Made by a program: the position numbers and the translations under genes
Assembly: GCA_019695235.1 (NCBI GenBank)
Contig: JAIBAI010000018.1
Coordinates: forward strand, 1 to 50,579
Direction: 5' to 3'
Length of the DNA stretch: 50,579 bases
Source: Bacteroidia bacterium
GTDB taxonomy: Bacteria > Bacteroidota > Bacteroidia > M30B66
The notes under the pieces: model-generated
Told to the model about the DNA's origin: nothing
Database searches by the model: none
The model's input: only the letters and a program-made list of their open reading frames with translations
Part shown: positions 1 through 50,579 of the stretch, one piece after another
Numbering within the stretch: the first letter of the stretch is position 1
How the letters are laid out: every line of letters starts with the position of its first letter

Positions 1-2
1 CC

Positions 3-920
3 ATACCAAGTTCAACGTTGCGTAACCCATCCGGAATAAGTTATGGCGCAACAGGTACCCATCCGGTGAGCCTAAGAATTAATGACCAGGGTTGTTTGAG
101 CAATGTTTATACAGCTGAGGTAACAGTACATACGATGCCTGTTGCAAACTTTAAGTCGGATATATTTTCAGGATGTGCTCCGCAGGTTATCAGGTACACC
201 AATTTATCGAGCTCCGAAGATGCGGTAAAAACCTGGTTATGGGAGTTTGGGAACGAAAGGGCTTACAATCAGCAAACCCCTCCTCCGATTTTGTACGACA
301 AGCCGGGTTATTATACTGTAAGCCTGACGGTAACCAGTGAAAAAGGTTGTGCCGACACGTATGAGGTGCCGGGATTGGTGCGGATTTATCCTACCCCTAA
401 GGCAGGTTTTACGATTATACCCTTTGAAACAGAGATTACCCGCCCCATCATTGAAATTGACGACCTCTCAAAGGGTGCCAGCACTTGGAAATACGTGGTT
501 GAAAGTGTTGCCGATACGCTTGTTAAACGTGAGTTTAAGCACACCTTTAAAGACACCGGTACCTACAAAATCACACAAATTGTAAGTAACGAAGACGGCT
601 GCTCTGCTACATACGAAAGCAAAGCCCATGTACGTTTAGGATACCGGCTCTACATTCCGTCTGCATTTAGTCCGAACGATGATGGCAATAATGACCGGTT
701 TGCTGTGTACGGAGAAGGTCTAATGGAGGTGCGTATTGAAATTTACGATCGCTGGGGCGAGTTGCTTTATACCTCATTCGATGCTGCCAATGGTTGGGAT
801 GGCAAGGCGCGTTTATCAGACAAAACCGTACCGGGCGGAATTTATTATTACCGCGTTTTTGTGCAGGATTACTCGGGCGTTCACTGGAACTACCAGGGTA
901 TTGTAACGGTACTTAAATAG
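3..920 (+). CDS. T9SS type B cargo protein, C-terminal part (PKD domain plus gliding-motility-type CTD)
   Basis: The frame is open to the left edge, so the true start lies outside the window; a TTG at 18 is only an internal codon. About 305 residues are visible. A PKD-like domain lies in the first half (aromatic-rich WLWEFGNE, then the GYYTVSLTVTSEKGC strand pair). The last ~95 residues form a T9SS type B (CHU_C) sorting domain, recognised by YIPSAFSPNDDGNND, the YDRWGELLY strand and the terminal GGIYYYRVFV and GIVTVLK strands. Such proteins cross the outer membrane by the type IX system and are attached to or released from the surface. The gene converges on the SBBP-repeat gene, with stop codons about 20 bases apart. 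The passenger function cannot be read from this fragment. Confidence 0.9.
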   Translation: MPSSTLRNPSGISYGATGTHPVSLRINDQGCLSNVYTAEVTVHTMPVANFKSDIFSGCAPQVIRYTNLSSSEDAVKTWLWEFGNERAYNQQTPPPILYDKPGYYTVSLTVTSEKGCADTYEVPGLVRIYPTPKAGFTIIPFETEITRPIIEIDDLSKGASTWKYVVESVADTLVKREFKHTFKDTGTYKITQIVSNEDGCSATYESKAHVRLGYRLYIPSAFSPNDDGNNDRFAVYGEGLMEVRIEIYDRWGELLYTSFDAANGWDGKARLSDKTVPGGIYYYRVFVQDYSGVHWNYQGIVTVLK

Positions 921-939
921 TAAGTGTTTTCAGACTGAA

Positions 940-3900
940 TTATTCAGCAACACAAATCAATTTAAGGTTTGCCTGATAGTTGTCAGAGCTAAGGTGCATG
1001 AAATAAACACCGGTGGTCAATTGAGGGAGCTGAATAGCATTTGAGCCGGTAGCGATATTTTCAAACGCACTCCAGATAATTTTCCCACCTACATCACTTA
1101 GGTTGAGTTGATAGTTACCTACGAACCGTGCATCTTTCAGGTTCATATTTACCTTGGTACTAAAAGGGTTCGGGAATATCTCCAGCACTTTTTCGGTGTT
1201 GAGCAGTTGAAGGCCGTTCGACCGGCATTCATCTCCAACTTTGATACGTACCCACACTTCTGCTGGTTTCACACAGGTACCAGGGGGTGGGGTATAAGTA
1301 ATCAAATTCATGCCAGGATTGGCTTCTTTTGGCAGAAAGATATTACCGGAAACGCCAGGGCCGGCGAATGTGCCTCCTTCCGGAGAACCAATCATCATGA
1401 TGGGCGGATGGTTGTTGCAATAAACAGAATCGAGATTAGGGATTTGCCCTTGTACCGTTTGAATAATTTCGAGTGATTGGGTATTTGTATTTGACCCTCC
1501 GCCGTTAGTGGCTTTTAGCTGTACTTCGTAGGTGCCTCCGGTTTGATAAATATGCCATGGGTTTTGCGTGGTTGAGGTATTTTGTTGTCCTGAAGTAGGG
1601 TCGCCGAATGTCCATTCCCAGCCGGTAGGATTCCCTGCACTTTGGTCGGTGAAAAAGGTGGTGTCGCCGGAGCAGGCAATGATTTTGGTGAAATTAGCCA
1701 GTGGTAATTCAAGACTGCTTTTCCCGAATTTAGCTATGTAGCAATCTTCTTCTGTGATAACCGAGCCATTACCGGGTAGTTTTGTGCTTTGATAAAAAGC
1801 GCCTTCGCCCGGGTCAAGCAAAGGGATGGTTCCGCCTCTTGAAAAACCGGTAATAAAGATATTTCCCTGCGGGTCAACAGTTAAATCAGTTGGATAATCA
1901 TTGTCTTCACCTCCGAAAAATGTACTCCACCTGAGCGCACATTCGGGGCTAAATTCCATTACAAAAGCATCATACTTTTGTGAACCCTGGTTTACAGGCT
2001 GGAAATACGAACCATCACCAGGGTCGAGTGTAACGAAATTTGCCGCACGAGTTTGGCCATACACGTAAAAGATATCATTATGGCCTACTCCAATGGAAGC
2101 CATGCCCCCGCGTCCGGTTCCCTGGAGATGTGTTGCCCACTCTAAAACGCCCTGGTTATCGAAACGCAGCATAAAGGGAGTACCGCCGAAGATGTCGCCG
2201 CCCATAGTTGTATGGTAATAGGCCCCGGCACCGAGGTCTTTAAGTATCAGAGAGGGCGCTTCGGTAATCAACCCGACATATACTTTGCCTCTGCTGTCGC
2301 ATGCAACACGTCCTCCAAGCGTTTCGCCGGAAGCATCGCCAAAATAGGTTGACCAAAGCAAAGTTCCACTTTGATTGAACTTAAGGATAACCGCATCATT
2401 AACGGTACCTGAAAAACCTGGTTGAAAATAGGCACCAGCACCAGCATCTTTTGTAAAGAAGTCAGTTGAAGCAGTTGTACCTACTACATAGAGGTTGTTG
2501 TCTTTATCAACGGCCAATGAAACACCACTTTCTCGATCCTGACCGCCATAATAGGTTGACCAAAGCAGGGTGCCGTTGCTTGCGAATTTACTGATGAAGA
2601 AATCACGGGTGCCCGATACGGTGCCGTCAAAGTAGGCACTTCCACCGGGGTTTAACACCGGAAAATCAGAAGAACCTGTAAGGCCAACCAGGTATATGTT
2701 TTCCTGCGCATCTATTTCCATATCCAAGGGAAAATCGTCTCCGGTTCCGCCCATGTAGCTTGCCCAAATCCTGTTTCCGGAAGCAGAAAACTTTGCAATA
2801 AATACATTGTTTATCGCACCAGTACCAAGGGCTGCCTGGTAGAAAGCTCCTCCGGGGCCTGCCAATACAGGGAGGTCATCAGAATTTGTGTTGCCTGTTA
2901 CAAAAACATCTCCAGCAGCATTGATAATCAGGCCTGATCCTGCATCAACCTTTGCTCCACCGAAATACGTACTCCATAGCAAAACGCCTGAATTGCTAAA
3001 CTTCGATATGAAAGCATCGGCGTTGCCTGCTAAGGTACCCTGAAAGTTGTCGGGTGTCATTGGGAAATTTATACCAAAGGCGAAACCACATAAAAAGATG
3101 TTCCCGCTATTGTCGTGCGTAATTGAGATGGCCTGGTCCTGAAAATTCCCGCCAAAATAGGTTGACCACACCAGGGGAGGGTCAATAACAAGCATTTTGG
3201 CAGTGTTGTATTCAGCAGGAACGATCGAAACCAATTCTCCCTGAATAGCATACTGGCAGGCGATTGCTGCACCAGAGGCATCGTGGCAAAAGAGTTTGCC
3301 TTCGGAAATTTCGCCCAGGGCATTCTTTATTTTTAGCGCCTGCATGCTTTCGTTACCACTAATTTTTGCATCGCCCGTGTATTTCATTCTGATGGATGAG
3401 GGGTTTGCTCCTGGTTTCACCTCAAAATCATATTTTACCTCACCATTGTTAAGATACATCACCCAGTCAATACCAGGATACACTTCTGTAAAACGTATTT
3501 TTTTACAAACATCTGCCTGGATTTCTGCGCCATGGTTCATCGCCAGGTAATATTTTAAATTTTCGGCTCCCTTTTTTTCAATTTGCATGTTTTCGTTAGA
3601 AATACGTGCATTCTCAAAGCCAAGATCAACCCTTGACCATTTTACCTGTATAGGAGCCGGTAACTCCTCCTTACTAATGGGTGTTTTGCTGCTCTCCCAG
3701 AACACATAACTTAGTCCGGCGGTGGTGATATAGATATTCATGCCATTACCGGGAAGTTTAAACAGAATACGAGGGTCTGAGGGGGTTGTGCCCGAATCAA
3801 ATTGGCCTTTATTTTGAATAAAGCCAATGGGATTCATTGGCAGATTTGTACCAGAAGATGCAAAGAGCGATGCAGGTAAAAAGATGAAAAGACCACTTAT

Positions 3901-3945
3901 AGCAACAAGGCATTTTTTTACGAGAGTATGAAGGCAAGCAATCAT
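940..3945 (-). CDS. SBBP-repeat/PKD secreted protein with T9SS type A sorting domain
   Basis: The protein has 1001 residues if it starts at the ATG at 3945, which is followed directly by a signal peptide (VKKCLVAISGLFIFLPASLFA). An upstream in-frame extension to 4140 is rich in Phe and Tyr, does not look coding, and is rejected. The order is an N-terminal domain of the DUF7948 kind (GFIQNKGQFD near residue 40), then seven or eight propeller-like SBBP repeats at roughly 255-735 (recurring LLWSTYFGG, the FISKF strand and DAGAGAYFQ-like loops). A PKD domain (GWEWTFGDP) lies near 755-835, and the type A sorting domain (LEIFPNPFSTKVNM, ending LTTGVYFMHL) occupies the last ~80 residues. It is predicted to be exported by Sec and then T9SS to the cell surface or medium. 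The ligand or role is unknown. Confidence 0.9.
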   Translation of the reverse strand: MIACLHTLVKKCLVAISGLFIFLPASLFASSGTNLPMNPIGFIQNKGQFDSGTTPSDPRILFKLPGNGMNIYITTAGLSYVFWESSKTPISKEELPAPIQVKWSRVDLGFENARISNENMQIEKKGAENLKYYLAMNHGAEIQADVCKKIRFTEVYPGIDWVMYLNNGEVKYDFEVKPGANPSSIRMKYTGDAKISGNESMQALKIKNALGEISEGKLFCHDASGAAIACQYAIQGELVSIVPAEYNTAKMLVIDPPLVWSTYFGGNFQDQAISITHDNSGNIFLCGFAFGINFPMTPDNFQGTLAGNADAFISKFSNSGVLLWSTYFGGAKVDAGSGLIINAAGDVFVTGNTNSDDLPVLAGPGGAFYQAALGTGAINNVFIAKFSASGNRIWASYMGGTGDDFPLDMEIDAQENIYLVGLTGSSDFPVLNPGGSAYFDGTVSGTRDFFISKFASNGTLLWSTYYGGQDRESGVSLAVDKDNNLYVVGTTASTDFFTKDAGAGAYFQPGFSGTVNDAVILKFNQSGTLLWSTYFGDASGETLGGRVACDSRGKVYVGLITEAPSLILKDLGAGAYYHTTMGGDIFGGTPFMLRFDNQGVLEWATHLQGTGRGGMASIGVGHNDIFYVYGQTRAANFVTLDPGDGSYFQPVNQGSQKYDAFVMEFSPECALRWSTFFGGEDNDYPTDLTVDPQGNIFITGFSRGGTIPLLDPGEGAFYQSTKLPGNGSVITEEDCYIAKFGKSSLELPLANFTKIIACSGDTTFFTDQSAGNPTGWEWTFGDPTSGQQNTSTTQNPWHIYQTGGTYEVQLKATNGGGSNTNTQSLEIIQTVQGQIPNLDSVYCNNHPPIMMIGSPEGGTFAGPGVSGNIFLPKEANPGMNLITYTPPPGTCVKPAEVWVRIKVGDECRSNGLQLLNTEKVLEIFPNPFSTKVNMNLKDARFVGNYQLNLSDVGGKIIWSAFENIATGSNAIQLPQLTTGVYFMHLSSDNYQANLKLICVAE

Positions 3946-4067
3946 GAGGTAAAGGGGGGTGTTTTGTAAAAATCCGAAACTTAAGAACAAAAATGGAAAA
4001 AATAATTTAGCACAGAATAAATAACTGGTTTTTGCCAAGTGTCTGGAATAATATTTGGAAAGTAATG

Positions 4068-4104
4068 AAAAAAAAAACGGGAACCACTGTAAGTGATTCC
4101 CGTT
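4068..4104 (-). terminator. Strong intrinsic terminator, leftward, with no recognised gene upstream
   Basis: Arms 4076-4088 and 4092-4104 pair over 13 positions with one mismatch around a 3-base loop. On the minus strand the stem is followed by a run of about ten U (A run at 4068-4077 on the plus strand). Confidence 0.8.
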
Positions 4105-4517
4105 TCTGCAGATGTGGATACCGTAATACCCAGCTGCCACGCATTGGCCTTTTGTTTTTGATGGTTCAGAGAATGTTGGTTTTCATCCCCGGCGCTCCGC
4201 AGCCCTGTTTCAAGAACTGACAGCTTCCGGATTTCAATCATGCCCGAGCATCCCACCTGGCAATAATTCAAATAAGTCAACAGCATCTCTGCGTTTGTCT
4301 ATTTTAGAATTCGCTCTGGCTTTCAGACACGGTAGATTCTTTCCAACCAAAATTGCAATACTTCCGGTTGCCCGGTTAGGTTCCGCCTGATTATAGTTGG
4401 TACCGTATGTATTGTCGTAGGTTAATCCGAAGATTCACTCTCTTTCAGCAAGCTGTAAAAACATCAAAAGAACAATCAGCATCAATGTGCTAGAACAAAT
4501 GTAGTAATAATCTGTTG

Positions 4518-4540
4518 AAAATCAAGTGTTTGGCTTGATT
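4518..4540 (-). terminator. Probable terminator of the glycosyltransferase operon
   Basis: A perfect 7-bp stem (AATCAAG 4520-4526, CTTGATT 4534-4540) with a 7-base loop is followed by a short U run on the minus strand, about 70 bases past the stop codon at 4612. The stem is AT-rich and the U run short, so it is moderate. Confidence 0.45.
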
Positions 4541-4611
4541 CTTTCTTAACATTGTTTCCACAGGTTTATTCACCGGGTAAACACTTGCTGGCATGGCAAA
4601 ACCATTGCTTG

Positions 4612-5952
4612 TTAACCACTTGTTGATAAATTGCCTGTTGATAAGCTCATTTCATCCAGCAGGCCTGCAAGTTTTTCTACCTGAATTTCGCGGCTGAATT
4701 GTGCGGAATAAGCTGTATCCGGCCTGTTGAGTGCACTTTCGCCCTGGAGAAATTGCTCAAAAAGTTTTTGAAGCACCTCAAATGCTTCTGCAGGAGTATT
4801 GGCGATATAGCCCAGGTTATACGGTTGAAATGTTTGGTCAAGTATATCGTCATCTCCGGGGCAAATCAATACAGGTTTTCCGAGGGCGAGGTATTCATAA
4901 ATTTTGCTCGAAGGGATGCCTTTACTTCCGGTATGGGCCACCATTAGCAGCAAATGTGCAGAAGCCTGGATGTTCAGTACTTCCTGACGGGGAATTCTTT
5001 CTGTCATTTCCAGCAGGTGCTCATACCCTTTCAACTGTTCGCGAACATATTTGGCAACATCTTTCAGAAAAAGAATTCCGGGGAACTTCAAGCGCAACTG
5101 CTGCTGGTGTTCAGCAAATTGGTCGGCCAATTGTTTAAACGCATCTAAAAACACCTTAATATTTTGGCTGGGATAAAGCATCCCATTATATACAATGGTG
5201 AATTGGGGCGCTAATGGTAAATTGTTGTAGGGCACAAAATCGCTTTTTACAAAACCATTTAAGATTGAATGACCGGGGCGCTTAACAAATCTTCCAATTT
5301 TTTCTGCGTAATAGGGTGAAACCGAGGTAATACAATGGGCTGTACTGATATACCGCCGCTCACTTTTTCGTTCTAACCAACGCAACAAACTATCGGCCAA
5401 ACCACGTTTCTGATAAACCTCGCTGGTGGTCCAGTCGTCACGGTAATCAGCAATCCAGGGGATATGATGCCTGCGATGTAGCAGGTAACCAAATCTGAAT
5501 ATCTCAAAGGGATTGCCGGTAACAATCATGGCACTAACGTCTGAATGGGTTTTCAGGTACTGATCGGCAAAATAATAGATATGTTTAAATGGAATTACTG
5601 CTGTTATGAAGTGGTGTGCCAGTAACTCCCAGTAAGAGAGAGCTTTACGCAAAGTATTGTACTTTGTTTTACCATAACGTGCATAAAGCCGGTCGCGCCT
5701 GTTTCCTTTAAATGGTACATACCATACTTCATAACCATCGTGTTGCTGGTGAATTACTTGACTACCAGAATCATGGTGCATATCGTCAGGCGAAGCGATT
5801 AAGCGTTCCCAGTTCCGGGTGATAATTATGGGGTAATAACCAAATCGGTGCAGATATCTTGCCCAACCGTGGCTTCGTTGTGCAGCAGTGAGCACGCAAG
5901 GCGGGAAGAAATAGCTGAGAATGAGTATTTTCTTTAAGCCTGATGCATTCAT
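4612..5952 (-). CDS. Glycosyltransferase, GT4-like
   Basis: The protein has 446 residues and the GT-B pattern. The N-terminal domain opens with KKILILSYFFPP and an ITRNWE strand. The C-terminal nucleotide-sugar domain carries the EX7E-like region IPSSKIYEYLALGKPVLICPG near residue 365. No signal peptide or membrane span is seen, so it should act on the cytoplasmic face, transferring a sugar from a nucleotide donor to a lipid-linked or polysaccharide acceptor. It is the second gene of a two-gene operon: its ATG overlaps the upstream glycosyltransferase stop as ATGA at 5949-5952, so translation is probably coupled. Donor and acceptor specificity cannot be inferred. The nearby divergent CapD-like gene suggests surface polysaccharide synthesis. 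Confidence 0.85.
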   Translation of the reverse strand: MNASGLKKILILSYFFPPCVLTAAQRSHGWARYLHRFGYYPIIITRNWERLIASPDDMHHDSGSQVIHQQHDGYEVWYVPFKGNRRDRLYARYGKTKYNTLRKALSYWELLAHHFITAVIPFKHIYYFADQYLKTHSDVSAMIVTGNPFEIFRFGYLLHRRHHIPWIADYRDDWTTSEVYQKRGLADSLLRWLERKSERRYISTAHCITSVSPYYAEKIGRFVKRPGHSILNGFVKSDFVPYNNLPLAPQFTIVYNGMLYPSQNIKVFLDAFKQLADQFAEHQQQLRLKFPGILFLKDVAKYVREQLKGYEHLLEMTERIPRQEVLNIQASAHLLLMVAHTGSKGIPSSKIYEYLALGKPVLICPGDDDILDQTFQPYNLGYIANTPAEAFEVLQKLFEQFLQGESALNRPDTAYSAQFSREIQVEKLAGLLDEMSLSTGNLSTSG

Positions 5953-7013
5953 GAAAACAAACGAATAAAGTTATCAGTGTTACTGCTTACCGAATAAGCT
6001 TCTTCAATTTTCTTTCGGGTGTTAAGGGCAAGCCGGAAACGTTCTTCCGGATGCGCAAGCAGCTTTTCAATTGCAGCTTTCCATTGTTTGCTTTCTGCAC
6101 AAATAAAGCCATTTACATTATCGTCAACGATGCGTGTATTTACTCCCACAGGCGATACAATTGCCGGAATACCCAAAGCCATGTATTGAAGTGCTTTAAA
6201 GCCACATTTCCCCTGTGCCCATTTATCATCTCGTAGCGGCATGATACCTATGTTCATACGCAGCAAATCATTGATTTCAGTTGATTTGTTCCATTTGATG
6301 TACCTGAGTGACTTTAAGGTATACTCAGGTTTAAGATCTGAGATAACTAAAAACTCAAAATCATATTTCTGTTCCAACTCAGCCAATATTGGGATAACTT
6401 CTTCCATGTAACGGATGGTTGAATGAGAACCCGTCCAGCCAATTACCACTTTTGAAGTATTTTGGTCTTTTACCTGATTATGAAGGTGTTGGGTGTCAAT
6501 GGTTGTGGGGTTGTAAAACACACGGGTATTGTACTGCAAAGCATAGTTGCAGAGATACTCATTCCCACAGGATACTTTGTAAGCCCAACGGCAAATAAAC
6601 TTCACATTAGGGTAGCCTTTTAAAATTGAAAACAAACTGTTCGCCTCCGAATAGTTCGGTATCCAGATTGCATCGTCAAAGTCGTAAATAATTTTCTTCC
6701 GAAGTATTTTTGCTGCGATAAATTCGAAGAAGGGTGGTCCGATAGGTGTGGCTTCTCTGTGAATAAACAGGTAGTCGTATTTGCTCAGCCGAAAAAGCAG
6801 AAAAAACCTTCGTAGCAGCCCGCCGAGAATAGCCATGCCTTTGCGCATAAACCGCCCTGGCAGGTACAAAATGCCCCAAATTGATTCGGATAAGAAAGGC
6901 TTTACTTCATAAGTTATCCCCGCCTTTTCAAGTATCCCAAAGTACTGTTCGAACCTGAAACGTTGGCTTGGTGCCTTTCCTAAAGGATAGGGAACAATAA
7001 ACAAAACTTTCAT
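5949..7013 (-). CDS. Glycosyltransferase, family 4/1-like
   Basis: The protein has 354 residues and starts at ATG 7013 (MKVLFIVPYPLG). The N-terminal Rossmann half includes a basic, aromatic stretch (GRFMRKGMAILGGLLRRFF, near 50-75), probably a membrane-surface helix. The C-terminal half has the donor-binding region GKCGFKALQYMALGIPAIVS near residue 265-285. The likely role is sugar transfer to a membrane-bound acceptor during surface polysaccharide or glycan assembly. It is the first gene of a coupled pair with the second glycosyltransferase (4-base overlap). It is divergent from the CapD-like gene across about 130 bases that must hold both promoters. Substrate specificity is unknown. Confidence 0.85.
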   Translation of the reverse strand: MKVLFIVPYPLGKAPSQRFRFEQYFGILEKAGITYEVKPFLSESIWGILYLPGRFMRKGMAILGGLLRRFFLLFRLSKYDYLFIHREATPIGPPFFEFIAAKILRKKIIYDFDDAIWIPNYSEANSLFSILKGYPNVKFICRWAYKVSCGNEYLCNYALQYNTRVFYNPTTIDTQHLHNQVKDQNTSKVVIGWTGSHSTIRYMEEVIPILAELEQKYDFEFLVISDLKPEYTLKSLRYIKWNKSTEINDLLRMNIGIMPLRDDKWAQGKCGFKALQYMALGIPAIVSPVGVNTRIVDDNVNGFICAESKQWKAAIEKLLAHPEERFRLALNTRKKIEEAYSVSSNTDNFIRLFS

Positions 7014-7141
7014 GCTGCTGTAGAAAGGCAGGCAAACCTACTAAAAATCACAGGGCTATGAAATTTTGTAACTCATTGATAGTGAAAGGTGTGTAAAATT
7101 GTGTTGTGACAAGCCGGCTGAAAAATCGCTACATTTGCCGG

Positions 7142-9016
7142 ATGCGTTTGTTAAGCGGTAGTACACCTGTGTGGATTCTGTTTGCGGGTGACCTGTTTAT
7201 CACCTTTGTGGCCATTTGGATTTCATACCTGTTGCGGTTCGAGTTTGCGATACCCCAGGTTGAATGGCTCACTTTCGGGGTGGTGTTTCCGGCTATATTA
7301 GCAAGTAGGGCACTTGGTTTTTTACTATTCAGTACCCATCGCACTATGATACGTTTTAGCGGCTTTGGTGATTTCAGAAGTATTGTACTGGCTAACATTA
7401 CCGCAACGGGCCTGCTAATGCTTTCGAATCCGGTGTTTTTCATGATGAAAGGCGTTTACACTGTGCCTTTTTCGATTCTTATCATAGAGTTGATGTTTAC
7501 AACTGTGATGATGGGTGCTACACGGATTTTGGGGCGTACTTTATACCGGGAACTAACGGCTGGCAAGGGAGAGACCTATCAGGTACTTATTTTCGGTGCT
7601 GGCGAAACAGGGCTTACGGCCATGCGCGCCATACAACGTGATGCCGGAACGCGGTACAAGGTCTGTGGTTTTTTAGATGACGACAAGACAAAGGTGGGGA
7701 AGAAATTTCAGGGCGTACCTGTGAAAAGTCCTGAAGACTTTGATATTCTGCGTTCCCAGCACAATGTACGCCTGTTGATTCTCGCCACTTCTACCATGCA
7801 GGCCGCGCGAAGAACAGCCTTGATTGAACATTGTCTGACCCATCAGGTAAAGGTGTTTTCGGTACCTCCTGTAAGCAAATGGATAAATGGGGAGCTGAGT
7901 TTCAAACAAATACGAAAAATCAATATTAACAGCTTGCTGGAGCGCGACCCGATTGTGCTCGACCTTGCCTTGATTGGTTCACAGATGCAGGGCAAGCGTA
8001 TTCTGGTAAGTGGTGCTGCGGGTTCCATTGGCAGTGAAATAGTCAGGCAACTCACCCAATTTAAACCCGTTCAGTTAATTCTGCTCGACCAGGCGGAAAG
8101 TGCACTGTATGAGTTAGAAAGAGAGCTGGAAACAGAGGCGGAACATATAAAATGTGTTTTTGTTGTGGGTGATATTACCAATCAGCTCAGGCTTGAAGCA
8201 GTATTTGAGCAATATAAACCTGAACTTGTTTTCCATGCCGCAGCTTATAAGCATGTGCCTTTGATGGAAAGCAATGTTTACGAAGCCTGCCGTACTAATA
8301 TCATGGGTACCCGGATAATGGCAGACTTGAGCCATCGCTTCAAAGTAGAGAAGTTTGTAATGGTTTCGACCGATAAAGCTGTCCGCCCAAGCAATGTCAT
8401 GGGGGCAAGCAAACGCATAGCCGAAATGTATGTTCAGGCACTTGGCGTAACATCCACTACCCGCTTTGTAACTACACGTTTTGGCAATGTGCTTGGCTCA
8501 AATGGCTCGGTAATTCCACTTTTAACCAGGCAGATTGAGCGTGGTGGCCCGGTTACGGTGACCCATCCGGAGATTACCCGCTATTTTATGACCATCAGTG
8601 AAGCCTGCCAATTGGTTTTAGAAGCCAGTGCCATGGGAGAAGGGGGTGAGATTTTTATTTTCGACATGGGTAAATCGGTGAAGATAATTGACTTGGTGCA
8701 TAAGATGATTCAGCTGTCTGGATTGGTACCCGGTAAGGATATAGAGATTGTTTATACTGGCTTACGACCTGGCGAAAAACTGTATGAAGAGCTATTGAAC
8801 GACCAGGAAAACACCTTGCCAACCCATCATCATCAGATTATGCGGGCGCGTATTGCTCCGGTACATTTTGAGGATATCAGCAACAAGGTCGGGGAGTTGC
8901 TACAGATGTGTGAGCACCTGAATGAGAAAGAAATGGTAAGGTTAATGAAAGCATTGGTGCCTGATTATGTGAGTAATAATTCGGTTTTTCAAACGTTAGA
9001 CAAGGCTGTGGTATGA
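7142..9016 (+). CDS. Membrane-bound CapD-like nucleoside-diphosphate-sugar epimerase/dehydratase
   Basis: With the ATG at 7142 the protein has 624 residues; a GTG at 7106 would add 12. The ATG is preferred because LLSGSTPVWILFAGDL then sits at the usual family N-terminus. Four membrane helices fill roughly residues 8-120. A CoA-binding-like Rossmann domain follows (VLIFGAGETG near 155), then the extended SDR domain (ILVSGAAGSIGSE near 290). The catalytic region shows the serine/threonine-rich VMVSTDKAV, where these large CapD proteins have Met or Tyr variants of YxxxK. The family makes 4-keto-6-deoxy sugars from UDP-HexNAc for capsule, O-antigen or glycoprotein glycans. It overlaps the thioesterase by 4 bases. 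The exact reaction is inferred from the family. Confidence 0.9.
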   Translation: MRLLSGSTPVWILFAGDLFITFVAIWISYLLRFEFAIPQVEWLTFGVVFPAILASRALGFLLFSTHRTMIRFSGFGDFRSIVLANITATGLLMLSNPVFFMMKGVYTVPFSILIIELMFTTVMMGATRILGRTLYRELTAGKGETYQVLIFGAGETGLTAMRAIQRDAGTRYKVCGFLDDDKTKVGKKFQGVPVKSPEDFDILRSQHNVRLLILATSTMQAARRTALIEHCLTHQVKVFSVPPVSKWINGELSFKQIRKININSLLERDPIVLDLALIGSQMQGKRILVSGAAGSIGSEIVRQLTQFKPVQLILLDQAESALYELERELETEAEHIKCVFVVGDITNQLRLEAVFEQYKPELVFHAAAYKHVPLMESNVYEACRTNIMGTRIMADLSHRFKVEKFVMVSTDKAVRPSNVMGASKRIAEMYVQALGVTSTTRFVTTRFGNVLGSNGSVIPLLTRQIERGGPVTVTHPEITRYFMTISEACQLVLEASAMGEGGEIFIFDMGKSVKIIDLVHKMIQLSGLVPGKDIEIVYTGLRPGEKLYEELLNDQENTLPTHHHQIMRARIAPVHFEDISNKVGELLQMCEHLNEKEMVRLMKALVPDYVSNNSVFQTLDKAVV

Positions 9017-9429
9017 TGAAGCATCAGATAGAGGTTCAGTTAAGGTTTTCAGATTTTGATATGATGCGGCATGTGAACAACGCCCGTTATGCAAGTTATA
9101 TGGAGCTTGGAAGGATTGCATTTTTTAACGAGGTAATTGACCGCCAGCACAATTGGCAACATATTGGTATGGTGGTGGCAAGGCTGGAGCTTGATTTTAA
9201 GCTTCCGGTTTTATGGGGAGAACAGATGATGGTTGAAACCAGGGTTACCGAAATTGGCCAAAAATCAATGCAAATTGAAAACCTGATTTTTGCCGGAAAA
9301 GAGAGTGCATCCTATACCATACGAGCCGTTGGGCGTACGGTTTTGGTATGCTTTCATTATACCGAAAACAAGAGTATTCTTGTGCCAACCGAATGGCGTA
9401 CCAGGTTTGAGAACTATCTTGTATCTTAA
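9013..9429 (+). CDS. Acyl-CoA thioesterase, 4-hydroxybenzoyl-CoA thioesterase (hotdog) family
   Basis: The protein has 138 residues, the usual size of a single hotdog domain. The family signature is clear: RFSDFDMMRHVNNARYASYME contains the catalytic Asp followed by HVNN and the start of the long central helix. It hydrolyses an acyl-CoA or acyl-ACP thioester in the cytoplasm; the natural acyl chain cannot be told. The start ATG overlaps the CapD-like stop (ATGATG at 9013-9018), so expression is coupled, although a metabolic link is not obvious. A second ATG follows immediately at 9016 and would shorten it by one residue. Confidence 0.88.
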   Translation: MMKHQIEVQLRFSDFDMMRHVNNARYASYMELGRIAFFNEVIDRQHNWQHIGMVVARLELDFKLPVLWGEQMMVETRVTEIGQKSMQIENLIFAGKESASYTIRAVGRTVLVCFHYTENKSILVPTEWRTRFENYLVS

Positions 9430-9463
9430 GAAACCTGCTATGTCAGGCAAGCCTCCATTTTTC

Positions 9464-9471
9464 TATTTTTG
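9464..9471 (+). promoter_or_regulatory. Candidate -7 element for gldF
   Basis: TATTTTTG matches TAnnTTTG exactly, 16 bases before the ATG at 9487. No good -33 TTTG is visible. Transcription from here would begin near 9478, which argues against an in-frame TTG start at 9469. Confidence 0.45.
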
Positions 9472-9486
9472 GCCACGTTGATTGCC

Positions 9487-10218
9487 ATGTTTGCTTTACT
9501 TAAAAAAGAGGTTGCTGCATTTTTGAATTCATTGGTAGGTTATATCGTTATTTCGGTATTTCTATTGGCAATGGGTTTAAGTCTTTGGTTGTTTCCCGGG
9601 AGTTTCAATATCCCTCAGGGAGGTGTTTCTTCGCTTGAGAATTACTTTGTATTGGCACCCTGGGTCTTTATGTTTTTAATTCCGGCAATAACCATGCGAT
9701 CATTTGCAGAAGAAAGACGCACCGGAACTATTGAATTATTGCTTACCCGCCCGCTTACCGAATGGCATATTGTGTTGGCGAAATACCTTGCCGGGCTAGT
9801 ATTGGTGACGCTTGCGATTGTGCCAACCTTGATTTATTTTTATTCTGTTTATATGTTGGGCAATCCGGTGGGTAATATAGATACCGGAAGCACCATTGGT
9901 TCTTATCTCGGGCTATTGTTGCTGGCAGCAGCCTTTGTAGCGGTTGGTAATTTTGCATCGGTACTCAGTGATAATCAGATTGTTGCATTTTTGCTTGGTT
10001 TCTTTCTGTGCTTTTTTCTCTTTGCCGGATTTGATTCTATTGCTACAATGAAGTGGTTGGGTCGGTTGGGCTTGCTTGTTTCTTATTTAGGCATTAGTGA
10101 GCATTATTCCTCTATGAGCAGAGGGGTAGTTGACAGCCGTGACCTTGTTTATTTTTTCGGATTTATTCTGCTATTCTTAACCTTTACACGATTCAGGCTG
10201 CTTGGAAGAAAATGGTAA
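9487..10218 (+). CDS. gldF: Gliding motility ABC transporter permease GldF
   Basis: With the ATG at 9487 the protein has 243 residues, close to known GldF proteins. It has about six membrane helices. The cytoplasmic loop ITMRSFAEERRTGTIELLLT (near 75-90) is typical of ABC-2 permeases, contacting the ATPase. GldF, GldG and the ATPase GldA form an ABC transporter needed for gliding in flavobacteria; its substrate is not established, and species lacking it can still have T9SS. An in-frame TTG at 9469 lies inside the candidate -7 element and is a less likely start. It overlaps gldG by 17 bases if gldG starts at its TTG. No gldA is in the window, so the ATPase must be encoded elsewhere. Confidence 0.92.
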   Translation: MFALLKKEVAAFLNSLVGYIVISVFLLAMGLSLWLFPGSFNIPQGGVSSLENYFVLAPWVFMFLIPAITMRSFAEERRTGTIELLLTRPLTEWHIVLAKYLAGLVLVTLAIVPTLIYFYSVYMLGNPVGNIDTGSTIGSYLGLLLLAAAFVAVGNFASVLSDNQIVAFLLGFFLCFFLFAGFDSIATMKWLGRLGLLVSYLGISEHYSSMSRGVVDSRDLVYFFGFILLFLTFTRFRLLGRKW

Positions 10219-11977
10219 AATAGGTCAAAAAGACCGGCAGGAGAAAAATTCATTCCGGCGCAGTGCAGTCATGAACCTGATGTTGGTGATTGTACTTGTA
10301 CTATTGTCGAATGTACTTTCGGTATTTGTGTTCAAACGGTTTGATTTAACCGCCGAGAAGCGATTTACATTAAATGACCATACCGTACAGCTGCTTGAAG
10401 AGTTAAATGATATTGTATATGTAAGGGTTTACCTTGACGGAGATTTGCCAGCCGGATATCAGCGTTTACGCAATGCAACCCGCGAGATGCTTGATGAATT
10501 CAGGGTGCATAACAAAAAGGTTGAATTTGAGTTTATCAATCCATCGGATGCCAATGACGAAAAAGAGCGCAAAGCCATCTACAAGCAATTGATGGATGAA
10601 GGTTTGCGTTATACCACACCTGTTGAGCAGAAAGATGCCGGAATGACCCAAAGCCTTATCTGGCCCGGGGCATTGATTACCTACAGGAACAAGACAGTAC
10701 CAGTTCAACTGTTGCAAAGCAAAACTTATAGAACCGAGGATGAAATGATTAATCGCTCGGTGAACGATTTAGAGTACGAATTTACCAATGCCTTCAGGAA
10801 GCTGCAAACTACCATTAAACCTTCAATTGCATTTATTGAAGGCCATGGAGAACTTGATTCGTTGAGAACCTATGATTTCATGCAGGCGCTAAGAGAGTAT
10901 TATATTGTTGACAGGGTACGAATAGACAGTCAGCTGAACAGCCTGGTAAACCGAACCGTTCGTGGTGATTCAAGTATTTTTTATCCACGCTACAAGGCCA
11001 TCATCATAGCAGGTCCGGATTCTGCTTTCTCTGAAAAAGACAAGTTTATCATTGACCAGTACCTGATGCGTGGTGGACGTATCCTCTGGCTTTTAGACCG
11101 TGTGAACGCTTCAATGGACAGTCTGGGGCAACAGTCGTCGGCTTTGGTTTACCCGCGTGAGTTGAACCTGGATGATATGTTGCTTCGCTATGGGGTACGT
11201 ATCAATGCCAATTTGTTGATGGACTTACGTTCAGCAAGTATTCCGCTGGTAACGGGTCAGGTAGGTAATCAGCCCCGGATGGAATTTTTCAGGTGGTTTT
11301 ACTTCCCCTTGTCACTGCCTGAAAGCAAGCATACAATTGTAAATAATCTGAACGCAATTCGCTTTGAATTTGCAAGTTCAATTGATACCCTGGTTGCGCC
11401 GGGTATTCGAAAAACCGTACTGCTGGCAGGTTCTAAACGCGGTCAGTTGCTTAATACACCTGGCCGGATTTCACTGAATATTCTTAGGGAAGAACCAGAC
11501 CCTAAGATGTTTACCAGCTCAGGGGTTCCGTTGGCGGTATTGCTGGAAGGGAAGTTTGACTCACATTTCAGAAACTTCCGTAATGACCTGAGAACAGATA
11601 ATCGGATAGGATTTCTGGCCCAGGCAGTAAAACCCGGGGCAATGATTGTAGTTAGTGATGGAGATGTGGCCAAAAATGGTTACAGCAAATCATCGGGGAA
11701 GATAAGCCCCTTAGGGTATGATAAGTACACACGTGAATTGTTTGGCAACAGAGATTTCCTGGTAAATTGTGTGAATTATCTTTGTGATGATTCAGGCTTA
11801 ATTTCTGTAAGGGCGAGAAATGTTGAACTGCGTTTGCTCGACCATGCACGTGTGAAAGTTGAAGAACTTCAACTGAATCTGATCAACGTGGGTCTGCCGG
11901 TTCTACTGTTTATCGTAATGGGGCTGATACTATTGTATATTCGCAAGCGTTCTTACGCAAGCAGGAGCAATTCATAA
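10202..11977 (+). CDS. gldG: Gliding motility-associated ABC transporter substrate-binding-like protein GldG
   Basis: Up to 591 residues from a TTG at 10202; an ATG at 10271 would give 568. A short basic N-terminus precedes a membrane helix (LMLVIVLVLLSNVLSVFVF) and the family signature FDLTAEKRFTLNDHT. A large extracytoplasmic domain follows, with PSIAFIEGHGELDSL (near 205-220) and a late RILWLLDRVNASMD strand, and a second membrane helix lies at the C-terminus (LPVLLFIVMGLILLYIRKR). This layout, ABC_transp_aux flanked by two helices, is that of GldG. It is thought to form the periplasmic part of the GldAFG transporter. The basic stretch before the first helix favours the longer form, but the start is unsettled. 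Confidence 0.92.
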   Translation: MEENGKIGQKDRQEKNSFRRSAVMNLMLVIVLVLLSNVLSVFVFKRFDLTAEKRFTLNDHTVQLLEELNDIVYVRVYLDGDLPAGYQRLRNATREMLDEFRVHNKKVEFEFINPSDANDEKERKAIYKQLMDEGLRYTTPVEQKDAGMTQSLIWPGALITYRNKTVPVQLLQSKTYRTEDEMINRSVNDLEYEFTNAFRKLQTTIKPSIAFIEGHGELDSLRTYDFMQALREYYIVDRVRIDSQLNSLVNRTVRGDSSIFYPRYKAIIIAGPDSAFSEKDKFIIDQYLMRGGRILWLLDRVNASMDSLGQQSSALVYPRELNLDDMLLRYGVRINANLLMDLRSASIPLVTGQVGNQPRMEFFRWFYFPLSLPESKHTIVNNLNAIRFEFASSIDTLVAPGIRKTVLLAGSKRGQLLNTPGRISLNILREEPDPKMFTSSGVPLAVLLEGKFDSHFRNFRNDLRTDNRIGFLAQAVKPGAMIVVSDGDVAKNGYSKSSGKISPLGYDKYTRELFGNRDFLVNCVNYLCDDSGLISVRARNVELRLLDHARVKVEELQLNLINVGLPVLLFIVMGLILLYIRKRSYASRSNS

Positions 11978-11982
11978 TTACT

Positions 11983-12987
11983 TTGAAAAAGACCAACCAA
12001 ATTTTACTTGCTGCGGTAATCGTCGCTACGGTGTTTGTCGCCTATTTTCTGATGACCCGTTCAGGTTCAACCTTACGTGGTGAATTGCGTGATTTTGCAA
12101 TCGAAGATACCGGCGCTATTGAACGTATTTTTATTGCAGATAAATTAGGGCATACCTCCTTGCTTGAAAGAAAAGGTACAGGTTACTGGACCGTAAATGA
12201 TAAATATACAGCAAGGCAAGATGCGGTGAAGAACCTGCTCATCACACTCTCGAAAATGAAGGTAAAAGCCCCTGTTGCAGAATCAATGGAGGCCAATGTT
12301 TTGAAAGACCTTTCAGGGCCGGTGCAGCGCAAAGTAGAAGTGTACGCTGGCGGAAGGCGAATTAAGACTTTTTATGTTGGCGGTGAGACTATTGACAAGA
12401 ATGGTACTTTCATGTTGCTCGAACATTCGAGTAAGCCCTTTGAGGTATATGTGCCCGGTCACAAAGGATTCCTGCAAACCCGTTTCATTACTGATGAAAG
12501 AATCTGGCGCGACCAAAGCATTTTTGCATTAGAGAAAAATGCGATTCGCTCAATAACTGTTCAAAACAATGAGCAGCCAGAGAATAGTTTTCAAATAGAG
12601 ATTCCTGACAAAGGCAGTCCGGTATTGAAAGGGCCAAAAGGTGCAGAACGTGCAGATACACTTTTGTTGAATCAATATATCACGCAATACCGGAGGATGG
12701 GTTTTGAATATGTAATCACTGATGAAACATTTCCGGCATCGAGAAAAGATTCAATTCTTTCGGCCCAACCATTTGTTGACATTAAAGTGCTAACCCGCAA
12801 AGGTGAGACAAAACACTTACAGGCCTATAGAAGGATACAGCCCCTAAATGAGGCAGTACAAATTGAAGGCGATTCGCCTTATGACCCCGAGCGTGCTTAT
12901 GCACTAATTGACGGAAAGGATTTTGTGCTGGTACAGTATTTTCAGCTTGATCGCTTACTGGTTCCAGGGGGGTATTTTGTAAAATAA
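11983..12987 (+). CDS. DUF4340 membrane-anchored protein, third gene of the gldFG operon
   Basis: The protein has 334 residues and begins with TTG at 11983, five bases after the gldG stop. One N-terminal membrane helix (ILLAAVIVATVFVAYFLM) anchors a periplasmic region. That region contains two DUF4340-like units: Trp-bearing GYWTVNDKYTARQDAVKNLL near 65 and a second, more diverged unit after residue 190. In many bacteria DUF4340 proteins sit beside GldG-like auxiliary proteins of ABC-2 transporters, so a role as an extra periplasmic partner of GldFG is a reasonable inference. It has not been shown biochemically as far as I know. The gene is followed within 4 bases by a strong terminator. Confidence 0.88.
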   Translation: MKKTNQILLAAVIVATVFVAYFLMTRSGSTLRGELRDFAIEDTGAIERIFIADKLGHTSLLERKGTGYWTVNDKYTARQDAVKNLLITLSKMKVKAPVAESMEANVLKDLSGPVQRKVEVYAGGRRIKTFYVGGETIDKNGTFMLLEHSSKPFEVYVPGHKGFLQTRFITDERIWRDQSIFALEKNAIRSITVQNNEQPENSFQIEIPDKGSPVLKGPKGAERADTLLLNQYITQYRRMGFEYVITDETFPASRKDSILSAQPFVDIKVLTRKGETKHLQAYRRIQPLNEAVQIEGDSPYDPERAYALIDGKDFVLVQYFQLDRLLVPGGYFVK

Positions 12988-12990
12988 AAA

Positions 12991-13021
12991 AGAGGCTGCT
13001 CTGAAGGGCAGCCTCTTTTTT
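12991..13021. terminator. Bidirectional intrinsic terminator between DUF4340 and a small secreted-protein gene
   Basis: AGAGGCTGC pairs with GCAGCCTCT around a short loop and is flanked by A and T runs on both sides, so it can end transcription from both converging genes. Confidence 0.9.
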
Positions 13022-13038
13022 GATTCATGCTATCAGAA

Positions 13039-13380
13039 TTATTTTTCCAGCTTCTGGAGTTCTTCGGTTTTGCCCTTTGAAGATTTGGTAGTATTTACCT
13101 TGGTGGCTTTCACCGGAGCTGCATTCGGTTGCGCAGTTTTAGGGTCAGCACTTTCTTGTAAAGTATTTGTCTGGTGCATCCTTTTCTCGCTTTCCGCCAT
13201 CCTGCGCTGAATTTCAGCATCACTGAGTTTGCGTACAGGAGCTTGGGTATTGTTTAATCCGGCTGCATCATCTTTGGCTTGCTTTTGCTGAACCGGTTTT
13301 GTAGGTGAAGTTTCTGCCTGTGCAAAAGCACCTGTTGTGAAAAGGGCAAGTGAAAATGCAGCGAGAAATATCTTTTTCAT
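13039..13380 (-). CDS. Small secreted protein of unknown function, Lys/Gln/Thr-rich
   Basis: The protein has 113 residues. It begins with a clear signal peptide (MKKIFLAAFSLALFTTGAFA, cut before QAE). The mature part is low in hydrophobic residues, rich in Lys, Gln, Thr and Ala, and probably disordered. One predicted helix carries alternating charge (LSDAEIQRRMAESEKRMH). No domain is recognised. It is a single gene: a good promoter lies just upstream and the shared terminator just downstream. It is probably periplasmic or surface exposed; the role is unknown. Confidence 0.75.
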   Translation of the reverse strand: MKKIFLAAFSLALFTTGAFAQAETSPTKPVQQKQAKDDAAGLNNTQAPVRKLSDAEIQRRMAESEKRMHQTNTLQESADPKTAQPNAAPVKATKVNTTKSSKGKTEELQKLEK

Positions 13381-13407
13381 GGGAGATTTTTTTATTTAAC
13401 AAACAGG

Positions 13408-13439
13408 CTAAAATACAAAAAAAATTCGAGAATAACAAA
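13408..13439 (-). promoter_or_regulatory. Promoter of the small secreted-protein gene
   Basis: On the minus strand TTTG (13436-13439) is followed after 20 bases by TATTTTAG (13408-13415), one mismatch from TAnnTTTG. The ATG at 13380 follows about 28 bases later. Confidence 0.6.
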
Positions 13440-13451
13440 TCCGGCCAAATT

Positions 13452-14174
13452 TCACATATCAGATTTCTGCTTTCTCATTCGAAAACAAAGGTAAATACTG
13501 GCTTCTGGTCGTAAAATTCCGGCTTTATTCTCAAGCGCCGGAACAGCTGTACCGTGTAATGCTTGTGCAAAGTTTTTAAGCTCAACATTCGGGAAATACC
13601 CCAATTGAATCACTGGCATGACATCAAACCATGAGCTGAGTGAAAAACGGCATCCGAGTCCAAAATTGAATTGATAAGTCCACACAATGGGCTTGTAGGC
13701 TTCATCATTGACAGTGGCAATTGCATCGTTGAATTTTACCCTTGGTAGAAATGCGGAGCCGCCACCGCCAAGGCGTACAAAGGGTCTGATGATAAATGAA
13801 ACGGTATCAAGACCAAACTCCATCGGGAAAATATCAAAATTGATACCCCCTGAAAACCTGTGAACCCGAAGGCTGGTTTTAAAGTCCTCATTTATTGCCT
13901 GCGCTACAGTTCTATGGTATGACACATCTGGCGAAATGAATAAAGCCCGTGCTAAAATTGCGGTGAACCCTGCATGGTAGTTCGATGACAAGCCCATCGT
14001 TGGAAGTTCTTTGTCAAGCCAAGGGCGGGCGAAGTTGTATGCTTCAATGCTTTTATTCCAGGCCCCGATACGGGTATCAGTGAGTCCGCTACCTATATTA
14101 ATATAGTTCTGTGCCTGCATGCCCGCATGAAGCATCAATAAAAGCAAGAATGATAAATAAGCAGGACGCGTCAT
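13452..14174 (-). CDS. Putative outer-membrane beta-barrel protein
   Basis: The protein has 240 residues with a signal peptide (LSFLLLLMLHAGMQAQ). The mature part shows alternating hydrophobic and polar strands rich in Gly, Phe and Tyr, as in small outer-membrane barrels (for example VSFIIRPFVRLGGGGSAF and YQFNFGLGCRFSLSSWF). The last strands (PEASIYLCFRMRKQ) do not end in Phe as in Gram-negative porins, which is common in Bacteroidota. No named family is recognised. Its ATG overlaps the stop of the flavin oxidoreductase gene (ATGA at 14171-14174), so the two are translated together. It may be the surface partner of that enzyme, but this is only context. Confidence 0.7.
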   Translation of the reverse strand: MTRPAYLSFLLLLMLHAGMQAQNYINIGSGLTDTRIGAWNKSIEAYNFARPWLDKELPTMGLSSNYHAGFTAILARALFISPDVSYHRTVAQAINEDFKTSLRVHRFSGGINFDIFPMEFGLDTVSFIIRPFVRLGGGGSAFLPRVKFNDAIATVNDEAYKPIVWTYQFNFGLGCRFSLSSWFDVMPVIQLGYFPNVELKNFAQALHGTAVPALENKAGILRPEASIYLCFRMRKQKSDM

Positions 14175-15562
14175 GATTGAAGTATTTCTAATACAGCCCG
14201 ATAGGCGCTTTCCATTGCGCCATTAACTGTTCCTGAGTGCCCGTTATCATTACTTGCCTCTCCGGCAAAGAAAACTTTGTTGGCTATTGGCGCTGCCAGG
14301 ATGCTGCGTTGGTATTCGCTTCCGGGTGAAGGGTAAGAGAAGGAGCCATGAAAAAAGGGTTCATTTGACCAATTCTGGAACAGGTATTGCTGTGAAAATT
14401 TTGAGTTTACTCCTGTACCAGGATACATTTGATTCAGCTCGGTAATGATTTTTGCCACCGCCTCCTGTTCAGTCATTGCTGATAAGGTTTCTGCGGCTTC
14501 ACCCATTGCGGTACCTGATAAAATGAACTGTGCACTTGAGCGACCTGTAGAGCTTACTTCGTATTGCGGAATGAGGGTTCCACCCATAATCAAATCAGTG
14601 TTATCTGCCCAGAAAGGTTGTTGAAACTGTAATGCAATCCGGATGCCTTTGCCGAAGCCGATTTTTTGAATAGCTGTTGCCTTTGCTGATGGCAATGGCG
14701 GGTCGAACTGAATATCGTTGTTTTTAAGCACCCCTAAAGGTACGGTGAGCAGAACCCGGGCAGCCTTAAAGATTTCACCGTCAAGGGTTTCCACCTGAGT
14801 TTGTTGGTTGCTGTAGGTGATTTTTTTTACTACTTTATTCACCTGTACCAAATCAAACTCATCCGGAAAGGCCATCTCAAAGAGGCTCCAGTAGCTTCTG
14901 TTGTTTAAGAAAAATTGATCATTCCCCGCAGCGCTTAAAGAAGCCCTTTCTTTCATAGCCATCATACCCAGGGCTGCGTTATCGGCTCCTAAATCGTTGC
15001 CAACCAAAGCATTTGCAATCTTCAGAAAGCGGTGCTCAAGAGATATTTCGTTGAAATATTCAGCCACAGTCATTTCTGTACCGGGATAACTGGCGAAACT
15101 CTCAAGCACCTGAAAAAGGGTAGCACCGGCTCCTGCAAGTCCGGCGTTTTCTTTCAAGAAATATTCAGTACGCAAAACCCCATCGAGCAGGTAATAATTC
15201 GTTCCGGAATAGGGTGCAAGTGATGCAGGAGTATGGAAGGCTGCAAGGTCGTAGAAGATACTTCGTTTACCTCTCAACTTATCTGCCCCCAGTTCGAACG
15301 GATAATCTGCGAAGGTGGTATTTGCACGTATCCGGCCTCCGCTGCTTGCTGATGCTTCAAGAATTATCACTTCTGCTCCGTGTTTGCGAAGCAGATTGGC
15401 GGCATACAGCCCTGCTGCACCTGCACCTATAATAATGACTTTCCCATTGAAGGTTTGCCCGCTAAGTAATTGCTCTTTTCGGCATGCGCTAAACAGTGTA
15501 GGGAAGAGCAGAATGCCAGGTCCTACGGTACCCAACTGGCGTATTAACTTTCTACGGTTCAT
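14171..15562 (-). CDS. Flavin-containing amine-oxidase family protein, exported
   Basis: The protein has 463 residues. The FAD-binding Rossmann motif KVIIIGAGAAGLYAANLL lies near residue 42-58, followed by the GG doublet motif SASSGGRIRA near 72. The C-terminal FAD motif is VFFAGEASNDNGHSGTVNGA near 430-448. This is the architecture of monoamine, polyamine and amino-acid oxidases, which oxidise a C-N bond and make H2O2. The N-terminus is unusual: MNRRKLIRQLG resembles a twin-arginine signal and is followed by a hydrophobic run ending FSAC, a possible lipobox. The enzyme may therefore be exported folded and lipid-anchored. It is the first gene of a coupled pair with the barrel protein. The substrate is unknown. 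Confidence 0.85.
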   Translation of the reverse strand: MNRRKLIRQLGTVGPGILLFPTLFSACRKEQLLSGQTFNGKVIIIGAGAAGLYAANLLRKHGAEVIILEASASSGGRIRANTTFADYPFELGADKLRGKRSIFYDLAAFHTPASLAPYSGTNYYLLDGVLRTEYFLKENAGLAGAGATLFQVLESFASYPGTEMTVAEYFNEISLEHRFLKIANALVGNDLGADNAALGMMAMKERASLSAAGNDQFFLNNRSYWSLFEMAFPDEFDLVQVNKVVKKITYSNQQTQVETLDGEIFKAARVLLTVPLGVLKNNDIQFDPPLPSAKATAIQKIGFGKGIRIALQFQQPFWADNTDLIMGGTLIPQYEVSSTGRSSAQFILSGTAMGEAAETLSAMTEQEAVAKIITELNQMYPGTGVNSKFSQQYLFQNWSNEPFFHGSFSYPSPGSEYQRSILAAPIANKVFFAGEASNDNGHSGTVNGAMESAYRAVLEILQS

Positions 15563-15644
15563 CGCTGGTGAAGGTACAGAATTTTCAAAAAGACAGCGGT
15601 TTTACCTTTTCTAATGTACTTCGTATATTTTACCTGAATATTTA

Positions 15645-15674
15645 TTTGTTTATTCGGATAAATAAGTACCTTTG
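15645..15674 (+). promoter_or_regulatory. tRNA-Leu promoter
   Basis: TTTG (15645-15648), 18 bases, then TACCTTTG (15667-15674) match both Bacteroidota housekeeping promoter boxes exactly. The tRNA 5' end is 20 bases downstream. Confidence 0.8.
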
Positions 15675-15693
15675 CACTCCTTTTTGGGATCCT

Positions 15694-15778
15694 GCGGATG
15701 TGGCGTAATTGGTAGCCGCACCAGACTTAGGATCTGGCGCCGCGAGGCGTGTGGGTTCGAGTCCCTCCATCCGCACCA
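15694..15778 (+). tRNA. tRNA-Leu (anticodon TAG)
   Basis: This 85-base class II tRNA pairs its acceptor GCGGATG with CATCCGC. The anticodon stem CCAGA/TCTGG encloses loop CTTAGGA, giving anticodon TAG (reads CTN). A long variable arm (GCCGCGAGGCG) and the T-loop GGTTCGAGTC are present. The 3' CCA is encoded at 15776-15778. Confidence 0.96.
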
Positions 15779-15808
15779 AGTTCTCCCGAAAGGGAGAACT
15801 CTTTTTTT
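15779..15808 (+). terminator. tRNA-Leu terminator
   Basis: AGTTCTCCC pairs with GGGAGAACT around a GAAA tetraloop and is followed by C and seven T. Confidence 0.93.
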
Positions 15809-15832
15809 ATACGCTAACATCATTCATGCACT

Positions 15833-17197
15833 ATGCAGGTAAGTCAGGAAAATATTGATCAGCTCAATGCTATTATCCGTATTGATATTAAGGCGGAAGA
15901 TTATCAACCGGCCGTTGAAAAGCAACTTCGGGAGTACGGTCGCAAGGCCAGTATGCCTGGTTTTAGGCCGGGTAAGGTTCCTGCCGGAATGATTAAGAAG
16001 ATGTATGGTAAATCAGTGATGTTAGATGAGATTAACAAGCTCACCAGCGATACATTGATGAATCATATCCGTGAGAATGGCCTTAACATTTTGGGGCAAC
16101 CATTGCCCTCGGAGGAAAACAGCCTTGATATGAGTCAGGATGCACCCGACACAGTACGTTTGGCATTTGAAATAGGTCTGGCACCTGAGTTTGAGCCTGA
16201 TTTATCAAAGAATCATCGTTTTAACCTGTATATGTTACAACCGGATGAGCAGATGCTCGATGAGATTGTGACGGATTACCGTATGCGCCTGGGAGTAGCT
16301 GAGCCTGCAGAAAAAGCCGCTAAGGGTGATATGCTGCACGGCGTATTTGAAGAACTTGATGCAGAGGGTAATGTTGTAGAAGGGGGCGTTCAGGCGCATG
16401 GCGATATCAGAGAGCAAGATCTGGTAAACAGTGATGCATTTTTGCCCTTTGTAGGTCTTAGTGCGGGTGCAGAACTTACAATTCAACCCAAAGAGCTGTT
16501 TAAAGACGAACAAACATTGGCAAGGGTGTTAGGGCTTGGGCCAGCAAAGGCAGAAGGTCTGAATTCTGCGTTTCGTTTTAAGGTAGAAGATATCAAAAGG
16601 CTTGTTCCGGCAGAACTCGACCAGGAGTTTTACGACAAAGTTTTCGGGCCGGGGAAGGCAAGTAATGAAGCTGAGATGCGCCAATTAATTGCAGATGATT
16701 TGGTGAAACATTACCGCAAAGATGCCGAAACAAGGCTCTATCACGAAGCAGTGGAGCATCTTGTAAAAAACACATCTTTTGATTTGCCTGATAGCTTTAT
16801 GAAAAAATGGCTGGTAGCCAATAGTGAAGGGAAGGTGAGTGAAGATGATATTGCCCTGAATTATGAGAATTATGCACGTGGCATTCGCTGGCAATTAATT
16901 GAAGGAAAAATTCAGCAGGCAAATAAAATTGCAGTTAGTCAAGACGATGTATTGAACCAGTTGACTGAAGACTTTCTTTCATACATGGGTATGGCAGGCA
17001 CTGATGATGAGGATATGCGTGGCCGCGCAAGACAAATTGCAAGCGGTATGTTAAAGAACGAGAAGGAAGTAAACCGGATATATGATCAGTTGTACACTGA
17101 GGCAATGACTGCTTTGTTCGTCAATTCATTTGATGTGAATGAAATTGCTCTCCCAAAAGACAAGTGGATTGAGCAAATCAACGCGCCGATTGCTTAA
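15833..17197 (+). CDS. tig: Trigger factor, ribosome-associated chaperone
   Basis: The protein has 454 residues. The N-terminal ribosome-binding domain carries the signature MPGFRPGKVPAGMIKKMYG near residues 41-59, matching the GFRxGKVP loop that docks on L23. The middle region (about 150-240) corresponds to the FKBP-like prolyl isomerase domain but looks diverged. The C-terminal arms (about 250-440) are helical and charged. It binds nascent chains at the exit tunnel. It starts at ATG 15833, 24 bases after the tRNA terminator. Its end overlaps the convergent EamA gene by 20 bases. Confidence 0.95.
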   Translation: MQVSQENIDQLNAIIRIDIKAEDYQPAVEKQLREYGRKASMPGFRPGKVPAGMIKKMYGKSVMLDEINKLTSDTLMNHIRENGLNILGQPLPSEENSLDMSQDAPDTVRLAFEIGLAPEFEPDLSKNHRFNLYMLQPDEQMLDEIVTDYRMRLGVAEPAEKAAKGDMLHGVFEELDAEGNVVEGGVQAHGDIREQDLVNSDAFLPFVGLSAGAELTIQPKELFKDEQTLARVLGLGPAKAEGLNSAFRFKVEDIKRLVPAELDQEFYDKVFGPGKASNEAEMRQLIADDLVKHYRKDAETRLYHEAVEHLVKNTSFDLPDSFMKKWLVANSEGKVSEDDIALNYENYARGIRWQLIEGKIQQANKIAVSQDDVLNQLTEDFLSYMGMAGTDDEDMRGRARQIASGMLKNEKEVNRIYDQLYTEAMTALFVNSFDVNEIALPKDKWIEQINAPIA

Positions 17198-18122
17198 TCA
17201 TCCTTCCGGGCTTTCTTAAATAGTTCTGCATATTTATCAGCAGAACGCTACCCAAGATGATGGCAAGTCCCAGAATTTGCCTGCTGCTGATATTTTCATC
17301 TGCAAGGAGCATTCCCATTAGAACTGCCACAATTGGATTTACGTAGGCATAGGTTCCAGCTCTTGCGGTAGGTTCAACCTGCAACAGCCAGACATAGGCG
17401 CTGAATCCGGCGATTGAACCGAAAAATATCAGGTAAATAAGCGACAGCCATGCCTGGCTACCAACATTTTCAAAGGTGAAATTGGCGATAGCGCCATTGC
17501 TTCCGGCAAGTAGAAGAAAAAACATGCCTGCAATTATCATTTGCCATGCAGTGGTAACACTAACCGAAGCATTTCCCGGATTGTATTTTGAGTATATCGA
17601 GCCAAGCGCCCATGATAAAGGGGCGAAGAGCAATAATGCAATTGAAGCCCAACTTACTGCTGTGCCTTCAATACGTGAAGGCATTTGTTCGCTCAACAGC
17701 AGCACAACTCCTCCGAAACCAATGAGAGTGCCTAAAATTACACCAGGACTTCTCAGGTTTGTTTTCCAGGCCGGTTTGTCGAATAAAACAAACCAAATAG
17801 GTGTCGCTGATACGATGATGGCAACCATTGCGCTTGAGATAAATTGCTCTACGTACATCACGATTCCGTTGCCTACAAAAAGCAGTAATAATCCACCTAT
17901 GCCGGCGCGAATAATTGTTTTACGGTCAAAAGCATATTCTCCTTTAAAGTAAACCCACAGGAGCATAATTATTCCGGCCATTAAAAACCGAATTGCACCC
18001 ATCATTGCAGGTGGGAACTCGTCAACAGCTTTTTGAATAAAAAAGTAGGTAGAACCCCAGATGATATAAACTGTGGCATAGGCTGTAACAATAAGCAGCT
18101 TTGAAGGTCGGGCAGTGGGCAT
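17178..18122 (-). CDS. EamA-family (DMT superfamily) small-molecule exporter
   Basis: The protein has 314 residues with about ten membrane helices arranged as two EamA repeats. The first opens with YATVYIIWGSTYFFIQKAV and PPAMMGAIRFLMAG, the typical proline-arginine motif. The second ends in TARAGTYAYVNPIVAVLMG followed by ILGLAIILGSVLLIN. Family members export amino acids, nucleotide precursors or other metabolites across the inner membrane. The substrate here is unknown. Its gene lies 20 bases after the YkgJ-like gene on the same strand, probably one transcript, and converges on tig with overlapping coding ends. Confidence 0.9.
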   Translation of the reverse strand: MPTARPSKLLIVTAYATVYIIWGSTYFFIQKAVDEFPPAMMGAIRFLMAGIIMLLWVYFKGEYAFDRKTIIRAGIGGLLLLFVGNGIVMYVEQFISSAMVAIIVSATPIWFVLFDKPAWKTNLRSPGVILGTLIGFGGVVLLLSEQMPSRIEGTAVSWASIALLLFAPLSWALGSIYSKYNPGNASVSVTTAWQMIIAGMFFLLLAGSNGAIANFTFENVGSQAWLSLIYLIFFGSIAGFSAYVWLLQVEPTARAGTYAYVNPIVAVLMGMLLADENISSRQILGLAIILGSVLLINMQNYLRKPGRMIKQSAR

Positions 18123-18142
18123 CAGAAAATTTCTAAGGCAAT

Positions 18143-18637
18143 TTATTTAGACATATTTTGCTCAAGGCTATCTAACATGAGCTGAACAGCAGGGCATATC
18201 AGGCTGTTTTTAAGGGTGAGGTCCATTAATTGGCGCACCTTTTTTCTATTGGTATGCGGGTAGGTTTTGCAGGCTACAGGGCGATGTGAATATATCCTGC
18301 AGGTGTTGTCAGGTTCGAGAAAAGCGCAGGGGCTTTGTTTTAGCACCCAGTCTGCCTCCTCGTCACGCATAAGATATTGCCCGATAAATGTTACTGGGCG
18401 CACTTTTAGATGCAGGGCAATGCGTTCAATATCCCGTTCGGTAAAAACAGGGCTGGTAGTTTTACAGCAATTGGCACACTGCAGGCAGTCGAACTCCTCG
18501 AAAACCGCTTCATGGGCATGATGAAAAAGCTGGTCAACCTTTTGATCTTTTTCAAGTTTCAGGCTGGTAGTGAGCTTTTTATAGATTTTCGACTTTTGTG
18601 TCGCTTTTGATTTAATTGAATCCGTAGAATAGTTCAC
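18143..18637 (-). CDS. YkgJ-type cysteine-cluster protein
   Basis: With a GTG start at 18637 the protein has 164 residues; a TTG at 18664 would add nine. The GTG is chosen because the N-terminal length then matches related proteins. The cysteine signature is clear: CLQCANCCKTTSP (CxxCxxCC), then SPCAFLEPDNTCRIYSHRPV and ACKTYP. These eight or so cysteines bind a metal centre, zinc or an iron-sulfur cluster, in the UPF0153/YkgJ family. The function of the family is not established. It is probably the first gene of an operon with the EamA exporter. Confidence 0.85.
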   Translation of the reverse strand: MNYSTDSIKSKATQKSKIYKKLTTSLKLEKDQKVDQLFHHAHEAVFEEFDCLQCANCCKTTSPVFTERDIERIALHLKVRPVTFIGQYLMRDEEADWVLKQSPCAFLEPDNTCRIYSHRPVACKTYPHTNRKKVRQLMDLTLKNSLICPAVQLMLDSLEQNMSK

Positions 18638-18670
18638 GTTGAAATGTTCACAAATAAACACCAAAAGTCC

Positions 18671-18701
18671 TTGCTGGTTTAGCCTGGTAAATTTATTTTT
18701 G
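18671..18701 (+). promoter_or_regulatory. Promoter of the M23/LysM peptidase gene
   Basis: TTG at 18671, 20 bases, then TATTTTTG at 18694-18701, an exact TAnnTTTG. Confidence 0.6.
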
Positions 18702-18712
18702 GAGCCAGAATA

Positions 18713-19633
18713 TTGACACCTTCACAGATTTTGATTCGGAAATCCCTCTTATTTATTTGCCTGGCAATGCTGGGCTATGCTTTTCCGGCAAAAGCATATA
18801 AGAAAGATCCTCCGGATACAATTCCACCCACTTTGAAAGGCTTTGATATCGAAGATGATTCGATGGCATTCGATGAGGGCTTTGAACAGCTAGAGGATAT
18901 TTCTGAATGTCTGATTCGAAACTGTGATATATACACTGTTTGGGATACCACCCGCATAAACCCTTATGGTGTTGATTTGCGGCAAAAGAAAGACACCACA
19001 CTATTAAAACTTGTAAGCGACGAGCATTGCGATTATTCGCATCCTGTTTGCGGCCAGGTAACTTCAGAATTTGGGTTTAGGAGGTACCGTTTTCATTACG
19101 GAATTGATATTAATTTAGAAACCGGCGACGCTGTTGTGGCGGCATTTGAAGGAACGGTCAGGGTTGCCAGGTACAGCCCTTCTTATGGTTATTATGTTAT
19201 TGTACGTCATTTAAATGGGCTGGAGACATTGTATGCACATTTGTCTTCGATTCATGTTACCTCGGGGCAGTATTTGCAAGCAGGAGATGTTTTAGGCCTT
19301 GGCGGGAATACAGGTCGTTCAAGAGGGTCGCATTTACATTTTGAAGTTCGTTTTCTTGGGCAGCAAATCAATCCACGCGATTTGATTTCATTTGAAGAAT
19401 ACACTTGTCTAAAGCCGGAGATTGAGATACACGCCAAACGCTTTGATTACCTAAGGGAAGCTGAAAAACAGAAAGCGGCACTTGCAGCACATAAATACTA
19501 TAAAATACGTAAAGGGGATACACTTGGCAAGATTGCCAAGAAGAACAAAACCACAGTAGCAAAGCTTTGCAAGCTGAATAAAATCAGCAAAAGAACTACC
19601 CTGCGCCCAGGGAAGAGTTTACGTGTTAGATAG
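18713..19633 (+). CDS. Secreted M23 peptidase with C-terminal LysM domain
   Basis: Up to 306 residues from TTG 18713; a TTG at 18731 would give the neater signal peptide MIRKSLLFICLAMLGYAFPA and fits the promoter better. The M23 domain (about 110-225) has the zinc ligands: HYGIDINLETGD (HxxxD) near 128, and HLHFEVRF near 208, the HxH motif. A LysM domain at the C-terminus (YYKIRKGDTLGKIAKKNK) binds peptidoglycan. The protein likely cuts peptide cross-links of the cell wall in the periplasm, or is a regulator of such cutting; the conserved ligands favour an active enzyme. The gene converges on the UMF1-type transporter with a 15-base overlap. Confidence 0.92.
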   Translation: MTPSQILIRKSLLFICLAMLGYAFPAKAYKKDPPDTIPPTLKGFDIEDDSMAFDEGFEQLEDISECLIRNCDIYTVWDTTRINPYGVDLRQKKDTTLLKLVSDEHCDYSHPVCGQVTSEFGFRRYRFHYGIDINLETGDAVVAAFEGTVRVARYSPSYGYYVIVRHLNGLETLYAHLSSIHVTSGQYLQAGDVLGLGGNTGRSRGSHLHFEVRFLGQQINPRDLISFEEYTCLKPEIEIHAKRFDYLREAEKQKAALAAHKYYKIRKGDTLGKIAKKNKTTVAKLCKLNKISKRTTLRPGKSLRVR

Positions 19634-20929
19634 ATACTTTTTCGCTTTGGTTTTCCCGAGCCAGACGAGTGTCAGATAGCCTCCGGCAAAAAAAACTCCC
19701 AGTAAAACGATTGCTATACGCATAGAGCCTGTGAGTGTTTCCATCAATCCGAAGAGAAAAGTTCCACTCACTACTGCTAACTTTTCAGTTACATCGTAAA
19801 AACTGAAATACGATGTATGGTCGTTTGTTTTTGGAAGTAATTTGGTGTAGGTTGAGCGGGTTAGCGCCTGAATGGCACCCATCACAAGCCCCACAAAGGC
19901 AGCAAGCGCGATAAATGTAACAGCGCTGTGTACATATAATGCCGCCATGCAAATGAGCACCCAAATGAAAACACCGATTTTCAATGCGTTGAGGTTCCCC
20001 ATGCGTTTTGATATCCGGGCAAAAAGCAGTGAGCCTACAATCCCCAGCACCTGAATGAGCAGAATGGTAGGTATTAAAATGGTATCGGGCAAACCAATTT
20101 CTTTTTTTGCAAAATTAGCTGCCATGTACATGATGGTTAGCACCGACATAATTACAAGGAAGAACCCGAGTAAAAATATTTGGAGATAAGGTATTTTCCT
20201 GAACTCATTCCAAACCTTTACCAGTTCTCTGTACCCGTTTAACAGAGGGTATTCTGCATGTTTTCGGCTGTTCAGTTTTCCAGGTAGGGCACTGAACGGA
20301 ATCAAAGCAAAGGTACCCCACCAGATACCCACACTCACAAAGCTCAACCGGGCTGCCATAGCCTTGTTCGCTATTCCGAAAAATGCAGGTTGCAGCAGCA
20401 TGGCTATATTGATTAGCAACAAAATCATCGCACCTGTATAGCCCAGTGCAAAGCCGCGGGCAGAAATACGGTCTTCATCGCCGGGCAATGCTATTTCAGG
20501 AAGCCAGGCATTGTAAAATACCAAGCCGCCGGTATAGCCCACACTTGCCATTGCGAAGGCCAGGATGCCCAATTCGAGATGTTGTTCATCAAAAAAGTAC
20601 AACAACATACATCCACTGACCCCTAAAACGGTGAACAATTGCATAAACAGTTTTCTCCGGCCTGTATAATCTGCTACAGAAGACAATAGGGGTGAGAGGC
20701 AGGCTACTAACAGGAAGGAAGCTGAAACTGTCCATGCGTAAAGGCTCGTATTTATTACCTGATAGCCAAAGAAAGAGACAATCCCGCTACCGCCTCCTTT
20801 CGTTACAGTGGCGAAATAAGCAGGTAAAATGGCGGAGGTAATGCTGAGTTGAAATGCTGAGTTTGCCCAGTCAAAGAATGTCCAGGCCCTAATGATACGC
20901 TTATTGCCTCTCAGCGAATCTTGTTGCAA
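19619..20929 (-). CDS. MFS transporter, UMF1/Atg22-like
   Basis: The protein has 436 residues with about twelve membrane helices. The N-terminal signature AWTFFDWANSAFQLSI (DWANSAF) is diagnostic of the UMF1 family related to yeast Atg22. The SSVADYTGRRKLFMQLF loop between helices 2 and 3 matches the MFS loop motif. Atg22 is a vacuolar amino-acid effluxer; the bacterial substrate is unknown. A TTG start at 20929 is assumed because no ATG lies before the first helix. It overlaps the M23 gene by 15 bases tail to tail. Confidence 0.9.
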   Translation of the reverse strand: MQQDSLRGNKRIIRAWTFFDWANSAFQLSITSAILPAYFATVTKGGGSGIVSFFGYQVINTSLYAWTVSASFLLVACLSPLLSSVADYTGRRKLFMQLFTVLGVSGCMLLYFFDEQHLELGILAFAMASVGYTGGLVFYNAWLPEIALPGDEDRISARGFALGYTGAMILLLINIAMLLQPAFFGIANKAMAARLSFVSVGIWWGTFALIPFSALPGKLNSRKHAEYPLLNGYRELVKVWNEFRKIPYLQIFLLGFFLVIMSVLTIMYMAANFAKKEIGLPDTILIPTILLIQVLGIVGSLLFARISKRMGNLNALKIGVFIWVLICMAALYVHSAVTFIALAAFVGLVMGAIQALTRSTYTKLLPKTNDHTSYFSFYDVTEKLAVVSGTFLFGLMETLTGSMRIAIVLLGVFFAGGYLTLVWLGKTKAKKYLSNT

Positions 20930-20977
20930 ATGCTCAGATTTTTTTAAAAGGTTTTATGTGATGAAACGGGAGCGGTT

Positions 20978-21577
20978 TTATTTTCGCTTTGCTAATTCAT
21001 CACGAATTTTGCCTGCTCTTTCATAGGCCTCATCTTCTATCGCGCTTCTTAGTTGCTCCTTAAGGTCTTCGGTAGAAACCCGGCTGAGGTCATTGCTGCT
21101 TGAACTTGTATCTTCAGTGGGTTCAGGCAGGGCGTTTCCAAGTGCTTTTTCAACACTGCCCTCGCCTTCCATTAAAACCCCGGCAGAGCTGAGGATGAAA
21201 TCATACGTGTAAATCGGGCAGTTGAATCTGACTGCCAGCGCAATAGCATCACTGGTACGTGCATCTACCTCCACTTCATTTGCCCCATTCAGTTTACATA
21301 TAAGTTTTGCGTAGAAAATGCCTGCATCAAGATTGTAAATAACAACCTCGGTCATGGTTATCATAAAGGCCTCCGCGAATGATTTGAAGAGGTCATGGGT
21401 AAGCGGCCGGTCGGGTTGCATTTTTTCAAGCTCAATGGCAATTGCCTGTGCTTCAAACCCTCCGATAATAATAGGTAACCTCCGGTTGCCGGTAGCCTCG
21501 CTTAGAACCAGTGCATAAGCCCCGCTTTGGGTCTGACTGTATGATAAGCCGGAAATTTCGAGTTTAATTTTCTTCAT
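20978..21577 (-). CDS. Bifunctional nuclease-family protein (DUF151) with C-terminal UVR motif
   Basis: The protein has 199 residues. The first ~135 form the DUF151/BFN domain (LPIIIGGFEAQAIAIELE near 34, VDARTSDAIALAVRFNCPIY near 105). A Ser-rich linker is followed by a UvrB/UvrC-type helical hairpin (LKEQLRSAIEDEAYERAGKI). The domain was named for DNase and RNase activity reported for plant and mycobacterial relatives. The fusion with a UVR motif is common in Bacteroidota. The UVR motif mediates protein contacts in UvrB and UvrC. A link to nucleic-acid quality control is inference. It lies upstream of the UMF1 gene, separated by 48 bases. Confidence 0.9.
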   Translation of the reverse strand: MKKIKLEISGLSYSQTQSGAYALVLSEATGNRRLPIIIGGFEAQAIAIELEKMQPDRPLTHDLFKSFAEAFMITMTEVVIYNLDAGIFYAKLICKLNGANEVEVDARTSDAIALAVRFNCPIYTYDFILSSAGVLMEGEGSVEKALGNALPEPTEDTSSSSNDLSRVSTEDLKEQLRSAIEDEAYERAGKIRDELAKRK

Positions 21578-21623
21578 TATTAGCTCGCCTGAAAATACAA
21601 AAATTCCGGAAAAAAATCAAGTG

Positions 21624-22601
21624 TTAATTAGCTGATTTTAACTTTTTTATTGCAGCAGTTAATTTGGGTACAATTTCAAATGCATCGCCAACAATTCCGT
21701 AGTCAGCTGCTTTGAAGAAAGGAGCTTCGGGGTCTTTGTTGATAACCACAATCACTTTTGAACCGTTTACCCCGGCAAGGTGTTGAATAGCACCTGAAAT
21801 ACCAATGGCTATATATAGGTTAGGCCGGATAGCCAAACCTGTTTGCCCTACATGTTCATGATGCGGACGCCAGCCGATATCAGACACCGGGCGTGAACAT
21901 GCAGTTGCAGCGCCAAGTACGCCTGCCAGTTCTTCAATCATGCCCCAATTTTCAGGTCCTTTGAGGCCACGACCAGCCGAAACAACAAGCTCAGCTTCGG
22001 GCAAAGAAATTTCGCCATCACGCTCGGTATGCTCGTAACGGCTGCTTGTTTGCGGCTTATATCCATCAGCAGAACCACTAAAGGCTTCTACCTCAGCTGT
22101 ACCCTGGCTAAGCACCGGGCTAACCGAGTTGGGCATCAGGCTGATAATTTTTACAGGGGTAGTAATGGCTATAGCGGCCATTGCTTTCCCGGAGTATACG
22201 TTTTTTTGAACTACAAATCCTTCACTCAAGTCAGGCAGGGCAGTGGCTCCTGAAACCAGCCCTGCGCGAAGCCTGGCCGACAATCGTGGGGCGACAGCTT
22301 TCCCAAGGTTATCATGTGTGAAGAGCACTACTGAACTTTGTGTTGAGGCTACAACATCGGCAATCAAAGCAGTATATGCACCTGAATCGGGGTGTTGAAA
22401 GTTGGGATGGTCTACTTTTATCACTTTCGCTGCGCCATAGTTTCCGGCAAGGGCAAGCTGAGCATCTGCTGCCGTGCCAATAGCAAGCACTATGGCATTC
22501 ATCTCTAACTTAGAAGCGATACGGCTGCCATAAGAGATGGCTTCGAGTGAGGACTTACGAAAAGCTCCTTTTGCAATTTCTGCAACAATAAGTACTGACA
22601 T
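21624..22601 (-). CDS. etfA: Electron transfer flavoprotein, alpha subunit
   Basis: With ATG at 22601 the protein has 325 residues; the frame extends to 22643 but that would overlap etfB. The C-terminal FAD domain carries the family signature LYIAIGISGAIQHLAG near 255-270 and VVINKDPEAPFFKAADYG near 285. The conserved arginine-glycine ELVVSAGRGLKGPENW lies near 200. With EtfB it carries electrons from acyl-CoA dehydrogenases to the quinone pool. The start is four bases after the etfB stop, so they are co-transcribed and probably translated together. Confidence 0.95.
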   Translation of the reverse strand: MSVLIVAEIAKGAFRKSSLEAISYGSRIASKLEMNAIVLAIGTAADAQLALAGNYGAAKVIKVDHPNFQHPDSGAYTALIADVVASTQSSVVLFTHDNLGKAVAPRLSARLRAGLVSGATALPDLSEGFVVQKNVYSGKAMAAIAITTPVKIISLMPNSVSPVLSQGTAEVEAFSGSADGYKPQTSSRYEHTERDGEISLPEAELVVSAGRGLKGPENWGMIEELAGVLGAATACSRPVSDIGWRPHHEHVGQTGLAIRPNLYIAIGISGAIQHLAGVNGSKVIVVINKDPEAPFFKAADYGIVGDAFEIVPKLTAAIKKLKSAN

Positions 22602-22605
22602 GGTA

Positions 22606-23343
22606 TTAAATGACTTTGGCTTCGTTATGAAGCAGTTCAACAAGTTGTTCTACATTTTCAGGGTCAATCAGCTTCACCGATGATTTGGGTGCAGGCAAAC
22701 TGAACTTTTTAATTTGAACCAGCGCAGGCGCATTGCCGGCAGCTACTTCGATGGGTTTGGTACGTGCAGCCATAATGCCCCGCATATTTGGGATTCTTGC
22801 TTCGGCCATACCTTTTGCGGCACTAATTACGCAGGGCAGGGGGGCGGTAACGATTTCAAGACCTCCCTCGGCAGCAGTTTCAAGAACCACTTTGCCCTCT
22901 GAAAGGTCTAATTTCGACGCAAGCGATACGAAAGGCAAGCCCAAAAGCTCTGCTAACATGCCGCCTACTTCAGAACCATTGTAATCTATGGTTTCTTTGC
23001 CGGTTAAAATCAAATCGTAGCCTTTGTCTTTTGCGTATTCAGCAATGGCCGAGGCTACTCCAAATGAATCGCTTGGTTCAGCGTCAATCCTGATGGCATC
23101 GTCTGCTCCAATTGCCAGCACTTTCCGGATAACTGTTTCGAGCGCCGGGCCACCAACTGAAATGGCGCTCACATGGCCGCCAAGACTTTCTTTTATTTCA
23201 AGTGCTCTTACCAAAGCGTACCATTCATCGTAAGGATTTACAATGAACTGTACTTTGTCGTCGTTAAAACGTGTATCATTATCTATGAACGATATTTTTG
23301 AGGTTGTGTCAGGAGCCTGACTTATACAAACGAGAATTTTCAT
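22606..23343 (-). CDS. etfB: Electron transfer flavoprotein, beta subunit
   Basis: The protein has 245 residues, the usual length. It opens with MKILVCISQAPDTTSKISF, has the AMP-binding/ETF fold with VNPYDEWYALVRALEIKE near 35-52, and the ETF beta signature around LPCVISAAKGMAEARIPNMR near 165-185. It binds AMP and provides the docking face for dehydrogenases (the recognition loop lies in this region in homologues). It is the first gene of etfBA and has a perfect TAnnTTTG element 18 bases before its start codon. Confidence 0.95.
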   Translation of the reverse strand: MKILVCISQAPDTTSKISFIDNDTRFNDDKVQFIVNPYDEWYALVRALEIKESLGGHVSAISVGGPALETVIRKVLAIGADDAIRIDAEPSDSFGVASAIAEYAKDKGYDLILTGKETIDYNGSEVGGMLAELLGLPFVSLASKLDLSEGKVVLETAAEGGLEIVTAPLPCVISAAKGMAEARIPNMRGIMAARTKPIEVAAGNAPALVQIKKFSLPAPKSSVKLIDPENVEQLVELLHNEAKVI

Positions 23344-23360
23344 GGCTTCAAATCGGGCTG

Positions 23361-23368
23361 CAAAGGTA
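23361..23368 (-). promoter_or_regulatory. etfB: -7 element of the etfBA operon
   Basis: On the minus strand TACCTTTG, an exact TAnnTTTG, lies 17 bases before the etfB ATG. No clear -33 box is visible. Confidence 0.55.
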
Positions 23369-23468
23369 GAAAAATTCCTTGCTTTTTGGCCGGATATTCG
23401 TGTAAGAATTGCCGGATAAATAGGTGCTATTGACGAAACAAAACCTTGAAAACACAGTAATAATAAGG

Positions 23469-23672
23469 GTGAAAAAGAAAATCAAATATTCCGAAACGCC
23501 AAAACAACTTGAATTTAATCAGGTTTGTGAAGGCAGTCTCTCAATTCAGGGACACAGGCAAGCGAATGTTTCAGCAGAAAATTGCCTTGATAAAAAGCAA
23601 ATAGATTTATTAAATGAGTTGAATATCAGGGTGGAAGAACTTTGGTATGCCATTAATACGCCAAAAGCGTAA
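23469..23672 (+). CDS. Small hypothetical protein (about 67 residues)
   Basis: The frame is open from GTG 23424 (82 codons), but a second GTG at 23469 gives a more natural N-terminus, [16 protein letters not shown]. The composition is protein-like: mixed charge, a predicted C-terminal helix ([20 protein letters not shown]), and no low complexity. No family is recognised. It lies between the divergent etfB promoter and the tRNA-Ser gene and has no obvious partner. The alternative is chance open frame, since both starts are GTG and no strong ribosome site is present. Confidence 0.45.
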
Positions 23673-23702
23673 AATTTTTATTTCGCATTCATTTCTGATT
23701 AT

Positions 23703-23710
23703 TACTTTTG
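23703..23710 (+). promoter_or_regulatory. -7 element of tRNA-Ser
   Basis: TACTTTTG, an exact TAnnTTTG, ends 5 bases before the mature tRNA 5' end, so transcription may begin at or next to the first tRNA base. Confidence 0.65.
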
Positions 23711-23715
23711 CCCCC

Positions 23716-23801
<86 letters not shown>

Positions 23802-23806
23802 TCCAC

Positions 23807-23843
23807 GCCCCCGTTTCACAAAGTGAAACGGGGGCGTTTCATT
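23807..23843 (+). terminator. tRNA-Ser terminator
   Basis: A perfect 13-bp GC-rich stem (GCCCCCGTTTCAC with its complement, 23807-23835) with a 3-base loop is followed by GTTTCATTTT. Confidence 0.85.
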
Positions 23844-24003
23844 TTCTTGTAGTGCGCCATACATGAAGATAGCTAGCTAGCATGGGCTTGTTTGAAGAGC
23901 TGATGCGTTCGACTCCTTTATGATAACTCCGACCTGAGTATTTGTCAAGGCCCGACTTGATACAATAAAGCATTGGCAAAACCTTAAGGGTAAATTCTAT
24001 ACA

Positions 24004-24948
24004 TTGCATGGCTTGAAATCTTTCATCGCAGTCATATTTTTGGGCTTAACCTGCTTGTCAACGGTTCATGCCCGGTCGGGGCCAGTTGTTGCTGATACAG
24101 GTAAACAAGTCCGCTTGTGGAATGAGAAAGAGGCCGCCGGTTTTTACACAGGTACAGGGCTGGTTTTTGCAGGCAGCATGGCCGTGCTTTATTATGCATG
24201 GTATCGTCATGACAACGCCGGGCGGTTTCGATTCTTTAATGATCTTAATGCATGGAGGGGGATGGATAAAATGGGTCATTTCACCAGCACATGGTGGGCA
24301 TGTCAGTGGGTGTATGAAGCAAGCCAGCCTTTAAACATTCCGGCCCGGCAAAAGCTAATATTGTCAATAGGTATTCCTGTGCTTTTTATGAGTACCGTTG
24401 AGGTTTTTGATGGGTTCTCACAAGGGTATGGTTTTTCGGTTCCGGATATGGTGGCAAATGGAGTAGGGGCAAGCTTGTTTTTTGTTCAGCAACATTTTTG
24501 GCAACGTCAGGATTTTGTGATAAAAGCATCATTTCACGAAAATCATTTGTATAAATTGCGCCCCGAGCTTTTAGGAGCAGGCGTACCTGAAACCTGGCTC
24601 AAGAATTATAACGGACAAACCATTTGGATGAGTTACCCTTTAAACAAACTGATTCCGGTGAACACAGCTATACCTGATTGGCTTTGCCTTTCGGCAGGTA
24701 TTGGCGCCGGTGGTCTGCTTGGTTCAGAGAGTAACACCTGGAGCAGTAAGGGGCAGCTGGTTTCATATAATCAGGTGCAGCGCTATTCAAGGTATTTGCT
24801 CTCATTTGATATTGACCTGTGCAAGTTACCCTTGAAAGGTCGTTTCTGGTCAATGTTTACCAGCACTTTCCGTTGGGTAAAACTTCCTTTTCCGGCAATT
24901 GAGTATTCAGGCATACGCAAATGGCAGGTTCATCCGTTCTACTGGTAA
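24004..24948 (+). CDS. DUF2279 protein, predicted periplasmic/envelope
   Basis: Up to 314 residues; the TTG at 24013 would give a cleaner signal peptide (MKSFIAVIFLGLTCLSTVHA) than the TTG at 24004. The DUF2279 (YfiM-like) core covers about 40-170: AVLYYAWYRHDN, then WRGMDKMGHFTSTWWACQWV with conserved His and Trp, and EVFDGFSQGYGFSVPDMVAN with conserved acidic residues, between hydrophobic helices. The rest (170-314) is strand-like with Trp and Tyr and ends QVHPFYW. The family is common in Bacteroidota and of unknown function. The 168 bases before it, after the tRNA-Ser terminator, show only a short GCTAGCTAGC palindrome. Confidence 0.8.
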   Translation: MHGLKSFIAVIFLGLTCLSTVHARSGPVVADTGKQVRLWNEKEAAGFYTGTGLVFAGSMAVLYYAWYRHDNAGRFRFFNDLNAWRGMDKMGHFTSTWWACQWVYEASQPLNIPARQKLILSIGIPVLFMSTVEVFDGFSQGYGFSVPDMVANGVGASLFFVQQHFWQRQDFVIKASFHENHLYKLRPELLGAGVPETWLKNYNGQTIWMSYPLNKLIPVNTAIPDWLCLSAGIGAGGLLGSESNTWSSKGQLVSYNQVQRYSRYLLSFDIDLCKLPLKGRFWSMFTSTFRWVKLPFPAIEYSGIRKWQVHPFYW

Positions 24949-25009
24949 CGAATTCGATAAAGAAAGCAAATTTGAAGAGCCTGGAGTGTAAAAATTATCT
25001 TAAACGCAT

Positions 25010-25026
25010 GTATAGCAATACTATAC
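25010..25026. promoter_or_regulatory. Inverted repeat upstream of the T9SS type B gene, possible operator
   Basis: GTATAG, 5 bases, CTATAC forms a perfect 6-bp inverted repeat ending 7 bases before the -7 element at 25034. This is where a repressor could block the polymerase. No regulator gene is adjacent. Confidence 0.3.
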
Positions 25027-25033
25027 AAATCAC

Positions 25034-25041
25034 TAACTTTG
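25034..25041 (+). promoter_or_regulatory. -7 element of the T9SS type B cargo gene
   Basis: TAACTTTG, an exact TAnnTTTG, lies 29 bases before the ATG at 25071 and supports that start over upstream in-frame codons. Confidence 0.6.
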
Positions 25042-25070
25042 TAAAATTGCCCAAAGCATATAACTATAAT

Positions 25071-27011
25071 ATGATTCTTTTGAGCCCGCAGGTATTGGCG
25101 AGGGTAAGCCTGGCAATTGCTATGCTAACAACATTCTCTATTGGTCTGAAAGCACAAACACCAACATCAGGTGACTGTCTTGGGGCCTATACTGTTTGTC
25201 AGATTACTTATGATCAGTCTGCCTCCTTTGTTGGTGAAGGGAATTACCCTCATGAGGTAAACCCGGATGCGCCTGGAAATTGCCTTACAAGTGGAGAGAA
25301 AAATAATGCATGGTACATGATTACTGTTCAAGATGCCGGGAGATTTGGATTCAATATCAATCCAAAATGTTCGGATGCGGACTATGATTGGGCATTGTTC
25401 GACCTTACCAATGCCACCTGTGCAGATATTGCTACAAACCCTACCTTATTGGTAGCGTGTAATTACAGAGGCTCCATTTTCCCAACCCCTACCACAGGGA
25501 TGAATGACGGGCCAAACCAACAGGATGAAGATATGATTGATGTGAGTGCCGGCAAAGTATATGCTTTGGTAGTAAATAATTTCACTGGAATGGGGCAGTG
25601 CGGGTACGAACTTGACTTTATGATTAACGAAGGTTTGCCCAATGCCACTACCGCTGATATTATTGATGATGTGCCGCCTTCTATGTTGCCTACATTGACA
25701 TCACCAATAAATTGTGGTTCTACTACCGTTTCATTTTGCTATTCAGAATATGTAAAGTGTTCAACAGTTAAGTCCGAGGAATTTCGTTTGATTACCCCAC
25801 AGGGAGACACTATTGCAGGAACGGTTGTCAATGGTACAGCCTGTGCAGCGGGGGGCCGTATGGAAAAATGTTTTTCACTGGTTTTGGCTGAACCGGTATA
25901 TGAGGGTGGTAATTATACATTTGAAGGCTTTGGGCCGGTAGAAGATTTATGCGGCAATGTAGTAACGGCTTCCAGCATTGTCATTAACCTCCCTGCTTTG
26001 ACATTAAGCACCAGTTATACCCCGGTAAACTGCGCCTTGAATGATGGTACTGCTACGGTGAATGTTTCTGCCGGGGGTACAGCACCATTTACATATTCAT
26101 GGAATACCGCACCAGCACAAACAGGTGCTACGGCAACCGGCCTGGGGCTTGGGACCTATAAAGTACGCGTTACAGATAACCAGGGATGCTTTGCCGACGA
26201 TTCAGTTACCGTACGTGACCAGTTCCTGTTAACAGTTGAAATTGAGACTGAGTCGGATATTTGTGCTTCCGGAAGAGGTAGTGCGACAGCCGTTGTAAGC
26301 GGTGGAACACCTTTTGCCCCGCCTGCGGCACCCTATGAATATTTATGGACTACCGGCAATCCGAACAACCTGAGTAATATTGCCAATGTAAAGACCGGGG
26401 CTTATCAGGTTACAGTTCGTGATGCAGCAGGATGCAGCTATACACTCGATTTCTTTGTGCCGGATTTTCGTGAAAACTTATATCCGGATTTCAAATATTC
26501 ACCTGATTTAGATCCGGTACCTGGGCTCTATCCTTCAGTGAAATTTTTAAACTTTTCTGAGGGTGCGACTACTTATTTCTGGGATTTTGGAACAGGTGAG
26601 TACTCGACAAGCTTTGAGCCAGAGTATGAGTTCCCGGGTTCTGGCTCTTATCCGGTGAGCCTAATCGTTGAAAACAGTACAGGGTGCAAGGATACCTTTA
26701 CCCGGATGTTGAATATCGGCTTCTTGTACACCTTTTATTCACCCTCTGCCTTTTCGCCAAACAACGACTGGATCAATGATGAATATAAATTATTTATTAC
26801 AGGCATTGACACCACCACATATACATGGGTAATTTTAAACCGTTGGGGTGAAGAAGTTTTCCGTACCGGAAAATTTAGTGAAGCATGGCTCGGAAGGAAA
26901 TTTAATACCGGTGACTATTGTCCGGCCGGTGTTTACGTGTTCAGAACAAGTTTTATTGACCTTTCCGGCAAGAAACATGTAATTCATGGCCGGATTCTAT
27001 TGCTGGGTTAA
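25071..27011 (+). CDS. T9SS type B cargo protein with SprB-like repeats and PKD domain
   Basis: With ATG 25071 the protein has 646 residues; the frame extends to 24921 but that part overlaps the previous gene and precedes the promoter. A signal peptide (VSLAIAMLTTFSIGLKAQ) is followed by an N-terminal beta domain (about 30-200, NAWYMITVQDAGRFGF). An Ig-like segment lies at 200-310. Two SprB-type repeats follow at about 310-370 and 386-456 (GTAPFTYSW and GTYKVRVTDNQGC; the second has GAYQVTVRDAAGC). A PKD domain (TYFWDFGTGEYSTSFEPEY) precedes the type B sorting domain (FYSPSAFSPNNDWINDEYK). SprB is a gliding adhesin, so a surface adhesion or matrix role is plausible but unproven. Confidence 0.9.
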   Translation: MILLSPQVLARVSLAIAMLTTFSIGLKAQTPTSGDCLGAYTVCQITYDQSASFVGEGNYPHEVNPDAPGNCLTSGEKNNAWYMITVQDAGRFGFNINPKCSDADYDWALFDLTNATCADIATNPTLLVACNYRGSIFPTPTTGMNDGPNQQDEDMIDVSAGKVYALVVNNFTGMGQCGYELDFMINEGLPNATTADIIDDVPPSMLPTLTSPINCGSTTVSFCYSEYVKCSTVKSEEFRLITPQGDTIAGTVVNGTACAAGGRMEKCFSLVLAEPVYEGGNYTFEGFGPVEDLCGNVVTASSIVINLPALTLSTSYTPVNCALNDGTATVNVSAGGTAPFTYSWNTAPAQTGATATGLGLGTYKVRVTDNQGCFADDSVTVRDQFLLTVEIETESDICASGRGSATAVVSGGTPFAPPAAPYEYLWTTGNPNNLSNIANVKTGAYQVTVRDAAGCSYTLDFFVPDFRENLYPDFKYSPDLDPVPGLYPSVKFLNFSEGATTYFWDFGTGEYSTSFEPEYEFPGSGSYPVSLIVENSTGCKDTFTRMLNIGFLYTFYSPSAFSPNNDWINDEYKLFITGIDTTTYTWVILNRWGEEVFRTGKFSEAWLGRKFNTGDYCPAGVYVFRTSFIDLSGKKHVIHGRILLLG

Positions 27012-27022
27012 GTGCCCGTCAG

Positions 27023-27784
27023 CTAAAAGCTCAATTCAAGGCCGTCCCAAGCAAGGTGAACCCCTTCGGGCAATTCTGCTTCGATGTCGGCATGCAAGCC
27101 AAGCTGGTGGCTGATATGGGTGATATAAGCCATTGCTGGTTTAACATCCGCAATAATATCCAGCGCTTCCTGTAAGGTGAGGTGCGAAGTATGTGTTTCT
27201 TTTCGGAGGGCATTAATGACAAGACATTTTAAACCCTTCATCTTTTGACGCTCAGTAGCCGGAATTGTTTTGGCATCTGTGATGTAACAGAAGTCATCAA
27301 TTCGATAGCCAAAAACCGGAAGTTTATAGTGTGTTACCTGAATTGGAGTGATTTGCTGAGCGCCCAACATAAATGGTGAGTTGTTAATTCGATGCAATAC
27401 AACCTGTGGAATACCAGGGTATTTATCTGCATCGAAAATATATGCAAACTCTCTCTTTAAAGCCTTTTCTACATGTTCAGAAAGGTAAATATCAATTGCC
27501 CGCTCTAAAACATAATTGTATGCCCTGATGTCATCCAGACCTGCTGTGTGATCTTTGTGCTCATGGGTGTACAATATGGCATCTACCTTTTTAATGCCGG
27601 CACGCAGCATCTGTTGTCGAAAATCGGGACCTGTGTCAATAACAAATTGCAGATTGCCGGTTTCAATATGTATGGAACAACGCAGACGCTTGTTTTTTTT
27701 GTCGCCTGAACTACACACAGGGCAAGTACAGGCAATAACCGGAACCCCCTGTGATGTGCCGGTGCCCAAAAAAGTAACCTTCAT
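27023..27784 (-). CDS. MBL-fold metallo-hydrolase, PhnP-like
   Basis: With ATG 27784 the protein has 253 residues. It begins MKVTFLGTGTSQGVPVIAC, a typical PhnP/RNase Z-like start (TFLGTGTSxGVP), followed by CPVCSS, a cysteine pair also found in PhnP where it helps bind a structural zinc. The catalytic motif is THEHKDHTAG (HxHxDH) near 78-87, with further ligands near FCYITDAK and TSHLTLQEAL. It would hydrolyse a phosphodiester; the usual annotation is cyclic phosphate phosphodiesterase, but no phn genes are present here. It is divergent from lpxB over 61 bases. Confidence 0.88.
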   Translation of the reverse strand: MKVTFLGTGTSQGVPVIACTCPVCSSGDKKNKRLRCSIHIETGNLQFVIDTGPDFRQQMLRAGIKKVDAILYTHEHKDHTAGLDDIRAYNYVLERAIDIYLSEHVEKALKREFAYIFDADKYPGIPQVVLHRINNSPFMLGAQQITPIQVTHYKLPVFGYRIDDFCYITDAKTIPATERQKMKGLKCLVINALRKETHTSHLTLQEALDIIADVKPAMAYITHISHQLGLHADIEAELPEGVHLAWDGLELSF

Positions 27785-27845
27785 ATTCAAATACGACCGA
27801 AAAATAAGTTTTTCCTTAACGTTATCCTTTACTTTGCACATAGAA

Positions 27846-28967
27846 ATGAAATATTATATAATTGCCGGCGAGGCATCAGGCGACCTGCATGGCGCAGGCC
27901 TCATAAAAGCATTGCATAAATCAGACCCGGAAGCACAAATTCGTTGTTGGGGAGGTGAGCTTATGCAAACTGCAGGAGCAGAATTGGTAAAACATTATCG
28001 TGAGCTTGCATTTATGGGCTTCACTGAGGTAATCATGAATTTGCCTGAGATTTTAAGAAACCTACGTTTTTGCAAAACAGATGTGTTGAACTTCAGGCCG
28101 GATGTAATTATTTTAATTGATTATCCAGGCTTCAATATGCGTATTGCAAGTTTTGCAAGAGCGCACAATATAAAAGTATACTATTATATCTCTCCACAAA
28201 TCTGGGCATGGAAGCAGAACAGAGGGTGGAAATTAAAGAAAACAGTTGACCGTATGTTTGTTATTCTCCCATTTGAGAAAGCATTCTACAAGAGATTTGA
28301 TATGGAGGTTTCTTATCACGGACATCCATTAATTGATGTTATAGGTACATTCAATAAAGACATAACATTTTTTGAACGGCATGCCCTTGATGCAACAAAA
28401 AAAATCATCGCATTATTGCCAGGAAGTCGTACGCAGGAGATAAAACGCATGCTCAGAACAATGCTTGAGGCCACCAAAGAGATGAGTGAATATCAGGTGG
28501 TGGTTGCTGCAGCGCCTTCAATTGAAAATGAATTTTATTACCAAGTTGCCGGAAATGCAGATTTTAAAATTGTAAAGGGAGATACCTATCAGCTGTTATC
28601 ACATGCCCACATGGCGGCTGTTACTTCCGGAACTGCTACGCTTGAAACAGGTTTGTTTGGGGTGCCAATGGTTGTTTGCTATGCCGGAGGTCGGGTATCA
28701 TATTTACTCGCAAAGCAATTGATTAAAGTTAAATATATATCTCTGGTGAATTTGATTTTAAATAAATCTGCAATCCCTGAATTAATTCAACACGATATGA
28801 ATAAACAGCGATTGAAAAATGAACTTTCACTAATTGGTGATGAGCAAAGTAGTATTCGGATCGAGATGTTAAATGCGCTGCAACAGTTAAGAGGGATGTG
28901 CGGAGAACCTGGTGTTGCTGAGAGAATCGCAACTGAAATGGTCAAGTTGCTTAAGCAAGCAGAATAG
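27846..28967 (+). CDS. lpxB: Lipid-A-disaccharide synthase
   Basis: With ATG 27846 the protein has 373 residues, standard for LpxB. It opens MKYYIIAGEASGDLHGAGLI, the GEASGDLHG signature at the UDP-diacylglucosamine site. Other family blocks are IDYPGFNMRIASFARAH (near 97), YYISPQIWAWKQNR (near 116), YHGHPLIDVI (near 157) and LPGSRTQEIKRML (near 190), with VTSGTATLETGLFGVPMVVCY near 258. The enzyme joins lipid X and UDP-2,3-diacylglucosamine at the inner membrane to form the lipid A disaccharide. It is transcribed apart from other lpx genes here. An upstream in-frame extension to 27555 is antisense to the MBL gene and not used. Confidence 0.96.
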   Translation: MKYYIIAGEASGDLHGAGLIKALHKSDPEAQIRCWGGELMQTAGAELVKHYRELAFMGFTEVIMNLPEILRNLRFCKTDVLNFRPDVIILIDYPGFNMRIASFARAHNIKVYYYISPQIWAWKQNRGWKLKKTVDRMFVILPFEKAFYKRFDMEVSYHGHPLIDVIGTFNKDITFFERHALDATKKIIALLPGSRTQEIKRMLRTMLEATKEMSEYQVVVAAAPSIENEFYYQVAGNADFKIVKGDTYQLLSHAHMAAVTSGTATLETGLFGVPMVVCYAGGRVSYLLAKQLIKVKYISLVNLILNKSAIPELIQHDMNKQRLKNELSLIGDEQSSIRIEMLNALQQLRGMCGEPGVAERIATEMVKLLKQAE

Positions 28968-29291
28968 GAAGATTGATTTTAAGAATTATTTTTTTGAAGT
29001 ATCCTTTTGTGAACGTGAATCATAATTGAATCAAATAATTAAGAAATCTTTGATTGATTTTATCAATCTATAAATTCTTAACTACTTGTCAATGCAATAA
29101 AACCGGGTTAATATCTGAAGAATAATAAATACGATTAATTTCATTAACACGCACAGATTTTCATAAAGAAAAATTAGCAATCGGAGATATTAACAATTTG
29201 ATGGTGAGTAAATTGTTTGTGATAATTAATTAAAAATAATAATTCATTTATTTTAGCATCAAATTCATAAAAAACAACAACACAAAACAGT
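28968..29291. other. AT-rich 324-base intergenic region with a long hairpin
   Basis: No ORF is seen. The sequence is strongly AT-rich. A near-palindromic 41-base segment (29040-29080) has arms pairing in 15 of 19 positions, with a perfect inner GATTGAT/ATCAATC stem (29052-29068). It could stop lpxB transcription or act in the leader of the following H1-like gene. No exact TAnnTTTG is found; TATTTTAG at 29249-29256 is one mismatch away and is the best -7 candidate. Confidence 0.4.
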
Positions 29292-30092
29292 ATGGCGAAA
29301 AAAAACATTTCGTTTACGTCTGATGAGCTGGACAGCTTGCGTTCATTTTATCAGCAAGAACACGAAAAAATTAGCCAACGCTTGAAAAGTATCAAGCAGG
29401 TTTTGGCCCGCCTTGGTGGTGGAGGCCCTAAAAAAAGAGGACGTAAATCCTCTGCTGAATCATCGGTTGAATCCGAATTGCAAGCAGCCTCCGGGTTGTT
29501 GAGGAAAACAAAAAGTCGTAAACGTGGAAGACCAGCACAAAAAAAAGTGGCAACAACTAAAACTAAATCAACTAAAAAAACAGCGGCCAAAAAAGTAACC
29601 GCTAAGAAAGCAGTACCTGCTAAGAAAGCAGCACCTGCTAAAAAAGCAGCACCTGCTAAAAAAGCAGCACCTGCTAAAAAGGCAGCACCTGCTAAAAAAG
29701 CGGCACCTGCTAAGAAAGCAGCACCTGCTAAGAAAGCAGCACCTGCTAAGAAAGCAGCACCTGCTAAAAAAGCAGCACCTGCTAAGAAAGCAGCACCTGC
29801 TAAGAAAGCAGCACCTGCTAAAAAAGCGGCACCTGCTAAAAAAGCAGCACCTGCTAAAAAAGCAGCACCTGCTAAGAAAGCAGCACCTGCTAAGAAAGCA
29901 GCACCTGCTAAAAAAGCAGCACCTGCTAAGAAAGCAGCACCTGCTAAAAAAGCAGCACCTGCTAAGAAAGTAGCACCTAAAGCTAAAGCACCTCAGAAAC
30001 CCAAAGTTACACCACAGGCAAAACCCGCTACACCAGCACCTGTGGCAACACCAGTTTCTTCTGAAACTTCTGGGGTAACTTCTAACGCTTAA
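29292..30092 (+). CDS. Histone H1-like lysine/alanine/proline-repeat DNA-binding protein
   Basis: The protein has 266 residues. An N-terminal helical part (1-45, SDELDSLRSFYQQEHEKISQ) could form a short coiled coil or dimer. Two basic AT-hook-like segments follow, KKRGRKSS near 48 and RKRGRPAQKK near 76, with RGR cores that bind the minor groove of AT-rich DNA. Residues 107-226 are 20 units of six residues, first AVPAKK and then AAPAKK, resembling the tails of histone H1 and of bacterial AlgP or Hc1-like proteins. A Pro/Ala/Thr tail ends it. It most likely binds or compacts DNA non-specifically, which is inference. The gene is flanked by a 324-base AT-rich upstream region and a strong terminator. 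Confidence 0.85.
   Translation: MAKKNISFTSDELDSLRSFYQQEHEKISQRLKSIKQVLARLGGGGPKKRGRKSSAESSVESELQAASGLLRKTKSRKRGRPAQKKVATTKTKSTKKTAAKKVTAKKAVPAKKAAPAKKAAPAKKAAPAKKAAPAKKAAPAKKAAPAKKAAPAKKAAPAKKAAPAKKAAPAKKAAPAKKAAPAKKAAPAKKAAPAKKAAPAKKAAPAKKAAPAKKAAPAKKAAPAKKVAPKAKAPQKPKVTPQAKPATPAPVATPVSSETSGVTSNA
29610..29969 (+). repeat. 20 tandem 18-bp units encoding (A/V)APAKK
   Basis: The array spans exactly 360 bases without spacers. Units differ mainly by synonymous changes (AAA/AAG for Lys and GCA/GCG for Ala), and the first has GTA. Such a perfect in-frame array expands and contracts by slippage or recombination, so copy number may vary between strains and in assembly. Confidence 0.95.
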
Positions 30093-30108
30093 TGAAAGAT
30101 TAACTGAG

Positions 30109-30143
30109 GCGTCCCATTAGAAATGATGGGACGCTTTTTTTTT
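30109..30143 (+). terminator. Intrinsic terminator of the H1-like gene
   Basis: GCGTCCCAT pairs with ATGGGACGC around an 8-base loop, followed by nine T. The T run ends only 4 bases before the GNAT start codon. Confidence 0.9.
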
Positions 30144-30147
30144 GGCT

Positions 30148-30630
30148 ATGGAATTATTAGTTAGAGATGCAATCAAGGAAGATGTTCCGTTTATTCTTGA
30201 TTTGATTCGTGAACTTGCGGCATTTGAAAAAGCACCAACAGAGGTAGCTATAACAGAAGATACTTTGCTTCGTGATGGATTTGGTATTAACCCGCTCTTC
30301 CGCTGCTTTATTGCTGAATTTGAGCGAGAAATAGTCGGGCTTGCATTGACGTACCAAAAGTATAGTACCTGGAAAGGGCCATGTGTTTTTTTGGAAGATA
30401 TTATTGTTAAGCAATCATTCAGGAGAAATGGTATTGGACAACGATTATTTGAAGCAGTGATAGTTCATGCCAGCTCGGTAAATGCTGGCAGGTTAGAATG
30501 GCAGGTTTTAGATTGGAATAAAAGTGCTATTTCGTTTTATAAGAAGTTTGGTGTAGAATTCGACGAGAAATGGATCAATTGTAAACTGCGAAACAATCAA
30601 TTGAAACTGCTTACCAATGGTGATTTATAA
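30148..30630 (+). CDS. GNAT-family N-acetyltransferase
   Basis: With ATG 30148 the protein has 160 residues; a TTG two codons upstream lies in the terminator U run. The acetyl-CoA binding motif A is clear: FLEDIIVKQSFRRNGIGQRL (the RxxGIG pyrophosphate loop), followed by a helix and the motif B stretch LEWQVLDWNKSAISFYKKF, typical of the spermidine/diamine acetyltransferase-like subgroup. The N-terminal ILDLIRELAAFEKAP matches that subgroup as well. The substrate, a primary amine, cannot be named with confidence. It overlaps lysC by 14 bases. Confidence 0.88.
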   Translation: MELLVRDAIKEDVPFILDLIRELAAFEKAPTEVAITEDTLLRDGFGINPLFRCFIAEFEREIVGLALTYQKYSTWKGPCVFLEDIIVKQSFRRNGIGQRLFEAVIVHASSVNAGRLEWQVLDWNKSAISFYKKFGVEFDEKWINCKLRNNQLKLLTNGDL

Positions 30631-31876
30631 ATTTGGAGGGGCTTCGGTAAAAGATGCAGATTCAGTAAGAAATGCAGCTAAAATTATCGGTGATGCTGAT
30701 AGGCAAGTGTTGTTGGTTGTTTCGGCAATGGGTAAAACCACCAATAAGTTAGAGAAGATTGTTGAGGCTCATTTACAGAAAGACAGCAGGGCTTTTGAAT
30801 TAACCGAACAACTTAAACAATGGCATCTGCAAATAGTAAATTCCCTGTTTGGCATTCAGGAGATTACTATCTCAGAACGGATTGAAGAGATTTTTGCGGA
30901 GATTTATTGGAGCATTGAAGCTGAACAGGTACGTGATTTTGATTTTGAATATGACCAGATTGTTTCTTTAGGGGAGGTACTTTCAGCGGGTATTCTCTCG
31001 GCTTACCTTAATCATGTTGGTGTAGAACATACCTATTGTGATGCACGCGACCTTATCAGAACTGATAGCACTTTTCGTGAAGCAAATGTAGATTGGGCAG
31101 AAACGCAAATTCTGATTGAACGGCAACTGCGCAAGCTTGATGGAAGAAACATGATTACCCAGGGTTTTATCGCAGGAACCAGCGACAACTATTCAACAAC
31201 ACTTGGACGGGAGGGTTCAGATTATACAGCTGCAATTCTCGCCTACTGTGCAAATGCAAGTGAAGTGATTATCTGGAAAGATGTTCCCGGGGTATTTAAT
31301 GCCGACCCAAATGAATTCCCGGAAGCCATATTACTTCCTGAGTTATCATATTATGATGCAATTGAGCAGGCTTATTACGGGGCATCAATAATTCACCCGA
31401 AAACAATAAAACCACTACAAAATAAAAACATACCACTACGGGTACAATCATTTGTTAATCCAAAGCTCCCGGGTACATTAATTTCTGAAACATATTTACC
31501 GGAGACAACTCCTACATACATACTTAAAAAAGACCAGGTTTTATTATCTATTACACCACACGATTTCTCATTTATTGCTGAAGTGCACCTGCGTGATATC
31601 TTTAATTTATTTCATCAATATCGGGTCAAGATAAACCTGATGCAAAATTCTGCTTTGAACTTCACCGTTTGCATGACCTTAGATGAAACTACGTTTTCAC
31701 AACTAAGAAAAGCGATGGAAAAAAAGTACCGTTTGCGGTTTAATACCAATTGTGTGTTGTTCACTATCAGGCACTATACTGAAGCATTATTTGCACGATT
31801 TTCACTGGGGAAAGAGATTTTGATGGAGCAACGCAGCCGCAATACGGTTCAGTTTGTTTATAGGTCAGGCGAGTAA
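30617..31876 (+). CDS. lysC: Aspartate kinase
   Basis: The protein has 419 residues and begins MVIYKFGGASVKDADSVR, with the KFGGASV nucleotide/aspartate signature. The kinase domain covers 1-285 with VSAMGKTTNKLE near 35, the substrate loop TTLGREGSDYTAAILAY near 195 and the metal-site YGASIIHPKTIKPL near 255. The last ~110 residues form a regulatory region with a diverged ACT-like domain (NLFHQYRVKINLMQNSA). It phosphorylates aspartate in the pathway to lysine/diaminopimelate, threonine and methionine. It is a monofunctional form without fused homoserine dehydrogenase. It overlaps the GNAT gene by 14 bases, so the two are co-translated. Confidence 0.93.
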   Translation: MVIYKFGGASVKDADSVRNAAKIIGDADRQVLLVVSAMGKTTNKLEKIVEAHLQKDSRAFELTEQLKQWHLQIVNSLFGIQEITISERIEEIFAEIYWSIEAEQVRDFDFEYDQIVSLGEVLSAGILSAYLNHVGVEHTYCDARDLIRTDSTFREANVDWAETQILIERQLRKLDGRNMITQGFIAGTSDNYSTTLGREGSDYTAAILAYCANASEVIIWKDVPGVFNADPNEFPEAILLPELSYYDAIEQAYYGASIIHPKTIKPLQNKNIPLRVQSFVNPKLPGTLISETYLPETTPTYILKKDQVLLSITPHDFSFIAEVHLRDIFNLFHQYRVKINLMQNSALNFTVCMTLDETTFSQLRKAMEKKYRLRFNTNCVLFTIRHYTEALFARFSLGKEILMEQRSRNTVQFVYRSGE

Positions 31877-31881
31877 ACCGC

Positions 31882-33150
31882 TTAGCGAAGTATCTGAAAT
31901 CTATATGCATCCAGCCTGATAAAAATAAATGTCAGGATCGTAAATGACCATAAAGAGGAGCCCCCATAACTAAAAAAAGGCAAGGGAATACCCACCACCG
32001 GAGCCAAACCAATTGTCATTCCAACATTGATTGCAAGATGCACAAAAAGAATGCTCGCAAGGCCGTAACCATATATACGTGAAAATGCGCTTCGCTGCCT
32101 CTCGGCCATAAAAATTATTCGAAGTATCAATAATAAAAATAACCCAAGCACTACCGTTGAGCCTATAAAACCCCATTCTTCGCCAACGGTGCAGAATATA
32201 AAGTCGGTACTTTGTTCAGGCACAAAATTGTTTTTTGTTTGCGTACCATTCAAATATCCTTTGCCTGCAAGTCCGCCTGAACCAATGGCAATCATACTTT
32301 GATTTACATTGTACCCGGCACCCTTAGGGTCAATTTCTTTCCCGATAAGTACATTAATTCTTTTGCGTTGGTGCGATTCTAATACATTATTGAAGGCATA
32401 ATCAACACCATTTACGGCAACTAATGACAATAAGAGGATACCGGCCACCGCCAGTATATTTCTTATGCGTATACGAATAAAAAGAAATGCAAAGACGGCA
32501 ATTGCACCCAAAATGATACTTAGTATCGCCTTGTCAACCAACAATGTTGTGATAAATAAAACTACTCCAGCGGCACCCAGAATAAGGAAAATTCCGGATA
32601 AACCTTCACGGTAAAGCACTAAAATAAATCCGGCATAAACCAAAGCCGCACCGGTTTCACTTTGCATAATGATAATTGCCGCAGGAATCATAAAAATAGA
32701 AGCCGCTATTAGCTTAGTGCCCGTTTTTTCTATTTTAATGTTGACATTGCTAAGGTATTTCGCCAAGGCAAGGTTTGTCGCAAACTTGGCTAATTCAGCA
32801 GGTTGTATTCGAAAGGTACCTACTTCTATCCATGATTTAGAACCCCGCACATCAACTCCGGCAAACAAAACCACTATTAATAAAAGAACAAATATTCCAT
32901 AGAGAATATATGCAAACGTTGGAAAGAACTCCCCGTCAATTACCAAAATGACAAATGCTAAAAAGAATGAGCTGAGAATCCATACCAATTGCATACCGTA
33001 ACTCTGACTTGTATCAAAAATGCTGGTGTGGTCATCATTGTAGACCGCCGCATAAATATTAAGCCAACCCATGGTTACCAAAAGCAGGTAAATAACTACC
33101 ATGAACCAGTCAATATTTTGAAATACAGCTTCTGAGTTTCTATTTGCCAT
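31882..33150 (-). CDS. rodA: Rod shape-determining SEDS glycosyltransferase RodA
   Basis: The protein has 422 residues and about ten membrane helices of the SEDS family. Recognisable parts are RGSKSWIEVGTFRIQPAELAKF (near 105-120, the QPxELxK motif with the conserved acidic region), GYNVNQSMIAIGSGGLAGKG (near 278), the STDFIFCTVGEEWGFIG signature near 313 (catalytic Asp/Glu region), and the terminal PFFSYGGSSL motif near 394. It polymerises lipid II glycans in the elongation complex with PBP2. It is the last gene of the purH-mre cluster; its ATG lies three bases after the mrdA stop. Confidence 0.96.
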   Translation of the reverse strand: MANRNSEAVFQNIDWFMVVIYLLLVTMGWLNIYAAVYNDDHTSIFDTSQSYGMQLVWILSSFFLAFVILVIDGEFFPTFAYILYGIFVLLLIVVLFAGVDVRGSKSWIEVGTFRIQPAELAKFATNLALAKYLSNVNIKIEKTGTKLIAASIFMIPAAIIIMQSETGAALVYAGFILVLYREGLSGIFLILGAAGVVLFITTLLVDKAILSIILGAIAVFAFLFIRIRIRNILAVAGILLLSLVAVNGVDYAFNNVLESHQRKRINVLIGKEIDPKGAGYNVNQSMIAIGSGGLAGKGYLNGTQTKNNFVPEQSTDFIFCTVGEEWGFIGSTVVLGLFLLLILRIIFMAERQRSAFSRIYGYGLASILFVHLAINVGMTIGLAPVVGIPLPFFSYGGSSLWSFTILTFIFIRLDAYRFQILR

Positions 33151-33153
33151 GGT

Positions 33154-34986
33154 TTACTTTTTTGTTACCCAGTCTGATTTTTTTGGCAATAAATTGGCAT
33201 CAAGAATGCGCTTTTCCATTTCCGGCCGTTTAACCTCTTTCCGAAGGTACTTCTCAATCATTAAACTAGCAATCGGTGCAGCCCATGTCGCACCAAAACC
33301 AGCATTCTCAACATAAACTGCTATTGCAATTTTAGGGTTATTCATTGGTGCAAATGCGATAAATATCGAGTGGTCTTTGCCGTGTGGATTTTCTGCGGTA
33401 CCTGTTTTGGCACAAATGCTTAAAGAGTCAAGTTGTGCGATCCGACCGGTACCATTGGTGACCACATTCCTCATAGATTCAACAACTACTTCAAAATATT
33501 TTCGATCTACTGTCGTAAACCTCCTTTTTAAATAAGTGGTGTCAAGATGTCCCCCGTCAATTCGCTTTATTAGGTGTGGAGGATAGTACCAACCCCTGTT
33601 AGCAATGATAGTGCAAAAATTGGCCATCTGTAACGGGGTAACACCCATTTCACCCTGTCCGATAGCAAGTGATATGATAGAAATAGCATTCCACCTCCCG
33701 GCTCCATGATAGCGGTCATAATATTTTACAGTAGGTACGTTGCCACTTGATTCCTGCGGCAAATCAATCGGAATTTTTTTTCCCAGACCAAAGCTTAACA
33801 CGTGATTCCGCCAAACTGTAAAGCCTTCTGAGGTTTTTTTATACTTCAAAAGCGTGTTCCGAAACGTATTGCAATAGTACGAATTACATGAGGTGGTAAT
33901 TGAATACCTGAGATTCACCGGAGATGCATGTGGGTGGCAACCTACTGTTAAGCCCCCAAAATGAAAGCCCCTGCTACAACTAAATAAGGTGTTCTCATTG
34001 ATTACTCCTTCATGCTGCCCGATGAGCGCATTCACCAATTTAAAAGTTGAACCGGGCGGATATTTCGCCATCGTTGCCCTGTTAAATAATGGTTTTAAGG
34101 TGTCAAGCAGCATTCTACGGTACTGCTTGCTTTTGGCACGCCCCACTAGGAGGTTGGGGTCGTAGGTCGGACTTGAAACCATGCACAATACTTCTCCACT
34201 GGCCGGCTCAATTGCTACAATAGCACCCACTTTATTCTGCATCAGTTTCTCGCCATACTCCTGTAAACCTGCGTCTATTGATGAATACAGGCTTTTACCC
34301 AAGACAGAAGCCGTATCATATTTGCCACCGTCAAAAGAACCTCGCTCGCGGTTATATACATCAACCATCACGATTTTAACCCCTCGTTGCCCACGTAATG
34401 ATTCTTCATAAGATTTCTCAATACCGCTTAGCCCCATATTATCACCACTCCGGTAATAGGGATTCTGAGCGATAATCTTATCGTCTACTTCTCCCACATA
34501 ACCCAAAGCATGTGAAGCAATTTTTAAAGGATATTTTCGTAGTGTCCTTGCCTGAAGGAAGAACCCAGGAAATTTGATTAACTTTTCCTGCAAGGGAAGA
34601 GATGTTTCAAGTGAAATATCATTGATGAAAATTTCAGGTTTAAATGAACTGAATTTTTGTTTTTTAAGCTTGGTAATTTTCTCAATAAATTCTTCTTTGG
34701 TGATTTCAAGCATCTGGCAAAAGTCAGATGTATCAATGGTTTTAACTCTTTTCGGAATAACCATAAGGTCATACGCCGGTTCATTGTAAACCATGATTTT
34801 GCCTTGCCTGTCATAAATAATACCGCGCTCAGGATATTCAATCTTATGGCGCAATGCATTGTCGTTGGCTGCCAGCTTGAATTTCTTATCAATAACCTGA
34901 ATATAAAAAAGGCGAATTAAATAAATCAAAATCAGGCTGATGAAAATTGCACTGATGACGTATTTCCGGTCTGAAAAAAGATTCAT
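33154..34986 (-). CDS. mrdA: Penicillin-binding protein 2 (transpeptidase of the elongasome)
   Basis: The protein has 610 residues. An N-terminal membrane helix (8-25) is followed by the pedestal domain with IEYPERGIIYDRQGKIM (near 49, the class B PBP RGxIxDRxG motif). The transpeptidase active-site serine is in STFK near residue 313, the SxN motif is SCN near 367, and the KTG motif is AKTGTAE near 528. PBP2 cross-links the glycan strands made by RodA. The gene overlaps mreD by four bases (ATGA) and is followed by rodA three bases later. Confidence 0.96.
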   Translation of the reverse strand: MNLFSDRKYVISAIFISLILIYLIRLFYIQVIDKKFKLAANDNALRHKIEYPERGIIYDRQGKIMVYNEPAYDLMVIPKRVKTIDTSDFCQMLEITKEEFIEKITKLKKQKFSSFKPEIFINDISLETSLPLQEKLIKFPGFFLQARTLRKYPLKIASHALGYVGEVDDKIIAQNPYYRSGDNMGLSGIEKSYEESLRGQRGVKIVMVDVYNRERGSFDGGKYDTASVLGKSLYSSIDAGLQEYGEKLMQNKVGAIVAIEPASGEVLCMVSSPTYDPNLLVGRAKSKQYRRMLLDTLKPLFNRATMAKYPPGSTFKLVNALIGQHEGVINENTLFSCSRGFHFGGLTVGCHPHASPVNLRYSITTSCNSYYCNTFRNTLLKYKKTSEGFTVWRNHVLSFGLGKKIPIDLPQESSGNVPTVKYYDRYHGAGRWNAISIISLAIGQGEMGVTPLQMANFCTIIANRGWYYPPHLIKRIDGGHLDTTYLKRRFTTVDRKYFEVVVESMRNVVTNGTGRIAQLDSLSICAKTGTAENPHGKDHSIFIAFAPMNNPKIAIAVYVENAGFGATWAAPIASLMIEKYLRKEVKRPEMEKRILDANLLPKKSDWVTKK

Positions 34987-35516
34987 AGCGTCGAATCTTT
35001 TGTGCGTTGTGAAAGCACCTGGCTAAGCATTATCAGCGCAAAACTTGAAAAACTATTGGTAACAATTCGCAGAAGCAAATTTAATATGTCAACAAAATTA
35101 AAGGCTTCTATAAAAAATAAAACAGTATGATGTACAAGGGTACATACTCCAGCATAGACCACAAAAGTACGAACCCCCATTCCTGAGATATTCAAGCGCA
35201 GTGTGGTCTCATATCCTTCACGTGGGGCAATAAGATTAAGAAAGCCCGGGCGTATAAATGCAAGTACCAAACAGGCTGATGCGTGCATTCCCGGAGTGCC
35301 GCTAAAAATATCAATGGTTAAGCCAGTCAGAAATGCAATAAATAAAAGCAATACTTTGTTGATGTTTACCGGAAGCATTAAGATAAACATAATGTACAGA
35401 AATGGGTTAAAATATCCATTTAGAATACCGCCGATCTCAATTTTATTGAGTACCAACACCTGGATAAATACCAGTAAAATAAACCTAAACAGATGTTGGA
35501 AAATTTCAATCAGCAT
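34983..35516 (-). CDS. mreD: Rod shape-determining protein MreD-like
   Basis: The protein has 177 residues with about five membrane helices and no large loops. Segments such as YFNPFLYIMFILMLPVNINK near 34-53 and GLTIDIFSGTPGMHASACLV near 65-84 (the conserved D-x-F-x-G-x-G/P-x-H motif) fit the MreD family, which varies a lot between phyla. It is thought to couple MreC to the elongation complex in the inner membrane. It overlaps mreC by 11 bases and mrdA by 4, so all three are translationally linked. Confidence 0.9.
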   Translation of the reverse strand: MLIEIFQHLFRFILLVFIQVLVLNKIEIGGILNGYFNPFLYIMFILMLPVNINKVLLLFIAFLTGLTIDIFSGTPGMHASACLVLAFIRPGFLNLIAPREGYETTLRLNISGMGVRTFVVYAGVCTLVHHTVLFFIEAFNFVDILNLLLRIVTNSFSSFALIMLSQVLSQRTKDSTL

Positions 35517-36339
35517 GGGTAGTGGTTTTAGCTTCCAGACTATCCCTTTCTTCCTTAAGGATATTGCGGATTACATATACATAAGAAAGATTCTGAAAAT
35601 CAGTTGAAAATTTTATTTTAATATCTTTAAAACTATCACCACTATTGCCCAACTCAAGTATCTTTCCTATTACAATACCCCGGGGAAAAATACCTGAAAA
35701 AGTACTGGTGATGATGGTGTCACCCACTTTTACCTTCGCATGACTTGGAATATCCCGCAATTGACCAATAACAGGCGAATTGCCACTCCAAACCGTGGTG
35801 CCGAAATAGTCATTGCTCTTTATCTTTGATGAAATACGGGTGTCGCTATGCAATAAGGAAGAAACAGTTGAAAAATGAGGTGATACATCTTTTACAATTC
35901 CAACAACACCAGAACCACAGGCAACAGCCATATAAGGCCTGATCCCATGAAGGCTGCCCTTGTCAAGGGTTAGATAGTTGTTAATTCTGTTTACACTGTT
36001 ATTTATTACCCTGGCCGGAAGGTATTCATATTGCTGAATCAGCAGGCTATCGTCTTCTTTGTTCCAATGAAAGTGTTGGTCGTAATAATTCGCAGTATCA
36101 AGCTGCCTTAATAATGCATTTTCTTCCGCAAGCTGACGATTTGTTATGCCAAGTTTCAGATAATCAGTCAGTTGGCTGTAGCCACTGTAAATAGTTCCTA
36201 CAACATAGTTCGACGTGGTTACATACGCCGAACGCTGGTAACTGTTGTTCATAACAAGCAGGTAAAAACAAAGCCCCTGCATAATTAGAAACAAAATGAA
36301 AAAATGATACCTCCTGATAAGCAGGATGAAGTTCCGCAT
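35506..36339 (-). CDS. mreC: Rod shape-determining protein MreC
   Basis: The protein has 277 residues. One N-terminal membrane helix (YHFFILFLIMQGLCFYLLVM) is followed by a coiled-coil-like segment (TNRQLAEENALLRQLD, about 65-80). The two periplasmic beta barrels contain NRINNYLTLDKGSLHGIRPY (near 117) and the family signature KVGDTIITSTFSGIFPRGIV (near 205-225). MreC bridges MreB on the inside with PBP2 in the periplasm. It follows mreB by 23 bases. Confidence 0.95.
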   Translation of the reverse strand: MRNFILLIRRYHFFILFLIMQGLCFYLLVMNNSYQRSAYVTTSNYVVGTIYSGYSQLTDYLKLGITNRQLAEENALLRQLDTANYYDQHFHWNKEDDSLLIQQYEYLPARVINNSVNRINNYLTLDKGSLHGIRPYMAVACGSGVVGIVKDVSPHFSTVSSLLHSDTRISSKIKSNDYFGTTVWSGNSPVIGQLRDIPSHAKVKVGDTIITSTFSGIFPRGIVIGKILELGNSGDSFKDIKIKFSTDFQNLSYVYVIRNILKEERDSLEAKTTTHAD

Positions 36340-36362
36340 GGCGCTTTATCCTTTGCAAATAA

Positions 36363-37385
36363 TTAACGGATAAGGAATTTAAACTTGTCGCGGTTTTTCA
36401 ACGCAATACCTGTGCCTCTCGCAACCGCTCTTAGTGGGTCTTCTGCAATATAAACCGGCAGCTTGGTACGTGCTGAAATACGCTTATCTAAGCCCCGGAG
36501 CATGGAACCTCCACCTGCAAGATATATACCCGTACGGTAAATATCAGCAGAAAGCTCGGGGGGGGTCATCTCAAGTGCATTTAAAATAGCTGCCTCAATC
36601 TTGGCTATTGATTTGTCAAGGCAATGGGCAATCTCCTGATAGGATACCATAATTTCTTTCGGAATGCCGGTCATCATATCTCGGCCATGCACAGCAAAAT
36701 CCGGCGGAGGGTTGTCAATTTCTGTAAGTGCAGCACCTACCTCAATCTTTATACGTTCAGCCGTACGCTCTCCAATATGTATATTATGTTGGCGACGCAT
36801 GTAATCCTCAATGTCAGAAGTGAAATCATCTCCGGCAACACGAATACTCTTGTCGCAAACGATACCTCCCAAAGCAATAACAGCAATCTCAGAGGTACCC
36901 CCACCAATATCAATAATCATATTTCCCATAGGTTCCTCCACGTCAATACCAATACCGATTGCAGCTGCCATTGGCTCATGAATCAAATATACTTCCTTGG
37001 CACCTGCATGTTCGGCAGAGTCACGTACAGCACGCTTTTCAACTTCCGTAATGCCTGAAGGAATACATATTACCATTACCAAACTAGGTGAAAATATTTT
37101 ACGCCCCGGATTGATCATTTTAATCATTCCGCGAATCATGTGCTCAGCAGCATTAAAGTCGGCGATAACACCGTCTTTCAATGGCCTGATTGTTTTAATA
37201 TTTTCATGGGTTTTTCCATGCATTTGCTGGGCCTGCTTCCCAACAGCGATTACTTTGCCGGTTGACCTTTCAATTGCCACAATCGAAGGTTCATCAACAA
37301 CCACTTTATCATTGTGTATGATAATCGTATTTGCGGTGCCTAAGTCAATCGCTATATCCTGGCTAAAAAAGTTAAATATCCCCAT
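36363..37385 (-). CDS. mreB: Actin-like rod shape-determining protein MreB
   Basis: The protein has 340 residues. It starts MGIFNFFSQDIAIDLGTANT, with the phosphate-1 loop DLGTANT and the basic/hydrophobic N-terminus that binds membrane. Phosphate-2 loop NMIIDIGGGTSEIAVIALGG lies near 157-176 and the adenosine motif IYLAGGGSMLRGLD near 288. It forms ATP-dependent filaments under the inner membrane and directs elongation synthesis. It lies 23 bases after purH in the same direction and is followed by mreC-mreD-mrdA-rodA. Confidence 0.97.
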   Translation of the reverse strand: MGIFNFFSQDIAIDLGTANTIIIHNDKVVVDEPSIVAIERSTGKVIAVGKQAQQMHGKTHENIKTIRPLKDGVIADFNAAEHMIRGMIKMINPGRKIFSPSLVMVICIPSGITEVEKRAVRDSAEHAGAKEVYLIHEPMAAAIGIGIDVEEPMGNMIIDIGGGTSEIAVIALGGIVCDKSIRVAGDDFTSDIEDYMRRQHNIHIGERTAERIKIEVGAALTEIDNPPPDFAVHGRDMMTGIPKEIMVSYQEIAHCLDKSIAKIEAAILNALEMTPPELSADIYRTGIYLAGGGSMLRGLDKRISARTKLPVYIAEDPLRAVARGTGIALKNRDKFKFLIR

Positions 37386-37408
37386 TTGTCTGGTTCTGGT
37401 GAATGTTT

Positions 37409-38902
37409 TTAATGTTTAAAATGTCTGATTCCGGTAACAACCATTGGTATTCCTAAACGGTCGGCGGCATCAATTGAATCCTGATCTTTTATAGAGCCAC
37501 CAGGTTGTGCAATAGCTGAAATTCCAGCAGCTCCGGCAATTTCTACACAATCAGGGAAGGGGAAAAAGGCGTCGGATGCCATCACAGCCCCGGCAGTAGT
37601 AAAGCCGGTTCTACGTGCTTTGTCAATTGCCTGGTTTAATGCATCAACCCGCGATGTTTGCCCGGTGCCGGATGCCAGCATCTGCCCGTCTTTTACAAGC
37701 ACAATTGCGTTCGACTTGGTATGTTTAACCAGGCTAATCGCAAAGGTTAAATCTGAAACATCTTCAGGCTTTACCGGCGTCCGGCTAACTACCTTGAAGC
37801 CTTCTGCGGTATCCTGATGCTGATCCGCTTCCTGCCACAATATACCATTAAGAACAGAACGGTATTGCCATGAAGGCCAGGTGAAAGCTTTTGATTTGAG
37901 TAAGATTCTGTTTTTCTTCTTTTCAAGAATAACAAATGCTTCAGGAGAATAAGCAGGAGCAATCATCACCTCAAAGAAGATCTGATCAACTGCAATAGCA
38001 GTTTCTTCTTCAATTGGACTGTTGAATACAACGATTCCCCCAAATGCAGAAACCGGATCCCCGGCCAATGCCTTCTCCCATGCCCGTAACTGATTGTTAT
38101 CAAGTGCCGCACCACATGCGTTGTTGTGCTTAATTACTGCACAGCCAGCAGAAGGGAAATCCTGTACCAGGCGAAGTGCGGCATCTATATCGAGAAGGTT
38201 GTTATATGAAAGTTCCTTGCCATGCAACTGCTCCACGGCTTCTGAAAGCCGACCAATAAACTTACCCTTCTGGTGTGGATTCTCGCCATATCTAAGCTGC
38301 CTTTCCTGCGATGGTTCGAACCAATCAGCTATCGCCTGATCGTATGCCGCCGTCAGTCTAAATGCCTTCGCAGCCATCTTACGCCGGTCTTCAAGTAAAC
38401 TGCCACCTCCCTGACTTTCTAATATGGCCAAAAGTTGACCGTATTCATTACGTGAAGGTACAATCAGCACATCGTTAAAGTTTTTCGCCCCCGCTCGTAT
38501 CAAACTTACCCCACCAATATCAATCTTCTCAATGATTTCCTGAAAGTCAGCACCCGATTGCCGTGTTTCCTCAAACGGGTATAGGTCAACAATTACAAGG
38601 TCTATCTCCGGTATTGAATATTCTTCAAGTTGTGCAATGTCTGACTGCTCATCACGTCTGCCCAATATGCCTCCAAAAACTCTTGGATGCAAAGTTTTAA
38701 CCCTTCCGCCAAGTATTGATGGGTAGTCGGTTAGGTCTTCAACAGCAACTACATCAATCCCTAATTGGTTCAGAAAGTCTTGCGTTCCTCCTGTTGAATA
38801 AAATGTAACACCTTGTTTATCAAGCAATTGGGCAATTTCACTGAGCCCGTCTTTGTTGTAAACCGACACCAGTGCCCGCCTTATTTTTTTATACCCTTCC
38901 AT
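37409..38902 (-). CDS. purH: Bifunctional AICAR formyltransferase/IMP cyclohydrolase
   Basis: With ATG 38902 (MEGYKKIRRALVSVYNKDGL) the protein has 497 residues; an in-frame extension to 38944 overlaps a -7 element and is not used. The cyclohydrolase (MGS-like) domain covers ~1-200, including STGGTQDFLNQLGI near 36 and GGRVKTLHPRVFGGILGRR near 67. The formyltransferase domain follows with the catalytic IKHNNACGAA near 255 (KHxNxCG motif). It carries out the last two steps of de novo purine synthesis. It heads the mre gene cluster, a linkage seen in other Bacteroidota. Confidence 0.96.
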   Translation of the reverse strand: MEGYKKIRRALVSVYNKDGLSEIAQLLDKQGVTFYSTGGTQDFLNQLGIDVVAVEDLTDYPSILGGRVKTLHPRVFGGILGRRDEQSDIAQLEEYSIPEIDLVIVDLYPFEETRQSGADFQEIIEKIDIGGVSLIRAGAKNFNDVLIVPSRNEYGQLLAILESQGGGSLLEDRRKMAAKAFRLTAAYDQAIADWFEPSQERQLRYGENPHQKGKFIGRLSEAVEQLHGKELSYNNLLDIDAALRLVQDFPSAGCAVIKHNNACGAALDNNQLRAWEKALAGDPVSAFGGIVVFNSPIEEETAIAVDQIFFEVMIAPAYSPEAFVILEKKKNRILLKSKAFTWPSWQYRSVLNGILWQEADQHQDTAEGFKVVSRTPVKPEDVSDLTFAISLVKHTKSNAIVLVKDGQMLASGTGQTSRVDALNQAIDKARRTGFTTAGAVMASDAFFPFPDCVEIAGAAGISAIAQPGGSIKDQDSIDAADRLGIPMVVTGIRHFKH

Positions 38903-38919
38903 GTTTGTCGAAATCAGCG

Positions 38920-38927
38920 CAAACTTA
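38920..38927 (-). promoter_or_regulatory. purH: -7 element of the purH-mre operon
   Basis: On the minus strand TAAGTTTG is an exact TAnnTTTG 17 bases before the purH ATG. No -33 TTTG is obvious. Confidence 0.55.
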
Positions 38928-39015
38928 AAAAAGAAATGCCGCATTTACGGATGAAAATGTCGTAGGAAATTATCGAATTACAAGAATTTGTTAACATTCT
39001 TCGATGGCGCTTTCG

Positions 39016-39047
39016 TTTAGCATGCAATTGCTGAATGGCTATCTTTA
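39016..39047 (+). promoter_or_regulatory. Candidate promoter of the ABC permease gene
   Basis: TTTA at 39016, 20 bases, then TATCTTTA at 39040-39047; each box has one mismatch. It would place the transcript start near 39053, favouring the ATG at 39067. Confidence 0.35.
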
Positions 39048-39051
39048 GGCC

Positions 39052-40296
39052 GTGATTCGATTGAGAATGTTACAAGAAAGCTTTCGTTTTGCCCTGCGTG
39101 CATTGTTTGAACATAAACTCCGCACTTTGCTTTCTGTTTTAGGCATTACCATTGGTATATTTTCAATCATCTCAGTCTTTACAATGGTTGATTCTATCAG
39201 GGCGAATCTTGATAAAAGCATCTCATCATTAGGCGATAACGTGGTCTATGTACAAAAATGGCCATGGGAATTTACCAACGACTTCCCCTGGTGGTCGTAT
39301 ATGAACCGACCCGTTACCAGATACCATGAGCTGGCCGAACTGAAAAAACGTAGTCAGTTGGCAGATGCAATGGCGTTTATGGTCCAGACAAGCACAACCG
39401 TAAAGTATCAGTCAAACGCAGTAGAAGATGCAAAAATATACGCTGTGAGCGAAGGTTATGACCGGATAAAAAGTTTTGAACTGGCACAGGGCAGGTACTT
39501 TACAGAACATGAGCTAAAAAACGGTAAAAATTTTGCGATACTTGGTGCGGAAATAGCGTCAGCACTATTTGGAGAGCAAACTCCTGTTGGACGAACTATT
39601 ATAGTTAAAGGAGAAAAATTAAGCGTAATTGGCGTTTTTCATAAAGAAGGACAAAATATTATTGACCTGGGGCTTGATAACGTAGTGCTTGTGCCTGTCA
39701 ACCTTGCCAAAGCATACATTGAGATAAATACCGATAATGTTAATCCGCATATTTTGGTGAAAGCCTTGCCCGGGGTAAATAATGATTTGCTAAAAGACGA
39801 ACTTACCGGTATCATGCGCGCAATAAGGAAGTTGGCACCGCGTGACCGGGATAATTTTGCCCTGAATGAAACAAAACTGATTTCAAAAGGCTTTGACGGT
39901 CTTCGTGATATTCTCTACCTTACCGGAGGTATCATTGGCTTTTTTTCGGTATTGGTAGGCGGTTTTGGAATTGCAAATATCATGTTCGTTTCGGTAAAAG
40001 AACGCACTAATATTATCGGAATTCAAAAAGCCCTGGGGGCAAAACGCTCATTTATCTTATTTGAGTTTCTCTCCGAATCAGTTCTACTCTCATTGATTGG
40101 TGGTGCTTTTGGACTGCTGCTCATATTTGTCTTTAGCTTGGTCTTAAATGTTATGATTGATTTTCATATCGTACTGAGTGCCTGGAATATCCTTTTTGGC
40201 TTGCTAATTTCTTCTGTCATAGGTCTTATAGCAGGTCTTGCCCCTGCATTTTTGGCAGCACGCCTTAATCCCGTAGAAGCTATACACGCAAAATAA
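39052..40296 (+). CDS. MacB/FtsX-type ABC transporter permease
   Basis: Up to 414 residues from GTG 39052; the ATG at 39067 (MLQESFRFALRALFEHKLRT) is the likelier start given the candidate promoter. Architecture: one N-terminal helix (LLSVLGITIGIFSIISVF), a large periplasmic MacB_PCD domain (about 50-270, containing GRYFTEHELKNGKNFAILGAE-like ARG signature), then three FtsX helices. The loop MFVSVKERTNIIGIQKALGA is the classic coupling helix contacting the ATPase. These permeases pump lipoproteins, peptides or drugs, or transmit mechanical signals. No ATPase or membrane-fusion gene is adjacent, so the partner is encoded elsewhere. Confidence 0.9.
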   Translation: MIRLRMLQESFRFALRALFEHKLRTLLSVLGITIGIFSIISVFTMVDSIRANLDKSISSLGDNVVYVQKWPWEFTNDFPWWSYMNRPVTRYHELAELKKRSQLADAMAFMVQTSTTVKYQSNAVEDAKIYAVSEGYDRIKSFELAQGRYFTEHELKNGKNFAILGAEIASALFGEQTPVGRTIIVKGEKLSVIGVFHKEGQNIIDLGLDNVVLVPVNLAKAYIEINTDNVNPHILVKALPGVNNDLLKDELTGIMRAIRKLAPRDRDNFALNETKLISKGFDGLRDILYLTGGIIGFFSVLVGGFGIANIMFVSVKERTNIIGIQKALGAKRSFILFEFLSESVLLSLIGGAFGLLLIFVFSLVLNVMIDFHIVLSAWNILFGLLISSVIGLIAGLAPAFLAARLNPVEAIHAK

Positions 40297-40327
40297 ATCT
40301 CCTGACCAGGTACCGAATGACTCTGCA

Positions 40328-41380
40328 ATGAAAAAAGCAACAATGCGCGACTGGCTCCTGGCGATATTCTGGGCATTTTTACTTGCCTGGTTGCTGCGTA
40401 CGTTCTTTGTTCAGGGAGCTTTTATTCCAAGTTCAAGTATGGAGGAGACTTTACTACCCGGAGATTTTATTATAATCAGCAAAGTACATTACGGTGCCAG
40501 ACTACCCATCACCCCAATAGCCATTCCTTTCATTCAAGGCAATTTCCCAATGACCGAAAGAGCTGCATACCTAAGCAGTATACAATTGCCCTACCTGCGT
40601 TTACCAGGTTTGGATGAAGTAAAACGAAATGATGTGTTGGTGTTTAATTATCCGACCGAATTAGAAAAACCGGTTGACAAAAGAACCTTTTTTGTAAAAC
40701 GTTGTGTAGGCCTTCCAGGGGATACGCTGCAAATAATTTCCAAACAAGTGGTAATTAACGAAAAACCATTGGCCGTGAGGCCCACTTTTAAAATGATGCG
40801 CCATCTGAAAGCAAACGTCCCATTATCGCAAAAATGGCTCGACTCCCTTGATATACATGAAGGGGGCCTGGTGAGCAATCAGTTCGAGTATGAGTTCCCG
40901 ATGACAGATTCACTTACACATCTGGTGCATCATTCGCAGCCCAATCTTATCATTCGCCTTCGCATGGAACCGAAAAATGTCTCACAGGCGCATGTTTTCC
41001 CATATTCTCCCAACTATCCTTTTAACCCTGATTTTTGGGGGCCGGTGGTAATTCCGGCCAAAGGGATGACCATAGCCCTGAACGATACGAACCTGGTTTT
41101 GTACGAAAAAATAATCCGCGATTACGAAGGAAATATTCTTGAAAACGCTGGCAATACGATACGAATCAATGGTGAAATTCAAACAAGCTATACTTTCAAA
41201 CTTAACTATTTTTTTGTGCTTGGCGATAACCGTGACCTCTCATCTGATTCAAGATTCTGGGGGTTTTTGCCTGAAAATCACCTTGTCGGAAAAGCATGGA
41301 TTAGCTTCTTCTCAATAGACCCCCTGGGTAGAACCAAACAAAAAATACGCTGGAATCGAATTTTTAAAACAATTCATTAG
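40328..41380 (+). CDS. lepB: Signal peptidase I
   Basis: The protein has 350 residues. An N-terminal membrane helix (WLLAIFWAFLLAWLLRTFFV) leads into box B with the catalytic serine: GAFIPSSSMEETLLPGD near residue 31-47. The catalytic lysine is in RTFFVKRCVGLPGD near 118-131 (box D), and box E is FFVLGDNRDLSSDSRFWGFL near 295-315. A large insertion between D and E (about 150-260) is usual for Bacteroidota enzymes. It removes signal peptides from Sec-exported proteins. Its stop overlaps the wbqC-like GTG start at 41380. Confidence 0.95.
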   Translation: MKKATMRDWLLAIFWAFLLAWLLRTFFVQGAFIPSSSMEETLLPGDFIIISKVHYGARLPITPIAIPFIQGNFPMTERAAYLSSIQLPYLRLPGLDEVKRNDVLVFNYPTELEKPVDKRTFFVKRCVGLPGDTLQIISKQVVINEKPLAVRPTFKMMRHLKANVPLSQKWLDSLDIHEGGLVSNQFEYEFPMTDSLTHLVHHSQPNLIIRLRMEPKNVSQAHVFPYSPNYPFNPDFWGPVVIPAKGMTIALNDTNLVLYEKIIRDYEGNILENAGNTIRINGEIQTSYTFKLNYFFVLGDNRDLSSDSRFWGFLPENHLVGKAWISFFSIDPLGRTKQKIRWNRIFKTIH

Positions 41381-41985
41381 TGCAATTTCTCCTCAATACC
41401 GCCTATTTCCCTTCTCTTGCCTGGTTTGCCTGCATTGCACAAGGTGAATGTACTGTTGACCTTGCCGGAAACTTCCAAAAACAGAGCTTTAGAAATCGCA
41501 CCAATATACTCAGTTCTCAAGGGGTACTTGGGCTTACAGTACCGGTTGTTCATGCCGGAAAAGTAACAATATCAGCAGTTGAAATTTCCTACCGCGAAAA
41601 CTGGCAAAGACAACATATCCGCAGTATCGAAACGGCATACCGCAATTCTCCTTTTTTTGAATATTACTGGCCAGAGCTATTGCCTATCCTAACGCAAAAA
41701 CAAAGTTTGTTGGCGCAATTAAATGAGTTGATTATAAATAAACTATGCCAGATGTGCTCGCTCAATAGCCCCTCTGCTACTACGTCCTGGAGCGACGTGC
41801 CAGTCAATATGAGCGACATGCGTGAACGTATTCATCCAAAACGAAGTACTCATTTTCAAATAGAACCATACGTCCAAGTATTTGACATAACAACTACAAC
41901 TGACCGCCTGAGCTTACTTGATTTGCTGTTCGCTAAAGGACCAGATTGCAGGGCTTTTTTGTCGAATTGTATTCAAATTGTATGA
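41380..41985 (+). CDS. WbqC-family protein
   Basis: The protein has 201 residues and begins with GTG at 41380, sharing one base with the lepB stop, so it is translationally coupled. Family hallmarks are LLNTAYFPSLAWFACIAQG at the start, NFQKQSFRNRTNILSSQG near 31-48 (Arg/Asn-rich motif) and LTVPV near 52-56, with ISYRENWQRQHIRSIETAYR near 68-88. WbqC proteins are found in O-antigen and other glycan clusters, but their enzymatic role is unclear. No Pro-Lys active site is seen. Confidence 0.85.
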   Translation: MQFLLNTAYFPSLAWFACIAQGECTVDLAGNFQKQSFRNRTNILSSQGVLGLTVPVVHAGKVTISAVEISYRENWQRQHIRSIETAYRNSPFFEYYWPELLPILTQKQSLLAQLNELIINKLCQMCSLNSPSATTSWSDVPVNMSDMRERIHPKRSTHFQIEPYVQVFDITTTTDRLSLLDLLFAKGPDCRAFLSNCIQIV

Positions 41986-42092
41986 GTTTTGCTATTTTAC
42001 AACTGATTTTAACAAATAAGTACCAAAGCTTCTCTGATTACAAGAAAAACGGCAAAATAACCTGAACCAGGTATAAACCCTCCTGCTTAACA

Positions 42093-43433
42093 ATGACCCT
42101 GAAGCTGCAAAAAAAACTCAACACTTTTGATCTTACCATGATAATGGTAAGTTTTGTGATTGGGATGGGCATATTTCGCACTCCATCAGGTGTTGCAGCA
42201 CATTCGCCAAACCCATTGGTTTTTTATGCTATATGGTTGGCCGGAGGTCTTGTTGCGCTATGTGGTGCCTTAACTTATGCTGAGATTGGAAGTCGTATGC
42301 CTGTTACTGGTGGGTATTACCGGATTTTCTCCCTGGCTTATCATCCCTCTCTGGCCTTTGGTGTAAATGGAATTATTTTAATTGCAAACGCAGCAAATCT
42401 GGCTGCTGTTGCACTGATTGGCGCTGAGTATCTTTCAGGTTTTTGGCATATTGACACTATTCCCGCTAAGAATTTTCAGTTGATACTCGCCATTGCTTCA
42501 ATCCTGACCTTTTATTTTATCAATCTGGCTGGATTACGAGTGAGTTCCAGGATGCAGAACGTTCTCTCATCGGTGAAAATTCTTATTATCCTGCTCTTAC
42601 TAATCCCCTTGTTTTTTTCAGTTTCTTCCCCAGAACCTGTTGAACAAACAAACCATTCTGCTGAACTTATTGACTATATCAAGGCATTTGGCCTGGGCCT
42701 TGTAGCTGTTTCATTCACTTATGGCGGCTATCAACAGACAATTAATTTTGGAGGAGAAGTTCAGAGCCCCTCCAAAACCATTCCCCGTAGTATCTTCTTC
42801 GGCATTGCTTTAATTGTAAGCCTATACATGGCAATTAATTATGCTTACATGGAGGTCATCGGATTTCAGCAATTAAAACAAACACCAAACATTGCAGCCA
42901 CTATGGCCAGTCACGTATTTGGTGAGAGAGCCGGACAGGTTTTGTCGGTGCTTTTGTTCCTTTCAGTTTTAGGTTATGTTAATGGCTCCCTGATGAACAA
43001 TCCCCGCGTGATGCAAGCCATGGGTGAAGACAAAGCCTTGCCTGCTGCCTTTGCGGTGCGCACAGGTAATCGAAACGTATTGCTGCTTGCTCTTACCGTT
43101 TTTACAGCCCTGGCGATTATTGTTGTTTTCTGGGCCGAAACTTTTGATCGCATCTTAAGTTTCTCAATTTTTCTTGATTCACTCGGTATGGTACTGTCTG
43201 CGGCTACCATTTTTATTTTTCGCAAAAAAGCAGGTAAAGAGCATACAACGGAAGTTTACCGTATGAAATGGTATCCAATGCTTCCCCTGATTTTCATTCT
43301 TACTTATACTTTTGTTGCCATAAGCATTCTCATTGATACTCCCACCACAGCCTTCACCGGATTGGCGATACTTGCCCTGTTTATATTGTTATATTTATTT
43401 GTAATCCGGCCAAGAACAACAAAACCTATTTGA
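42093..43433 (+). CDS. APC-superfamily amino-acid permease
   Basis: The protein has 446 residues with about twelve membrane helices. The first helix carries the unwound substrate motif IGMGIFRTPSGVAAHSP (GxGIF), and the second GGLVALCGALTYAEIGSRMP with PVTGGYYRIFSLAY; both are typical of the LAT/YfnA subgroup. Helix 6 is GLGLVAVSFTYGGYQQTINF. It imports or exchanges amino acids across the inner membrane; the specific substrate is unknown. It stands alone with about 107 bases before it and 87 after it. Confidence 0.9.
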   Translation: MTLKLQKKLNTFDLTMIMVSFVIGMGIFRTPSGVAAHSPNPLVFYAIWLAGGLVALCGALTYAEIGSRMPVTGGYYRIFSLAYHPSLAFGVNGIILIANAANLAAVALIGAEYLSGFWHIDTIPAKNFQLILAIASILTFYFINLAGLRVSSRMQNVLSSVKILIILLLLIPLFFSVSSPEPVEQTNHSAELIDYIKAFGLGLVAVSFTYGGYQQTINFGGEVQSPSKTIPRSIFFGIALIVSLYMAINYAYMEVIGFQQLKQTPNIAATMASHVFGERAGQVLSVLLFLSVLGYVNGSLMNNPRVMQAMGEDKALPAAFAVRTGNRNVLLLALTVFTALAIIVVFWAETFDRILSFSIFLDSLGMVLSAATIFIFRKKAGKEHTTEVYRMKWYPMLPLIFILTYTFVAISILIDTPTTAFTGLAILALFILLYLFVIRPRTTKPI

Positions 43434-43520
43434 GATTGACCAGGTACCCGTATTGTGGCATGGTGATTTGGTAAAATTATTATAACTTCGACCGGTTTAT
43501 TTGATAAGTTAATACCTCTG

Positions 43521-44564
43521 ATGAAGTTACGCCTGATTAAAACGGGTATCATGGTTATCCTGGCAGGAAATTTATCTGCTCAGGATTTACATTTCTCCCA
43601 ATTTTACATGGCCCCCCTTCAGCAGAATCCGGCCCTCGCAGGTGCAGTACATGAGCTGCAAGCAGTGCTTCATTATAGAGAACAATGGCGAAGTGTGTTT
43701 GAGCCATACACAACCATTGCTGCTTCACTTGATATGCGCCTGAATAAAAGGCGCGTGAAATCAGGGTATTGGGCGGCCGGCCTTAGCTTTATTAGCGACA
43801 AGGCAGGCAGTGCACGCCTTGGCACAACACAGGGTGATTTATCGCTCGCCTATCATCTTAAAGTAAACAGATACCATTTGCTGGGGCTCGGCCTTCGGGG
43901 AGCCTTTGCCCAATGGGGTTTTATTCCTGGTGCTTTGCAATGGGGAAACCAATACCAGGCAGGGTCGTTTAATGCCTCACTTCCCACAGGAGAAACCCTT
44001 GCAGGTTCAACTACCAATTTTTTTGACATTGGCGCAGGGTTCAACTGGACTTTCAACAATACCTCCGGAACAAGAATGGTAACGGATAACCATGACCAAC
44101 GATTTGTTGCTGGTTTTGCTTTTTATCACCCCATTCGACCCAGTGTTGGAGTCATTGAAGGCGAAGGCAACCGATTGTATATGCGAACAACTGTGTATGC
44201 AAACGGCCTGTTCTCAATAGCCAATTCAGATTTCGCCTTGGCGCCTGGCTTTTTTCTATACAACCAGGGGCCTGCACGCCAAATCTATTTAGGCACTTTG
44301 GTCAGGTATAAATTCAGACAAGAAAGTAAATACACTGGTTTTGAAAAAGGAGCCGCAGTTTCTGTTGGTGCTTATATGCGTGCTGCCGATGGTGTGTCGG
44401 CCAGTATCTTACTTGAAATGGCGCGCTATGCCATTGGCTTTAGTTATGATTTTAATACCTCAACATTTAGTAAGGCTACCGGAACAAGAGGAGCACTTGA
44501 ACTGAGCCTGCGCTTTGTGAATCCCAACCCGTTTTACAATACAGCTTCCCGCTCAAGAATCTAA
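43521..44564 (+). CDS. PorP/SprF-family type IX secretion membrane protein
   Basis: The protein has 347 residues. A signal peptide (GIMVILAGNLSAQ) precedes the family signature DLHFSQFYMAPLQQNPALAG (FSQFYxxPLxxNPAxxG) and YREQWRSVFEPYTTIAAS. The remainder is a predicted outer-membrane barrel of alternating strands. SprF and PorP anchor or assist T9SS cargo at the outer membrane: SprF supports SprB secretion, and PorP is part of the Por machinery. It is followed by an OmpA-family gene with a one-base overlap (TAATG), a pairing common for this family. Confidence 0.92.
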   Translation: MKLRLIKTGIMVILAGNLSAQDLHFSQFYMAPLQQNPALAGAVHELQAVLHYREQWRSVFEPYTTIAASLDMRLNKRRVKSGYWAAGLSFISDKAGSARLGTTQGDLSLAYHLKVNRYHLLGLGLRGAFAQWGFIPGALQWGNQYQAGSFNASLPTGETLAGSTTNFFDIGAGFNWTFNNTSGTRMVTDNHDQRFVAGFAFYHPIRPSVGVIEGEGNRLYMRTTVYANGLFSIANSDFALAPGFFLYNQGPARQIYLGTLVRYKFRQESKYTGFEKGAAVSVGAYMRAADGVSASILLEMARYAIGFSYDFNTSTFSKATGTRGALELSLRFVNPNPFYNTASRSRI

Positions 44565-46108
44565 TGCGGTTTCATCTGGTATTTCTTTTTTGGGTGCTTC
44601 CTGCATGTTTATTTGCTCAAAAGCAAGGCCCCATTTCTTACCGCCGGGTGCACCCCGGACCACAGATAAATACAGTAGGGCAAGAGTATGCCCCTGTTAT
44701 TTCAGCTGATGGCAGTGTTTTATTGTTTACAGCAAGAAAACTTATTGGCCGGAAAAAAGACGGAAGCACACTTCTTTCTTTTGAAACTGTTTTTCAAAGT
44801 AGCTTTGATACTTCAAATAAAAAATGGTCACAGGCCCTGGCACTTGAACCTGTAATTAACCGGCCTGAACGACATAATTCGGCTATCGCCTTGTCAAACG
44901 ACGGACAAAGAATGCTGCTTTACCGTGATGATGTTGCAGGGAATGGAGATATTTATTCTTCTGAATTGAAGGGCAATCGCTGGTCAGAACCCAAAAGCTT
45001 GGGAAAACCTATCTGCTCAAAATACCATGAATCGGCAGCAAGCATCGCACCCAATGGACGTACCATTTATTTTGTAAGCGATAGGCCCGGAGGAGTGGGA
45101 GGGAGAGACATCTGGCTTTGTACAGCCAACCCGGAAGGAAAATACCAGGAGGTACTTAATGCTGGAAATAGTATTAATTCAACAGCTGATGAAGAAGGGG
45201 TATTCATTCATCCGGATGGCAAAACAATTTATTTTAGTTCTGACAGGCCGGGAGGCTTTGGGGGCTTTGATTTGTATCGCTCAGAATTGAACGGGAAGAA
45301 CTGGTCACCGCCTGTGAATATGGGCCCGGAATTTAACACCGGGGCGGATGAAATGTACTTTGTATCAAATGCTGCCGGCAACATGTATATAATTTCTTCT
45401 GCCGGAAAAGAAAGCCTTGGAATGCAGGATATATTTGTCGTTTATTCTGTGCCGGCCAATGACAGTGTAGCAATGGATGGGCCTGCACTGTGCCTGCTAA
45501 AAGGTATGGTGGAAGAGGAAGGTAGCAAGCATCCCCTCGAAGCAACAATTGAAATTGTTGACAATACCACTGCTACTTCAGTAGGTACCTACCATTCAAA
45601 CAGTCTTAGTGGTAATTTTCTTGTATCGCTACCGTCTGGTTACGACTATGGCATCAGGGTAAGCGCCCCTGGATATCTTTTTTATTCTGATAATATAAAT
45701 ATTCCTTTAAGTACAAGCTATCGTGAAGTGCATCACCGCATTCAACTCCAAAAGATTGAAACAGGTAAAAAGGTAATTCTAAAAAATATCTTTTACGATT
45801 TTAATAAAACAGAACTTAGTGCTGCATCAAAATCAGAACTTGAACACCTGCTAAAGCTTATGAATGAAAATCCGGGCATCCGGATAGCAATTGCCAGCCA
45901 TACAGATGATGTTGGCTCGGATGAATACAACCTTAAACTCTCAGAAGGCAGGGCTAAATCAGTGGTTCAATTCCTGACAAATCAGGGCATACAACCATCA
46001 AGACTTGTGGCGATGGGTTATGGTGAAGCCATGCCATTGGTTCCCAATGATACCCCAGCGCACCAGGCCATCAACAGAAGAACAGAGTTTATTATTCTGC
46101 CCAAATAA
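44564..46108 (+). CDS. PD40 beta-propeller protein with C-terminal OmpA domain
   Basis: The protein has 514 residues. A signal peptide is followed by PD40-type propeller repeats over about 30-290 (ISADGSVLLFTARK, FVSDRPGGVGGRDIWLC, FSSDRPGGFGGFDLYRSE). A carboxypeptidase regulatory-like beta domain follows (about 310-395). The OmpA peptidoglycan-binding domain forms the last ~110 residues (IFYDFNKTELSAASKSEL, SHTDDVGSDEYNLKLSEGRA, then INRRTEFII). This layout resembles PorE, which tethers the T9SS ring to peptidoglycan, and the many related partners of PorP/SprF proteins. It is co-translated with the PorP/SprF gene. Confidence 0.92.
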   Translation: MRFHLVFLFWVLPACLFAQKQGPISYRRVHPGPQINTVGQEYAPVISADGSVLLFTARKLIGRKKDGSTLLSFETVFQSSFDTSNKKWSQALALEPVINRPERHNSAIALSNDGQRMLLYRDDVAGNGDIYSSELKGNRWSEPKSLGKPICSKYHESAASIAPNGRTIYFVSDRPGGVGGRDIWLCTANPEGKYQEVLNAGNSINSTADEEGVFIHPDGKTIYFSSDRPGGFGGFDLYRSELNGKNWSPPVNMGPEFNTGADEMYFVSNAAGNMYIISSAGKESLGMQDIFVVYSVPANDSVAMDGPALCLLKGMVEEEGSKHPLEATIEIVDNTTATSVGTYHSNSLSGNFLVSLPSGYDYGIRVSAPGYLFYSDNINIPLSTSYREVHHRIQLQKIETGKKVILKNIFYDFNKTELSAASKSELEHLLKLMNENPGIRIAIASHTDDVGSDEYNLKLSEGRAKSVVQFLTNQGIQPSRLVAMGYGEAMPLVPNDTPAHQAINRRTEFIILPK

Positions 46109-46124
46109 CATGAAGCCTTGGGTC

Positions 46125-46622
46125 TTACTGGAAAGCCCTCACAAATGGAATCACCAGATGCCGGCGTTCATCCTTAGTACGCACAACAAGTTGATAAGCA
46201 CCCGCACTGAGTGTTTCAACATTTAAACTGATAAGCTTTTGAGCTTCGGCTATTTGATGTTTTACCAGGCGACCTGCGGCATCAAAAACGGTTAAGCTGA
46301 GTTCATCCAGCCCATCCGTTTCTAAGAACAAGGTACCAGAACTGGGGTTAGGCCAGGCATGGAGTTTATTCCAAGGCTTATTCCAATCGGCAATCCCTAC
46401 AGTAAACTTATCTGGCTGGTGCAAGCCCTGAGTTAAGGTGAGTTGCGTACCGCCGATGGTGGTCACAGCAGCAAGCTCACCAATGGTATAATCAATCATC
46501 AGGGTTTCGCCTTCATACAGCGCCGCCGTAGCACTGGTGGTGTGCGACCCCGTTGTTAACTGTGCCGAAAGCGGCACAGCTAACAGTACCAATAAGCAAA
46601 ATAATACCAGGTTTTTTTTCAT
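46125..46622 (-). CDS. Small T9SS type A cargo protein, third gene of the collagen-like operon
   Basis: The protein has 165 residues. A signal peptide (LVLFCLLVLLAVPLSAQ) is followed by a short passenger (about 20-75, EGETLMIDYTIGELAAVTTI and LTLTQGLHQPD). This TIGEL...TQGxHQP pattern recurs in small Bacteroidota surface proteins. The rest is a type A sorting domain (LHAWPNPSSGTLFLETDG, LSLTVFDAAGRLVKHQ, LSAGAYQLVVRT). It should be exported to the surface by T9SS. It is the last gene of a three-gene coupled operon (ATGA at 46619-46622), downstream of a collagen-like protein. The function is unknown. Confidence 0.85.
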   Translation of the reverse strand: MKKNLVLFCLLVLLAVPLSAQLTTGSHTTSATAALYEGETLMIDYTIGELAAVTTIGGTQLTLTQGLHQPDKFTVGIADWNKPWNKLHAWPNPSSGTLFLETDGLDELSLTVFDAAGRLVKHQIAEAQKLISLNVETLSAGAYQLVVRTKDERRHLVIPFVRAFQ

Positions 46623-47032
46623 GGTTGCTTAACGATTTGTTTAGTTGCCTTGCCTGATTTTTTTTGGTCGTAGGGACGCAGTGGTGCAGAAACGGTCCTG
46701 ATTGTTGTCTCTGAGCTGCTTGGGCTGACTGATTTACCTTTTACAATCTTTCCTTTTGCAGTTTTGTAGCCAGGGCCAATGGGAGTCAGTTGGGCCTTAT
46801 GTGTTATTATACGTACATCTCCTTCCTGTGGTGTACCTGCGCTTTGAACAGCCACTCGTTGTTGGTTTTTTCTTGAAGCATCATAAGGCTGTAACGCAAC
46901 CGGTGCAAGCTTCACAACTTTTACATCAGGCTGTTCAATACGCTGCATTTGCTCTGATTGCGCGCATAATTCAATGCAAGATGCCAAAAGGAAGCTGGTA
47001 AGAACAAATAAAGAAAGTGGCAGGTGCTTCAT
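46619..47032 (-). CDS. Small exported protein with duplicated PYD motif, second gene of the collagen-like operon
   Basis: The protein has 137 residues. The hydrophobic N-terminus (LSLFVLTSFLLASCIELCAQ) could be cut by signal peptidase I after CAQ, or act as a lipoprotein signal at the cysteine in LASC. The mature chain is basic, Pro/Ser/Thr-rich and probably extended. A short motif occurs twice: VALQPYDASRK near residue 46 and APLRPYDQKKSG near 117. No family is recognised. It overlaps both neighbours by four bases (ATGA), so it is made in fixed ratio with the collagen-like and T9SS cargo proteins. Confidence 0.75.
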   Translation of the reverse strand: MKHLPLSLFVLTSFLLASCIELCAQSEQMQRIEQPDVKVVKLAPVALQPYDASRKNQQRVAVQSAGTPQEGDVRIITHKAQLTPIGPGYKTAKGKIVKGKSVSPSSSETTIRTVSAPLRPYDQKKSGKATKQIVKQP

Positions 47033-50000
47033 GGCATGATAACCGTTATGGTGAACTCTGTTTGCAGGTAATTATATCCCTGTGATATTGGCCCCAAAAG
47101 GCGCCCTGAATAGTTGTCTACCACAAAGCGTACCTCTCCGTTTCTTGCCTCTACATGTGTAATGGTAAAGTATGGCGGGTCAGCCCATTCGCCTTCAACA
47201 TTTATAAAAATTGAGCTGATTACATCGGTGGGTATGCCAGTACCAGTAATCGCATAAATTGAATTTGCAGGTATGTCAATAGGAGGGTAGCTGTACTTCA
47301 ACACCCTTGCTGTGTTCACTTTGTTCCAGTTGCTGCCTGTCCAGTAATAATAACCTGGCGATACATCATAAGGTGAAGTGCCTGCTGTTTGGGTGTTGTA
47401 AACCATAAGTGATGTTGCAGGAGCAGTAACCGGCGCAGCAACATTAGTGGCAGTAAGAGCTACACGTGGTAGCAAAACCCCTTTGTCAACCGAAGCAATG
47501 TCAAGGCGGGCAGACGCATCAGGGTTGGGATTGGTGATGCCAACATTGCCATTAGGCGCCAGACGAACATATTCATTCATATTTGAACCATTGCTGGTGC
47601 CTAAAAGCAGTGGATCGCCTTCCCTTCCAATCAGGGCTTGCTGTGGGATGTCGTCGTCACCGCTTGAAAGCCTGATAAAATGTGCAGCACTTTGCGTTGC
47701 CACCTGCAACACAGCACCTCCATTCACACTGGTTGTACGTAGGTCAAATGTTTGCTGTGGTAGTATGGTACCAATCCCCAAACGTCCATTGTTGTCAATC
47801 CGCATTCGGTCAGCTCCATTCACCTTAAACGCCAACGCTACATTGTCGGTAGTTCCGATAAAATTTGTCCCTGCGATGGTACCCGTATTCCCAAATAAAT
47901 CCCAGGCATTTCCAGCACTTCCCGGAGGGCCTTGCGGCCCCGCCGGCCCTTGTGGCCCAACAGCCCCTGTAGCACCAGTGGGTCCAGCGGGACCTTGCGG
48001 TCCAGCAGCTCCTGTAGCACCAGTGAGACCAGCAGGACCTTGCGGTCCAGCAGCTCCTGTAGCACCAGTGGGACCAGCAGGTCCTTGCGGCCCAACAGCA
48101 CCGTCAGCACCGTTTGCCCCAGCAGGTCCGGTTAATCCTATGGGACCAGCAGGTCCTTGGGGCCCGACAGCACCATCCGCGCCGTTAGCGCCAGCGGGGC
48201 CGGTCAATCCTATGGGACCAGCAGGTCCTTGGGGTCCAACTGCACCGTCAGCACCGTTTGCACCAGCAGGACCTTGCGGACCGACAGCACCATCCGCACC
48301 GTTTGCACCGGCAGGTCCGGTCAATCCTATGGGACCAGCAGGACCTTGTGGACCAACTGCACCGTCAGCACCGTTTGCACCCGCAGGTCCTTGCGGGCCA
48401 GCGGGTCCGGTCAATCCTATGGGGCCAGCAGGGCCTTGCGGTCCAACAGCACCATCCGCACCGTTTGCACCAGCGGGTCCTTGCGGCCCAACAGCACCAT
48501 CGGTGCCGTTTGCTCCGGCAGGTCCTTGCGGTCCAACAGCACCTGTAGCACCAGCGGGTCCAGCGGGACCTTGTGGTCCAACAGCACCTGTAGCACCAGC
48601 GGGTCCTTGCGGCCCAACAGCACCATCGGTGCCGTTTGCTCCGGCAGGTCCTTGCGGTCCAACAGCACCTGTAGCACCAGCGGGTCCAGCGGGACCTTGT
48701 GGTCCAACAGCACCTGTAGCACCAGCGGGTCCTTGCGGCCCAATAGCACCATCGGTGCCGTTTGCTCCGGCAGGTCCTTGAGGTCCAACAGCCCCATCAG
48801 CGCCATTTGCTCCGGCAGGTCCGGTCAATCCTATGGGACCAGCGGGACCTTGCGGTCCAATAGCCCCAGCGGGACCCTGTGGTCCAACAGCTCCATCAGC
48901 ACCGTTTGCTCCGGCAGGTCCGGCTGGCCCTTGCGGTCCTGTAGCACCATCAGCGCCATTCGCCCCAGCTGGCCCTTGCGGACCAACAGCACCGGCAGGT
49001 CCGGTTAAACCTATGGGGCCGGCTGGTCCTTGCGGACCTGTAGCACCATCAGCACCGTTTGCTCCGGCAGGTCCGGCTGGCCCTTGCGGTCCTGTAGCAC
49101 CATCAGCGCCATTCGCCCCAGCTGGCCCTTGCGGACCAACAGCACCGGCAGGTCCGGTTAAACCTATGGGGCCGGCTGGTCCTTGCGGACCTGTAGCACC
49201 ATCGGCGCCATTTGCTCCGGCGGGCCCGGTCAATCCTATGGGACCAGCGGGACCTTGCGGTCCGACAGCACCTGTAGCACCAGCAGGACCTTGCGGTCCA
49301 ATAGCCCCTGCGGGACCCTGTGGTCCAACAGCTCCATCAGCACCGTTTGCTCCGGCAGGTCCTGTCAATCCTATGGGACCAGCCGGACCTTGCGGCCCAA
49401 CAGCTCCATCAGCGCCATTTGCTCCGGCAGGTCCTGTCAATCCTATGGGACCAGCCGGACCTTGCGGTCCAATAGCCCCTGCGGGACCCTGCGGTCCAAC
49501 AGCACCATCGGCGCCATTTGCTCCGGCGGGCCCGGTCAATCCTATGGGACCTGCGGGTCCTTGCGGCCCGACAGCTCCATCAGCGCCATTTGCTCCGGCA
49601 GGTCCTGTCAATCCTATGGGACCAGCCGGACCTTGCGGTCCAACAGCGCCATTTGCTCCGGCAGGTCCTGTCAATCCTATGGGACCAGCGGGACCCTGTG
49701 GTCCAACAGCTCCATCAGCACCGTTTGCTCCGGCAGGTCCTGTCAATCCTATGGGACCAGCCGGACCTTGCGGCCCAACAGCCCCTGTAGCACCAGTGGA
49801 ACCAGCGGGACCCTGTGGCCCGACAGCTCCTGTAGCACCAGCAGGTCCAGCAGGACCTTGCGGTCCAACAGCGCCATTTGCTCCGGCAGGTCCGGTCAAT
49901 CCTATGGGACCAGCCGGTCCTTGCGGTCCAGCAGCTCCAGTAGCACCAGTGGGACCAGCAGGACCTTGCGGTCCAGCAGCTCCTGTAGCACCAGTGGGAC

Positions 50001-50478
50001 CAGCCGGACCTTGCGGTCCAACAGCACCTGCGGGGCCGGTTGGGCCGGGAGTGCCAGGATTGTCAGAGCGTAAGGCATACAAGGCAAAGGGAACGGAAAC
50101 CAATTGTGACTCGCCAATGGTTATATAATCACCTGTGCTGAATTGGTCAACTTCAATCTTTACCCATTTTTCACCTTCAGCCCAATTTATGGTATTGAAA
50201 GAGCCAACCAATGCTTCGCCTAAACCTATTTTAAAGGTAAACAAGCCAAACTGGTTGGTGACTGCCGGATGGGCTTCCTGGTACTCAACAGCACTTCCCT
50301 GCCCGTCACCCAGTATGCTTACGCGTAATTTAAGTGATTGGTTGACCAACAATGCTCCAGTACCTGTTCTGGCAACTGCTTGATAATTAATTGATTGTGG
50401 AATCTGTGCCGCAAGCCTCTCCAGACTTGAAAACAACAAAACAAAAATCAAAATTGCGAGGGAGTAAATCTTTTGCAT
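47029..50478 (-). CDS. Long collagen-like surface protein
   Basis: The protein has 1149 residues. A signal peptide (LAILIFVLLFSSLERLAAQ) leads into a ~115-residue N-terminal domain with IPQSINYQAVARTGTGALL and QLVSVPFALYALRSD, a module found before variable tails in Bacteroidota surface proteins. Residues 142-855 are about 238 uninterrupted Gly-X-Y triplets, dominated by GPQGPAGPIGLTGPAGANG. The C-terminal 293 residues are not collagen: they contain RMRIDNNGRLGIGT and LLPRVALTATNVAAPV, which recur in fibre- and tail-like proteins, and end in beta strands. No T9SS sorting domain is visible, so its export route past the outer membrane is unclear. It heads a coupled operon of three genes. Confidence 0.9.
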   Translation of the reverse strand: MQKIYSLAILIFVLLFSSLERLAAQIPQSINYQAVARTGTGALLVNQSLKLRVSILGDGQGSAVEYQEAHPAVTNQFGLFTFKIGLGEALVGSFNTINWAEGEKWVKIEVDQFSTGDYITIGESQLVSVPFALYALRSDNPGTPGPTGPAGAVGPQGPAGPTGATGAAGPQGPAGPTGATGAAGPQGPAGPIGLTGPAGANGAVGPQGPAGPAGATGAVGPQGPAGSTGATGAVGPQGPAGPIGLTGPAGANGADGAVGPQGPAGPIGLTGPAGANGAVGPQGPAGPIGLTGPAGANGADGAVGPQGPAGPIGLTGPAGANGADGAVGPQGPAGAIGPQGPAGPIGLTGPAGANGADGAVGPQGPAGPIGLTGPAGANGADGAVGPQGPAGAIGPQGPAGATGAVGPQGPAGPIGLTGPAGANGADGATGPQGPAGPIGLTGPAGAVGPQGPAGANGADGATGPQGPAGPAGANGADGATGPQGPAGPIGLTGPAGAVGPQGPAGANGADGATGPQGPAGPAGANGADGAVGPQGPAGAIGPQGPAGPIGLTGPAGANGADGAVGPQGPAGANGTDGAIGPQGPAGATGAVGPQGPAGPAGATGAVGPQGPAGANGTDGAVGPQGPAGATGAVGPQGPAGPAGATGAVGPQGPAGANGTDGAVGPQGPAGANGADGAVGPQGPAGPIGLTGPAGPQGPAGANGADGAVGPQGPAGPIGLTGPAGANGADGAVGPQGPAGANGADGAVGPQGPAGPIGLTGPAGANGADGAVGPQGPAGPIGLTGPAGANGADGAVGPQGPAGPTGATGAAGPQGPAGLTGATGAAGPQGPAGPTGATGAVGPQGPAGPQGPPGSAGNAWDLFGNTGTIAGTNFIGTTDNVALAFKVNGADRMRIDNNGRLGIGTILPQQTFDLRTTSVNGGAVLQVATQSAAHFIRLSSGDDDIPQQALIGREGDPLLLGTSNGSNMNEYVRLAPNGNVGITNPNPDASARLDIASVDKGVLLPRVALTATNVAAPVTAPATSLMVYNTQTAGTSPYDVSPGYYYWTGSNWNKVNTARVLKYSYPPIDIPANSIYAITGTGIPTDVISSIFINVEGEWADPPYFTITHVEARNGEVRFVVDNYSGRLLGPISQGYNYLQTEFTITVIMP
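47911..50055 (-). repeat. Collagen (Gly-X-Y) coding repeat region, about 2.1 kb
   Basis: The DNA is a hierarchical repeat: 9-base triplet units combine into longer blocks, often 72 bases (24 residues), around GPIGLTGPAGANGADGAVG. Neighbouring blocks are nearly identical in base sequence, including codon choices, which implies recent duplication or gene conversion. The GC content is well above the flanks. Confidence 0.93.
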
Positions 50479-50531
50479 AGGCGAAGGCTAAACTGTTTGA
50501 GAATGAAATAATAAAGGCTAATTCAGATTTC

Positions 50532-50562
50532 TAAAGGTAATGTTTTTACTTTCGATTTGCAA
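50532..50562 (-). promoter_or_regulatory. Promoter of the collagen-like operon
   Basis: On the minus strand TTG (50560-50562), 20 bases, then TACCTTTA (50532-50539), one mismatch from TAnnTTTG. The ATG at 50478 follows after a leader of about 50 bases. Confidence 0.55.
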
Positions 50563-50579
50563 GCAGGAAAAAATTAAAT

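Follow-up and report, generated by a model that had tools for sequence, protein, structure and literature searches.

6S RNA is a rod of ~180 nt with a central bubble that imitates an open promoter. OLE, ROOL and GOLLD, like the raiA-motif RNA, are large, structured and conserved bacterial RNAs that have a gene of their own and a molecular role that is largely open. Large structured RNAs that are conserved across families usually have important roles; to our knowledge, few have been described from the Bacteroidia, a class abundant in guts and waters, and we know of no DnaA-box cluster at the raiA-motif, OLE, ROOL or GOLLD genes. Clusters of DnaA boxes within a few hundred base pairs are found at oriC, datA and DARS1/2. 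6S RNA is experimentally known in Bacteroides (PMC7366714), the raiA-motif RNA (ModT) is described with reference to Bacillota (PMC11706538) and boxA occurs in the leaders of rRNA operons (PMC4807359, PMC10250234).

The locus considered here resembles each of these systems in part. It is located in a window of 50,579 nucleotides, i.e. the whole stretch of DNA analysed (contig JAIBAI010000018.1), and is best read as encoding a stand-alone RNA with a structural or regulatory role, possibly controlled by DnaA. The element is very probably an RNA gene, and the full explanation, in which a terminator closes the separate gene of a structured ~420-nt non-coding RNA with DnaA-box-like sites upstream, also appears probable (Table 1). 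As for the raiA-motif RNA, OLE, ROOL and GOLLD, the product would be large, structured, conserved and encoded by its own gene, but those RNAs are known from other phyla, and the element is without an Rfam match.

Table 1. Predicted features of the locus, in the order in which they are met on the minus strand
Feature	Position in window	Strand	Details and basis
DnaA-box-like cluster	4566..4644	-	TTATCAACA on minus at 4636-4644 and 4621-4629; TTATTCACC on plus at 4566-4574; weaker sites between
Putative promoter	4496..4526	-	CTTG at 4526-4523, 19 nt, TACATTTG at 4503-4496; sigma-ABfr-like
Probable non-coding RNA gene, ~420 nt	4068..4490	-	placed to start ~7 nt past the -7 box and to stop at the U run
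Predicted closing helix, 5' strand	4461..4490	-	contains boxA-like GTTCTTTTGA; from 5'-3' pairing energies
Predicted closing helix, 3' strand	4138..4164	-	CCATCAAAAACAAAAGGCCAATGCGTG; from 5'-3' pairing energies
Predicted hairpin before terminator	4108..4137	-	UACG loop; from folding; the GCAG/CUGC stem annotated earlier
Predicted intrinsic terminator	4068..4107	-	stem of 15-16 pairs, 3-nt loop, ten U; from scans

The first-pass annotation of this DNA had reported a strong hairpin with a U run away from the end of any protein gene, and this observation holds. The minus-strand hairpin at 4107-4073 has 16 pairs in our scan, 15 under a strength filter and a 3-nt loop, and is followed directly by ten U, which correspond to the plus-strand A run at 4068-4077. 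Four terminator matches pass the strength filter in the real window (4077, 13015, 12991 and 30134), of which that at 4077 is the strongest and those at 13015 and 12991 are a single site read on each strand; the same filter yields four matches in total from 200 dinucleotide-shuffled whole windows. A looser scan of positions 1-10000 found six terminator-like sites compared with 11.4 in shuffles, i.e. fewer than chance, thus it is the strength of the terminator at 4077, not the number of sites, that is exceptional. The preceding leftward gene, named a glycosyltransferase by Pfam, stops at 4612 as annotated, and the next leftward gene, with DUF7948, SBBP and PKD domains and a secretion tail, starts near 3945. 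Elsewhere in the window, a strong terminator at 12980-13027 is readable on both strands.

Between these two genes, a minus-strand frame from 4440 runs for 66 codons without a stop, and the codon score of a 33-codon window is coding-like (9.7 compared with 6.9 in 400 letter shuffles, s.d. 1.5, maximum 12.1), as might be expected if the region were the remnant of a protein gene closed by an ordinary terminator. However, at E≤0.001 the frames tested match nothing in Pfam or PHROG (lowest E values 0.033 and 0.019), and a search of 149 genomes returned, besides the sequence itself, three matches with E values of 0.01-0.08, which on inspection were judged antisense or chance. We therefore regard a protein origin as extremely unlikely.

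In plain DNA homology searches, the region stayed at noise level against 40 relatives and the nine further genomes of the window's family, and plasmids gave no match. Three family genomes (G007, G006 and G004) carry a non-coding stretch downstream of the glycosyltransferase orthologue, on the same strand, with short conserved blocks and a similar terminator; this starting place was picked by eye from their resemblance, so that the choice was not blind. The motif taken from the three copies, CTTTGATACAG-N8-20-GTTCTTTAA, occurs in exact form once each in G001, G004, G006, G007 and G009, that is in 5 of 395 genomes of the class, all belonging to the window's family. It is absent from the other 390, including the window's own genome, whose copy deviates, and the reversed motif has no match in the 395. 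Allowing one mismatch adds a second G009 copy, a tandem duplicate of boxes, promoter, RNA and terminator (L095 and L125, G009:C7, ~10.1-11.4 kb), and allowing three mismatches gives three matches (two inspected, L124 left out) compared with five for the reversed control, which is the noise level.

A profile HMM of the six copies other than that of the window (nhmmer) matches the window on the minus strand at 4649-4467 (E 2.2e-5, 16.4 bits) and 4132-4067 (E 0.0033, 9.2 bits). The two matches are collinear and the best in the window, where the next has an E value of 5.6, and the controls score lower, with a best value of 3.2 bits for the reversed window and of 5.5 bits over 800 kb of other contigs. 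From seven copies, the window included, a further model (R1) was made for the upstream part on sequence alone; it gave strong matches in 7 of the 10 family genomes, six of which are members of the model by construction; the new match, in G003 (E 1.7e-19), lies just downstream of the same glycosyltransferase as in the window. No strong match was seen in G002 (E 0.0075), and nothing in G005 or G008. Conservation in relatives, on which the first-pass annotation had made its proposal depend, is thus found across most of the family.

The sigma-ABfr consensus is given as TTTG / TAnnTTTG in PMC7366714. The copies share a general layout in which repeated TTATNNAC sites come first, the -33 element reads TTTG or TTG, and after a spacer of 19-21 nt the -7 box closes with TTTG. 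The promoter TTTG aligns in 16 copies, and the full TAnnTTTG is present in 15 of 24 tallied copies, the other nine keeping TTTG with different first letters; the window copy has TA at the -7 box, whereas the other six tallied copies of its family have CA. The weak hairpin annotated at 4518-4540 and assigned to the glycosyltransferase gene is visible in the letters, but it is absent from the terminator scan and overlaps the -33 part of the RNA promoter. Measured from promoter to U run, the RNA would be nearer 420 nt than the 150-300 bases originally estimated, and its predicted length within the family ranges from about 402 to 475 nt.

The 5' and 3' ends of the RNA are predicted to pair. When the first 38 nt were paired with the 70-nt stretch ahead of the last hairpins, the energies of the own 5'-3' combinations, summed over six copies, beat all other 719 partner permutations (best of 720), a figure that contains some freedom, since these shorter segments were chosen after a first test with longer segments had shown no clear own-partner preference, and since G009b was omitted as a near-duplicate. 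The G004 copy pairs more favourably with two foreign partners than with its own. The terminator stems likewise show paired changes between copies, as read from alignments. The annotated GCAG/CUGC stem around GGGUA/UAUCC is present at 4137-4108, and its counterparts precede the terminator in related RNAs: the UACG-loop hairpin recurs at the matching place in G001, G007, G009, the copies of genus g7 and the second G054 copy, and G004 and G006 have a pre-terminator hairpin with a different loop. The body of the RNA folds better than shuffled sequence in five of seven copies (z -2.7 to -5.3; two of the five are the tandem duplicates), whereas folding is weak in G004 (z -1.7) and in the window copy (z -0.8, little better than shuffled). 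The predicted minimum-energy folds are branched.

At E≤0.05, R1 gave matches in 131 genomes of the 395 in the class, many by chance. Outside the window's family, the same layout was seen in genus g7 (five genomes, E 1.1e-6 to 1.1e-4), G054 (1.4e-7) and G126 (7e-5). The matches in G392 (9.0e-7) and G073 (2.7e-6) were rejected, being box-like sites before a protein gene with no RNA; at these loci (L134/L243 in G392, L138 in G073) the sites lie ~110 nt ahead of a gene that we take by eye to be rpiB, without RNA motifs. Forty-one weak R1 loci were checked by script for a boxA-like motif together with a terminator, which retained G225, G141 and a second copy in G054, while G022 is a possible, uncounted member; this filter is incomplete, as members found later have no boxA-like motif.

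A second model, R2, was made from the boxes and promoter of 16 copies and matched 53 of 395 genomes at E≤0.002. Inspection covered 14 loci above the weaker matches; ten have the TTTG box and a 5' motif, eight of these also a script-found terminator, and L243, L253, L254 and L255 were judged non-members. The R2 copies begin with AAGTGAGRGATAAAAG (a variant in g7) and, where complete, carry AATAACNGTARCTTGG or a variant near the end; neither motif is present in the window copy or elsewhere in its family. The closing helix of the other families has different letters, yet 51 of 60 positions pair in ten representatives, a value reached by only 9 of 20,000 partner shuffles, with the strands picked by hand. 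In nine of the ten, the outermost of the six positions is unpaired, and g7 is entered in this tally through a single representative, its member G184 differing at the 3' strand.

The third model, R3, contains only 3' ends, from 14 copies that all lie outside the window's family, and matched 38 of 395 genomes at E≤0.001, with G004 as the only one from that family. There it gives 39.4 bits (8.3e-6 at genome scale), compared with 24.1 bits for G001 and 17.6 bits for the window copy, the last being below the 21.8 bits of an unrelated terminator at 12980. Inspection covered 30 R3 loci plus places already known, and at 23 of the 30, TTTG and the 5' motif precede the match by 196-571 nt. Among the 16 loci outside the model this applies to nine, of which one (G011) was known before. 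The script found no 5' motif at the remaining seven (G267, G326, G146, G343, G313, G044 and G004), G004 belonging to a family with another 5' end. Both RNA ends were seen in six further families (f2, f3, f9, f14, f23 and f46), with RNA lengths of ~300 to ~680 nt. Some genomes have second 3'-end matches (G054:C75 at 35.8 and 91 kb, G225:C16 at 6.5 kb, G129:C75 at 75 kb), and the two G054 copies are strongly diverged from each other. Neither the pattern nor the sequences tried had a match in viral contigs, plasmids or phages.

The R1 matches in g7 and G054, together with the R3 match in G004, tie the window's family to the wider one, of which it would be a diverged branch, and we consider it likely that the element belongs to an RNA family distributed across the Bacteroidia. 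Near the 5' end, the window's family, g7 and G054 have a GTTCTTTRA-like stretch that recalls the boxA of rRNA-operon leaders; those leaders, however, precede rRNA, and no rRNA lies behind the element. In the f9, f23 and f2 copies, no such stretch was seen close to the 5' end, and boxA was dropped as a family-wide feature since part of the copies do not have it. A promoter-like TTTG and GTTCTTTAA, with the boxA-like word shared with the window's RNA family, are also present at L151 (G083:C1, ~1,408,900), directly ahead of what by eye is presumably a tRNA gene.

The neighbours of the element vary between families, which fits a free-standing gene. In the window's family (f1) they are the glycosyltransferase and YbaB (one YbaB gene being named by Pfam), and by eye we take the neighbours to be DUF77-like and SurE genes in G001, YbbR and CoaE in g7, DnaK and MsrB in G054 and a PhoH-like gene in f23 and f2, with further genes in other copies. 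These arrangements bear on two further explanations. The glycosyltransferase operon could have a long 3' untranslated region here, with the hairpin as its terminator, given that the stretch shares the strand of the operon and that the scan shows no further minus-strand terminator between 4612 and 4107. We consider this quite unlikely, since the unit has a promoter-like sequence of its own at a constant place among copies, the 5' end at this promoter pairs with the 3' end, the unit of G001 and G009 is not on the contig of that glycosyltransferase, and other genes adjoin it in other families. That the region serves as leader or attenuator for the DUF7948/SBBP gene, ahead of which the terminator lies by ~123 nt on the same strand, is highly improbable, as the next frame is on the opposite strand in G001, G004, G006, G007, the g7 copies, G054a, two of three f9 copies, two of five f23 copies and G010, and elsewhere is unrelated and on the same strand. 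At the sequence level, relatives carry the unit next to varying genes, and it can be linked to a wider Bacteroidia family that Rfam lacks. The proposal of a new small RNA gains support from homology, synteny, promoter, co-varying ends and terminator.

None of the 4227 families of Rfam 15 matches at gathering level over the element in the window or over its copies elsewhere; the gathering-level matches are tRNAs at other places only (in the window, and in L026, a locus without the element), and sub-gathering matches over the region were dismissed as chance-like. Consistent with the annotated lack of SRP RNA, RNase P and tmRNA motifs, no Rfam match was found for any of them. We recognised no paper that describes the RNA of the element in the literature covered, which includes few preprints and few subscription papers.

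The annotation had further offered a 6S-like RNA, and indeed both 6S/6S-Flavo RNA and the element would be stand-alone RNAs with their ends joined by a closing helix. That the element is the 6S RNA of its lineage would agree with the precedent in Bacteroides (PMC7366714) and with an open slot, as no 6S RNA was found elsewhere in the ten family genomes. RF00013 (6S) and RF01685 (6S-Flavo) have no match in the window, nor any at E≤1 in these genomes, but both models also miss the Bacteroides control, so that their silence is weak evidence within the Bacteroidia. More telling against 6S are the length of ~420 nt instead of <200 nt, i.e. two to three times longer (~300 to 680 nt in relatives), the branched predicted folds in place of a rod, and the different motifs. 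Thus the 6S-like label finds no support, and we regard a 6S identity as very unlikely, favouring a free-standing RNA of another kind. The 6S RNA of the ten family genomes may simply be too diverged for the two models.

Ahead of the promoter, DnaA-box-like sites are enriched. In 24 upstream regions, 55 9-mers with at most one mismatch to TTATNCACA were counted, compared with 7.5 (s.d. 3.0, maximum 16) in 100 shuffles, and five exact 9-mers compared with 0.3, in a set of which most copies had been found by way of the boxes. Six copies found by R3 (G017, G061, G171, G382, G132 and G101, of which G017 also had a weak R2 match) contribute 13 of the 55, compared with ~1.9 expected for their share, and G132 and G101 each have one canonical TTATCCACA just upstream of the RNA. 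The enrichment sits in the 190 nt ahead of the promoter. In the window, the boxes align with those of other copies, and both TTATCAACA boxes fall within the final codons of the glycosyltransferase gene.

A box cluster is common to the element and to datA, DARS and oriC, and the locus could be mainly a DNA element of this type, either an origin or a DnaA-titrating or -reactivating site, with the RNA secondary. The strength of the enrichment would suit such a role, as would the finding that the element is the top box cluster on the 320-kb contig G006:C9; however, two other places tie with it in G093:C2 (0-200 kb), and another place in G101:C4 outscores it under a wider pattern. Moreover, datA, DARS and oriC are DNA sites, whereas here a structured RNA gene would lie right behind the cluster. 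The GC skew also shows no switch at the element on contigs of four other genomes, examined in place of the window's own replichore: in G132:C9 and G101:C4, 19 of 20 bins of 20 kb have one sign, and the exception lies at a distance of 60-100 kb; in G093:C2, no sign change is met between 33 kb left and ~87 kb right of the element, so that the nearest change is ~33 kb distant; and G006:C9 has no clear switch. G022, which was scanned as well, is not counted among the four. The element is therefore not read as oriC, which is unlikely, and a predominantly DNA-based role, which could then be datA- or DARS-like, appears improbable.

RNA polymerase would start near 4489 on the minus strand, and the RNA would fold with its ends closed and stop at 4068. 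With less certainty, and from the sequence of the sites alone, DnaA, or a factor with the same site, may bind the array and thereby couple RNA output to the state of replication or growth. That DnaA controls the RNA in this manner is possible but doubtful. The folded RNA might in turn act in trans, as a ribonucleoprotein component or regulator like other large structured bacterial RNAs, a role proposed because of conservation and structure only. More tentatively still, box cluster and RNA gene could form one module across the Bacteroidia, in which DnaA sets the level of a trans-acting RNA, or RNA and cluster together titrate or reactivate DnaA. The location of the gene behind DnaA-like boxes is suggestive of a tie between replication control and an RNA, and such a module would, if real, connect replication with cell physiology through an RNA, an arrangement for which we know of no counterpart.

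At the far end of the window, positions 47031-50478 (minus strand) hold a gene that Pfam assigns to the Collagen triple-helix repeats and that contains numerous tandem repeats overlapping one another; here the GC content rises to ~65% (48001-50000), compared with ~43% for most of the window.
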